Assembly (NCBI GenBank): GCA_947172415.1
Contig: OX359198.1
Coordinates: 3,441,401 to 3,505,400, forward strand
Length of the DNA: 64,000 bases
Direction of reading: 5' to 3'
Origin: Chondrosia reniformis
Lineage: Eukaryota; Porifera; Demospongiae; Chondrillida; Chondrillidae
The notes beneath the pieces are model-generated. The model had not been told where the DNA came from, ran no database searches, and was given only the letters and a program-made list of their open reading frames with translations. A program made the position numbers and the translations under genes. This document shows, one piece after another, positions 1 through 64,000 of the stretch (the stretch's first letter is position 1; each line of letters opens with the position of its first letter).

Positions 1-600
1 AGGAAGCTACAAACACTAACATTTTACTAACATAACGGTTTACTAACTTAAAGGTTATGCTGGGCACGATACTCAGAAGCAGGACTTCCTATTAGATGGT
101 TTTGGTACGAGTGGTTTTAGGACAGTTAAAATGAACAACTACCAAAGGGATAAATTATTCGCTTACACCAATCAGGTTTAAGGCCACTTTTATCGACCTT
201 TGAATAGTTGAAAAATAGGAGCGCAATGAGCTAGCGGGCGGAACCGAAATTCAGTTGAGACTACTGTACGTACGATCCGCTGGACATCTGTAGCTATTTT
301 ATGTAGCTAGATACTTATGACTTATTTTGTTCACTGTACTATTATCATTTTATCGTATTAGTTTCATCTCGTCTTTAGTTTAACTGTCCGCTTTTGGAGG
401 TTAGTATGTATTGTCAGAGATCAGTCTGAGGCTTGGTCAGTGTCCGTTTTCCGGAGTTCGGAGGTGCCGCTACTCGGAGGTTCGAAATGTACCAGTTCTA
501 TGGGAAAGTCAATTGGGGGTGTAAGATTTGTCCGCTGTACAGAGGTTGTCCGCTTTTCAGAGAGTCCGCTAATAGAGGTTTTACTGTAGTTGTATATACT
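1..600. other. Non-satellite left flank with short GC-containing direct motifs
   Basis: This stretch lacks the 13-bp satellite. No convincing coding region or RNA gene is seen. Positions 386-402, 440-484 and 529-584 hold about six degenerate copies of a short motif, GTCCGCTNTT followed by GAGGT. An open frame of 60 codons at 433-615 runs through these motifs and into the satellite, so it is probably chance. The motif resembles repeat DNA I associate with demosponges, which is a recollection and not a search result. Confidence 0.4.
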
Positions 601-950
601 CGTTGTATATACTAGTTGTATGTAATTGTTGCATGTTCTAGTTGCATGTACTAGTTGTATATTCTAGCTGTTTGCACTTGTTGTACGTACTAGTTCTATG
701 TACTAGTTTTATGTTCTCATTCTATGGACTGGTTTTATATAATATTTGTAGTTCTAGTTGTATGACCTAGTTGTATGTATTAGTTGTATGTAAATCCTAG
801 TTCTTTGTACTAATTTTATGTAGTAATTGCATGTACTATTTGTATGTATATACTCTTTGTATGTATTAGTACTAGCTATAGTTTTAGGTTGTGTGTACTA
901 GTTGTATCTACACAGGTGCCATATGACTTATCTGCGTGTTTTTACGTTTT
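601..950 (+). repeat. 13-bp satellite, forward orientation (first block)
   Basis: Degenerate tandem copies of TACTAGTTGTATG begin abruptly near 601. The block contains the longer-range marker AGTACTAGCTATAGTTTT near 870, which recurs near 7870, 52390 and 56530 and, as reverse complement, near 29815. The last ~40 bp (910-950) are non-satellite and may belong to the following repeat copy. Confidence 0.85.
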
Positions 951-1346
951 TGGGGTGCCGCAGGCGCCCCTATATGGTTTTCAGAAATTATGTTAACGTA
1001 TGGCTTCCTGTTCGTAGTCTTGTATATATATATATATGTATATATCTGTCAAAAAATGGCGGATGTTCAGCTAGCTTTCGTTTTCTAGCTTAAAATTAGC
1101 TTTCTCTTCCTTAGCGTAGAACATTGAACGAACAAAATAGACTTAAAAACCACCCTTACTAATACTATGTAACGTAAAGCTTGCGCAAAAACGTTTTCTA
1201 CGAGATATGGCCTTGAAAAATTGACGGCCAGCAAGAGTCGATCGGAAATCGGTTAACCATATATCTATGAGAACAAGCCAAGTAGTTTGAGTTTACTTAG
1301 GGGCGCCCGGCGCCCCACGAGTTTTTTAAACTCGAACTCCTTGTTT
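951..1346 (+). mobile_element. GC-hairpin repeat, short copy (A1)
   Basis: This is a ~400-bp interspersed repeat, homologous over most of its length to parts of 12397-13351 and 16437-18004. Its left end is a GC-rich hairpin, GGGGTGCCGCAGGCGCCCC (952-970). Its right end is a second GC hairpin at 1300-1316, followed by a CGAGTTT...AAACTCG hairpin at about 1318-1335. It has no coding capacity. This copy lacks the long interior of the other two, passing directly from a TATATA run near 1025 to CTGTCAAAAAATGGCGG. The structure suggests a non-autonomous DNA element. No family can be assigned, and target-site duplications are not clear. Confidence 0.65.
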
Positions 1347-1783
1347 TATAAACAAATTTAAGAGCAAGTTTCGTTCTAACAGAAATGATTTGCTACCTTA
1401 AACTGGTATACATCAAAGCGCTTATTTAAATGTCAGCCATATCTAAAGTTTGAGCGAGATTGAACAACCAATATCGAAGATATAACGTGTTAAAAAGGGC
1501 CGATTTTAAAACTCTCAGACACTATGCGCTTAACCTAGGAAGAGCAAGAACCACATTCTATACTTCATTAAAAAGGTTACAATGTATTCTAACAAAATTA
1601 AGAAGTCCGTTTCGATTCGCCCATCCGTTGAGAAGAAAACTGTGAAAATACACTTTGAATAGATTGGTAAATACTATTTAATCTTTCATATCTTGGGAAA
1701 AAAAGCTCAGACGACAACGGACTTCTTAATTCTTACTAAATGACACTCACTGAATCCATTGAAGCTGACTACACGACTAGTTT
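1347..1783. other. Unclassified non-satellite segment
   Basis: AT-rich unique DNA lies between repeat A1 and the satellite. The only structure seen is a 14-bp inverted repeat, TTAAGAAGTCCGTT at 1598-1611 against 1716-1729. It may be a longer end of A1 or the remains of another insertion. The 61-codon open frame at 1460-1645 shows no recognisable motif and is not called. Confidence 0.35.
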
Positions 1784-4153
1784 ATGTTCTAGTTGCATAC
1801 ACTATTGATATGTACTAGTTACCTGTGTAAGAATTAGTTTTTTGTTGCAGTTGTGTTTTCTAGTTATATGTACTAATTTTGTGTACTAGTTGTAAGTACT
1901 AGTTGAACGTTCTAGTACTAGTTATACTAGGTACTAGGTGGGTACTAGTTGTATGTACTAGTTGTATGGCCTAGTTGTATGTACTACTTGTTTGTACTAG
2001 TTGTATGTACTAGTTGTATGTACTCGATATTCGTTGTATTTACTAGTTGTAAGTACTAGTTGTAGGTTCTAGTACTAGTTGTACTAGGTTTTAGATAGGT
2101 TCTAGTTGTATGTACTAGTTCAACGTGTTAGTTGTATGTTCTAGTTTATGTTCTAGTTGTATATACTATTTATATGTACTAGTTCCCTGTGTATGGACTA
2201 GTTTTATGTAGTAGTTGTGTGTACTAGTTATATGTGTATGTAATAAGTATATGTAGTAGTTGTATGTACTAGCTGTATTGAATAGTTATAGGTTCTAGTA
2301 CTAGTTATAGTGGTTACTAGGTGGGTACAGGTTGTATGTACTAGCTGTTTGTTCTATTTGTATGTACTATGTATATGTGTATGTACTAGTTATATTTAGT
2401 AGTTGTGTGAACTAGGCGTATATACTAGTTGTTTGTACTAGTTATATGTACTAGTTGAATGTACCAGTTGTATCCACCATTTATATGGACTAGTTGTATA
2501 TACTAGTTGTAAGTACTAAATAGCTGTAAGTTCTAGTACTAGTTTAAACTAGGTACTAGGTTGGTTCTAGTTGTACGTACTAGTTGTATGTACTAGTTGT
2601 TTGTACTGGTTTTATGTAATCAATACAAGTTGTATGTACTAGTTGTATGTACTAGTTATATGTACTAGTTGTATGTACCACTTGTGTGCAATTGTTGTTT
2701 GTATTAGTTGTTTGTACTAGATGTAGGTTGTAGTACCAGTTGGACTAGGTAATAGGTAGGTTCTAGTTGTATGTACCAGTTGTTTGTACTAGTTGTATGT
2801 ACTAGTTGCTTGTACTAGTTCTATGTACTAATGGTATGTTCTATATAGTTTTGTTGTTGTTTAATGTAGTAATTGTGTGTACTAGTTATATTTACTGGTT
2901 GTGTGTACTAGTTGTATGTTCAAGTACAAGTTATAACAAAGTATTAGGTAGGTACTAGTTGTATGTACTAATCGTTTGAACTAGTTCTATATACTAATTG
3001 TATATTCCAGTTTTATGTACTAGTTGTATATATGTACTAGTTGTATGTACTATTTATATGTACTAGGTATATGTGTATGTGCTAGTTATATGTAGTAGTT
3101 GTGTGTACTACATGTATATACTAGTTGTATAAAGTAGTTATATGTACTAGTTGTATGTACAAGTTATAGGTTCTAGTACTAGTTATACTAGGTACTAGGG
3201 AGATTTTAGTTGAATGTACTAGACACAAGTTGTATATACTATTTGTATGTATTAATTGTGTGTTATTGTTGTATGTACTTGTTGTATGCACTATTTATAT
3301 GTATTAACTGTATGTACTAGTAGTAAGTACTAGTGGTATGTTCTAGTCCTAGTTATACTAGGTACTAGGTAGGTCCTAGTTGCATGTACTAGACACAAGT
3401 TGTATGTACTATTTGTATATACTAGTTGTGTGTACTAGGTTTATGTACTAGTTGTGTGTAGTAGTTGTACGTACTACATGTACTTACTATGTGTATGTAC
3501 TAGTTGTATACATTAGTTATATGTACGAGTTGTAAGTACCACTTGTATGCACTAGTTGTATATATGTTCTGGCTGTATGTAATAGTTATAGGTTCTTTAT
3601 AGTAGTAGTTATAGTGGGTACTAGGTAATTACAAGTTGTATGTACTATCTTTTTGTACTATTTGTATGTACTAATTATATGTGTATGTACTAGTTTTATG
3701 TAGTAGGTGTATGTATTACTTGTAATTAATAGTTGTATGTACTAGTTGTAAATACTAGATGTATTTACTAGTTATATGTACACATTACTAGCTGAATGTG
3801 ACAGTTGTACGTTTTAGTTGTATGGACTAATACTAGTTTTATTTACTAGTCATAGATACTAGTTGTTTGTAGTATTTGTATTTACTGGTACAAGGTATAT
3901 TTAGTATTTGTAGGTACTATATGTATGTACTAGTTGTATGTACTAGATTTATGTTCTAATTGTATGTAGTAGTTGTATGTATTAGTTGTATGTATTAGTT
4001 TTTTTGTACTCGTAAATTGTTGTTTGTACTAATTGTATGTACTACATTTCTGTACTCATAACTAGTTGTGTGTAGTAACTGTATGTACTAGTTGTATGTA
4101 TTAGTTGTATGACTAGTTGTGTGTACTGGTTGCATGCACTAGTTATATGTACT
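1784..4153 (+). repeat. 13-bp satellite, forward orientation, 2.4-kb block
   Basis: Forward satellite with many single-base variants. There is a recurring longer motif of the type TAGTACTAGTT...ACTAGGTACTAGGTAGGT, for example near 2080, 2300, 2540, 2950, 3180 and 3360, which marks a higher-order unit of a few hundred bases. No non-satellite island is seen in it. Confidence 0.9.
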
Positions 4154-4272
4154 TCACATTGTATAGATAAATAATTCGATACATACTAAACAGATTAAAT
4201 AACAATGCATATAAGAAAAAAAAAAGTTTTTATGTATAGTCAATAAAAGCCATGCAAGCATAGTTACAATAG

Positions 4273-5895
4273 TTAGATTGAAGGCAGGACACATGACCTG
4301 CAGTCATTATTGGCAAGTGTAAATGAGTCAAATCTGACGGGTCTCCCTTGACGAGATCTGTATCCTCTGATTGCATTGATCGAGGATTTGAGGAGGGCAA
4401 AATTGATCTTGATGCGAATCCATAAAATCACCTGACCATATGGTTCGCCTCGCTTCGCTGAGATCAGGTCAGCCAGATGCTTGTATGCCACTGCTGTAGA
4501 CTTGCTCATCCCTCCAAAGATCGAGAAGACAAGGGGAGTGAAGGAGCTCATCTCTACCTCTCTGATGCGTTCTTCATATTGCCTACGCTTTCCCCACTCT
4601 TGCAATTGGTATACTGCTTCCAGGGAGGATTTGCGATAGCTTTGGGCAGTTGGATTACAGATCCTTACGTCAAAAAATGCCTTTTGACTATCGTTGCCCC
4701 AGAAGCCCTGGGCACAGATGTCTGATCTCGTATTGTCTTCAGTGATTGCACTTGCATAGGAGAACCTCTCGCCACTCAGGGGTGGCAATGGCGGTTCAAT
4801 AGCAACTCCCTCACACACTTCTGTCATAAGATTGGCTGTTATGTCACGAATGAGGTTGTGGCGCTTACTTGGGAATCCTCCCCTTGGACAGTCCATGGCG
4901 TGTGAGACACTAAAGCCCTGCCCGCAAGCACATTGTGAGGGCAATCTAGGGGGTGTCCATTGGTATCGAATGCAGAGTGCATCCCTGAAATCGCCTTTGT
5001 GCAGAGCAAAGTCATAGTCTGCCCTTGGAATTGCTGTTAGCCATGCTGATGCTCCCTTCTCCTGTGCCATGTCCACGTTTCGCTTCATCTCCTGGGGTAT
5101 CTTCAATCTAACATCCGCAACTTCTTGCTCACGTTTCACTTTTCTTTGCTGTCTTAGCTTGTTCTTAGCTTCTTTCTGCTCAGCTTCAACCCGTGCATCA
5201 TAATTCCACTCTTTGTTGATGATGGCTGCAACCAAGGGTTGAGTAACAGTTGTTGAGGCATCATACTCATCCCTTGATTTACGAGTGGGAATGGAGATGT
5301 CAAGTCCTCCCAATCTTGCAGGGAGGGCCAATAGCTCTCTGACTTCATCTGTGACTTCTCTTCCTATTAATGCTGGCAGGAAATCTCCCACAATTGTTTC
5401 CTCAAGGGGATGCAGCAAATCTTCCAGGTCAGGTGTTGTTCTCATTAGATAGGACCATTGATTGTGGATCCCATGAACAAACGCTGCATACGCAGCATGG
5501 GGCTGAATGTTGGCCATATCTGATAGCTTCTTCATGGTTCCTGACCACTTCCTCACCTCCCTTCTTAGCAAGTCCTGAACTGAAGCCTCAGTACCCAAAG
5601 CTGACCCAAGATATCTGTTCGCATCAGTTGTCACCTTTACTCCACTGTTCCTAAACAGGGCTCCTGCTTCTTCCAATTTCTCCTTCTTCACAATAATCAC
5701 AGTCTTTGAGGGATTGGCATAGTAACCATACAATGGTCCCGATTCAATTATTTTATCCCACCATGATCGAAGATTATTCAGGGATCCAGTTGCGGAAGCA
5801 TCATCAGCAAACCATATCTGGTGTTGTTCATCACAGTCCACCAGCAATCTCCATATCAGGGGCATGATCCCAACGGCATAAATGGCCATAGCCAA
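4273..5895 (-). pseudogene. Reverse transcriptase C-terminal half with zinc motif and endonuclease-like domain
   Basis: This is a 540-codon open segment. QGDPLAMA (motif B) lies at its start, and the catalytic pair sits in IWFADDASATG at about residues 28-38. GPLYGYYANPSKT and NRYLGSALGT follow, typical of this RT family. Near residue 325 a CACG...H...C motif precedes RHNLIRD. Further on, RSDICAQGFW...AFFDVRICNP resembles the PD-(D/E)XK core of restriction-like endonucleases, and WIRIKINFALLKS with RGYRSRQG near the end is a conserved tail. The segment itself has no internal stop. It shares its frame with the segment at 5920-6573. Confidence 0.7.
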
Positions 5896-5919
5896 AGGGT
5901 CCCCCTGTGTAACACCCTC

Positions 5920-6573
5920 TTATGAGAGAAGTATCTCACCATCGATGAACAACTTGGACTCTTCCCGATATAGGTTGGTTGCAACTATTGCCAAGGTAGG
6001 GGAGATACTTTGGAAGTTTCTCAGAGTGACTTGTCGGTTCAGACGGTTAAACGTATTGCTTGCATCAACAAGTAAGGCTGCATCAGTTGATTCATCTTGA
6101 AAGAGGGTACGAATGGCATGGACAGCCGCTTCAGCACCCGCTTCTTGACCTGCGCATAGCTGTAGATTTCCTGTGACCCTCAAGACATCTGGCTTTATCA
6201 CCTTGAGTATGGCCTTCCCAATTATTCTGCGGCAAGCTGTATAGGCTGCTAGTCCATTCGGTTCAACATTTGAGGTTGCAATCTTTCTTGCCACACAAGC
6301 CAGTGCACTGCATAGGTCATCAGAAGCCACACCAAAGGAAGTAGCAAACCGCTTCCAAGCCTGGGCATCTGCACCAGAAGGACCAGCAGTACCATTTGCA
6401 CGAAGCGCAGCCTGCTTTAGGGACAAAGCATCAATGGAGTCAAAAATCACTGGGTGGACCTCAGTGTAGTCCATGTCTTCATGTGCTCTTATTACACTTT
6501 GGTGAGCTGGCTCCCCATTGGGATGTTTTTCACGCAGAATGTCTCTCACTGATCGTACACATGCTCTCTCATT
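5920..6573 (-). pseudogene. Reverse transcriptase fingers and palm (first half)
   Basis: This segment carries the first half of the RT. GPSGADAQAWKRF, CAGQEAG and EAAVHA are family signatures. The first catalytic aspartate lies in LLVDASNTFNRLNR (motif A). In relatives, as I remember them, the conserved block LDK.PGVRPIGVGE precedes RRIIGK. Here ACR runs straight into RRIIGKAIL, so about 20 residues of fingers motif 2 appear to be deleted in frame. The segment ends at a TAA just before EGVTQGDPLAMA, with the next segment in the same frame, so one nonsense change separates them. With these lesions the enzyme is almost certainly inactive. Confidence 0.65.
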
Positions 6574-7336
6574 TTACTTGGTCATCCAGGGACAAATCAC
6601 CCGCACCATTAGCCTGTTTATTCAGCAGTCGGACTGCATCTCTCACTTTGCCACGGAACATTAGACTGGTGAAAACTTTTTCAAGCTTTTCATCATCTGC
6701 TTGCCTTCTCTGTGGTAGTCGTTGCTGGATGGTGCACCCCTCTCGAAGGAGATCTATTATCTCTCCGTTCTTCCATTTCTGCAGCCTACGATGAATGGCC
6801 TTCACGTGATCAGCTGATCTTGATCTGGGGTGAGGTTTCTGTAGGATAAGGCTGGGTAGGATCATGGCACACTTCAGCGCAATCCTCTCAAGGGGAGAGC
6901 TTTCACCATAAAATCGAAACATCTTTGCCAATTCGCATATAAATGCCTGTCCCTCCCTGCCACTTGGTAGCATAAACAGGTTCTGTCTCCAGTGCACAAT
7001 TTCTTTATAGGCTTCATCAATGTTGGCAACAAAAGCCGCTGTATCCTCAACTGCTCCCCACTTGAAGTCACTACTGGACATCTTCACAAAGCTTGGCAGT
7101 GCCTGCACAGTTTCCTTTCTGTAGGCTTCGTCTCGAATCGTTTCACCATCATTATTTGTTACTGACTGTGACTGTTGATCTTTCAAGCGCTGATTTTGGC
7201 ATTGATTTAGCCTAGATGGTAGGCAATTGGTACAACTCTTCTGTGTCTTCACGCAGATACACTTCTTACACTGGCTGCTGCTATTACACTTGCAGCACAC
7301 AATGATCAGAATATACAGCTCGAATCTATGACTCAA
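6569..7336 (-). pseudogene. N-terminal part of the RT protein, cysteine-rich
   Basis: This is a 255-codon segment. Residues about 14-47 hold a dense cysteine cluster (CCKC, QCKKC, SCTNC, then a further C), likely a metal-binding region for nucleic-acid contact. The rest is a helical linker without a motif I can name. The frame closes at 6569-6571 just after a short A run. The RT portion continues in another frame, reading upstream to a stop at 6574-6576, so a one-base slip near 6570 probably separates them. The start is uncertain because the sequence upstream of 7336 shows no further diagnostic residues. The cysteine cluster supports assignment to the same family as the downstream RT. Confidence 0.6.
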
Positions 7337-7399
7337 TCTTAGAAATCACGTTGAATCAATGATTTTTTTCGATCTTGTGTTATTGTTAGTGTTACATGT

Positions 7400-10300
7400 A
7401 GTTATATGTACTAGTTTAATGTACTAGTTGTACGTACTAGTTCTATGTACTAGTTTTATGTATTAGTTGTATGTACTAGTTGTATGCACTAGTGTCTGCT
7501 TGTATGTACTAGTTGTATGAACTAGTTATATGAACTAGTTGTAAGTACTAGTTGTATATACTAGTTTTATGTACTCATCCTATGTACTAGTTCTATGTGT
7601 TAATTGTATGTACTATTTGTAACTTCTCCTTTCTATTTGCATGTACTAGTTTTATGCCCTAGTTGTATGTACAAGAACAAGTTATATTTACTAGTTTACG
7701 CACTAATCATATATATTAGTTGTATGTACTGGTTATTAGTTGAATGTACTGGTTTTATGTTCTCATTCTATTAACTAGTTCTATATAATATTTGTAGTCC
7801 TAGTTGTATGTACTAGTTGTATGTACTTGTTGTATGTATATCCTAGTTGTTTGTACTATTTGTATGCACTAGTACTAGCTATAGTTTTAAGTTGTGTGTA
7901 CTAGTTGTATCTACTAGTTGCAGGTGCTAATTGTATACACTAGTTGTATGTATTAGTTTTATGTACTACTTGTATGTACTAGTTGCATGCAGTAGTTGTA
8001 TGTACTAGTTGTGTGTACTAGATTTATATACTAGTAGTAGTTATGTTTGCTAGTTGTAGGTACTAGTTACATTTCCTAATTGTAGGTTCTGGTTTTATGT
8101 AGTTACTGATTGTACAAACTAGTTGTATCTACTTGTTGTATGTACTAGTTGCATTTGCTAATACTAGTTATATTTACTAGTAATTGGTTCAAGTTTTTTG
8201 TACCAGTTGTATGTACTAGTTACTAGTTGTATATAATAGATATATTTTCTAGTTATATGTACTTGTTGTATGTATTAAGTATATGTATTAGTAAATGGAC
8301 TAGTTGTATGTACTAGTTCTATCTACTAGTTGTGTGTACTTGTTTTATGTATTTGTTGTATGTACTAATACTTGTTATATTTACTAGTCGCAGGTATTAG
8401 TTGTGTATACTAGTTGTATATACTACTAATAGTAATATTTACTAGGTTTAGTTATTAGTTGTATGTTTTACTTGTAATTAATAGTTGTATGTACTAGTTT
8501 TATATACTAGATGTATTTACTAGTTATATGTACTAGTTTCTAGCTGTATGTGCCAATTGTATATTCTAGTTGTATGTACTAGTGCTAGTTTTACTTACTA
8601 GTTGTATGTATTATTTGTATGTAACAGTTTTTATGTACTCGTTACTAGTTGTTGGTACAAATTGTATGTACTACATGTATGTACTCAGAAGTAGTTGTAT
8701 GTACTTCTGTATGTACTTGTTGTAAGTAATAGTTGTAAGTATTAGTTGTGTGTACTAGTTGCATGCACTACTCATATGTACTAGTTATATGGACTAGTAC
8801 ATACAGCTAGTACATACAACTAGTACATACAACTTCTAAATAACTAGTACAAACAACTAGTAAATATAAATAGTTGTAGGTACTAATTATATGTACTAAT
8901 TGTGTGTAATAGTTGTATGTACTGGTTTAGGGACTACTTGTATGTACTCGTTACTAGTTGTATATACTAGTTGTAAGGACTAGTTGCATGTACATACAGG
9001 TTGAATGTACTAGTTGTGAAAAGTAGTCATATATATATACTAGTTATATATATCTAATAGTTATATACTACTTGTATGTACTAGTTGTATGTACTATTTG
9101 AATGTACTACTTGTAATAACTGATTGTATGTAATTTACTTGTTGTATGTACCAGGACTAGTTATATTTTCACGTTGAAGAGCCAAAATGTACGTGCTAGT
9201 TGTATGAACTAGTTTTATGGACTAGATGAATGTACTAGTTGTATGTTCTGGTTATATTTACTAGTTATATGAACTAGTTATTTTTACTTGGTGTATGGAC
9301 TAGTTGTATGTACTAGTATATACTAGGTTTATTTACCAGTTGTAGGTACAAGTTTATGTAATAGTTGTTTGTATTGATTGTATGTACTAGTTGTATGTAC
9401 TAGTTGTAAGTACCAAATATGCGGTAGTTGTTTATGCTAGTTATATTAACTAGTTTTATGCACTTTTTATTGACTAGTTGTATGAACTAGTTGTATGAAC
9501 TAGTTGGAGGTAATATTACTGGCAATATTAAAGAGTTGTAGGTACCACTTGTATGTACTAGTTATATGTACCAGTTATATGTACTAGTTATATATACAGG
9601 CATATATACTAGCTATATATATACTAGTTTTGTACTACTTCTATGTACTAGTTGAAATATTAGTTACATGTACTAGTTGTATGTGCTTTTTGTATGTATT
9701 ATTTGCATGTATTAGTTATATTTTCTTGTTGTAGGTTTCAGTTGTGTGTACTAGTTGTATGAACTGATTGTATGTAATTTACTAGTTGTATATACTAGTT
9801 GTATGTACTAGTAACCAGTTGTATGTCCAGGTTATATGTACTAGTTGTATTTATTAGCTGTATGTACTAGTTGTATGTTCCATTTGTATGTACTAGTCGT
9901 ATGTTCTAATTGTTTGTACTAGTTATATGTACTAGTTGTATGTACTCGATACTAGTTTTTGTACTAGTTGTTTGGACGAGTTATATTTAGTAGTTGTATG
10001 TACTAGTTGCATTTACTAGTTGCATATACTAGTTGTATGCACTATTTATATGTACTAGTAGTATGTACTAGTTGTATATATGTACTAGTTATGTACCAGT
10101 TGTATGCACCAGTTGTATGTACTATTTTTATGTATTTGTTCTATGTACTAGAGGTATGTACTAGTTCTATGTACTAATTGTATGTACTAGTTATCTGTAG
10201 TAGTTGTGTGTACTAGTTGTATGTACTAATTTTATATACTAGGTTTATGTACTAGTTTAATGTACTAGATGTATTGACTAGTGTTAGTTATATTTAATAG

Positions 10301-12396
10301 TTGGAGGGACAAGTTGTATGTAGCAGTTACATGTACTAGTTATGTACCAATTGTATGTACTAGTTGTATGTATATAAACTTGGATGTACTAGCTGTGCAC
10401 TAGTTGTATATACTAGTTTTATGTGGTAGTCTTATGTTCACATTCTATGAAGTAGATGTATGTACTAATGTCTTTTTGCTCGTACTAGTTGTATGTATGA
10501 GTTTTATGTACTCTATTTATGTACTAGTTGCATGTACTATTTTCTAGTTATATGTACTAGCTATATGTAGAACTTGTGTGTACTAGTTGTGTGTACTAAT
10601 TTTATGTACTAGTTGTATGTACTAGTTATAGGTATTAGTTGTATAGACTAGTATTAGCTATATTTAATAGTTGTAGGTACAAGTTGTATGTAGTAGTTAC
10701 ATTTGGTAGTTGTATGTACGAATTGCATGTACTAGTTGTATGTAATAGTTGTATGTAATAGTTATGTACCAATTTTATGTACTAGTTGTATGTATATATA
10801 ACTTGTATGTACTAACTCTGTACTCGTTGTATATACTAGTTTTATGTAGTAATTTTATGTTCACCTTCTATGAACTAGTTGTATGTACTAGTTTATATAC
10901 TATTTATATATGCTAGTTATATGTGTATGTACTAGTTAAATGTACTAGTTGTATATACTAGTTGAGGGTTCTAGTTCTAGTTATACTAGGTACTAGGAAG
11001 ATCCTAGTTGCATGTACTAGATACAAGTTGATGTACAATTTGTAAGTACTAGTTATATGTGTATGTAATAAGAATATGTACTAGTTGAATATACTAGTAG
11101 GATATACTAGTTGTAGCACTAGTTTTATGTAATGGTTGTATGTACTAGATGTATGTACTAATTGTAAGTACTAGTTCTATGCACTAGTTGTGTGAAGTAG
11201 TTGTATGTACTAGTAACTAGTTTTATGTACTAATAGTTCTATAAACTAGCTGAATGAACTAGTTGTATATACTAGTTTTATATCCTAGTTGTGTGTATTA
11301 GTAACTAGTTGTATGGCCTAGTTGTATGTATAAGTTGTATGTACCAGTTTTATGTACTCGTTTTATGTACTGGTACTAGTTATATTTACTAGTTGTAAGA
11401 AATAGTAGTATGTACTAGTTGTTAGTCCTATTTATACACACTAGTTTTATGTACTAGTTATATATACCAGGTGTATGTACTAGGTACATATACTAGTTAT
11501 ATATTCTAGTTATGTACTTCTTGTATGAACTAGTTGTATGTAATATTTTTATATACTAGTTGTATGTACTAGTTGTTTGTACTAGTTGTGTGTACTAGTT
11601 GTATGTTCTAGTTATATGGACTAGTTTTGTGGACTAGTTGTATGTACTAGTTGTATGTACTAGTATTGGTTTTATTTGCTAGTTGAAGGTAATAATTGTA
11701 CGTACTAGTTGTAGGTACTAGTTGTATTTACTAGCTGTATGTAATATTTGTATGTAGTAATTGTGTGTATTCGTTGTATGTACTCGTTGTATGTATTAGT
11801 TATGTACTAGTTGTTTGTGCTAGTTTTATGTTCTAGTTGAATGTACTAGTTATAAGTACAATGTATATGTTCTAGTTATTTGTGTATGTTCTATGTAAAT
11901 GTACTAATTGAATGTACTAGTTGTATATACTAGGTATATATACTAGATGTGTACCAGTTATATTTTCAAGTTTTATGAACACATTGCATGTAATGGCTAT
12001 GTATATCTAATATATACTAGCTGTATGTACTACTTTAATGTACCCGTTCTATGAACTAGTTCTAAGTACTAATTGTAGTTGTATGCACTAATTGTATGCA
12101 CTGGTTGTATGGACTAGGTGTATGTACTAGTTGTATGTACTAGGTGTATGTAGTTGTATGTACTAGTTGTATGTACTAGTTGTATGTACTAGTTGTATGT
12201 ACTAATTGTAGGTTCTAGTACTAGTTGAACTATGTAATAGGTAGGTCCTAGTTGTATGTACTAGTTGTTTGTACTAGTTGTATATACTAGTTGTTTGTAC
12301 TAGTTCTATGTACTAGGTTTTTGTACTAGCTGTATGTACTCATTGTATATACTAGTTGTATGGTCTAGTTGTATGTAGTAGTTGTATGTACTAGTT
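7400..12396 (+). repeat. 13-bp satellite, forward orientation, 5-kb block
   Basis: Continuous forward satellite, apart from a short reversed patch at 8795-8868. Blocks here recur elsewhere in the window: about 7820-7950 matches 52330-52460 and 56470-56600; about 8750-9200 matches 56660-57250; about 11110-11500 matches 22010-22450 and 27110-27490. Runs of perfect 13-mers occur around 12170-12210. No coding or RNA feature is seen. Confidence 0.9.
8795..8868 (-). repeat. Short reversed patch within forward satellite
   Basis: For about 70 bp the satellite reads AGTACATACAACTAGT, the reverse complement of the surrounding unit, then returns to the forward sense. A second patch in a homologous context is at 56745-56850. 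Confidence 0.8.
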
Positions 12397-13351
12397 GGGG
12401 CGCCGCAGGCGTCCCTATATTGTTTTCAGGAATTATGTTAACGTATGGCATCCTGTTCATAGTCTTGTATATATATATACATATATAGTGAGCTAGGAGT
12501 GCCGTCGATTGCTTGCATGCATTCACATAAACAACACACTCAAGGCAAGTCAAATCTGCCGTGATAATTGGCTGAGACCCTGCATGAGACTGCAATTTTT
12601 GCTGATAATGGCATGCAGATGCATCATCTTCAGTCTATACTAAGGTGTGAAAAGGTAATTGGAAGGCCATGCGTTTAACCTTATATGATCTGTAGAGACT
12701 ATACTACTCTGTATGCAGCAGTTGAGAATTTCAGTGTGGCTAAAGTCTTGTAGCGTTTAATATACCTGATTGTGATTATTTTGGGAGTCATTTGCATCTG
12801 TATTATTTTATATACCTCATTGTGATTATCTTGGGAGTCACTTGCATCCGTGTATAAATTTGTAACTTGCACTGTGTAGTACTTGATTGTATTTAAATAT
12901 GCTTAATATAGCACTCCTTATTCCTACACATGGACAATTGCAAGTAAAAATATATTATAATATATACTTGCATCCGTGTATAAATTTGTAACTTGCACTG
13001 TGTAGTACTTGATTGTATTGTATTACCTTAGTATATTGTAACTTGCACTGTAAATATCTGTCAAAAAATTGCGGACATGCGGCTAGCTTTCGCTTTCCAG
13101 CTTAAACTTAGCTTTCTCTTCCTTAGCGTAGAACATTGAACGTACGTAATGGACTTAAAAACCACCCTTACTAATACTATGTAACGTAGAGCTTGCACAC
13201 AAACGTTTTCTACGATATATGGCTTTGAAAAATTGACGGCCAACAAGAGTCGATCGGAAATCGCTTAACTGGATATCTATAAGAACCAGCCAAGTAGTTC
13301 GAGTTTAGTTAGGGGCGTCAGGCGCCCCACGAGTTTTTTAAACTCGAACTT
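12397..13351 (+). mobile_element. GC-hairpin repeat, medium copy (A2)
   Basis: The left GC hairpin is at 12397-12415 and the right one at about 13313-13329, each abutting sequence shared with A1. Between the shared ends (12397-12490 and 13045-13350) lies an interior of ~550 bp. About 300 bp of this (12606-12900) also occurs in A3, while 12491-12605 does not. A 50-bp piece, TTGCATCCGTGTATAAATTT and what follows, is repeated at about 12846 and 12967. No open frame of note. The shared ends with variable interior suggest a non-autonomous DNA element. Confidence 0.65.
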
Positions 13352-14230
13352 CTTGTCTTCTTATTATTTACTTTAAGGTTTGTGCAACACTCCCAGCCTT
13401 TGCATGTGCTTGTTTTATGTAGTAGTTGCGTGTACTAGTTGTATCTAATACTTTTATGAACTAGTTGTGTGTAATTGTTTATTGACTAACTATATTTACT
13501 AGTTGTAGTTACTTGTTGTATGTGCTAGTTGTATGTACTAGTTGTATGTACTAGTTGTATGTACTAGTAACTAGTTGTATGTTCCACTTGTATGTACTAG
13601 TTGTATGTTCTAATTGTTTGGACTAGTTGTATAAACTAGTTGTATGTACTTGATACTAGTTTTGTGTACTAGTTGTGCGTACTAGTTATATGTACTAGTT
13701 TTACTTATTAGTTGTATGTACTAGTTGTATGTTCTAATTGTTTGTACTAGTTATATGTACTAGTTGTATGTACTCAATACTAGTTTGTGTACTAGTTGTT
13801 TGTACAAGTTATATTTAGTAGTTGTATGTACTAGTTATATGTACTAGTTGTATGTACTAGTTGTATGTACTAGTTGCATGTACTATTTGTATGCAATATT
13901 TATATGTACTAGTAGTATGTACTAGTTGTAATAACTAGTGGTATGTACAAGTTGTACTAGTTGTAGGTACTAGTTGTACGTTCTAGTACTAGTTATACTA
14001 AGTACTAGGTAGGTACTAGCTGTGTGAACTAATTGAATGTACTAGTTGTAATAACTAGTGTTATGTACTAGTTGTATGTACTAGTATTAGTTATATTGAA
14101 TAGTTGTAGGTACAAGTTGTATGTAGTAGTTGCATGTAGTAGTTGTATGTACAAATTGCATATACTAGTTGTTTGTAATAGTTGCATGTACTAGTTAGGT
14201 ACCAATTGTATGTACTAGTTGTATGTATAA
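13352..14230 (+). repeat. 13-bp satellite, forward orientation
   Basis: After about 55 bp of unique sequence the forward satellite resumes. It includes the block around 13620-13870, which is closely repeated near 9900-10050 and 16000-16220. Confidence 0.85.
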
Positions 14231-14946
14231 GTTAAATAAAAACATGCAAAAATGAAGTTAAAAGTAGGGATGGCACTATAACAGTGATTGGCATATCTAG
14301 AACAAGTAGTTCGAGTTTAAACTACTTGGCCGCATCGTTGGGCTTTGATATACTATTTTTAATCCTAACGATTGAGGACGTTTAAGTGTCCTGAAAATTA
14401 TAAATAGCGACAGAAAGGCTTCGTTAACTAAACCTTCCTGAACGCCGCCATTTGCAAAAACGATGTATTGACGTATAAATTAAGTGTTACAATAGTTGCG
14501 TATGAACTCGTGTTATACATATATCGACGTATAAACTGTGTTATAATCATTGCGTATGAACTCGTATTATATATATATCCGTAACATGAAGCCATACATA
14601 AATCGCGTTATGAAAACAATAGAGGGGGCTGCCTGTGGCAGCCCCTAAAAAGTAACGAAACAAGAAAGTGATCATATGGTAAGGCTAACATTGCAGAAGT
14701 GGCATACTGAAACTTAACTATACACATCACTTCTATGTTTGGGCGCATCATGGATATACTAGAAGTAGGGATCGATGCGCCCAAACATAGAGGTGATGTG
14801 TATAGTTAAGTTTCAGTATGCCACTTCTGCAATGTTAGCCTTACCATATGATCACTTTCTTGTTTCGTTACTTTTTCTAGATGTGCCAATCACTGTTATA
14901 GTGTCATCCCTACTTTTAACTTCATTTTTGAATGTTTTTATTTAAC
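14231..14946. repeat. Fold-back (inverted repeat) structure
   Basis: Two sets of inverted arms share a centre near 14761. The inner arms, 14648-14749 and 14774-14875, are 102 bp each and nearly perfect, with a 24-base spacer. The outer arms, 14231-14301 and 14876-14946, are 71 bp each with about four mismatches. On the right the arms are contiguous (173 bp). On the left they are separated by 346 bp (14302-14647), which itself ends in the hairpin GGGGCTGCC/GGCAGCCCC and holds two tandem copies of a ~55-bp unit (about 14470-14578). No coding region. It looks like a fold-back or MITE-type element with something inserted in its left arm. Confidence 0.75.
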
Positions 14947-15660
14947 TTGTATTGCCCCTTTTTCTTGTTAATATTTGTTTTGAAAGTTTTCTTGGTGAAA
15001 ACTAGAAATAAAGTAGCAGAATAGACGATATAATAGAGAGCTCTAAATTAAAAAATGGCGTCCGAAAAGATCCCAAATTTGTCAAATAAGTTTTCTACCG
15101 TTCTTTAACATTGAGTTTAGGATATTAAAGGGTCCATAATCGTTAAGAATACGACTGTATATAGGCCCTGCAAAGCGACTAAGAAATTTGATCGCGGGTG
15201 GCGGTTGTACCACAAATATTACTCACTCGAGTTACTTATTTTATATACAGAGAATTTGAAACTTAATTAAAAAATGGCGTTACTTTCAAAAGTAACACGC
15301 TTCGGATGGAGCGCGTTGAAATCTAGGGTAGCCTATTCCCTAGTTTGGAAAAATTCATGACGATTTAGTATTTGTATGCACCTGCGTAAGTTCGCATGTT
15401 AGCGCTAGCTCATTTGAAAAAAGAAGAAAAAATGAGGAATTTCAGAATTTGGCCTATTTCGGTTTAACCACTTTGCGAAGGTTGTAGAGCATCGAAACAT
15501 GCTTTGGCGTTTAGAAAAACATGCAAAAACGACTGCAAACACACGAATGCAACCGAAAATCTCAACGTTGTTGATTTATGAGGCGTTAATTGATAATACA
15601 TTGAATAGGGCGGCCATGTTTTTTTCGGCCATCCCTACTTATAGAGTACTACCGTACTCT
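14947..15660. other. Unclassified segment to the right of the fold-back element
   Basis: Unique AT-rich DNA without a recognisable gene. Its right end carries GCCATCCCTACTT (15628-15640), the reverse complement of 14262-14274 in the fold-back arm. The whole 14231-15660 stretch may therefore be one insertion bounded by this 13-bp motif. A small inverted repeat, AGAGTACTACCGTACTCT, lies near 15644-15661. Confidence 0.4.
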
Positions 15661-16436
15661 ATGATATAACTTGTGTGTTATAGCTGTGCACTAGTTTTAT
15701 ATACTAGTTTTATGTGGGAGTTTTATGTACTCTTTTTATGTACTAGTTGCATGTACTAGTTTCTAGTTGTACGTACTAGTGGTATGCACTGGTTGTGTGT
15801 ACGAGTTGTATATATTACTTGTATGTCCTAGTTGTATGTACTAGGAGTATGAACTATTTATATATACTAGTTATATGTGTATGTACTAGTTATATGAACT
15901 AGTTATATGTAGTTCTTGTGTGTCCTAGTTGTATGTACTAATTTTATGTACTAAGTGTATATACTAGTTCTATATACTAGTAATATGTACTAGGTCTATG
16001 TTCTAATTGTTGGTACTAGTTGTATGTACTAGTTGTATGTACTCGATACCAGTTGTGGGTACTAGTTGTGCGTACTAGTTATATGTACTAATTGTACATA
16101 TTAGTTGTATGTACTAGTTGTATGTTCCAGTTGTATGTACTAGTTGTTTGTACGAGTTTTATTTAGTAGTTGTATGTACTAGTTGCATGTACTAGTTGTA
16201 TGCACTATTTATATGTACTAGTAGTATGTACTAGTTGTAATAACTAGTGTTATGTACTAGTTGTAGGTACTAGTTGTACGTTCTAGTACTAGTTATACTA
16301 AGTACTGGGTAGGTACTAGTTGTGTGAACTAGTTGCATCGACTAGTTGCATTTACTAGTTGAATGTACTAGTTGTTTGTACTGGTTGTATGTACTAGTTC
16401 TATGTACTAGTTCTATGCACTAGTTGTATGTTCTAG
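15661..16436 (+). repeat. 13-bp satellite, forward orientation
   Basis: Forward satellite with the usual variants; it ends where repeat A3 begins at a TTATGTTAACG junction. No other feature. Confidence 0.85.
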
Positions 16437-18004
16437 TTTATGTTAACGTATGGCTTCCTGTTTGTAGTCTTGTAAATATATATATATAATGGCATGCAGA
16501 TGCATCATCTTCAGTCTATACTAAGGTGTGAAAAGGTAATTGGAAGGCCATGCGTTTAACCTTATATGATCTGTAGAGACTACTATACTCTGTATGCAGC
16601 AGTTGAGAATTTCAGTGTGGCTAAAGTCTTGTAGCATTTAATATACCTGATTGTGATTATTTTGGGAGTCATTTGCATCCGTATTATACTATATACCTCA
16701 TTGTGATTATCTTGGGAGTCACTTGCATCCGTGTATAAATTTGTAACTTGCACTGTGTAGTACTTGATAGTATTAATTATCTATTGTAATTGCATTGTAT
16801 ATAAAAGTATACTTTTGCTGGGGCTAGCAATATACTGAGAGATTGACTATATGTACCGTATGAGCTTGCACGCACGCATATTTATTCAAATCCACCCCTA
16901 CATATCCAATTACACTCTTGCATACGTACATACACACATGGATAGGTAAAAATATTAACAGAAAACAAAAGAAGAGATGACGGAGCTTAAGGTACCAAAG
17001 TTTTATTACGGTCGTCTAAACGAATTTATTTTATTTATTTTACATCGATATATAGCCACAATTCTGGCTTAACCTTAACATGAACGTATACAAATACGCT
17101 TTATCTAACCTTCGCTACAACTCGCTTATTCCGTAGCCCCTTCTCGTAGGAGAGCGTCGACTTGTCATAGCCGTTCACCAAAGGGATGATCTTCTTTAGC
17201 AACGAGGCGGTGACGTTTTCGCAACGTCACAAGATTCACTAAATGTTTACGGAGTGACATACGAGAGGTGTTGGTGACGCACTAGAGAAACATCATAATA
17301 CATCATCAGATTGCGCAATCGTAACCTTGAATTCTTCACTATATCTTGGTTATTTTGCTCATTTAATTAAGCAAAACTTCGCCAGACGTTTCCTATGCAC
17401 ATGTATCATGATATATGTTGGTTTCACAGTTATCTACCAAATTGAAATTTTTTATTGATATAACACATGGTTTGAATATAAATTCCCCATAGGTTTTCTA
17501 TAGTCCTATGGCTTTTTATATGCAGACTTTGTCCTCCGTTTTCTAACAAACGGAGGCCTAAATAAGAAATCCCTTCTTTTAAAACGAGTTTTATACCCTT
17601 TACTTTATGATGATATGCCCATTTTGTTTCTACATCCTTTCTTGGAGCCATATGAATTATTTATTTATTTAGATTACCTTAGTATATTGTAACTTGCACT
17701 GTATATATATCTGTCAAAAAATGGCGGACGTACAGCTAGCTTTCGTTTTCTAGCTTAAAATTAGCTTTCTCATCCTTAGCATAGAACATTGAACGAATGA
17801 AATGGACTTAAAAACCACCCTTACTAAAACTATGTAACGTAAAGCTTGCGCAAAAAAGTTTTCTACGAGATATGGCCCTAAAAAATTGACGGCCAACAAG
17901 AGTCGATCGGAAATCGGTTAACCGGATATCTATAAGAACCAGCCAAGTAGTTTGAGTTTACTTAGGGGCGCTGACGCCCCATGAATTTTTTAAACTTGAA
18001 CTCC
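16437..18004 (+). mobile_element. GC-hairpin repeat, long copy (A3) with extra interior DNA
   Basis: This copy lacks the left GC hairpin, starting at ATGTTAACGTATGGC. It keeps the right end with hairpins at about 17966-17990. Positions 16490-16790 match 12606-12900 of A2. Both interiors rejoin at CCTTAGTATATTGTAACTT (13026 and 17677). About 880 bp (16796-17676) has no counterpart in A1 or A2, and it carries minus-strand open frames described separately. The extra DNA may be captured sequence or a later nested insertion. Confidence 0.6.
17165..17651 (-). CDS. Hypothetical minus-strand ORF, possibly two exons
   Basis: I do not recognise this protein. A 73-codon frame starting MAPRKDVETKWAYHH runs from 17651 down to 17430. 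A GT donor at 17437 and a TTTAG acceptor ending at 17239 would remove 199 bp and join it to a second exon ending at a TGA (17165-17167) with a basic tail (LRKRHRLVAKEDHPFGE). An alternative frame over the same DNA, about 17228-17110, also looks coding-like (SLLKKIIPLVNGYDKSTLSY). Several AATAAA-like runs follow at about 17015-17040 on the same strand. It lies only in the extra interior of repeat A3. Chance open frames remain the simplest explanation. Confidence 0.2.
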
Positions 18005-18182
18005 TTGCAATGTACTAGTTACCTCTGTATGAATTAGTTTTATGTAGCAGTTGTCTTAACTAGTTATATGTACTAGTTGCGTGTACTAGTTGTATGTAGT
18101 GTTGTGTGTACTAGTTGTATATACTAGTTGCATGTACTAGTTGTAGACACTATTTATATGTACGCGTTGTATGTACAGGTTG
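18005..18182 (+). repeat. 13-bp satellite, short forward block
   Basis: This is about 180 bp of satellite between repeat A3 and the DDE transposon. Its right edge, ending GGTTG before TA, continues at 21529 on the far side of the transposon. Confidence 0.85.
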
Positions 18183-18184
18183 TA

Positions 18185-18210
18185 TAGTGCATTTCACCAT
18201 AAATGTAAAA
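18185..18210 (+). repeat. Left terminal inverted repeat of the DDE transposon
   Basis: Begins TAGTGCATTTCACCAT and ends in AAAA. It is identical to the reverse complement of 21501-21526; including the flanking TA, 28 bases match. Confidence 0.95.
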
Positions 18211-18616
18211 ACATTTAATAGCACGGCGAAGATCAGCCATTTGAATAAACCCACCAAGTTGGGTATCAAACTAGAGAGCAAAGCTTCAGAAATCTTAAGA
18301 TTTTTTCGATTTTCTCGTAGATACTTCGAGTACGGAGATACGGGCAACGAAAGCGATCTAACTAAAAGCGCCAATGAGATTACGCGATGTGGTCACGTTT
18401 GCATATTTAATTAGGTATAAAACGAGGTATACCGCAACGATATTGCGTTAAACTGTGGTCATTAAAATGTCGTGCGATTCACGATGATATAAACATACTT
18501 ACTAGTAAGCTTTTTTGTATCTTAGATGCAACGTACGTTGACAACGCTTTATTTAAATATTAAGCGACTTCTTCTTAAGGGATTGATATCGCTAAAAGCT
18601 TATTTTCTGGCAAACA

Positions 18617-20732
18617 ATGTCTGAAATCGATTGAGAAACGGCAACCGACGAATTACGAAGCGATACGGAAGATTCCCCTACAACACCCACTTCAGATTTA
18701 CAGGAGATTGTTTCTACAAAGAGGAACACACCTTCTCCAGTGTCTAGATGGAGCAAGAAGAAGAAACTGGTCGAAAGAACAAGAATGGCATCACACTCCA
18801 GGTGGTATCCTAGGCTTACCTCTATAGCTGAGACTGATAACACTACTACTGAAGTAATGCAATCAGTTGGTCCATCCACTTCAGCTAGTGAGCAGATTTT
18901 AGATCCACAACAAGAACTGAGTCCACTGGCATATGCAATATCATCAAGTTCTGAGGATGAGGTAACTATAAAGCACAGCTTCTGACAAATAATTAATTTT
19001 ACAAAAATAAATATAACAGAAAACTGTTAATAGTTATGACAAATTAAATCTTTTAGGTTGACAGTGATGATGAAGTAGCTGAAGGTTTTTCATTTGAGCA
19101 AGCAAAGCCCATCTACCAGGATTGGGTAAAAAGGCTACCAACAGTTGATCGCAAAATCCTTGACTCAATGCTGTATGATCACCTTCACCACTTTCACAGT
19201 TTGGGAAAGACTGACTCAGCAAATAGTGCAGCTGCAGCTCTTCAAATGGAGAAGAGGTCCATCACTAGGTGGCACAACAATTTCTACAAGGGTAAAGGAA
19301 GCATAACTGCTGACAGAAGGGGAAAGTACGCAAGGCCATCACTGTTAGATCAAGAAGATATTTGCAGGAAGTCGGTCAGGTGGTTGAGAGAAAAGGTACA
19401 TTTGCTGAAATTTAACTTGACATCAACCAAGTTTTGTTCCTGGCTAAATGAATATTTGCCAACGCTTAAACCTTGATGATAAATTTCCCAAAGAAATCTC
19501 AGAGGTGACAGCTTTCCGCTATATGAGAAAGTTGGGGTTTAGTAGTCGTCCCTATCACCAAGGCTACACAGATGGGCATGAGAGACCAGATGTCGTAGAG
19601 TACAGGAAGTCCTTTCTCCAGAAACTGCGATTTCTGGAGTCCGTTCATTTGCCACCTTCAATTTGTGAAGACGGGATTGCTTCATGGAATTCTGGTGATC
19701 CATCAAAGTTGCGCTATGTCAACTTCTTGTATCATGATGAGACCATTTTCAATGCTAATGATGCCCAAGGCACTACTTGGGTGGATCCAGAAGGCAGATG
19801 AGCAATACGACCAAAAGGAAAGGGCAGAGGACTTATGATTAGTGACTATATAGAAGAATTTGGAGGATAACTTCGCCTTACTCAGCAGCAACTTTAGGAT
19901 GCAAGGAGAGAATTTATTTCTTTTCCCAAGGGAAGCACGAGATATGCTGGAATTTCAGCGAGATGGCTACTGGGACAATGAGAGATTCATCAGAAGTGTA
20001 CGAAAGGCCGTACGCATCGCCGAGTATAAGTATCCTTCAGACCAGTATGACCTGGTTTGGATTTTCGACCACAGCAGTGGACATCAGGCTTACTCAGAAG
20101 ATGCTTTGGTTGCTTCTCGAATGAATGTCAAACCAGGAGGGAAGCAACCAAAGATGCATCCAGGAAGGCTTACAGACGGCACTCCCCAGTCAATGGTGTT
20201 CATGGATGGAACTCCAAAGGGATTAGACATCATCCTTAGAGAACGTGGGGTTAATACAGATGGCTTAAATCGCTTGGAGATGGTGAAGAGGATGCAGGAA
20301 TTTCCTGACTTCAAACACGAGAAAACCAGTGTACAGCAGTTTCTTGAGGGAAAGCATCACAGATGCCTCTTCAACCCCAAAGTAATTATTCAATTTGGAT
20401 AGTACATGCTTTGCACATTTTCCACTGTAAAACATGTACCTTAAGTTCCCTACTACTGACCCATTTAGTTCCATCCTGAGCTGAACCACATCGAAAGATG
20501 TTGGGGCAAAGCAAAGAAGTATGCAAGGGCTAACTGTGATTACTCCATGTCAGGCTTGAGAAGAGTAGTTCCAGATGCTCTTGATTCAGTTTCCTTGGAC
20601 ACGATCAGGAAGTATTTCCGCAAGTGTAGAAATTACAATCGAGCCTACATAGAAGGTGAAATGACTGGAAAAGATGCTGATATCAAAGTTAAAGAGTATA
20701 AGTCCCACAGAAGAGTTCCTACAATAAGTTAA
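18617..20732 (+). pseudogene. Broken transposase of the DDE transposon
   Basis: The protein would cut and join transposon ends. Exon 1 (ATG 18617 to 18961) is acidic and serine-rich with a KKKK basic patch. Introns 18962-19056 and 20382-20468 have GT...AG ends and keep phase 0. Exon 2 holds a helix-turn-helix-like region (NSAAAALQMEKRSITRWHNN), then YHDETIFNAND (first Asp) and IFDHSSGH (second Asp). Exon 3 begins with ELNHIERCWGKAKKYAR (the Glu) and ends KSHRRVPTIS at TAA 20730-20732. The second Asp and the Glu are unusually far apart, over 100 residues. Lesions: stop codons at 18632, 19799, 19868 and 19895, and frame changes near 19465 and 19920. No other product fits. Confidence 0.8.
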
Positions 20733-21500
20733 TTTGTACCTTTAGATATATACCATTGATATGCAAATATACTATATAAGCAGAATCACTATACAAATAT
20801 CACTATCCTCAAGATATAGTCTAATCAGTTTGCATACCATCATCATATTGACTTCATCACCATCATAAACTGTTTATCACAATATTTTAATAAAAATTCT
20901 CAGGATAATTGGATAAGACATGCATCCCTAAATTGTACATTTCCGGAAATTCTACTAGACTTATATAATTCTTTTTGAGCCTTAATTTATGTTTATAAGT
21001 AGCCTATATAGCACATGTTGGTTACTTGAAACCACATGTTTTGATAAGGGTCATAATCGTTTGCAAGTCCAAAATTCAAAGCCTCATATTTTCTTTCATT
21101 TATATTCTAGAAGTTAGACTTAAAAGATGATGATATGAAGACACAACGTTAGCAAACCCGTTACAGCCTAATACCCGTAAAATCCATAATATCTTACCTT
21201 TCGTGATCTAAATCAAGGAAAGTCTTCCGTAAGAGTTTAGCTCCTCTAATGATGATTCTTCGCTGAAAGTTACAGATCGATCCAATAATTCTCCAGAGAA
21301 TAACGTTCACCTCTAAGATCTTTTTTGATTAATACCATTTTTACGTGATTGTGCAACAATTATCGTCATAGCAACATATGTCGCAAAAGTTACAGTCGTA
21401 ACCATGGTTACTGGAAAATAATACAACGGTTGCCATGGTGAAACTGCCGGTAAATTTTAAATTCACCACTTTTCATCAGTCTATGTATGCCTACTGTATA
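20733..21500 (+). other. 3' noncoding interior of the DDE transposon
   Basis: AT-rich sequence between the transposase stop and the right terminal repeat. An AATAAAA near 20888 could serve as a polyadenylation signal. No second ORF is seen. Confidence 0.5.
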
Positions 21501-21526
21501 TTTTACATTTATGGTGAAATGCACTA
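21501..21526 (-). repeat. Right terminal inverted repeat of the DDE transposon
   Basis: Perfect inverted copy of 18185-18210. It is followed by the TA duplication at 21527-21528 and then by satellite. Confidence 0.95.
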
Positions 21527-21528
21527 TA

Positions 21529-24500
21529 AGTACTAGCTGTATGTACTAGTAGTATGGACTAGTTGTATGTACTAGTTGTTTGTACTAGTTTTATATACTC
21601 GATACTTGTTGTATGTACTAATTGTAAGTACTAGTTGTAGGTTCTAGTACTACTTGTATTAGGTGCTAAATAGGTTCTAGTTGTATGTACTAGTTCAATA
21701 TTCTAGTTGTATGTTCTAGTTTGTGTTCTAGTTGTATATGCTACTTATATGTACTAGTTACCTGCGTATGGACTAGTTTTATGTAGTAGGTGTGTGCACT
21801 AGTTATAAGTGTATGTAATAAGAATATGAACTAGTTGCATGTACTAGTTGTGTGTACTAGTTGTATGTACTACTAGAATGTACTAGTTGTATGTACTAGT
21901 TATATGTACTAGTTGTATGTACTAGTTGTGTGAACTAGTTGTGTGAACTAGTTGTGTGTACTAGTTAAATGTTCTAGTTGTATATACTAGTTGTATATTC
22001 TAGTTGTAGCACTAGTTTTATGTAATAGTTGTATGTACTAGATGTATGTACTAATTGTAAGTACTAGTTCTATGTACTAGTTGTATGAAGTAGTTGTATG
22101 TACTAGTAACTCATTGTATGGTCTAGTTGTATGTACTAGTTGTATGTACTAATTGGAAATAATAGTTCTATAAACTAGCTGAATGTACAAGTTGTATATA
22201 CCAGTTGTATGTCCTGGTTGTATGTACTAGTAACTAGTTGTAGGGTCTAGTTGTGTGTATAAGCTGTGTGTACCAGTTGTATGCACTAGTTTTATGTACT
22301 GGTACTAGATATATTTACTAGTTGTAAGAAATAGTTGTATGTACTAGTTGTTTGTACTATTTATACACACTAATTGTATGTACTAGTTATATATACTAGG
22401 TTCATGTACTAGGTACATATACTAGTTATATATACTAGTTATGTACTTCCTGTAGGTACTAGTTGTATGTAAAAATTTTTGTACTTGTTGTATGTACTAG
22501 TTGTATGCACTAGTTGTATGTTCTATTTATATGGACTAGTTTTCTGTAGTAGTTGGATGAACTAGTAATATGTACTGGTTGTGTGTAATAATTGTATGTA
22601 CTAGTATTATGTACTAGTTGTGTGTACTAGTTGTATGTACTAGTTGTAAATACTAGTCGTATGTACTAGTTGTAAGTAACAGTTGTATGTACAAGTTGTA
22701 TGAAGTTGTTGTATGTACTAGTTGGATGAACTTGTATGTACTCAATGCTAGTTTTATGTACTAGTTGTATGTACTAGTTATTTATACTAGTTGTGTGAAC
22801 TAGTTGTGTGGACTAGTTATATGTACTAGTTGTATATACTAGTTTTATATACTAGTTGTGGCACTAGTTTTATGTAATAGTTGTATGTACTAGATGTATG
22901 TACTATTTGTAAGACTAGATTCATGTACTAGTTGTAAGTAGTAGATGTATTTACTACTTGTAAGTAATCGTTCTATGTACTAGTTTTATGAAGTAGTTGC
23001 ATATACTAGTTTTTGGTACAAGTTGTATATATTTGTAGCTAGTTGTATATACTGGTTGTATGTACTCGTAGCTAGTTGTATGTACTAGTTGTATGTACTA
23101 GTTATATGTACTAGTACTGGTTTTATTTACTAGTTGTAGGTACTAGTTGTAGGTACTAGATGTGTGTACTAGTTTTGTACTAGTTGTTTTTGTTAGTTAC
23201 TAGTTGTAAGTACTAATTGTTTGTGCTAGTTTTATGTTCTAGTTGAATTTACTAGTTATATGTTCTAGTTATGTGTGTATGTTCTATGTATTTTTGTTCT
23301 AATTGAATGTACTAGTTGTATGTATGTACTAGGTATATGTACTAGATGTGTACCAGTTATATTTACAAGTACTATGAACTAATTGTATGTAATGGCTATG
23401 TACCTGTTATATGTTATAGTTGTATGTACTAGTTTTATATACCCGTTCTATGTACCAGTTCTATGTACTAATTATAGAACTAATTGTATGTGCTACTTGT
23501 GTGTACTAGTTGTATGGACTAGGTGTATGTACTAGTTGTATGTACTATTTGTTTGTACTAGTTGTATGCACTAATTGTAGGTTCTAGTACTAGTTTAACT
23601 ATGTAATAGGTAGGTCCTAGTTTTATGTACTAGTTGTATGTACTCGTTCTATGTACTAATTGTATGGACTAGCTGTAGGTACTAGGTGTATGAACTAGTT
23701 ATATGTAGTAGTTGTGTGTACTAGTTGTATGTACTAATTGTAAGTTTTAGGTGTATGTACTAGTTTTACGTACCAGTTGTATGTAACAGTTTTATGTGTT
23801 AGATTTATGTACACGTTCTGTGAACAAGCTGTGTGTACTAGTTGTATCTAATACTTCTATGAACTAGGTGTGTGTAATTGTTTATTTACAAGCTATATTT
23901 ACTAGTTGTAGTGACTAGTTGTATGTACTAGTTGTATGTACAAGTTATATGTACTAGTTGTATTTATTATTTGTATGTGCTAGTTGTATGTTTCAGTTGT
24001 ATGTACTAGTTGTATGTTCTAATTGTGTGTACTAGTTATATGTACTATATAGTTGTATGTACGCGATACTAGTTTGTGTACTAGTTGTTTGTACAAGTTA
24101 TATTTAGTAGTTGTTTGTACTAGTAACATGTACTATTTGTATTTACTAGTTGTATGTTCTAATTGTTTGTACTAGTTATATAATAAGTATATGTACTAGT
24201 TGTATGTACTAGTTGTATGTACTAGTAACTAGTTGTATGTACAAGTTATATGTACTAGTTGTATTTATTATTTGTATGGGCTAGTTGTATGTTTCAGTTG
24301 TATGTACTAGTTGTATGTTCTAATTGTGTATACTAGTTATATGTACTATATAGTTGTATGTACTCGATACTAGTTTGTGTACTAGTTGTTTGTACAAGTT
24401 ATATTTAGTAGTTGTTTGTACTAGTTACATGTACTATTTGTATTTACTAGTTGTATGTTCTAATTGTTTGTACTAGTTATATAATAAATATATGTAGTAG

Positions 24501-25486
24501 TGGTATGTACTAGGTGTATGTAATAGGTATAGGTTCTAGTACTAGTTATAGTGGTTACTAGGTGGGTACAAGTTGTATGTACTAGTTGTTTTTACTATTT
24601 GCATGTACTAATTGTATATACTTGTTGATTTTACAAGTTGTGTGTACTAGTACTAGTTATATTTATTAGTTGTATGTACAAGTTGTATGTAATAGTTGTA
24701 TGTAATAGTTTAATGTAATTGTTATATGTACTAGTTGTATGTACTAGTTGTACGTACTAGTTGTATGTATATATTACTTCTCTGTACTAGCTGTGTACTA
24801 GTTAAATATACTAGTTTTATGTGGTAGTTTTATGTTTACGTTCTATGAACAAGCTGTATGTACTAATGTCTTGTAGTTCGTACTAGTTGTATGTATGAGT
24901 TTTATGTACTCTTTTTATGTACTAGTTTAGTTGCATACACTAGTATCTAGTTGTATGTACTAGTTGTATGCACTGCTTGTGTGTACTAGTTATGTATACT
25001 ACTTGTATGTCCTAGTTGTATGTACTAGGTGTATGTACTATTTATATATACTAGTTATATGTTTATGGACTAGTTATTTGTACTAGTTGTATATACTAGT
25101 TGTAGGTTCTAGTTCTAGTTATACTATGTACTAGGTAGATCCTAGTTGCATTTACTATATACAAGTTCATGTACTATTTGTAGTTATATGTGTATGTAAT
25201 AAGTATATGTACTAGTGGTATGTACTAGGTTTATGTACTAGTTTTATGTACTAGTTGTATGGACTAGTATTAGTGATATTTAATAGTTGTAGGTCCAAGT
25301 TGTATGTACTAGTTGTATGTAATAGTTGTATCTACTAGTTATGTACCAATTGTATGTACTAGTTGTATGTATATATAACTTGTATGTACTAGCTGTGTAC
25401 TAGTTGTATATACTAGTTTTATGTGGTAGTTTTATATTCACCTATGAACTAGCTGTATTTACTAGTGTCTTGTTGTTCGTACTAGT
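21529..25486 (+). repeat. 13-bp satellite, forward orientation, 4-kb block
   Basis: Continuous forward satellite containing a recent tandem duplication (see 23940-24500). It also has a block at about 23330-23415 that matches, as reverse complement, the flank of the repeat at 39669-39745, and one near 22010-22450 shared with 11110 and 27110. No gene seen. Confidence 0.9.
23940..24500 (+). repeat. Tandem duplication of ~260 bp, offset 301 bp
   Basis: About 260 bp starting at 23940 recur at 24241 with only a few differences, including the marker TATATAGTTGTATGTAC and the sequence ATAATAA. This is much closer than ordinary satellite copies, so it is a recent duplication. The 301-bp offset is not an exact multiple of 13. 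Confidence 0.8.
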
Positions 25487-25625
25487 TGTATGTATGAAAA
25501 ATCTAAGATACCATTTTCCTACATGCTTTGCCTATTCTGTAAAGAGCCTATAGGAAAACTAAACCTGAAGAGAGCTTTGGATGAAGATACAGGAGTCTTT
25601 TCTCCCTTCTTTCATCTTCTCCACT

Positions 25626-25672
25626 GGGTCAGAGAGCCGTTTCTGGGAATTCCACCCTTCATCAGTGATCCT
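25626..25672 (-). ncRNA. Hammerhead-ribozyme-like motif, copy a
   Basis: On the minus strand the core CUGAUGA (25659-25665) and GAAA (25640-25643) flank a GGG/CCC stem II. The 5' stem I strand (AGGAUCA) can pair with the sequence after the expected cleavage site (UGACCC), with one mismatch. The short stem III region differs slightly from copy b. Activity is not implied. Confidence 0.5.
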
Positions 25673-26086
25673 GGGAGTCTCTTTATCATGATCTTCTGTG
25701 AATCCTTGGCGCTCTGTGCTAAATCTAGGGGCCTTATATACACTATTTTGGCGCCAAAAGTTAAATAAGGTGTTAATTAAGACACATGATGAAATTTAAT
25801 TTTATGAAAGTAATGTAAGTCAAATTAAATTTTATGAATTAAATCTATTAGTAATCTTGCTTGTACAGGTAAAACAGATTCAGCCTAACCATAGACACGT
25901 ATATAGGACATATTACATAAGTCTACCTTTAGGTCTTATAGTAGTAACATTCCTTTGGAGGTGGGGTAACACAATATGGGGTAACACAAGACAGTCCTTA
26001 AGAATACTAGCTACTTTTTGTTTATACTTGATTCTAACTAGAGGCTGCCGGGATAGGAAGGTTTTAAAGGTTGATTTCAGCTTAAA

Positions 26087-26125
26087 GTATTTGTAACCCT
26101 GCTTAATAAGCAGGGTTACAAATAC
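26087..26125. repeat. Perfect 39-bp palindrome (hairpin)
   Basis: Arms of 19 bp, starting GTATTTGTAACCCTGCTTA, surround a single central base. It lies at the outer end of repeat copy a and is absent from copies b and c. It may be the true end of the element or a separate small insertion. Confidence 0.85.
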
Positions 26126-29100
26126 GAGTTTTATGTACCCTTTCTATGTACTAGTTGCATGTACTAGTTTCTAGTTGTATCTAATAGTTGTATGCACTGG
26201 TTGTGTGGACTAGTTGTATAAATTACTTGTTTGTCCTAGTTGTATGTACTAGGTGTATGTACTATTTATATACTAGTTATATGTGTATGTACTAGTTATA
26301 TGTACTAGTTGTAAATACTAGTTGTGGGTTCTAGTTCTAGTTATACTAGGTACTAGGTAGATCCTAGTTGCATGTACTAGATACAAGTTGATGAACTATT
26401 TGTATGTACTAGTTATATGTGTATGTATTAAGAATATGTACTAGTTGTCTGAACTAGTTATAATGTACTAGTTTTTTGGACTAGTTGTATGTACTAGTTT
26501 TATGAACTTGTTCTATGAACTAGTGGTGTGTACTAGTTGTATTTGCTAGTTGTATATACTACTAGTAATATATAACAGTTGTGTGTTCTAATTATATCTA
26601 CTAGTTGTATGAAGTAGGTGGATGTACTAGTTTTATGAACTCGTATGTACTCATTGCTAGTTTTATGTACTAGTTGTATGTACTAGTTGTATGTAATAGT
26701 TGTATGTACTAGTAATATGTACTAGTTGTATGTACTAGTTGTATGTATTAGTTGTATTTACTAGTTGTATGTACTAGTTGTATGTAATAGTTGTATGTAC
26801 TAGTAATATGTACTAGTTGTATGTACTAGTTGTATGTATTAGTTGTATGTACTAGTTGTATGTACTAGCTGTGTGAACTAGTTCTGTGTACTAGTTATAT
26901 GAACTAGCTGTATGAAGTAGGTGTATGTACTAGTTTTATGTCTCGTATGTACTCATTGCTAGTTTTATGTACTAGTTGTATGTACTAGCTGTATGTATTA
27001 GTTGTATGTACTAGTTATATGTACTAGTTGTATGAAGTAGTTGTATTCGTTGTGTGAACTAGTTCTGTGTACTAGTTATATATACTAGTTTTATATACTA
27101 GTTGTATATACTAGTTGTAGTATTAGTTTTATGTAATAGTTGTATGTACTAGATGTATGTACTAATTGTAAGTACTTATTCTATGTACTAGTTGTATGAA
27201 GTAGTTGTATGTACTAGTAACTAGTTGCATGGTCTAGTTGTATGTACTAGTTGTATATACTAATTGTAAGTAATATTTCTATGAACTAGCTGAATGTACT
27301 AGTTGTAAATACTAGTTGTATGTCCTAGTTGTATGAACTATTAAATAGTGGTATGGTCTAGTTGTATGTATAAGTTGTATGTACCAGTTGTGTGTACTGT
27401 TTTTATGTACTGGTACCAGTTATATTTACTAGTAATCAGAAATAGTAGTATGTACTAGTTGTTAGTACTATTTATACATACTAGTTATATGTACTAGTTA
27501 TATATACTATGTGTATGTACTTCTTGTATGTACTAGTTGTATGTACTATTTGGAGGACTAGTTTTAAACACGAGTTGTATATAGTAGATGTATTTGCTAG
27601 TTGTAAGTAATCGTTCTATGTACTAGTTTTATGAAGTAGTTGTATATACTAGTTTTAGGTACAAGTTGTATGTACTGCTTGTATGTACTCGTAGCTAGTT
27701 GTATTTACAAATTGTATGTACTAGTTATATGTACTAGTACTAGTTTTATTTACTAGTTGTAGGTAATAGTTGTACGTACTAGTTGTAGGTACTAGTTGAA
27801 TTTACTATCTGAATGTAATATTTGTATGAACTAATTGTGTGTACTCGTTCTATGTACTAGTTTTACGTACTAGTTTTATGCAGTAGTTGTGTGTACTAGT
27901 TGTATCTAATACTTCTATGTACTAGTGGTGTGTAATTGTTTATGTACTAACTATATTTACTAGTTGTATGTACTAGTAACTAGTTGTATGTACAAGTTAA
28001 ATGTACTAGTTGTATTTATTAGTTGTATGTGCTAGTTGTATGTTACAGTTGTATGTACTAGTTGTATGAACTAGTTGTATGTACTCGATACTAGTTGTGT
28101 GTACTAGTTGTGCGTACTAGTTATATGTACTAGTTTTACGTATTAGTTGTATGTACTAGTTGTATGTACTAGTAACTAGTTGTATGTAAAAGTTATATGT
28201 ACTAGTTGTATTTATTAGTTGTATGTACTAGTTGAATGTACTGGTTGTTTGTACTGGTTCTATGTACTAGTTGTAATACTAGTTCTCTGTACTAGTTGCA
28301 TGTACTAGTGTTATGCACTATTTATATGTACTAGTTGTAAGTACTAGTTGTAGGTTCTAGTACTCGTTGTAACAGGTACTAGGTAGGTTCTATAGTTGTA
28401 TGTACTAGTTCAATGTACCAGTTGGATGTTCTAGTTTTTTTTCTAGTTGCATACACTATTTATATGTACTAGTTACCTTTGTATGAATTAGTTTTATGTA
28501 GCAGTTGTGATTACTAGATATATGTACTAGTTGTGTGTACTAGTTGTATGTAGTAGTTGTATGTAGTAGTTGTATGTACCAGTTCAATGTGCAAGTTGTA
28601 GGCACTATTTATATGTACGCGTTGTATGTACTGGTTGTAAGTACTAGCTGTATATACTAGTTGTAAGTACTAGGTGTAGGTTCTATTAGTAGTTATACTA
28701 GGTACTAGGTTGGTACTATTTGTATATACTAGTTGTATGGACTAGTTGTATGTACTAATTGTTGTACTTGTTGTATGCACTCATACTTGTTGTATGTACT
28801 AGTTGTAAGTACTAGTTTTATGTACTCGATACTTGTTGTGTGAACTAGTTGTATGTTCTAGTTTATGTTGTAGTTGTATATACTATTTATATGTACTTGT
28901 TACCTGTGTATAGACTAGTTTTATATAGTAGTTGTGTGTACTAGTTATATGTGTATGTAAAAAGTATATGTACTAGTTGTATGTACTAGGTGTATGTAAT
29001 AGTTATAGGTTCTAGTACTAGTTATTGTGGTTAACAGGTGGGTACAAGTTGTATGTACTACCTGTTTGTACTAATTGTATGCATTAATTGTATGTACTAG

Positions 29101-29594
29101 TTGATTTTACTTGTTGTATATACTAGTACAAGTTATATTTACTAGTTGTAGGTACAAGTTGTATGTAGTAGTTGCATGTGGTGGTTGTATGTACAAATTG
29201 CATATACTGGTTGTATGTAATAGTTGCATGTACTAGTTATGTACCAATTGTATGAACTAGTTGTTTGTATATATAACTTGTATGTACTAGCTGTGTACTA
29301 GTTGTATATACTAGTTTTATGTGGTAGTTTTATGTTCACCTTCTATGAACTAGCTGTATGAACTAATGTCTTGTTGTTCATACTAGTTGTATGTATGAGT
29401 TTTATGTACTCTTTCTATGTACTAGTTGCATGTACTAGTTTCTTGTTGTATATACTAGTCGTATGCACTGGTTGTGTGTACTAGTTGTATATATTACTTC
29501 TTCGTCCTAGTTGTATGTACTAGGTGTAGGTACTATTAATATATACTAGTTATATGTGTATGGTCTAGTTGTATGTACTAGTTGTATGTACCAG
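26126..29594 (+). repeat. 13-bp satellite, forward orientation, up to the strand switch
   Basis: Forward satellite ending at a strand-switch point. A 91-bp (7 x 13) tandem duplication lies near 26692-26870. The stretch 28634-28651 represents the empty target site of the DDE transposon, and 29240-29580 is a block shared with about 10370-10560, 24770-25100 and 60890-61200. Confidence 0.9.
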
Positions 29595-32500
29595 TAGTGC
29601 ACACGACTGGAACATACAACTTAAACCTACAACAAGGAAATAGTGCTAGTACCTACAACTAGCAAACATAACTAGTACTAGTACTTAAATCTAGTACACA
29701 CAACTAGTATATACAACAATTGCATGCAACTGGTACATAAAACTCGTACATAAGACTAATACATACAACTAGTGTATACAATTACAACCTACAACTAGTA
29801 GATACAACTAGTTCACACAACCTAAAACTATAGCTAGTACTAGTACATACAAATAGTACATACAAATAGTACATGCAGTTAGTACATACAATTAGTACAA
29901 ACAACTAGGATATACATACAACTAGTACATACAACTAGGTCATACAACTAGAACTACAAATATTATATTAAACTAGTCCAAAAATGAGAACATAAAACAA
30001 GTACATTCAACTACTAGTACATAGAATGAGGACATACAACAAGTACATACAGCTAATACATAAAACTAGTACATAGAACTAGTATGTACAACTAGTACAT
30101 ACAGCTAGATACTAGTACAATCAACTAGTACATACAAAGAGTAACTACAACTTATATACACTAGTATATACAAAAATAACACACTACTTGTACATATAAC
30201 AAGTACGTACACATATAACTACTACATATAAATATTACATACAAATAGTATATACAACTAGTTCATACAACTAGTACATACAATTAGTACATACACTAGT
30301 ACATACAACAATAACCCACAACTAGTTCTTACACCTAGTACATACAACTAGTATCAATTACATACAACTAGTGCCTACCTAGTACTTAGAATAACCAGTA
30401 CTAGAACCTACAACTAGTAAATATAACTAGTACATACAACAATTACACACAACCAATACAATCAACTAGTACATACAAATAGTACAAACAACTAGTACAT
30501 ACAACTAGAACCCACCTAGTACCAGGTACAACTAGCACTAGAACCAACAACAATTGCATACAACTAGTACATAATTCAATTATACATAACTAGTACATAC
30601 AACTAGTACATACAACTAGAATCTAGTATATCTAGTACTCGAACCTACAACTAGTACATAAAACTAGTACATATAAATGATGCGTACAACTAGTATATAA
30701 AACTAGTACATACAAATAGTACATACACCTAGTACATACAGATAGTAAATACAACTAGTGCATATAAATAGTACAGACAACTAGTACATACAACTAGGAC
30801 ATGCACTTAGTACAAACAATATAACATACAACTATTACACACAACTAGTTAATACACCTAGTATATACAATAATTACACACAACTAGTACATACAAATAG
30901 TACATACAACTTGTATCTAGTCCATGCAACTAGGATCTACATAGTACCTAGTATAACTAGGACTAGAACCTACAACCAGTACATACAACTAGTACATATA
31001 ACTAGTTCATACAGCTAGTATATACACCTAGTACACGCAACTACTACATATAACTAGTACATACACAGATAAGTAGTACATATAAATAGTATATACAACT
31101 AGAACATAAACTAGAACCTACAACTAGTACACACAACTAGAAGCTACCTAGTACGTGGTACAACTAGTATTAGAAGCGACAACTAGTGTCTACACCTTGT
31201 AAAACAACTATTATCGAGTACACACAACTAGTACAAACAACTAATATATGCAACTATATAGTATATACAACTAGGACATACAACCAGGACATACTACTAG
31301 TACATACAACAAATACACACATCTAGTATATAAAACTAGTACATACAACTTCTATCCAGAACATACAACTAGGATCTACCTAGGACCTAGTATAACTAGT
31401 ACAAGAACTAACAACTAGAGCATAGAACTAGTACATACAACTAATACATACAACTAGTGCCTAAAACTAGTAAATATAACTATTACATACAACTAGTACA
31501 AACAATTAGAACCTAAAACTGGTATGTATATAAAATACATACAATTAGTATATACAACTAGAACATACAACTAGTTACTGGTACAACAACTAGTACATAC
31601 AACTAGTAACTACAAATAGTAAATATAGTTAGTACATACAACAATTAGACACAACTAGAACATATAACTAGTACATACACATACAACAAGTGTATATAAA
31701 TGGTAAGTTCACCTAGTAAATACAACTAGGATATACAAGTATTTTAAACAACTAGTACACACAACCAGTAGTATATACATACAACTAGTACATAGCTAGT
31801 ACATACAAATAATATATAAATACAACTAGTACATACATTGGGTACATAACTAGTACATGCAACTAGTTCTTACAACTACTACATAACATTCGTACAGGCA
31901 ACTTCTACATCCAACTACTACCTACAATAATACCAACAACTATTAAATATAACTAATACTAGTACATACAACTAGTAGAGAAAACTAGTATATACACCTA
32001 GTACATAAAATTAGTACATACAACTAGTACACACAACTACTCCATATAACTAGTACATACAACTAGTACATACAACTAGTACATACAACTACAACATACA
32101 ACTAGTACATAGAACGAGTACATAAAACTATTACATAAAACGAGTGCATACAATTGGTACATAACTAGTACATACAACTAGTACATATAACCAGTACATA
32201 TAACTATTACATACAAGTTCTACATACAACTAGTACCTAAAACTAGTAGATATAATTTGTATTAGTGTATACAATTAGTACAATCAACTAGTACATACAA
32301 TTAGTACATACAAATAGTACAAACAGCTAGTACATACAACTTGTATCTATCTAGTACCCACTATAACTAGTACTAGAACCCATAACTATTACATACACCT
32401 AGTACATACAACTAGTACATATGCTTATTACGTACACATATAATTAGTACACAACTACTACATAAAACTAGTCAATACACAGGTAACTAGTACATATAAA

Positions 32501-35500
32501 TAGCATATACAGCTAGAACATAAACTAGAACATACCCCTAGTACATTGAACTATACATACAACTAGAACCTATCTAGTACCTAGTGCAATTAGTACTAGA
32601 ACCTACAACTAATACTTACAACTAGTACATACAACAAATATCGAGTATATACAACTAGTACATACAACTAGTTCATAGAAATAGAAACTAGTACAAACAA
32701 CTAGTACATACAACTAGTACATACAACTAGTACATAGAAGGAGTACATAAAGGTATTACATACAACTAGTGTATACAACTGGTACATAACTAGTACATAC
32801 AACTAGTACATACAACCAGTACCTACAACTAGAGATATAACCTGTACTAGTACTTACAATTAGTACAATCAAGTAGTACCTACAATTAGTTCATACAAAC
32901 TGTACAAAGAGCTAGTACATACAACTAGTACATATAACTAGTACATACAGCTAGTACATATACTTATTATATACACAAATAACTAGTACATACAAATAGT
33001 TCATCAACTTGTATCTAGTACATGCAACTAGGACAAACGAGTAATATATACAACTAGTCCACACAACCAGTGCATACAACTAGTACATACAACTAGAAAC
33101 TAGTACATGCAACAAGTACATAATAAGAGTACATAAAATGCATACATACAACTAGTACGAACAACAAGACACTAGTACACACAGCCAGTTCATATAACGT
33201 GAATTTAAAACTACCACATAAAACTAGTATATACAACTCTTACACAGTTAGTACATGCAAGAAATTTATACATACAACTAGTACAATCAACTAGTCCATA
33301 AAACTAGTTCATACAACTAGGACGTACATTTCGTATCTTCAACGAGTAAATATAACTAGAACTAGTTCATACAACTAGTACATACAACTAATACATAAAA
33401 CTAGACCCACAATTAGTACATACAACTAGTACAGACAACTAGTACAGATTACTAGTTCATACAAGTAGTACATACAACCAGACCATACAACTAGTACATA
33501 CAACTAGTAAATAGTACATAAAACTAGTGCATATAACTAGTACATACAAGTAGTACCTACAACTTGTTAATATTACCAGTACTAGTACCTACAACTGGTG
33601 CCTACAACTAGTACACACAACTAATACGTATAACTAGTACATACATTTAGAAGGTACAACTAGAACTTATAACTAGTAACTAGTACATATAACTAGTACA
33701 TAAACATAGTACATACAACCAGAACATACAACTAGTACATACAACTAGTAAATAGTACATACAACTAGTTCATATAACTAGTACATACAAGTAGTACCTA
33801 CAACTATTTAAAATAACCAGTAATAGTACCTACAACTAGTTCCTACAACTAGTTCATACAACTAGTACGTCAAAAGTGCATAAAACTAGTTAAGACAACT
33901 AGCACAAACAACTACAACATAACTACTACATACAACTAGTATGTACAACTAGAACATACAATTGGTACATACAACTATTACATTAAACCTGTACATACAA
34001 CTTTTACCTACAACTAGTAAATAAACCTAGTACTAGTACCTACAACTAGTACATGTAACTAGTTCATACAACTAGTAAATATTACTACTATATACAACTA
34101 GTACAATCAAAATAGTCCATAAAACTAGTTCATACAACTAGTACGTACATTTAGTATCTACAACGAGTAAATATAAGAGTACTAGTTCATACAACTAGTA
34201 CATACAATTAGTACATAAAACTAGCAACGTGTACACACGATAACTTACAACTAGTGCATAAAAGTACTTCATACCACTAGTGCATATAACTTATTACTTA
34301 CATCTAGTACATACGACTAGTATCTACAACTAGTACATAAAACTAGACCTAACATTAGTACATACAACTAGTACACACAAGTAGTACATATTACTGGGTT
34401 CATACAACTAGTACATACAACGGAACCATACAACTAGTACATACAATCAGACCTTACAACTAGTAAATAGAACTAGCAAATAGTACATACAACTAGTACA
34501 TATAACTAGTTCATACAAGTAGTACCTATAACTTGTTAATATTACTAGTACTAGTACCTATAACTAGTACACAAAGCTAGTACATATAACCAGTACATAT
34601 AACTAGTACATACACCTAGTACATACAACTAGTAAATAGTACATACAACTTGTACATATAACTAGTACATACAAGTAGTACCTACAACTTTATAATATAA
34701 CCTGTAATAGTACCTACAACTATTTAATATTACCTATAATAGTATCTACAACTAGTTCATACAACTAGTTCATACAACTAGTACATAAAAGTGCATAAAA
34801 CTAGTTAAGACAACTAGCACAAACAACTACTACATAATTGGTACATACAACTACGACATACAACTAGTACATACAATCAGTACAAACAACTATTACATAA
34901 ACCTGTACATACAACTTGTACCTACAACTGGTAAATAAACCTAGTACTAGTACATACAACTAGTCCATACACCTAGTAAATATAACTTGTTCCTGCAACT
35001 AACAAATATAACCAGTACATAAAACTAGTACATTCAGCTAGTCCATAAAACTAGTTCATACAACTAGAACATACGTTTAGGATCTTCAACGTGTTAATGA
35101 AACTAGTACTAGTACATACAACTAGTAAATTACTTACAATCAGTTCATACAAATAGTTCATGCAAATAGTACATACACCTAGTACCTACGGTCTGAACAT
35201 ACAACTAGTTTTGAGTACATACATGTAGAACGTACAAGTCGTACAAACAACTAGTAACGAGTACATAAAAACTATTCCATTCAACTAATACATACAACTA
35301 GCACATTCTAATAGTAGATACAACTAGTACATACATATAGTACTGACAAATATTAAATATTATATTCAACTGATACATGAAACTAGAACATAAAACTAGT
35401 ATATAAACTAGTACAATTCTAGTACATATATCTATAGTAAATACAACTAGTACATACAACTAGTACAATTCTAGTACATACATCTATAGTAAATACAACT

Positions 35501-38500
35501 AGTACATACAACTAGTACATTCACCTAGTACATACAACTAGTCCAATAACTAGTACATATAATACATACAACAAGTACATATAACTAGAAAATACAACTA
35601 GTGCACACAACTAGTACCTACCGAGTACTTAGAATAACTAGTACTAGAACGTACTAAATAAAACATAGTACATACAAATACTATATATAAGTTGCACAAA
35701 CAACTAGTACACAAACTAGTATCGCGTACATACAACTAGTACATATAACTAGTACAAACAATTAGAACATACAACTAGTAAATACAAATAGTATATGTAA
35801 CTAGTACATGTAACTAGTACAAACAACTACTAAATATAACTTGTACAAACAACTAGAACACAAACTAGTATCGAGTACATACAACTAGTACATATAACTT
35901 GTACAAACAATTAGAACATACAACTAGTACATACAACTGTACCATACAACTAGTACATACAACTAATACGTACCACTAGTACATATAACTAGTAAGCACA
36001 ACTAGTACACACAACTAGTATCGAGTACATACAAAACTAGTACATACAACTAGTACAAACTATTAGAACATACAACTAGTATATACAATTGAAACATACA
36101 ACTAGCACATACAACTAATAAATACAACTAGTACATATAACTTGTACATACAACTAGTTACTAGTACATACAACTAGTACATACAACTAGTCACTACAAC
36201 TAGTAAATATAGCTTGTACATAAACAATTACACACAACTAGTTCATAGAAATATTAGATACAACTAGTACACACAGCTTGTTCACAGAACGTGTACATAA
36301 ATCTACCACATAAAACTAGTACATACAACTGGTACGTAAAACTAGTACATACACCTAACACTTACAATTAGTACATACAACTAGTACACACAACTACACC
36401 TAGTACATACAACTAGTCCATACAATTAGTACATAGAATGAGTACATACAACTAGTACATAAAACCAGGACCTACCTATTACATAGTTAAACTAGTACTA
36501 GAACCTACAATTAGTGCATAAAACTAGTACATACAACTAGTAAATATAACTAATACTAGTCCATACAACTAGTAAATACAAATAGTACCTAGACGTAGTA
36601 AATACAACCAGTACTAGCACATACAACTAGTACATACACCTAGTACATACAACTAGTACACACACCTAGTCCATACAACTAGTACACACAAGTAGCAAAT
36701 ACAATTAGTTCTATAATTAGTACATAGAACTAGTACATATATATAGCCATTACAAACAATTAGTTCATAGTACTTGTAAATATAACTGGTACACATCTAG
36801 TACACACAACTAGTACATTCAATTAGAACAAATACATAGAACATACACACATAACTAGAACATATAAATAGTACATATAACTAGTACATTCAACTAGAAC
36901 ATAAAACTAGCATAAACAATTAGTACTTACAACTAGTAACTAACAAAAACAACTAGTACATAACTAGTACACACATCTAGTGCATACAACGAGTACACAC
37001 AATTAGTACATACAAATATTACATTCAGCTAGTAAATTCAACTAGTACCTACAACTAGTACATACAACTATTACCTACAAATAGTAAATATAACCAGTAC
37101 TAGTACATATAACTAGTACATACAACTAGTACATACAACTAGCTACGAGAGCATACAACCAGTACATTCAACTAGCTACAAATACATACAACTTGTACCT
37201 AAAACTAGTATATACAACTACTTCATAAAACACGTCCATAAACAGGTAACTAGTACATATAAACAGTATACACAACTAGAACATAAACTAGAACATACAA
37301 TTAGTATTTTGAACTAGTATATACAACTAGAACCTATTTAGTGTCTAGTACAACTAGTACTAGAACCCACAACTAGTACTTACAACTAGTACATACAACA
37401 ACTATCGAGTACATAAAACTAGTACTTACAACTAGTACTTACAACAAGTATGAGTGCATACAACTAGTACATACAACTAGTCCATACAACTAGTCCATAC
37501 AACTAGTACCTACCTAGTACCTAGTATAACTGATACTAGAGCGTACAACTAGTAATTACAACTAGTACATACAGCTAGTACTTACAACCAGTACATTCAA
37601 CGCGTATATATAAATAGTGCCTACAACTAGTACATGCAACTAGTACATACAACTAGTACATACAACTAGTACATTCAACTAATACACACAACTAGTACAT
37701 ATTACTAGTAAACACAACTGCTACATAAAACTAATTCATACACAGGTAACTAGTACATATAAATAGTGTATGCAACTAGAACATAAACTAGAACATACAA
37801 CTAGTACATTGAACTAGTACATACAACTAGAACCCACGTAGTACCTAGTACAATGAGTACTAGAACCTACAACTAGTACTTACAACTAGTACATATAAAT
37901 AGTGTATACAACTAGTACATGCAACTAGGACATACAAGTAATATATACAACTAGTACACACAACCAGTGCATACAACTAGTACATACACCTAGAAACTAG
38001 TACATGCAACTAAACTAGTACATAAAAAGAGTTCATAAAACTCAAACATACAACTAGTACGAACAAAAAGACATTAGTACAAACAACTAGTACATTCATC
38101 TAGTACGTACAACTAGTCGATACAACTAGTTCCTACAACTAGTTCCTACATAGTACTTAGTATAACTAGTTCTAGAACGTACAACTAGTACCTACAACTA
38201 GTATATACCACTAGTTATTACAACTAGTATATACTACTAATACATATAAATAGTGCATACCACTAGTACATGCAACTAGTACACACAACTAGTACATACA
38301 ACTAGTACATACAACTAGTACATACAACTAGTACATATAAGCGGTTCATACAACTACTAAAGATAACTCGTACAAACAACTAGTACACAAATTAGTATCG
38401 AGTACATATAACTAGTACATATAACTAGTACAAACAATTAGAACATACAACTAGTACATACAATTGGAACATAAAACTAGTACATACAACTAGTACATTC

Positions 38501-39046
38501 AACTAAAACGTAAAACTAGTACATATAACTAGTACACACAACTAGTATAGAGTACATACATCTAGTCCATACAAGTAGTACATACCACTAGTTATTACAA
38601 CTAGTACATACTATTAGTACGTATAAATAGTGCATACAACTAGTACATGCAACTAGTACATACAGCTAGTACATACAACTGGAATATACAGCTAGCACAT
38701 ACAACTAAAAAATACAACTAGTACATATAACTAGTCCATACAACTAGTCCATACAACTAGTACATACTACTAAGACCTACCTATTACATAGTTCAACTAT
38801 ACTAGAACCTACAATTAGTACATAAAACTAGTACATACAACTAGTACATACAACTAATAGATTCAACTGGGACATAAACTAGTACGTATAACTAGTGCAT
38901 ACAATTAGTGCATATAACTAGTAAATATTACTAGTACTGGTCCATACAACTAGTACACAGAAGTAGCACATACCATTAGTTCTATAATTAGTATATAGAA
39001 GTAGTACATAAAACGGGTACATAAAACTAGAACATACAACTAGTAC
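29595..39046 (-). repeat. 13-bp satellite, reversed orientation (inverted domain)
   Basis: From about 29,595 every unit reads CATACAACTAGTA, the reverse complement of the preceding array. The switch occurs within a small inverted repeat (TTGTATGTACCAGT...ACTGGAACATACAA, about 29580-29617). Longer markers are also reversed here, for example the ACTATAGCTAGTACT marker near 29815 and the block at 36740-36830. No insertion or gene is seen in these 9.4 kb before the repeat at 39047. Confidence 0.9.
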
Positions 39047-39389
39047 AAAGTCAACCTTTAAAACCTTCCTATCCCGGCAGCCTCTAGTTAGAATGAAGTA
39101 TAAGCAAAAATTAGCTAGTATGCTTAAGGACTGTCTTGTGTTACCCCATATTGTGTTACCCCACCTCCAAAGAAATGTTACTACTAGAAGACCTAAGGGT
39201 AGACTTACGTAATATGTCCTACTTGTGTCTATAGTTATGCTGAGTCTGTTTTACCTGTACAAACAAGATTACTAATAGATTTATAATTAATTCATAAAAG
39301 TTAATTGGACTTACATTCCTTTCATAAAATTAAAATTTCATCATGTGTCTTAGTTAACACCTTATTTAACTTTTGGCGCCAAAATAGTG

Positions 39390-39397
39390 TATATAAG
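39390..39397 (+). promoter_or_regulatory. TATA-like box in repeat copy b
   Basis: TATATAAG followed by GCCCC, a few bases after the GGCGCC palindrome. The same box is kept at the equivalent place in copies a and c, which supports function in the ancestral element. Confidence 0.4.
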
Positions 39398-39467
39398 GCC
39401 CCTAGGTTTAGCATAGTGAGCCAAGGATTCACAGAAGATCAAGATAAAGAAAAAGACAAAGACTCCC

Positions 39468-39514
39468 AGGATCACTGATGAAGGGTGGAATTCCCAGAAA
39501 CGGCTGTCTGACCT
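39468..39514 (+). ncRNA. Hammerhead-ribozyme-like motif, copy b
   Basis: This type I hammerhead-like motif would self-cleave the element's transcript. Seen in order: stem I 5' strand AGGAUCA (39468-39474), core CUGAUGA (39475-39481), stem-loop II with GGG/CCC (39482-39496), core GAAA (39497-39500), a very short stem III with GGCU loop closing on GU (39501-39507), C at the expected cleavage site (39508), and stem I 3' strand UGACCU (39509-39514), which pairs with AGGAUCA except for one mismatch. An A-A pair occupies the first stem II position, where G-C is usual. Very short stem III is typical of retrozyme and Penelope hammerheads, which act as dimers. Confidence 0.6.
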
Positions 39515-39668
39515 AGTGGAGAAGAAGATGAAAGAAGGGAAAAGAAGGAAGAAAAGACTACTGTATCTTCATCTAAAGCTCTCTTTAGGTTTAGTTCCCC
39601 TATAGGCTCTTTTTACAGAATAGGCATATAGCATGTAGGAAAATGGTATCTTAGATTTTTCATATAAC

Positions 39669-40371
39669 AGGTACGTAGCCATTACATACAATTAGTTCAT
39701 AAAACTTGTAAATATAACTGGTACACATCTAGTACATATACCTAGTATATACAACTAGTACATTCAATTAGTACATTTAAATAGAACATTCACATATAAC
39801 TAGAACATATACATAGATCATAAAACTAGTACATTCAACTAGAACATAAAACTAGCACAAACAACTAGTACTTACAACTAGTAACTAGTAAAAACAACTA
39901 GTACATAACTAGTACTTAAGACTAGTTTTTACAACGAGTACGCAAAATTAGTACATACAAATATTACATTCAGCTAGTAAATTCAACTATTACCTACAAC
40001 TAGTACGTACAACTATTACCTACAACTAGTAAATAAAACCAGTACTAGTACATATAACTAGTACATACAACTAGTACATACAATTAGCTACGAGTACATT
40101 CAACCAGTACACTCAACTAGCTACGAGTACATACAACTTGTACCTAAAACTAGTATATCCAACTACTTCATAAAACTAGTACATAGAACGATTACTTACA
40201 ACTAGTAAATACATCTACTACATACAACTAGTACATAAAACTAGTCCTACAAATAGTACATACAATGAGTGCATACTACTAGTACACAAAACTAGTTCAT
40301 ATAACTAGAACATACAACTAGTACATGCAACTAGTACATAAAAATATTACATACAACTAGCACATAGGTAC
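39669..40371 (-). repeat. 13-bp satellite, reversed orientation, right end of inverted domain
   Basis: Reversed satellite continues to about 40,371. Its first 75 bp correspond, in reverse complement, to 23340-23415. Confidence 0.85.
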
Positions 40372-40842
40372 TAGTTCCATGTACTAGTTGTATGTACTAG
40401 TTATATGTTTTAGTTGTATGTAGTAGTTGTATGTACTAGTTGTATGTAGTAGATGTATGCACTAGTAACTGTCTGTATGAACTAATTTTTTGTTCTAGTT
40501 ATATGTACTAGTTGTATATATGTACTAGTTTTAGGTACTAGATACTAGTTGTATATACTAGTTGTATGTACTAGTTGTATATACTAATTGTATTTACTGA
40601 TTGTGTGTAATTGTTGTATGTACTACTTACATTTACTCGTAACTAGTCGTAAGTACTAGTTATATGTACCAGTTGTATGTACTAGTTGTATGTAGTTATA
40701 TGTACTATTTGTATGTACTAGTTGTGTGTAATTGAGTGTATTAGTTATATTTACTAGTTGTAGTTACTAGTTTTATGTACTGGTTATATGTACTAGTTGT
40801 ATGTACTATTAAATAGATGTATGTACTAGTTGTATGTACTAG
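40372..40842 (+). repeat. 13-bp satellite, forward orientation after the second strand switch
   Basis: From GTACTAGTTCC at about 40,372 the array reads in the forward sense again. The two senses meet within AACTAGCACATAGGTACTAGTT. Confidence 0.85.
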
Positions 40843-40940
40843 AATAAGGATTCCTTATAACTGCGTCGAACTTATCTTTGGGATGGTACATCCTTCGACT
40901 TTTGAGCGTTTAAAAGTCGAAGGATGTACCATCCCAAAAA
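40843..40940 (+). mobile_element. 98-bp hairpin with Penelope-element ends
   Basis: The first ~35 bases (AATAAGGATTCC ... GCGTCGAACTTATC) match the outer left tail of the Penelope-like element at 53128-53160. Then 26-bp perfect inverted arms (40878-40903 and 40912-40937) surround the 8-base loop GAGCGTTT. The arms are related to the inverted terminal repeats of that element, including CGACTTTT and GAGCGT. It looks like the element's two ends with everything between them missing, or a hairpin element that uses the same ends. No coding capacity. Confidence 0.7.
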
Positions 40941-41090
40941 TTGTATGTACTAGTTGCATTTACTAGTTGTGTGTACTAGTTGTATGCACTAGTTGTATGT
41001 ACTAATTGTATGTACTAGCTGAATGTACTAGTTGTATGTACTGGTTGAACGAACTCCTTACTAGTTGTATGTTATAGCTGTAAGTACTAG
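40941..41090 (+). repeat. 13-bp satellite, short forward block
   Basis: About 150 bp of satellite separates the hairpin element from LINE copy 1. Confidence 0.85.
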
Positions 41091-42102
41091 GACCACTTTC
41101 CGAAAGAAACCTGGAGATTTCTCTGATAGAAAACCCTGGGGGGCAGTGCGGTTCAACCATGTTGATACGGCACTGCTTCAGGAGGCCAATGATTGGGTGG
41201 AGAAAGAGTGGCAGGAAGGCCCTAGGTCGGCCTGGCACCTGAACTGCCTAGTCTACTCTGTTGCTATGGCTGTGAGGGGAAAAACAACCTACGAATCGCA
41301 GCCATGCAACCAGGGAAGGAAATCAGATAATCAGAAGGGAAATAAGAGACAGGAAGGTCACATAAGTGACAGGAAGGCCAAGGGCCTTAGGTTTAGAAGA
41401 CTGCTTGCCGGGTTGGATGTGGAAATAGCGCGTCAACAGAATAATAATCCTATGACCAAATGCCAGAAAGTACTCCGAAGAAAGCTTAGGAGGGAGTTCC
41501 ATTCATTAAACCTGAATGTGCTGATCAGAGCTCGGGAACAGACACTGGGGAAACTCAGGGTCTGGACCCTACAAGAGCGAAGATCGGTTGAAAGCCGGAA
41601 ATTCCAGGAACAAAACCACCTTTGGAATACTCAAAGGAAGTTCCGGATGAATGGCAATGTTCCAACCTCCAATGAAGCTCCCTCAATTGAGGTCGTAAGA
41701 GACTTTTGGACAAAGATTGTAGGTACTGTTGGTAAGGTCAACAAAGACGACCCAGGGGTGAAAGAATGGCTAAAGGAAACCAAAAAGAGGGTGGATAGAA
41801 CCCCCTCTGAAGGTCCCGATAGCATTGATGAGACCAAACTGAGGAAGGCCTTGAAAAAGGCAAAAAGCTGGTCAGCCCCTGGGCCGGATGGCATCCACAC
41901 TTTTTGGTGGAAAGCACTCCCCTCTGCACAGTCTGCCTTGGCAGATGTACTACGGAGGGTGGTGAGCGGAGATCTGTCAGTCCCAGACTGGCTTACAAGG
42001 GGTCGCACTCTACTCATCCCCAAAAAGGGTGACCCGAAAAGTGCGGCCAACTACCGACCTATTGCGTGTCTCAACACAATGTACAAGGCTGTCACAGCAT
42101 AA
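41091..42102 (+). pseudogene. LINE copy 1, N-terminal and RT fingers segment
   Basis: Begins with KKPGDFSDRK...AVRFNHVDTALLQEAND, a conserved pre-RT region. It continues through a basic linker to SWSAPGPDGIHTFWWK (RT motif 1), LLIPKKGDPK and NYRPIACLNTMYKAVTA (motif 2). The frame stops at 42102 because one base is missing compared with copy 2 (CATAATTG against CATACATTG); the downstream frame overlaps from 42066. The in-frame codons upstream of 41099 are satellite, so no native start exists in this copy. Confidence 0.75.
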
Positions 42103-43553
42103 TTGCATCAGAATTACTCACTTACACCTACACTAATGATCTTTTACCTATGGCTCAACGAGCCATGAGAAAAGGGAGGTGGGGCTGTGTGGACTGTCTA
42201 CTGCTGGATCAATCAATCGGTCTAGATGCCAAAATTATGGGCAAGCCACTTAGTGTGGCATGGATCGATTATGAGAAGGCATATGACAGAGTCCCTCACA
42301 AGTGGGTGATGAAGGTGCTAAAAACCATCAAGTGCCCAGGTTGGATCCGGAGGTCTATAGAGCTCTTCTCCAAACACTGGGCTACTGTGCTTGAGTTGCA
42401 GACTGCGGGGAAGGTGGTTAGGAGCACCCCTGTTAAATATAACAGGGGACTCTTCCAAGGAGACTCCCTATCGCCACTCCTCTTTTGTCTGGCCATAGCT
42501 CCCATATCCCAAGTTCTTAACAGAACCAAGGGATATACCCTCTGGCATAATGGGGAAAGGAACACCATGTCACACTTGCTGTACATGGATGACCTTAAGA
42601 TATATGCTGGAGGGCCTGATAAACTCAGGGAAGCCATGGAATGTGTGGAGAAAACCTCAAATGCCATTGGCATGAGGTTTGGAGTGAGAAAGTGTGGAAC
42701 AGCTCACATGCAAAAGGGGAAAGTTCTGGCTGGCCCAGACAACCCTGAACACAGTGAAGAATCCATAAGGAGCCTTGAAAAAGGTACTACCTATAAGTAC
42801 CTAGGGCTAGAACAACAGTTTGAGGTAGATGACAGCAAGGTCAAAGCTTGCTTGATCAATGAATTGAGGAGGAGACTCCACAAAGTGTGGGGCTCTCACC
42901 TCAATGGTAAGAATGCTGCAGAAGCCTCTAACATGTTGTGTGCCTCTCTATTGAGATACTCTTACCCAGTTTTGAAGTGGACTCAAAGTGAGCTTCCAAA
43001 ACTGGGCCGAATGGTGAGAAAGATCATGAGAAAGTACCAGTGTCATCACTATAACTCTGCCATTGAAAGAGTGAATTTGCCTCGCTCTCAAGGTGGTAGA
43101 GGGCTCTGTAGTTTTCCTTTGGATCACGACAGGGCTGTTGTGAATCTGGCAAGATACCTCCATACTGCCAATGATCCACTCATAGCTGTTTTGGTTAAAC
43201 ACCAAAAGTGGCTGGAGTGCTCAAAGCAGAGGAGGACTGTCTTGAAAGAAGCCAGATTGATACTGAGAAGCCACGGAATAGAACTAGAACCGGAAATGTG
43301 GCTGAAGACAGATCCCTCACAAAATAGTGTAAGAGAATGGAGGAGAGTGGCACGTGAGCTCCGGGAGGCTCAGACTGAAAGGTTAAAAAGTAACCTAGCC
43401 GAAAAGTCTCACCAGGGCTCATACCACAGACAAGTCACAAATAGGGAGTCTTATGTGTGGCTTTCTGAGGGGAGACTCAGACCTCAAACTGAGGCTCTGA
43501 TTCTCGCAGCCCAAGATGATGTGCTGAACACTGCAAGAATTCTAGCCTCCTAA
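42066..43553 (+). pseudogene. LINE copy 1, reverse transcriptase core
   Basis: This segment copies element RNA into DNA at the target. Catalytic motif A is WIDYEKAYDRVPHKW near residue 67, motif B is GLFQGDSLSPLLFCLA, and motif C is LLYMDDLKIYA with both aspartates present. Thumb and linker follow, up to YVWLSEGRLRPQTEALILAAQDDVL. Before the endonuclease, copy 1 lacks about 25 bp that copy 2 keeps (51404-51430), which closes the frame at 43553 and shifts the rest. This is the best-preserved RT of the three copies. Confidence 0.8.
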
Positions 43554-44158
43554 TGTGCAGAGAATGTGGCAAGGTTATGGAAACGGTCAAACACATACTA
43601 AACATGTGTGAGCCCAAGGGATTTTCTCTCTACAAAGAGAGACATGACCGGGCAATACTGATAGTGTTGTGGAGACTGTTGAAAGAATATGGATTCAAGC
43701 AGGAAGAGCCCTGGTACAAACTAGAAGCAAAACCAGTCTATGAGAATAGGGCTGTCAAAATCTTGTGGGATCCTAGTATCCCTACAGATGATGAAATGAC
43801 AGAAAGAAGGCCAGACTTAGTGGTTGAGGATCGGCTATGTAAGTCCATCTTCATTATTGAGATGTCAGTTCCTACTGACAGCAATATTAATGGAAGATGG
43901 CAAGAGAAGTTCCAAAAGTACCAGAAGCTGGCAGCTGATATGAGGAAACAATTTAGGGGCTACCGAATTAAGGTAGTCCCGATGATAATTGGTGCTTTGG
44001 GGACAGTGGAGACGCTCCTAGAAGACCTTAGGGGAATTCCAAAGCTGTCAAAAAGTGCAGTAGAAGTGATGAGAGCCATGCAGAGAACTGTTCTCTGTTC
44101 GGCTGTGAGGATATTGAGGCGACATCTATCTGTTGAGGGATTGGGGCCTGGACGATAA
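43553..44158 (+). pseudogene. LINE copy 1, zinc motif and restriction-like endonuclease
   Basis: MCRECGKVMETVKHILNMC forms a C-X2-C-X8-H-X4-C zinc motif directly followed by the endonuclease. RPDLVVEDR and IIEMSVPTD supply the PD-(D/E)XK-like acidic residues, and KFQKYQKLA and a C-terminal helix follow. In R2-type elements this domain nicks the target DNA to prime reverse transcription. Stop at 44156-44158. The segment is open throughout but separated in frame from the RT, so it would not be made as part of the full protein in this copy. Confidence 0.8.
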
Positions 44159-44424
44159 GTAGTCCTGTCCCAGTCCTTGCCTGTCGACCTCTGGAAAGCA
44201 GTGGTGGATTGGTGTATGGAGGTACTCCCTCCTATTATGACGGTCAACTTTGGCCCGACGTGCACCCGTCTGCTGCTGTCGGAAGGAGGAAAAGCCGAGG
44301 CTTCTGGCTAAAAACCCAAAGAAAGGAAAACATAACTGACTGAGGGTTGTCCAAGCCAGATACTCCTTGCCTTAGTACACTAAGGCAAGAAGTAACAAGG
44401 TTCTCCGTTAAGGCTTTTGTTTTT

Positions 44425-44717
44425 CAAGTAGTGACTAGTTGTACGTACTAGTTGTAAGTACAAGTAACTAGGTGTATGTACTAGTCGTATGCACTAGTTC
44501 TATGTACTGGTTTTATGTACTAGTTTTATGACGAAGTTGTATGTACTAGTTATATGTACAAGTAATCATCTTTTTGTACTAGTTATCTGTACTTGTTGTA
44601 TGTACTAGTTGTGTGTAATTATTCTACGTACTAGTTATATTTACTACTTGTAGTTACTGGTTTTATGTACTAGTTGTATGTACTAGTTGTATGTACTACT
44701 AGTTGTATGTTCTAATT
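44425..44717 (+). repeat. 13-bp satellite, forward orientation
   Basis: About 290 bp of satellite lies between LINE copy 1 and repeat copy c. Confidence 0.85.
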
Positions 44718-45224
44718 GTATGAAAAATCTAAGATACCATTTTCCTACATGCTATGCCTATTCTGTAAAAGACCCTATAGTGGAACTAAACCTTCTTTTC
44801 CCTTCTTTCATCTTCTTCTCTACTGGGTAAGACAGCCGTTTCTAGAAATTCCACCTTTTATCAACGATCCTGAGAGTCTTTATCTTTTCTTTATCTTGAT
44901 CTTCTGTGAATCTTTGGCTCTCAATGCTAAATCTAGGGGCCTTATATACACTAATTTGGCGCCAAAAGTTAAATAAGGTGTTAATTAAGACACATGATGA
45001 AATTTAATTTTATGAAAGGAATGTAAGTCAAATTAAATTTTATGAATTTAATCTATTAGTAATCTTGCTTGTACAGGTAAAACAGATTCAGCATAACCAT
45101 AGACACAAGTAGGACATATTACATAAGTCTATCCTTAGGTCTTATAGTAGTAACATTCCTTTGGAGGTGGGGTAACACAATATGGGGTAACACAAAACAG
45201 TCCTTAAGCATACTAGCTACTATA
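44718..45224 (-). mobile_element. Hammerhead-bearing short repeat, copy c
   Basis: A ~505-bp copy, shorter at both the purine-rich part and the far end than copies a and b. It keeps the GGCGCC palindrome (about 44957-44962), the TATATAAG box on the minus strand (about 44941-44948) and the paired GGGGTAACACA motifs. The hammerhead-like region (44827-44873) is diverged in its core, so this looks like the oldest or least constrained copy. The plus-strand frame at 44716-44976 is antisense to the promoter-like signals. Confidence 0.65.
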
Positions 45225-47984
45225 TAGTTGTATGTACCAGCTGTATGTCCTAATTATATGTTCTACTTGTATGAACTAAGTGTATGGACTAATAACAATC
45301 TGTATTTACGAGTTGTATGTACTAGTTGTATGTACTTATTGTGTGTAATTGTTGTACGTCCTAGTTATATTTACTAGTTGTAGTTACTAGTTTTATGTAC
45401 TAGTTTAATGTACTAATTGTATGTACTAGTTGTATGTACTAGCTGTATGTCCTAATTGTATGTACTAGTTGTATGTACTAGTTGTACGTACTTGTTGCAC
45501 GTACTAGTTGTATGTTCTAGTTATCTGTACTCGTTGTATGTAGTTGTTGTATGTACTAGCTGTATGTACTAATTGTATGAACTAGTATGTAATTTTATGT
45601 ACTAGTTGTATGAACTAGTTGTATGTACTAGCTAAATGTACTAGTAACAAACCTTATTTACTAGTTGTATTTACTAGTCATATGTAGTTATATGTACTAG
45701 TTATTTGTGCTAGTTGTGTGAAATTGTTGTACGTACTAGTTATATTTACTAGTGATAGTTACTAATTGTATGTACTAGTTTTATGTGCTAGTTTTTTGTA
45801 ATTATATGTACTAGTTGTATGTACAAGTTGTGTGTAATTGATGTACATACTACTTATTTTTACTAGTTGTAGTTACTAGTTGTATGTACTAATTTTAGGT
45901 ACTAGTTGTATGTCCTAGTAACTAGTTGTATATACTAGTTGTATGTACTAGTTCTATGTTCTAGTTTTATGTACTAGCTGTTTGTAGAAGTTGTATGTAT
46001 TAGTTGTATGCACTAGTAACTATCTGTATGTACTAGTTGTATGCAATAGTTGTATGTACTAGTTGTATGTAGTTATATGTACTTGTTGTATGTACTAGTT
46101 GTGTGTAATTTTTGTACATACTAGTTATATTTACTAGTTGTAGTTACCAGTTTTATGTACTAGTTATCTGTACTAGTTGTATGTCCTAGCTGTATGTACT
46201 AGTTTTATGTACTAATTATATGTACTTGTTGTTTGTACTAGTAAGTAGTTGCATTTACTAGTGATATGTACCAGTTCTATGTACTAGTAGAATGTACTAG
46301 TTGTATGTACTAATTGTATGTACTAGTTGTATGTACTAGTTGTATGTACTAATTCTGTGTACTAGTTGTATGTACTAGTTGTGTGTGTTAGTTGTATGTA
46401 CTAGTTGTATGTACTAGGTGTATGTACTAGTTGTATGTAGTAGTTGTATGCACTAGCTGTGCATAATTGTTGAACGTACTAGTTATATTTACTTGTTGTA
46501 GTTACTAGCTGTAAGTGCTAGTTTTATGTACTAGTTGTATGCACTAGTAACTAGTTGTATGTACTAGGTGTATATATGTATTAGTTCTATGTATTAGTTG
46601 TATGTACTAGTTGTATGTACTTATTGTGTGTAATTGTTGTACATACTAGTTATATTTACTAGTTGTAGTTACTAGTTACAAGTTTTATGTAATAGTTGTA
46701 TGTTCTAATTACAAGATGTATGTTCTAGTTGCATGTACTAATTGTATGTACTAGTTGTATGTACTAGTTGTATGTACTAGTTGAATGCACTTGTTGTATG
46801 TACGAGTTGTGTGTACTTGTTGTATGTAGTAGTTGTGTGTACTAGCTGTGTGTACTAATTGTAGGTACTAATTGTATGTAATGGCATGTAGTCTTATTTA
46901 CTAGTTGTATGTTCTAGTTGTATGTACTAGGTGTATGTACTAGTAACAATCTGTATTTACTAGTTGTATTTACTAGTTGTATGTACTAGTTATATGTACT
47001 AGTTTTCTGTAGTAGTTGTGTGTAATTGTTGTACGTACTAGCTATATTTACTAGTTGTAGTTACTCGTTGTATGTATTAGTTTTATGTACTAGTTGTATG
47101 TAGTTATATATAGTAGTTGTATGTAGTAGTAGTGTGTAATTGTTGTACGTACTAGCTATATTTACTAGTTGTAGTTACTAGTTGTATGTACTAGTTTTAT
47201 GTATTAGTTGTATGTACTAGTAACTAGTTATATGTACTAGTTCTATGTACTAGTTTTAATGTACTAGTTGTATGTATAAGTTGTATGTACTAGTTGTAAG
47301 TATTAGTAACTAGGTGTATGTACTAGTTGTATGTACTAGTTGTTTGAATTAGTACTATATATATGTACTAGTTATATGTGTATGTACTAGTTTTATGTAG
47401 TAGTTGTGTGTATTAGTTTTATGTAATTGGTGTATGTACTCCTTGTATGTACTAGTGTTTTGAACTAGTACTAGTTGTATTAACTAATTGTTGGTACTAG
47501 TTGTGTGTACTAGTTGTATGTGGTCATTATGAACCAATTGTATGTACTAGTTGTATGAATTAGCTATGTACTAATTGTATCTACTAGTGGTATGTAATAT
47601 TTTTATGTAATAATTGTAAGTACTAGTTGTGTGTACTAGTCTTATGTACTAGGTGTGTGTACTATATATATGTACTAATTTTATGTGTCAGTACTGATTA
47701 TATGTACTAATTTTGTGTAATTGTTGTATATACTAGTTGTGTGTACTAGTTGTATGTACTACTTGTGTGTACTAGTTTTATGTACTAGTTGTATGTACTA
47801 GTTGTATGTACTAGGTGTGTGTACTAGTTGTATGTACTAGTTGTATGTACTAGTTCTATGTACTAGTTGCTAGTTGATTGTAGTAGTTTTATGTTCTCAT
47901 TCTTTGAACTAGTTCTATATAATATTTGTAGTTCTAGTTATATGAACTAGTTGTATTTACTAGTTGTATGTATAGTTGTATGTC
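45225..47984 (+). repeat. 13-bp satellite, forward orientation, 2.8-kb block
   Basis: Here the array shows a local higher-order pattern in which GTGTGTAATTGTTGTACGTAC, ATATTTACTAGTTGTAGTTAC and related variants recur every few hundred bases (about 45340, 45720, 46640, 47020, 47120). This pattern is less evident elsewhere. No insertion or gene is seen. Confidence 0.9.
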
Positions 47985-48073
47985 GTGGGAATTGGAGTCT
48001 GTGGTTCCGAGCTGACAAGAGGATGGGTATTGTCCAGTTCAACCCCCCGACAGAGCAGGGTGCTTAGCCCTTC

Positions 48074-48853
48074 ATGTGGCATCCTGTGGCTAAATCAGCC
48101 TTCCTGCCAGTATGGGCTAACCCCCCGTCTGGCAGCTTCACTGGGGTACGTTACGTCACAAGAATTAAAATTAGGCCTAGGTGCACCAGTGGTGAAGAAA
48201 ACCCTGGGTCAACCAGAATAGGTGATTCCACTGGTGCCTCGCAGGTAGATGTACCTGATTGTAATAGCCTTTCTTCAGTCCCCATGATGGGCCAACCATC
48301 CCTATGGAACGAGGAAATGGTTAGGGCACTAATTGATTGCTATGAGCGATCTGAACCCAAAAGAGGTGGCTATCAGAAGCGTTTAGAGCAGGAATGGCTG
48401 AGCAAATACCCACATTTGCCTCAGACCGGTCGAACCCTTGCCTTCCAAGCCAAAAGGAACTTGGTAGGAGACGGAGTACTGCAAGTAACTGGTAGCCGAG
48501 ATTTAGATTTGGTTAATGATGCACCGCAAGGTGCCTCTAGAAGGAGAAGGATCCAAGGGGTGATCTGGAACCTTCAGAGGAGTAATATCCTCATGGAGCT
48601 CTACCGAGAAAGTAAGCCCATGGAAAAGGGGTATGCCGAGCGGTTGTACCAGGCTTGGAATGCTAAACTGCCAGACCATAAAACCACAAAGGTAGCGCTA
48701 ACTACGAGAATTAGTATAATCCAAAGAGGTCAAGGTCTCTCAAGACTAAACCTTGTGGAACCTGACTCTCGTGGTTTAGCCACCCAACTGAGACTGTGGA
48801 GGAAGGTGTGGGAGCCCAGGGAGAGGGGGAGTTTCACCAAGTTCAGGCTGTGA
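48074..48853 (+). CDS. LINE N-terminal ORF with duplicated DNA-binding-like module
   Basis: A 259-codon open frame. The likely start is ATG 48074 or, more conservatively, the methionines in PMMGQPSLWNEEMVRALIDC. It holds two similar ~60-residue modules: ALIDCYERSEPKRGGYQKRL ... EEWLSKYP-like (about residues 89-135) and NILMELYRESKPMEKGYAERL ... AWNAKLPDH (about 173-215). Each is predicted helical with a conserved aromatic, resembling Myb- or trihelix-type DNA-binding folds. The frame overlaps the downstream ORF, which is open from 48766 in the -1 frame. The same out-of-frame arrangement is found in copy 3. It may be a separate ORF1 or the N-terminus of one frameshifted protein. Confidence 0.5.
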   Translation: MWHPVAKSAFLPVWANPPSGSFTGVRYVTRIKIRPRCTSGEENPGSTRIGDSTGASQVDVPDCNSLSSVPMMGQPSLWNEEMVRALIDCYERSEPKRGGYQKRLEQEWLSKYPHLPQTGRTLAFQAKRNLVGDGVLQVTGSRDLDLVNDAPQGASRRRRIQGVIWNLQRSNILMELYRESKPMEKGYAERLYQAWNAKLPDHKTTKVALTTRISIIQRGQGLSRLNLVEPDSRGLATQLRLWRKVWEPRERGSFTKFRL

Positions 48854-51800
48854 CTGAACAAAATGGTGAGCCTCCTGCAGCCCCTGCTGAAACTCCTACA
48901 AATGATCATCCTAGTCAAAGTACAAGTGGCAATGATCATCTGATGCAACTTTTATGCAAAGCAAAAGATGCCTGTCTCCGAAAGAAACCTGGAGATTTCT
49001 CTGATAGAGAACCCTGTGGGGCGGTGCGGTTCAACCATGTTGATACGGCACTGCTTCAGGAGGCCAATGATTGAGTGGAGAAAGAGTGGCAGGAAGGCCC
49101 TAGGTCGGCCTGGCACCTGAACGCCTGATCTACTCTGTTGCTATGGCTGTGAGGGGAAAAACAACCTACGAATCGCAGCCATGCAACCAGGGAAGGAAAT
49201 CAGATAATCAGAAGGGAAGTAAGAGACAGGAAGGTCATAAAAGTGACAGGAAGGCCAAGGGCCTAAGGTTTAGAAGACTGCTTGCCCGGTTGATGTGGAA
49301 ATAGCGCGTCAACAGGAAAATAATCCTATGACCAAATGCCAGAAAGTACTCTGAAGAAAGCTTAGGAGGGAGTTCCATTCATTAAACCTGAATGTGCTGA
49401 TCAGAGCTCGAGACAAGACACTGGGGAAACTCAGCGTCTGGACCCTACAAGAGCGAAGATCGGTTGAAAGCCGGAAATTCCAGGAACAAAACCACCTTTG
49501 GAATACTCAAAGGAAGTTCAAGATGAATGGCAATGTTCCAACCTCCAATGAAGCTCCCTCAATTGAGGTAGTAAGAGACTTTTGGACAAAGATTGTAGGT
49601 ACTGTTGGTAAGGTCAACAAAGACGACCCAGGGGTGAAAGAATGGCTAAAGGAAACCAAAAAGAGGGTAGGTAGAACCCCCTCTGAAGGTCCCGATAGCA
49701 TTGATAAGACCAAACAGAGGAAAGCCTTGAAAAAGGCAAAAAGCTGGTCAGCCCCTGGGCTGGATGGCATTCACACTTTTTGGTGGAAAGCACTCCCCTC
49801 TGCACAGTCTGCCTTGGCAGATGTACTACGGAGGGTGGTGAGTGGAGATCTGTCAGTCCCAGACTGGATTACAAGGGGTCGCAATCTACTCATCCCCAAA
49901 AAGGTGACCCGAAAAGTGCAGAAAACTACCAACCTATTGCGTGTCTCAACACAATGTACAAGGCTGTCACAGCATACATTGCATCACAACTACTCACTCA
50001 CACCTACACTATTGATCTTTTGCCTATGGCCCAAAGGGCTATGAAAAAAGGGAGGTTGGGCTGTGTGGACTGTCTACTGCTGGATCAATCAATCGATCTA
50101 GATGCCAAAATTATGGGCAAGCCACTTAGTGTGGCATGGATCGATTATGAGAAGGCATATGACAGAGTCCCTCACAAGTGGGTGATGAAGGTGCTAAAAA
50201 CCATCAAGTGCCCAGGTTGGATCCGGAGGTCTATAGAGCTCTTCTCCAAACACTGGGCTACTGTGCTTGAGTTGTGGACTGCGGGGAAGGAGGTTAGGAG
50301 CACCCCTGTTAAATATAACAGGGGACTCTTCCAAGGAGACTCCTTATCGCTACGCCTCTTCTGTCTGGCCATAGCTCCCATATTCCAAGTTCTTAACAGA
50401 ACCAAGGGAATACCCTCTGGCATAATGGGAAAAGGAACACCATGTCACACTTGTTGTACATGGATGACCTTAAAATATATTCTGGAGGGCCTGATAAATT
50501 CAGGGAAGCCATGGAATGTGTGGAGAAAACCTCAAATGCCATTGGCATGAGGTTTGGAGTGAGAAAGTGTGGAACAGCTCACATGCAAAAAGGGAAAGTT
50601 CTGGCTGGCCCAGACAACCCTGAACGCAGTGAAGAACCCATAAGGAGCCTTGAAAAAGGTACTACTTTTAAGTACCTAGGGCTAGAACAACAGTTTGAGG
50701 TAGATGACAGCAAGGTCAAAGTTTGCTTGATCAACTAAATGAGGAGAAGACTCCACAAAGTGTGGGGCTCTCACCTCAATGGTAAGAATGCTGCAGAAGC
50801 CTCTAACATGTTGTGTGCCTCTTTATTGAGATACTCTTACCCAGTTTTGAAGTGGACACAAAGTGAGCTTCCAAAACTAGACCGAATGGTGAGAAAGATC
50901 ATGAGAAAGTACCAGTGTCATCACTATAACTCTGCCATTGAGAAGGTAAACTTGCCTCGCTCTCAAGGTGGTAGAGGGCTCTGTAGTTTTCCTTTGGATC
51001 ACGACAGGGCTGTTGTGAATCTGGCAAGATACCTCCATACTGCCAATCATCCACTCACAGCTGTTGTGGTTTAACACCAAAAGGAGCTGGAGTGCTCAAA
51101 GCAGAGGAGGACTGTCTTGAAAGAAGCCAGATCGATACTGGGAAGCCATGGAATAGAACTAGCACCGGAAATGGGGCTAAGGACAAATCCCTCACAAAAT
51201 AGTGTAAGAGAATGGTGGAGAGTGGCACGTGAGCTCCAGGAGGCTTAGACTGAAAGGTTAAAAAGTAACCTAGCCAAAAAGTCTCACCATGGCTCATACC
51301 ACAGACAGGTCACAAATAGGGAGTCTTATGTGTGGCTTTCTGAGGGGAGACTCAGACCTCAAACTGAGGCTCTGATTCTTGCATGATGTGCTGCACACTA
51401 GGTGGTACCGAAATAGGATTCTGAGGAATTCTAGCCTCCTAATGTGAAGAGAATGTGGCAAGGCTATGGAAACAGTCAAACACAGACTAAACATGTGTGA
51501 GCCAAAGGGCTTTTCTCTCTACAAAGAGAGGCATGACCGGGCAATACTGATAGTATTGTGGAGATTGTTGAAAGAATATGGATTCAAGCAGGAAGAGCCC
51601 TGGTACAAACTAGAAGCAAAACCAGTCTATGAGAATAGGTCTGTCAAAATCTTGTGGGATCCTAGCATCCCTACCGATGAAGAAATGACAGAAAGAAGGC
51701 CAGACTTAGTGGTTGAGGATCGGCTATGTGAGTCCATCTACATTATTGAGATGTCAGTTCCTACTGACAGCAATATTAATGGAAGATGGCAAGAGAAGTT

Positions 51801-52050
51801 CCAAAAGTACCAGAAGCTGGCAGCTGATATGAGGAAACAATTTAGGGGCTACCGAATTAAGGTAGTCTTGATGATAATTGGTGCTTTGGGGACAGTGGAC
51901 ACGCTCTGGGAAGACCTTAGGGAATTCCAAAGCTGTCAAAAGATGTAGTAGAAGTGATGAGAGTGATGCAGAGAACTGTTTTCTGCTCGGCTGTAAGGAT
52001 ATTGAGGCGACATCTATCTGTTGAGGCATTGGGGCCTGGATGATAAGTAG
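48766..52050 (+). pseudogene. LINE copy 2, degraded RT and endonuclease ORF
   Basis: The same protein as copy 1, with additional sequence upstream (NDHLMQLLCKAKDACLRKKPGDF). Breaks compared with copy 1 include a TGA for Trp near 49072, lost bases near 49122 and 49283, a stop near 49352, a lost G near 49905, a lost base near 50409, a stop at 50736, a stop at 51072 and a stop near 51247. RT motifs IDYEKAYDRVPHKW, GDSLS and YMDD can still be read, as can the endonuclease RPDLVVEDR...IIEMSVPTD at about 51697-51770. Here the ~25 bp lost before the zinc motif in copy 1 are present. It is non-functional. Confidence 0.8.
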
Positions 52051-52312
52051 TCCTGTCCCATTCCTTGCCTGTCGACCTCTGGAAAGTAGTGGTGGATTTG
52101 TGTATGGAGGTACTCCCTCCTATTATAAGGGTAAACTTTGGCCCGACGTGCACCTGTCTGCTGCTGCTGGAAGGAGGCAAAGCCGAGGCTTCTGGCTTAA
52201 AACCCAATGAAAGGAAAACATAACTGACTGAGGGTTGTCCAAGCGAGATACTCCTTGCCCTAGTAAACTAAGGCAAGAAGTAACAAGGTTCTCCATTAAG
52301 GCTTTTGTTTCT

Positions 52313-53127
52313 AAGTATATATATCTTAGTTTTTTGTACTAATTGTATGTACTATGTGTATATACTATTTGTATGTTCGAGTACTAGCTATAGTTTTAAG
52401 TTGTGTGTACTAGTTGTATCTACTAGTTGTAGGTGCTAATTGTATACACTAGTTGTATGTGTTAGTCTTATGTACTAGTTTTATGTACAAGTTGCATGCA
52501 GTAGTTGTATGTACTACTTGTGTGTACTAGATTTAAGTACTAGAACTAGTTAGTTGTAGGTACTAGTTATATTTTCTTGTTGTAGGTTTAAGTTGTATGT
52601 TCCAGTTGTGTGCACTAATTGTTGCTTCTAGTTATATGTATATATTCTTTCTATGTACCAGTTGTATGTACCAGTTACTAGTTGTATATACTAGATATAT
52701 TTTCTAGTTATATGTACTTGTTGTATGTATTAAGTATATGTACTAGTTAATGGACTAGTGGTATGTACTAGGTGAATGTACAAGTTGTATGTACTAGTTG
52801 TATGTACTATAGATGAATGTACTAGATGTGTAGTTTGTACCAATTCTATTCATTATATACTTGCATGTCCTAGTTTTATGTACTAGTTATACGTATTAGT
52901 TGTATGTACTATGTATGTGGACTAGTTTAATGTTCCAGTTGTATGAACTATTTGTATATACTAGTTGTATACACTAGTTGTGTGTACAAGTCCTATGTAC
53001 TCAATAGTAGGTGTGTCTACTAGTTGGGTGGACTTGTTGTATGTACTAGGTTGTTTGTACTAATACTTGTTATACTTACTAGTCGCAGGTAAAAGTTGTG
53101 TATACAAGTTGTATGTACTACTAATGG
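52313..53127 (+). repeat. 13-bp satellite, forward orientation
   Basis: This block continues the satellite block interrupted by LINE copy 2. Its first 130 bp match 7828-7950. TGTACTACTA at 53114-53123 recurs on the far side of the Penelope-like element. Confidence 0.85.
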
Positions 53128-53157
53128 AATAAGGATTTCTTCTAACTGCGTCGAACT

Positions 53158-53200
53158 TATCTTTGTAAAGGTTCATCTTTCGACTTTTAGAGCGTCTAGA
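53158..53200 (+). repeat. Terminal inverted repeat of the Penelope-like element (3' end side)
   Basis: Contains CTTTGTAAAGGTTCATC and CGACTTTTAGAGCG. It is identical to the reverse complement of 55564-55606. Confidence 0.9.
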
Positions 53201-53228
53201 GACGCAGTTTTTTCCGATTCTTCTGTCT

Positions 53229-53265
53229 GCCAAACGTTTCGACCCTGGGGGTCTTCTTCAGTGAC
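53229..53265 (-). ncRNA. Hammerhead-ribozyme-like motif of the Penelope-like element
   Basis: On the minus strand: stem I strand GUCA (53262-53265), core CUGAAGA (53255-53261), one extra A, a stem II of GACCC/GGGUC with loop CCA, core GAAA plus C (53236-53240), then GUU as the cleavage triplet with a two-base-pair stem III, and UGGC, which pairs with GUCA. Penelope-like elements are known to encode hammerhead motifs (established knowledge). The extra A before stem II is a deviation, so activity is uncertain. Confidence 0.5.
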
Positions 53266-53292
53266 TGGTGTTGGTCTTCAAGGTGTCTTCAT

Positions 53293-55540
53293 TTATAGGC
53301 ATCTTTTCCCGCCATTTTCGATTACCTCATCAGTGATGTCATCGGTTACATCATTTCCGGAGGAAGGAGAGGTGAAGGGAGTATTCATAAAAAAGGGTTT
53401 CCAACCACTTCTTAGTACAATTCCTTGATCTAAGTTCATTCTTACCTGACATTGTTGGATCTTCAGGGCTTCCTTAATTCTTCTTCTGTACCAGTTCTCT
53501 TCCCTCTCCACCACTCTGGCTTGGCTCCACTCAATTGGATGACCAGTTTTTAGGGAGTGAACAGCTAAACCATTGTTCACATCCCCCATCCTGACGGCAC
53601 GTTTGTGCTCCGCCATCCTGACTTTTAGAGTTCTTCCAGTTTCTCCAGTGTACACTGCAGGGCAACTAGAATAGGGAATCTGGTAAACGACACCTTTAAT
53701 ATCCATGGTAGGCTGGGGTTGTTTAGGCCTAGAGAGGATACTCCTCAGTGATCTCTGCTTTGTGAAAATGGTTTCGATGTTCATCTTCCGGCATGTTCTG
53801 GAGATCATTTCACTGAGGCCTTTCACATATGGAATAAAAAGTTTACGTTTACCATCTTCCCTACTTCCCTGGTTCCGTTGTCTCTTCTTCATGTGCCTAG
53901 CAGCAACCTTACTGGGGTATCCGTTGGCCTGGAGAACCCCTTTCAGGTGCTCTTTTTCCTCTTGGAGGACACTGGATCCAGCACCACAGGTCTTCTCCGC
54001 TCTGTCCCTGAGGCAAAGGGCAATGCCAGCTTTCACCCTAGGATGGTGATGAGACGAGAAGTGAAGGTATCTATCCGTGTGGGTTGGTTTTCTGTACACG
54101 GATGTACTCAAACTTCCTTTGTTCTTCTTCACTAGCACGTCAAGAAACGGGATAGAGCCATCTGTCTCCTCCTCCATGGTGAACTGAATGTTTCCGTGTC
54201 TTCCATTAAGGAAAGACAGAAAATCCTCCAGCTGATCCCTACCTTGGCTCCAGATGACAAAGGTGTCGTCTACATAACGTAGCCAGAGCCTAGGTTTGGA
54301 GCCAGCCTCCTGGAGGGCTTCGTTTTCAAACTCTTCCATGAAGATGTTTGCCACCACTGGAGAGAGAGGAGAGCCCATGGCTGCCCCATCCTTTTGCTCA
54401 AAGAACTCGTTACCGTACTGGAAGTACGTTGTCCTAAGACAGAGTTCTGTGAGTATTGTGATGGTGGGGGGGTCCAGAGTGGTCCGGTCTGATAGGGTGT
54501 TGTCTTCCCTCAGCCTCCTATCAATGATCTGTAAGGAGAGATATAGGTACCTTCGTAAACAAGCTCTTCACATCAAAACTGATTAACTTATCTTCATTCT
54601 CTACTTGTAATCCCCTGATTTTCTTCACAAAGTCCTCTGAGTTCCTCACAAAGTGAGGAGTGTTCCCCCACAAGGGTGACAGGATAGTCGCCAGATATCT
54701 GGATAGGTGGTAGGTAGGGGAGTTTATAGAGGAAACAATAGGTCTCAAGGGACAACTGGCCTTATGGATCTTTGGGAGTCCATATAACTGGGGGGTGGAG
54801 CTCTGTTGGTTCTGAACCCTCTTCCTCAGATCATTAGGGAGTTTGCCATTCTTTTCCAGTGACCGGAGAACTTCAGTTACCTTCCGTTCTATTTTCAATG
54901 TTGGGTTCTTTTTGATTGGTTGATAGCTCGTATCATCCAAAAGTTCCCTTACTTTGCGGTCGTACTCTTCTTTGTCCAGGAGGACTGTGGCATTTCCCTT
55001 GTCTGCTGGAAGAATGATGGTATCAGAGTTCACCTTGAGCTCCTTGATGGCTGCTGTCTGACGTTTGGTCAGATTAGGGCTTGGGACCCCAGCTTTTGAC
55101 AGGCATCGTTGGACTTCACTCCTGAGTTGTTCTCCCTGGTGACCAGGTAAGTAACGAGCTAAGGATTCCGTCCCCGCAATGATGTCAACCTGTGGAATGT
55201 GACGAGGAGTTGGTATAAAATTAAGGCCAAGGGTAAGAACCTGTCTCTGTTGTGGTGTCAACTCCCTCTTAGAAAGGTTGATGATCACTTTTTCTGGGTC
55301 AATGGGAGTGAACCTGTTGACCTTGATGTTCCTGTTTAGCAGAGACTGGAACTTCACCCTATGCCTCTCCTTGGTTTCCTGGAAGGTCCTTTCAGCAATG
55401 TTGTCACTCCATTCCTTCAGTTTAGAGAAGGATTCCCTGCTGACCAACTTCATTAAGGAAGCTTCACAGGATTCCAACAGCATTCGGGAGTGGTGTAATG
55501 TCCTACGAGCCGCGCCAATATGTTCACGTACTAAAGCCAT
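53293..55540 (-). pseudogene. Penelope-like reverse transcriptase with GIY-YIG endonuclease
   Basis: About 750 codons in total length, normal for the family. The upstream part, from MALVREHIGAARR, has a Penelope-type N-terminus (NLSKRELTPQQRQVLTLGLN, LPADKGNATVLLDKEEYDRK), followed by YGLPKIHKASCPLRPIVSSI and ISFDVKSLFTKVP, the first catalytic aspartate of the RT. The downstream part has GAAMGSPLSPVVANIFMEEF, the RYVDDTFVIW catalytic pair, SIPFLDVLV and VYRKPTHTDRYLH. Near the C-terminus CPAVYTGETGRTLKVRMAEH is the GIY-YIG core, with RRRIKEALKIQ carrying the expected Glu. The two parts lie in different frames, so it is broken at about one point but otherwise well kept. Confidence 0.85.
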
Positions 55541-55563
55541 TGACGTGCGAAACGCTAATCGTT

Positions 55564-55606
55564 TCTAGACGCTCTAAAAGTCGAAAGATGAACCTTTACA
55601 AAGATA
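55564..55606 (-). repeat. Terminal inverted repeat of the Penelope-like element (5' end side)
   Basis: Mirror of 53158-53200. Only about 20 bases separate it from the proposed start codon at 55540, so the promoter must lie within or outside the repeat. Confidence 0.9.
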
Positions 55607-57726
55607 TGTACTACTACTAGTTATATTTACGAGCTTTAGTTATTAGTTTTATGTATTATTTGTAATTAATAGTTGTATGTACTAGTTGTAGTTTCTAGTT
55701 GTATATACTAGATATATGTACTAGTAACAATCTGTATTTACTAGTTGTTTGTACTAGTTGTATGTACTAGTTGTATGTACTAGTTGTATGTACTAGTTGT
55801 GTGTAGAAGTTGTATATACTAGTTGTTTGTACTAGTAAATATCTGTATATACTAGTTGTATGTACTAGTTGTTTGTAGTTATATGTACTAGTTGTATGTG
55901 CTAGTTGCGAGTAATTGTTGTACGTACACGCTATATTTACTAGTTGTAGTTACTAGTTGTATGTACTAGTAACTAGTTGTATATTCTAGATCTATATACT
56001 AGTTCTATGTACTAGTTTTATGTACTAGTTGTATGTAGAAGTTGTATGCACTAGTTATATGTACTAGTAACTATCTGTATATACTAGTTGTAAGCACTAG
56101 TTGTATGTTCTAGTTGTATGTAGTTATATATACTAGTTGTATGTACTAGTTGTGTGTACTAGTTTTATGTATTAGGTGTATGTCCTAGTAACTAGTTGTA
56201 TGTACTAGTTGTATGTACTAGTTCTATGTACTAGTTCTATGTACTACTTTAATGTACTAGTTGTATTTATATAGAAGTGGTATGAACTAGTTGTGTGTAA
56301 TGTTTGTATGTACTAGTTATATTTGTTGGTTTTAGTGACTAGTTTTATGTACTAGTTGTATGTATAAATTGTAGTACTAGTTTTATGTACTATATAGTGG
56401 TATGTACTGTTGTGTGTACTAGTTGTTTGGACTGGTTATATGTACTAGTGTTATGAACTAGTTGTATTTACTACTTGTATGTATATCTTAGTTTTTTGTA
56501 CTAATTGTATGTACTAATTGTTGTACTATTTGTATGGACTAGTACTAGCTATAGTTTTAAGTTGTGTGTACTATATAGTTGTATTTACTAGTTGTAGGTG
56601 CTAATTGTATACCCTAGTTGTATATACTAGTTGCATGCAGTAGTTGTATTTACTAGTTGTGTGTACTAGTTGCATGCACTAGTTATATGTACTAGTTTTA
56701 TTTAATAGTTGTGTGTACTAATTGTATGTACTAGTTTTATGGACTAGTACATACAGCTCTAGTACATACAACTAGTAGATACAACAAGTACATACAACTA
56801 ATACATCCAATTTGTACATAACTAGTACATACAACTGGTACATATAACTAGTTGTTGGTACTAATTATATGTACTAATTTTATGTTATAGTTGTATGTAC
56901 TAGTTGTATGTACTAGTTGCATATAAAAGTTGTATGTACTAGTTCTAGGGACTACTTGTATGTACTCGTTACTAGTTGTATGTTCTAGTTATAAGGACTA
57001 GTTTTATGTACTAGTTGAATGTGTTAGTTGTATAAAATAGTCATATGTACTAGTTATATGTACTAGTTGTATGTACTAGGTATATATACTAGTTATATAT
57101 ATATATAATAGTTATATACTACTTGTATGTACTAGCTAAAATACTAGTTGTATGTACTAGTTGTATGTACTAGTTGTATGTACTAGTTGTAGGAACTGAT
57201 TGTATGGAATTTACTAGTTGTATGTACCAATACTAGTTATATTTACACGTTGAAGATCCTAAATGTACGTGCTAGTTGTATGAACTAGATTTATTGATTA
57301 GCTGAATGTACTAGTTGTATGTACTAGTTATATTTATTAGTTGTATTAACTAGTTATATTTACTAGGTGTATGGACTAGTTGTATGTACCAGTACTAGGT
57401 TTATTTACCAGTTGTAGGTACAAGTTGTATGTACAGGTTTATGTAATAGTTGTATGTGCTGATTGAATGTGCTATATAGTTGTATTAAGTAGCTTTATGC
57501 CCTTTTTATGTACTAGTTGTATGAACTAGTTGTAGGTACTACTACTGGATAATATTAAATAGTTGTATGTACTAGTTATATGTACTAGTTGTATGTACAA
57601 GGTATATATACTAGTTATGGACTACTTCTATGTACTAGTTTAAATACTAGTTATATGTACTGGTTTTATGTGCTATTTGTAGGTACTATTTGCATGTACT
57701 AGTTATATTTACTAGCTGTATGTATA
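55607..57726 (+). repeat. 13-bp satellite, forward orientation, 2.1-kb block
   Basis: Forward satellite with a reversed patch at 56745-56850. The stretch 56470-57250 parallels 7820-9200, including the marker near 56530. No gene seen. Confidence 0.9.
56745..56850 (-). repeat. Short reversed patch within forward satellite (second)
   Basis: About 105 bp read as AGTACATACAACTAGT, entered through TTATGGACTAGTACATACAG and left through TAACTAGTTGTTGGTAC. The entry sequence is nearly the same as at 8788-8806, so both patches derive from one ancestral rearrangement that was copied with its block. Confidence 0.8.
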
Positions 57727-58936
57727 GGTACTTTGACTACCAGGGTATTAGTCTACTAATTGTTCCAGGGAAGGTGTACACTACTGTATTTGATAAGAGG
57801 ATACGAGCCATCACTGAAGAGAGTGTACTAGAAGAAAAGGGTGCATTCCAGAGGCAAAGAAGCTGCATTGATCAGTAATTCACAGTGAGACAACTTGAGG
57901 AGAAGATAATTGAGATGAACAAAACAATGAACATGGTATGCATAGACCTAGAAAAAGCCTTTGACACAGTGAATAGGATGTTGCTATGGTTGGTGGTAGA
58001 GAGATATGGTGTCAAGAGGAGGCTGAAGGAAGCAGTGAAGTCTCTGTACCTAAGAAGTGAAGCATGTGTATGGATACAGGGGCAAAATTCAGACTGGTTT
58101 GGTGTAGAGAGAGGGTGTGAGACAGGGGTGCACCTTGTCGCCTTGGCTTTTTAACCTATTTCTGGACAACATAGTGAGGGAGGCGAGGGAGAGTTTCCAG
58201 GGTGGTGTGCAGTTGGAAGCAAGTAAGGTACAATTTCTTATGTTTGCGGATAACCTTGCATTAGTGACTGAAAAGGAGGAGGACATGAAAAGAAATGTTG
58301 AAGTGCTCAATGAAGTAATGACAGAGTGGAAGATGAAGATAAACTGGGAGAAGACCAAGGTGCCGGTAGTACAAAGGGGAGGTGGCACATGTCACATAGT
58401 TGTGGATGGAGTTGAGGTGGAAGGAGTACAGACAGCAAAATATTTGGGGGCCATGTTTAATGATGAAGGATCATGCGATCATGAGATTGAGAACAGGATT
58501 GGGGCAGCAGCAAGAATGGTGGGGGTATTAAGAAGTGAAATTATTGAACGCAAAGAGCTGTGGAGATGAGGTACCTTAGGAGAGTAGAAGGTGTGACCAG
58601 AATGGACAGATTAATAAATGAAGATATTAGAAGAAGGCTGGAGGTTGAAGCAGTTTTAGAAGTGGCAGATAGGAAGGAGGAGTGGAGGAAAAAGATTGAG
58701 GAAATGCCTCAGGAGAGGTTGGCGAGAAGAGTGTTTGAGGAAGAGGTGTGTGGTAAACGACCAAAGGGCGGCCAAGAAAGAGATGGAGAGATGACACTTA
58801 ATGATTTTGCCTATATATTATTATGCAGAACAGTCTATATTCCTATAGAAACTGAAAATTTAAAGTATTTTTACCGTATGTAACAGCGACCTCCTACTGA
58901 GGAGATGAGCTACATGATGATGATGATGATGATGAT
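57727..58936 (+). mobile_element. 5'-truncated LINE with (TGA)n tail
   Basis: A ~1.2-kb remnant unrelated to the RLE-type LINE. It begins within the RT (DYQGISLL) and ends with a 3' tail of TGA repeats (58913-58936), typical of non-LTR elements that end in short microsatellites. The tail is preceded by the hairpin CCTCCTACTGAGGAG. The coding part is broken. Clade not assigned. Confidence 0.8.
57735..58883 (+). pseudogene. Broken reverse transcriptase of the TGA-tailed LINE
   Basis: Motifs in order: YQGISLLIVPGKVYTTVF, CIDLEKAFDTVNR (motif A), MRQGCTLSPWLFNLFLD (motif B), and MFADNLALVTEKEED where FADD is expected, so the second catalytic Asp is Asn. KMKINWEKTKVPVV and YLGAMFNDEG follow, and the C-terminal part is EMRYLRRVEGVTRMDRL. 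Lesions seen: a stop at 57876-57878, a frame change just before 58117, and an apparent internal deletion near 58560, where the usual segment with a YGCETW-type motif is missing. Clearly inactive. Confidence 0.75.
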
Positions 58937-61900
58937 GTACCGGTACTAGTTATATTTACTCGTTGAAGATACTAAATGTACGTACTAGTTCTTTGAACTA
59001 GTTTTATGGATTACTTGAATGTTATAGTTGTGTGTAGTAGTTTTATTTACTACTTGTATGAACTAGTTACATGTACTAGTTGTATGTACTAGTACTAGGT
59101 TTATTTACTAGTTGTAGGTACAAGTGGTATTTAAAGGTTTAATGTAAAAGTTGTATGTACTAATTGTATGTTCTAGTTGTATGTACTAGTTGTATGTACT
59201 AGTTATGTTGTAGTTGTTCGTGCTAGTTGTATTAACTAGTTGTATGCACTATTTATAACTAGTTGTATGAACTAGTTGAATCAAATAGTTGTAGGTACTA
59301 TTACTGGTAATGTTAACTAGTTGTAGGTACTACTTGTATGTACTAGTTATATGTACTAGTTGTATGTACTATTTACTAGTTGTATGTACAAGTTGTATGG
59401 TCTGGTTGTATGTACTAGTTGTATGAACTAGTAATATGTACAAGTTGTCAGTATTAGTTGTATGTACTAGTTGTAGATAATAGTCGTATGTACTAGTTGT
59501 AAGTAATAGTTATATGTCCTAGTTGTATAAAGTAGTTGTATGAACTCGTATGTACTCATTTCTAGTTTTATGTACTAGTTGTATGAACTAATAGTAGTTA
59601 TATTTACTCATTGTAGATACTAAATGTACGTACTAGCTGTATGAACTAGTTTTATGGACCAGTTGAATGTACAAGTTATGTAGTACTTGTTTGTGCTAGT
59701 TGTTTTATCTAGTTGTATGCACTATTTATATACTAGTAGATGTATGAACTAGTTGTCGGTACTATAGCTGGTAATATTAACTAGTTGTAGGCACTTCTTG
59801 TATGTACTAGTTGTATGTACTATTTGTATGTACTAGGTTTGTACTAGTAGTTTGTGCTAGTTGTATGTACTAGTTGTATCAACTAGTCATGTACTAGTTG
59901 TATAAACTAGTTGTATGAGCTAGTCACTAGTGTTAAGTTCTAGTTGTATGTTCTAAATACATGTACTTGTTATATGTACTAGTTCTATGTACTAGTTGTG
60001 TGTATTAGTTCTATGAACTAATTTTCTGTTCTAGTTGAATGTACCAGTCGTATCGACTAGTTCTATGTACTCGTTGTGTGAACTAGTTGTGTGTACTAGT
60101 TATATATACTATTTGTATGTACTAGTTGTATTTACTAGTTGTAGCACTAGTTTTAAGTACTAGTTGTATGTACTAGATGTATGTACTAATTGTAAGTAAG
60201 AGTTCTATGTACTAGTTGTATGAAGTAGTTGTATGTACTTGTTGTATGTACTATTTGTATGTACTCGTTACTAGTTGTATGTACTCATTACTAGTTGTAT
60301 GTACTAGTCGTATCGACTAGTTCTATGTACTCGTTGTGTGAACTAGTTGTGTGTACTAGTTATATGTACTATTTGTACGTACTAATTGTATTTACTAGTT
60401 GTAGCACTAGTTTTAAGTACTAGTTGTATGTACTAGATGTATGTACTAATTGTAAGTCAGAGTTCTATGTACTAGTTGTATGAAGTAGTTGTATGTACTT
60501 GTTGTATGTACTATTTGTATGTACTCGTTACTAGTTTTATGTACTAGTTGAACGTACTAGTTGTATATTCTAGTTGTATATCCTAGTTGTAATCACTAGT
60601 AACTAGTTGTATGGTCTAGTTGTATGTACTAGTTGTATTTACTTGTTGTATGTACTGGTTATAACTAGTACTTGTGTGTACTAGTTGTATGTACAAATTG
60701 TATGTACAAGGTGTATGTACTAGTTTTATTTACTAGTGTTATGTACTAGTATTAGTTATACTTAATAGTTGTAGGTACAAGTTGTATGTAGTAGTTGCAT
60801 GTAGTAGGTTTATGTACGAATTGTATGTACTAGTTGTATGTAATAGTTGCATGTACTAGTTATGTACCAATTGTATGTACTAGTTGTATGTATATATTAC
60901 TTGTATGTACTAGCTGTGTACTAGTTGTATATACTAGTTTTATGTGGTAGTTTTATGTTCACTTTCTATGAACTAGCTGTATGTACTGGTGTCTTGTTAT
61001 TCGTACTAGTTGTAGTCATGAGTTTTATAATCTCTTTCTATGTACTAGTTGCATGTACTAGTTTCTAGCTAGTTGTATGCACAGGTTGTGTGTACTAGTT
61101 GCAAATAATACTTGTATGTCCTAGTTGTATATACTAGATGTATGTACTATTTATATATACAAGTTATATGTGTATGTATTAGTTATATGTACTAGTTAAT
61201 TGTGCAGTACTTGCGTGTACTAGTTGTATGTACTAATATTATATACTAGGTGTATGTACTAGTTTTATGTACAAGTTGTACGTACTAGTATTAGGTATAC
61301 TTAATAGTTGTATGTAGTAGTTGCATGTAGAGTAGTTGTATGTACGAATTGTAAATACTAGTTGTATGTAATAGTTGCATGTACTAGTTATGTACCAATT
61401 GTATGTACTAGTTGTACATATATATTACTTGTATGTACTAGCTGTGTACTAGTTGCATATCCTAGTTTCTTGCTAGTTGTGTGCACTGGTTGCGTGTACT
61501 AGTTGCAAATATTACTTGTATGTCCTAGTTGTATATACTAGGTGTATGTACTATTTATATATACTTGTTATATGTGTATGTAATAGTTATATGTACTAGT
61601 TATATGCAGTACTTGTGTGTACTAATTGTATATACTAGTTTTATGTACAAGTTGTACGTACTAGTATTAGGTATACTTAATAGTTGTATGTAATAGTTGC
61701 ATGTAGTAGTTGTATGTACGAATTGTATATATTAGTTGTACGTAATAGTTGCATGTACTAGTTATGTACCAATTGTATGTACTAGTTGTACGTATATATT
61801 ACTTGTATGTACTAGCTGTCTACTAGTTGCATATACTAGGTAGTTTTATGAACTAGCTGTATGTACTAGTGTCTTGTTGTTCATACTAGTTGTATTAATG

Positions 61901-62040
61901 AGTGTTATATACTCTTTCTGTGTATTAGTTGCATGTCCTAGTTTCTAGTTGTATGTACTAGTTGTATGCACTGGTTGTGTGTATTAGTTGTATATATTAC
62001 TTGTATGTCCTAGTTGTATATACTAGGTGTATATACTATT
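58937..62040 (+). repeat. 13-bp satellite, forward orientation, 3.1-kb block
   Basis: Includes a recent 260-bp duplication (60049-60568). It also includes three successive copies, near 60750, 61290 and 61665, of a ~370-580 bp block containing TAGTATTAGGTATACTTAAT, with a fourth after the next LINE near 63523. No gene seen. Confidence 0.9.
60049..60568 (+). repeat. 260-bp tandem duplication in satellite
   Basis: CGTATCGACTAGTTCTATG at 60049 recurs at 60309. Almost the whole intervening 260 bp (20 x 13) is repeated with few changes, pointing to recent unequal exchange. Confidence 0.8.
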
Positions 62041-62194
62041 AGACAGGCTGTGGCCTAGGTGCACCAGTGGTGAAGAAAACCCTGGGTCAACCAGAATAGG
62101 TTTTTCCACTGGTGCCTCCCAGGTGGATGCACCTGAATGTAATAGCCTTTCTTCGGTCCCCATGACAAACCAACCAGACCTCTAGACCGAGGAC

Positions 62195-62689
62195 ATGGTT
62201 AGGGCACTAATTGATTGCTATGAGCGATCTGAACCCAAAAGAGGTGGCTATCAGAAGTGTTTAGAGCAGGAATGGCTGAGCAAATACCCACATTTGCCTC
62301 AGACCGGTCGAACCCTTGCCTTCCAAGCCAAAAGGAACTTGGTAGAAGACGGAGTACTGCAAGTAACTGGTAGCCGAGATTTAGATTTGGTTAATGATGC
62401 ACCGCAAGGTGCCTCTAGAAGGAGAAGGATCCAAGGGGTGATCTGGAACCTGCAGAGGGATAATATCCTCATGGAGCTCTACCGAGAAAGTAAGCCCATG
62501 GAAAAGGGGTATGCCGAGCGGTTGTACCAGGCTTGGAATGCTAAAATGCCAGACCATAAAACCACAAAGGTAGCGCTAACTACAAGAGTTAGTAGAATCC
62601 AAAGAGGTCAAGGTCTCTCGAGACTAAACCTTGTGGAACCTGACTCTCGTGGTTTAGCCACCCAACTGAGACTGTGGAGGAAGGTGTGA
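62195..62689 (+). CDS. LINE copy 3, N-terminal ORF with duplicated module
   Basis: A 164-codon frame from an ATG inside the first module, ALIDCYERSEPKRGGYQKCL. The second module, MELYRESKPMEKGYAERLYQ, is intact, and it ends RLWRKV at TGA (62687-62689). Upstream in frame a TAG (about 62182) precedes the ATG where copy 2 has an open codon. Differences from copy 2 are few. It overlaps the next ORF by 16 bases in the -1 frame. Confidence 0.45.
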   Translation: MVRALIDCYERSEPKRGGYQKCLEQEWLSKYPHLPQTGRTLAFQAKRNLVEDGVLQVTGSRDLDLVNDAPQGASRRRRIQGVIWNLQRDNILMELYRESKPMEKGYAERLYQAWNAKMPDHKTTKVALTTRVSRIQRGQGLSRLNLVEPDSRGLATQLRLWRKV

Positions 62690-63123
62690 GAGCCCAGGGA
62701 CAGGAAGAGCCACACCAAGTTCAGGCCAGGACTGGACAAAATGATGAGCTGTTTACAGGCCCTGTTGAAACTCCCTCACATTATCATCCCAGTCCCAGGA
62801 CAAGTGGCAATGATCATCTGATGCAACTTTTAGGCAAAGCAAAAGATGCCTGTCTCCGAAAGAAACCTGGAGATTTCTCTGATAGAAAACCCTGTGGGGT
62901 GGTGCGGTTCAACCATGTTGATACGGCACTGCTTCAGGAGGCCAATGATTGGGTGGAGAAAGAGTGGCAGGAAGGCCCTAGGTCGGCCTGGCACCTGAAC
63001 TGCCTGGTCTACTCTGTTGCTATGGCTGTGAGGGAAAAACAACCAACGAATCGCAGCCATCCAACTAGAGAAGGAAATCAGACAATCAAAAGAGTAGTAA
63101 GAGACAGGAGGTCACATAAGTGA
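62674..63123 (+). pseudogene. LINE copy 3, start of main ORF
   Basis: An open frame whose residues NDHLMQLLGKAKDACLRKKPGDFSDRKP ... QEANDWVEKEW match copy 1 from 41099 and copy 2 from 48908 on. A lost base near 63035 changes the last ~35 residues before TGA at 63121-63123. Just beyond, the sequence jumps to the 3' noncoding region. The displayed start is a GTG, and an earlier in-frame start is possible. Confidence 0.6.
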
Positions 63124-63366
63124 CATGAAGGCCAAAGGCCTTAGGTTTTGTGTATGGAGGTACTCCCTCCTATTATGACGGTCAACTTTGGCCCAACGTG
63201 CACCTGTCTGCTGCTGCCGGAAGGAGGCAAAGCCGAGGCTTCTGGCTAAAAACCCAAAGAAGGGAAAACATAACTGACTGAGGGTTGTCCAAGCCAGACA
63301 CTCCTTGCCTTAGTTAACTAAGGCAGGAAGTAACAAAGTTCTCCATTAAGGCTTTTGTTTCTAAAG

Positions 63367-64000
63367 TATACTAGGTGTATGTACTATTCATATATACTAG
63401 TTATATGTGTATGTACTAGTTATATGTACTAGTTATATGCAGTATTCATGTGTACTAGTTGTATGTACTAATTTTATGCACTAGGAGTATGTGCTAGTTT
63501 TATGTACTAGTTGTATGTACTAGTATTAGGTATACTTAATACTTGTATGTTGTAGTTGCATGTAGTAGATGTATGTATGAATTGTATGTACTGGTTGTAT
63601 GTATATATTACTTGTATGTACTAGCTGTGTACTAGTTGTATATACTAGTTTTATGTGGTAGTTTTATGTTCACTTTCTATGAACTAGCTGTATGTACTAG
63701 TTTCTTGTTGTTCGTACTAGTTGTATTCATGAGTTTTATAATCTCTTTCTATATACTAGTTGCATGTACTAGTTTCTAGCTAGTTGTGTGCACTGGTTGC
63801 GTGTACTAGTTGCAAATATTGCTTGTATGTCCTAGTTGTATATACTAAGTGTATGTACTATTTATATATACTAGTTATATGTGTATGTACTAGTTATATG
63901 TACTAGTTATATGCAGTACTTGTGTGTACAGTTGTATGTACTAATTTTAGGTCTAGTTTTATGTACTAGTTGTAGATACTAGTCGTATGTACAAGTTGTA
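63367..64000 (+). repeat. 13-bp satellite, forward orientation, right edge of window
   Basis: Satellite resumes directly after LINE copy 3 and continues out of the window. It repeats the block with TAGTATTAGGTATACTTAAT (about 63523) seen three times before the LINE. Confidence 0.9.

Follow-up and report, generated by a model that had tools for sequence, protein, structure and literature searches.

Penelope-like elements (PLEs) with minimal type I hammerheads were reportedly described by Cervera and De la Pena in 2014, and Craig et al. are said to have found in 2021 that the permuted PLEs of the Naiad/Chlamys clade dominate many invertebrate genomes. Hammerheads in PLEs, TATA-bearing pseudo-LTRs (pLTRs), tails and solo pLTRs are all already published, according to the sections available of three accounts (PMC7229834, PMC11167929, PMC3846280). 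In the available part of the work on an Anolis PLE, the protein starts reverse transcription at an internal site of the RNA, close to the start of the ORF, cleavage by the hammerhead is protein-assisted, and the hammerhead is dispensable for insertion in vitro (PMC11167929). PLEs have also been proposed, in the accessible text of another account, as candidate movers of animal retrozymes (PMC7229834). For the Penelope families of Adineta vaga, the portion of the account at hand gives solo pLTRs, inverted pLTRs and 8–10-bp target duplications, and makes no mention of a hammerhead (PMC3846280). No report of retrozymes in Porifera was found in the open literature searched, where the combination of hammerhead ribozyme, Penelope and sponge led, in the extracts available, mostly to plant retrozyme work.

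The locus described here, from the sponge Chondrosia reniformis, matters for two questions, namely what the hammerhead does in PLEs and which enzyme moves animal retrozymes. In the 117-Mb genome, PLE frames free of stops and a PLE tail word with about 2300 copies occur alongside the canonical type I hammerheads of retrozyme-like repeats, and the sponge offers both partners, PLE and retrozyme, for a direct test.

Repeat copies in the window

The window analysed is a stretch of 64,000 nucleotides, and the genome searched comprised 117,379,552 bases in 15 contigs. Its mitochondrial cox1 requires TGA to be read as tryptophan and, judged at conserved positions, AGR as arginine. An earlier note had described a repeat with a TATA box and a hammerhead-like ribozyme at 39047–39668, and had read it as a retrozyme-like element, with a solitary LTR-like remnant as the alternative. 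We consider it very likely that 39047–39663 is a 5′-truncated copy of an autonomous PLE of about 3501 bp, whose pLTR carries a TATA box, a 5′UTR, an atypical hammerhead and a TTTTTCAT tail, with a proposed RNA start, priming at the tail and a role for the hammerhead. The features of the three window copies are listed below.

39047..39663, plus strand: copy b, a 5′-truncated PLE copy (3′ end of the ORF and pLTR), with 98.7% identity to each of the two pLTR copies at locus L009
39048..39209, plus strand: remnant of the C-terminus of the PLE frame, residues 944–997 of 997 (tblastn, 96% identity, 54 aa)
39375..39380, strand not applicable: GGCGCC palindrome 5′ of the TATA box, present in 10/10 aligned copies
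39390..39397, plus strand: TATATAAG, putative TATA box of the pLTR promoter, present in 10/10 aligned copies
39413..39424, plus strand: putative transcription start zone, inferred from the equivalent 12 positions, at which 20/40 sampled copies have their 5′ ends
39463..39521, plus strand: atypical minimal type I hammerhead motif, with the extended stem I as drawn by hand
39475..39508, plus strand: hammerhead core (CTGATGA, stem II, GAAAC, stem III, GTC), with predicted cleavage after 39508
39656..39663, plus strand: TTTTTCAT insertion tail, the 3′ end of most copies and presumed start of reverse transcription
25494..26111, minus strand: copy a, about 90% identical, same family
25614..25685, minus strand: hammerhead region of copy a, with the core boxes present and the G of stem III gone (CUCUC)
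44720..45221, minus strand: copy c, about 86% identical, same family
44813..44884, minus strand: hammerhead region of copy c, with a decayed core (UUGAUAA)

The right end of copy b had been placed five bases too far, at 39668, and its left edge at 39047 lies inside former coding sequence. The TATA box, beside the GGCGCC palindrome and said to lie about 110 bp 5′ of the hammerhead, has the last core base 111 bp and the core start 78 bp beyond its own last base, and the tail ends 155 nt past the predicted cleavage site. Copy a retains both core boxes as claimed, within the bounds listed rather than 25487–26125, and frame residues 927–996 match at 25919–26128 (tblastn). Copy c preserves the promoter-like part attributed to it, with bounds close to the 44718–45224 proposed. 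Genome-wide, a 622-bp query found at least 40 copies at 98–100% identity (the best 40 of 2232 candidates).

A probable autonomous Penelope-like element

Copies of the repeat are paired 3500–3501 bp apart at three loci (L009, L010 and L011), where they form direct repeats of 1214 bp (100% identity), 655 bp (100%) and 1148 bp (99.9%), respectively, that reach upstream into coding sequence to differing extents. Two pLTR copies spanning unit positions 390–610 were found in 16 of 30 element loci. The repeats of L009 enclose a stop-to-stop frame of 997 aa (973 aa from the first ATG, by hand count), and residues 1–997 are stop-free in at least eight of at least 49 genomic matches to the frame (46 of 1449 candidates scored). 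A GIY-YIG domain at residues 126–159 exceeded the Pfam cut-off of 22.6 bits when the N-terminal piece was searched (E 5.1e-5, 23.9 bits) and fell below it with the whole protein (21.9 bits). The RVT_1 match lies within the last 453 aa (Pfam, E 5.4e-6, 26.7 bits, below the cut-off of 29.6) and was absent from the Pfam output both with the whole protein (E ≤ 0.1) and with a 753-aa piece (E ≤ 10). A PDB sequence search with the whole frame gave no match at E 0.01. By tblastn, the frame matched a second PLE in the window at 54527–55018 (26% over 182 columns, E 6.9e-7), and the frames contain PADK, FDFSTLYTAIPH and YIDDL, which we take to be PLE motifs. The frame between the paired repeats, the GIY-YIG and reverse transcriptase matches and the tblastn link to the second PLE therefore identify the repeat as a PLE pLTR: judged by its sequence, 39047–39663 is a pLTR with a predicted promoter, 5′UTR, hammerhead and insertion tail, following about 160 bp of frame end.

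An LTR retrotransposon, a candidate raised by the 3501-bp pairing, was rejected on the frame and its GIY-YIG domain. A solitary LTR of such an element, the alternative of the earlier note, would account for the TATA box and for the spacing of about 3.5 kb between the direct repeats; it is nevertheless extremely improbable, since the repeats hold coding sequence, including the end of the frame, their 5′ extent varies from 38 to 1214 bp among the loci read, and the enclosed protein has a GIY-YIG domain and neither an integrase nor a protease reported by the Pfam scans.

By the Pfam positions, the endonuclease of the PLE is N-terminal and the reverse transcriptase C-terminal in the single 997-aa frame, a permuted order that appears Naiad-like as judged by domain order alone. 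We take this endonuclease-first order to be that of the Naiad/Chlamys clade, whose members likewise have GIY-YIG before the reverse transcriptase. As in PLEs with minimal type I hammerheads, to the extent of the descriptions available, GIY-YIG and reverse transcriptase share one frame, and there are pLTRs with tandem or partial units, 5′ truncation, a tail, and a hammerhead located at the ORF start or 5′ to it (PMC7229834, PMC11167929). Unlike in those elements as described in the same excerpts, the endonuclease is N-terminal and many copies span the putative start site to the tail. The order in L009 is start zone, hammerhead, tail and then, about 130 bp on, the first ATG; the predicted cleavage site lies about 285 nt upstream of that ATG, whereas it lies 26 bp inside the ORF in the Anolis PLE, going by the available sections (PMC11167929). 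The Adineta vaga families, as far as their account was available, share the TATA box in the pLTR, and their reverse transcriptase precedes the endonuclease, opposite to the sponge PLE (PMC3846280).

Among 40 copies tested for target-site duplications, one of 15 bp stands out (L093; 0/30 random controls as long) and perhaps another of 7 bp does too (L059; 1/30 controls as long). Duplications of 10 bp in L102 and 8 bp in L101 were reached by 9/30 and 7/30 controls, and 23 of the 40 copies had no duplication of at least 5 bp. The identity of pLTRs within versus between elements, as a test of a circular template, gave a mixed result.

Copy ends along the unit

Copy ends can show which RNAs served as templates for reverse transcription. 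They were read in two samples: 20 GGCT-class copies hand-picked from the list of core-pattern matches, and 20 copies without the exact core, picked by the word just 3′ of the hammerhead. In the first sample, 18 of 20 copies end at unit 615–616, at TTTTTCAT, 13 begin at unit 370–377, and most are about 244 bp long, hammerhead included. Seven copies of the second sample begin at unit 366–377. Thus 20 of the 40 sampled copies start in a 12-nt zone, 23–34 nt past the start of TATATAAG (unit 343), with a binomial probability of about 1.6e-21 under the rough null of uniform ends over 462 positions. Exact words of the unit, with counts that are also shaped by divergence among subfamilies, occur in the genome 303 (unit ~319–334), 515 (~360–375), 1343 (~378–393), 1435 (462–480) and 2304 times (~585–600), against 0 for each control, and the rise from 515 to 1343 falls across the putative start zone. 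Diverged copies (20 loci) are short too; 11 of these have blastn starts at 394–403, which seem to be partly an alignment gap.

The 5′ ends of the minicopies could alternatively mark a stop of the reverse transcriptase or an independent SINE-like family, which we regard as unlikely. PLE-protein homology is indeed absent from the 1.05–1.35 kb of upstream flank in all four diverged copies read, as a SINE-like family or a stop would allow, but the 5′-end zone lies about 30 bp from the TATA box, the usual spacing to a transcription start, and longer copies of the same family run through it. Transcription starting in this zone is the favoured reading.

The short hammerhead-bearing copies of the GGCT class also recall a non-autonomous retrozyme, a short hammerhead element copied via circular RNA by the enzymes of another element, and retrozyme-like repeats elsewhere in the genome share their stem III word. 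The enclosed 997-aa frame largely refutes this reading, which was that of the earlier note and is now very improbable: the same repeat, as pLTR and ORF end, flanks the coding sequence of a 3.5-kb autonomous PLE. Moreover, the ends of the short copies fall on fixed positions of the PLE unit, dimers of the ~244-bp unit are absent from the 684-bp stretches read, though L066 has two hammerhead sites in tandem, and the genome's retrozyme-like repeats have a different body and tail. What endures of the original description is that the terminal repeat of a retroelement, here a PLE, carries both a promoter-like part and a hammerhead-like motif whose stem III is very short.

The word that follows the PLE cleavage site was found at 57 places on contig C1 up to 7.02 Mb, 36 of which match the intact-core list by position. 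Twenty of the other 21 were read, and 15 of these hold a hammerhead with point changes or small indels; in L116, an internal deletion takes out most of the hammerhead. Four copies start at unit 452, 455, 457 and 462, in the hammerhead or at its end, one of them exactly at the base after the cleavage site, and these four 5′ ends within 11 nt may represent a small excess at the hammerhead itself. Most copies with the post-cleavage word still hold the hammerhead, and most templates would therefore have been uncut at that site. This, like the copies that run from the start zone to the tail with the hammerhead included, points to largely uncleaved RNA as the template of reverse transcription.

Proposed mechanism

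In the mechanism proposed for the PLE, the RNA would start about 30 nt past the TATA box, and the reverse transcriptase would begin at an internal site, the tail, which lies close to the start of the ORF. A single-unit transcript copied from the tail to its 5′ end would yield 5′UTR minicopies of about 244 bp that still hold the hammerhead. Full copies contain more than one unit and would therefore need tandem or circular RNA; either tandem read-through or circular RNA made by the hammerhead could give rise to full-length and longer copies with pLTRs on either side. Cutting tandem transcripts into units is the probable role of the hammerhead, which could supply circles, and most templates would be uncut when copied.

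The hammerhead motif

The motif was read at 39475–39508 just as the earlier note had given it (CUGAUGA, a GGG/CCC stem II, GAAA, a tiny stem III and a C at the cleavage site), and the sequence agrees with the predicted cleavage after 39508. CTGATGA occupies 39475–39481, A-GGG-TGGAATT-CCC-A 39482–39496 and GAAA 39497–39500, followed by a stem III of one to two pairs (C-GGCT-G, 39501–39506), U39507 and C39508. The stem I strands pair as claimed apart from one A.C mismatch (39471 with 39512), and an A.A mismatch is present at the base of stem II. A type I hammerhead is likewise found in animal non-LTR retrozymes, by the available text (PMC7229834).

A descriptor scan of both strands found one site in the 64 kb, and reversed-sequence controls gave 0 and 1, so that chance is possible when the motif is judged on the window alone. 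The genome contains 2127 matches to CTGANGAN{6,24}GAAACNGCTGTC versus one for the reversed pattern; the first 100, which were listed, are all on contig C1. The stem III word in PLE-type copies is GAAACGGCUGUC or GAAACAGCUGUC, and the PLE motif shares the word GAAAC[A/G]GCUGUC with the canonical type I hammerheads in separate retrozyme-like repeats of this genome.

A covariance search and compensatory changes in the stems had been put forward by the earlier note as checks. Rfam hammerhead families gave no match at E ≤ 10 for the PLE motif (window; 701 bases). RF00008 had no match on the whole genome, where the controls were equally silent, and this null therefore shows little. A lineage covariance model made solely from 14 retrozyme hammerheads ranks 39473–39510 first in the window (13.9 bits, a weak E of 0.059), followed by a match that is presumably due to chance (E 0.35). 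When 16 of the 20 diverged loci (24.8 kb) were given to this model, the best matches scored 13.4–20.1 bits, down to E 0.0002; the second PLE-type site of L066 reached only 9.9 bits (E 0.47).

In an alignment of 46 rows, nearly all of them core-selected, 90.2% of cells pair in the drawn structure versus 32–55% when it is slid, and pairing fails in 36 rows at one position of stem I. The covariation score of this alignment (0.121) is not above that of shuffles (0.115 ± 0.004; reached by 59/500), and neither is the number of pairs with double changes (4 versus 2.7 ± 1.1; reached by 108/500). RNAalifold favours another, weak fold over the drawn hammerhead. For three PLE RNAs, the folding energies do not beat those of shuffles (z −0.49, 0.89 and 0.99), and for a retrozyme RNA the energy does (z −3.0). 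Stems I and II appear in the best fold of copy b and in that of L059, and are missing from that of the commonest form of the family. Stem I is GGGUCA/UGGCCC or GGGCCA/UGGCCC in many diverged copies, and GGAUCA/UGACCC, with its one A.C mismatch, in the young GGCT family.

It is somewhat unlikely that the element is a PLE in which the likeness to a hammerhead is catalytically inert, a relic or a coincidence. The A.A at the base of stem II, the stem I pair disrupted in the youngest family, the covariation no higher than in shuffles and the lack of an Rfam match would all fit such a relic; it is harder to reconcile with a core and stem III word that are the same as in the genome's canonical hammerheads, with the six-pair stem I of several diverged relatives, and with the minimal hammerheads of PLEs elsewhere, one of them protein-assisted, in the sections available (PMC11167929). 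The PLE motif is read here as a real but atypical hammerhead relative, and its putative activity, if any, would be weak or protein-assisted, as in the Anolis PLE.

Retrozyme-like repeats elsewhere in the genome

A search of the genome with RF00163 gave at least 65 matches, at least 51 of them above the cut-off (73 of 11921 candidates scored), and the window site is absent among the matches listed. Type I hammerheads above the Rfam cut-off lie in retrozyme-like repeats at L013–L020 and L076–L083. These repeats fall into two or more sequence families, in which stem II is GUCC/GGAC or GCCC/GGGC. Four loci (L079–L082) are dimers and inverted pairs occur in L080 and L083. The retrozyme-like repeats differ from the PLE in their short units (350–355 bp in the four dimeric loci read), their canonical stem II and their body and tail; once aligned, the tails gave no match convincing to the eye. 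The two have in common the stem III word GAAACAGCUGUC, present in the retrozyme-like loci read, and an end comparably far past the cleavage site, at 155 nt in the PLE versus 141–149 nt in the retrozymes (L013, L079, L080, L081 and L083; 116 nt in L082, by subtraction).

As the tails differ in sequence, a common enzyme for the PLE and the retrozymes is no more than plausible. Tentatively, and on balance doubtfully, the two could share one hammerhead lineage (the core and GAAAC[A/G]GCUGUC, with an end 141–155 nt past cleavage) because the PLE enzyme copies both, the minicopies reflecting a start of reverse transcription in the 5′UTR of unprocessed RNA. If this were true, the uncut minicopies would show PLE reverse transcription starting in the 5′UTR of unprocessed RNA, and full copies would need tandem or hammerhead-made circular templates. 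PLE pLTR sequence was found in two of 16 retrozyme loci (L016 and L081); PLE copies are common, and the co-occurrence therefore proves nothing.

Retrozyme-like sequence appears to enclose a PLE minicopy in L067/L075, and the retrozyme of L081 adjoins an inverted PLE tail. On the minus strand of the window, positions 217–258 match the retrozyme body over 42 bp (88%) and may be what is left of an old retrozyme.

A second Penelope-like element and other window features

The second PLE of the window, at 53167–55597 on the minus strand, is decayed and is bounded by an exact 34-bp inverted repeat (53167–53200 and 55564–55597). Its reverse transcriptase frame (RVT_1, Pfam E 5.2e-8) is followed by a GIY-YIG-like stretch recognised by eye, for which Pfam gave no GIY-YIG at E ≤ 0.01. 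Just past this frame, at 53235–53263 on the minus strand, lies a hammerhead-like run, CTGAAGA-A-GACCC-CCA-GGGTC-GAAACG, with the additional A that copy b also has behind its first core box; it is a candidate only, called by no program and with no clear cleavage triplet.

A match to MIR6140 on the minus strand at 14661–14862 (89.2 bits, cut-off 140) is probably a palindromic repeat. Much of the window is filled by a 13-bp satellite, TACTAGTTGTATG, which switches strand at about 29600 and 40367, matching the flip in GC skew. There are two direct duplications, 41099–44719 / 48977–52622 (92.5% identity) and 48174–49271 / 62052–63148 (93.2%), and an RVT_1 frame lies at 42033–43553, inside the 41099–44719 duplication.
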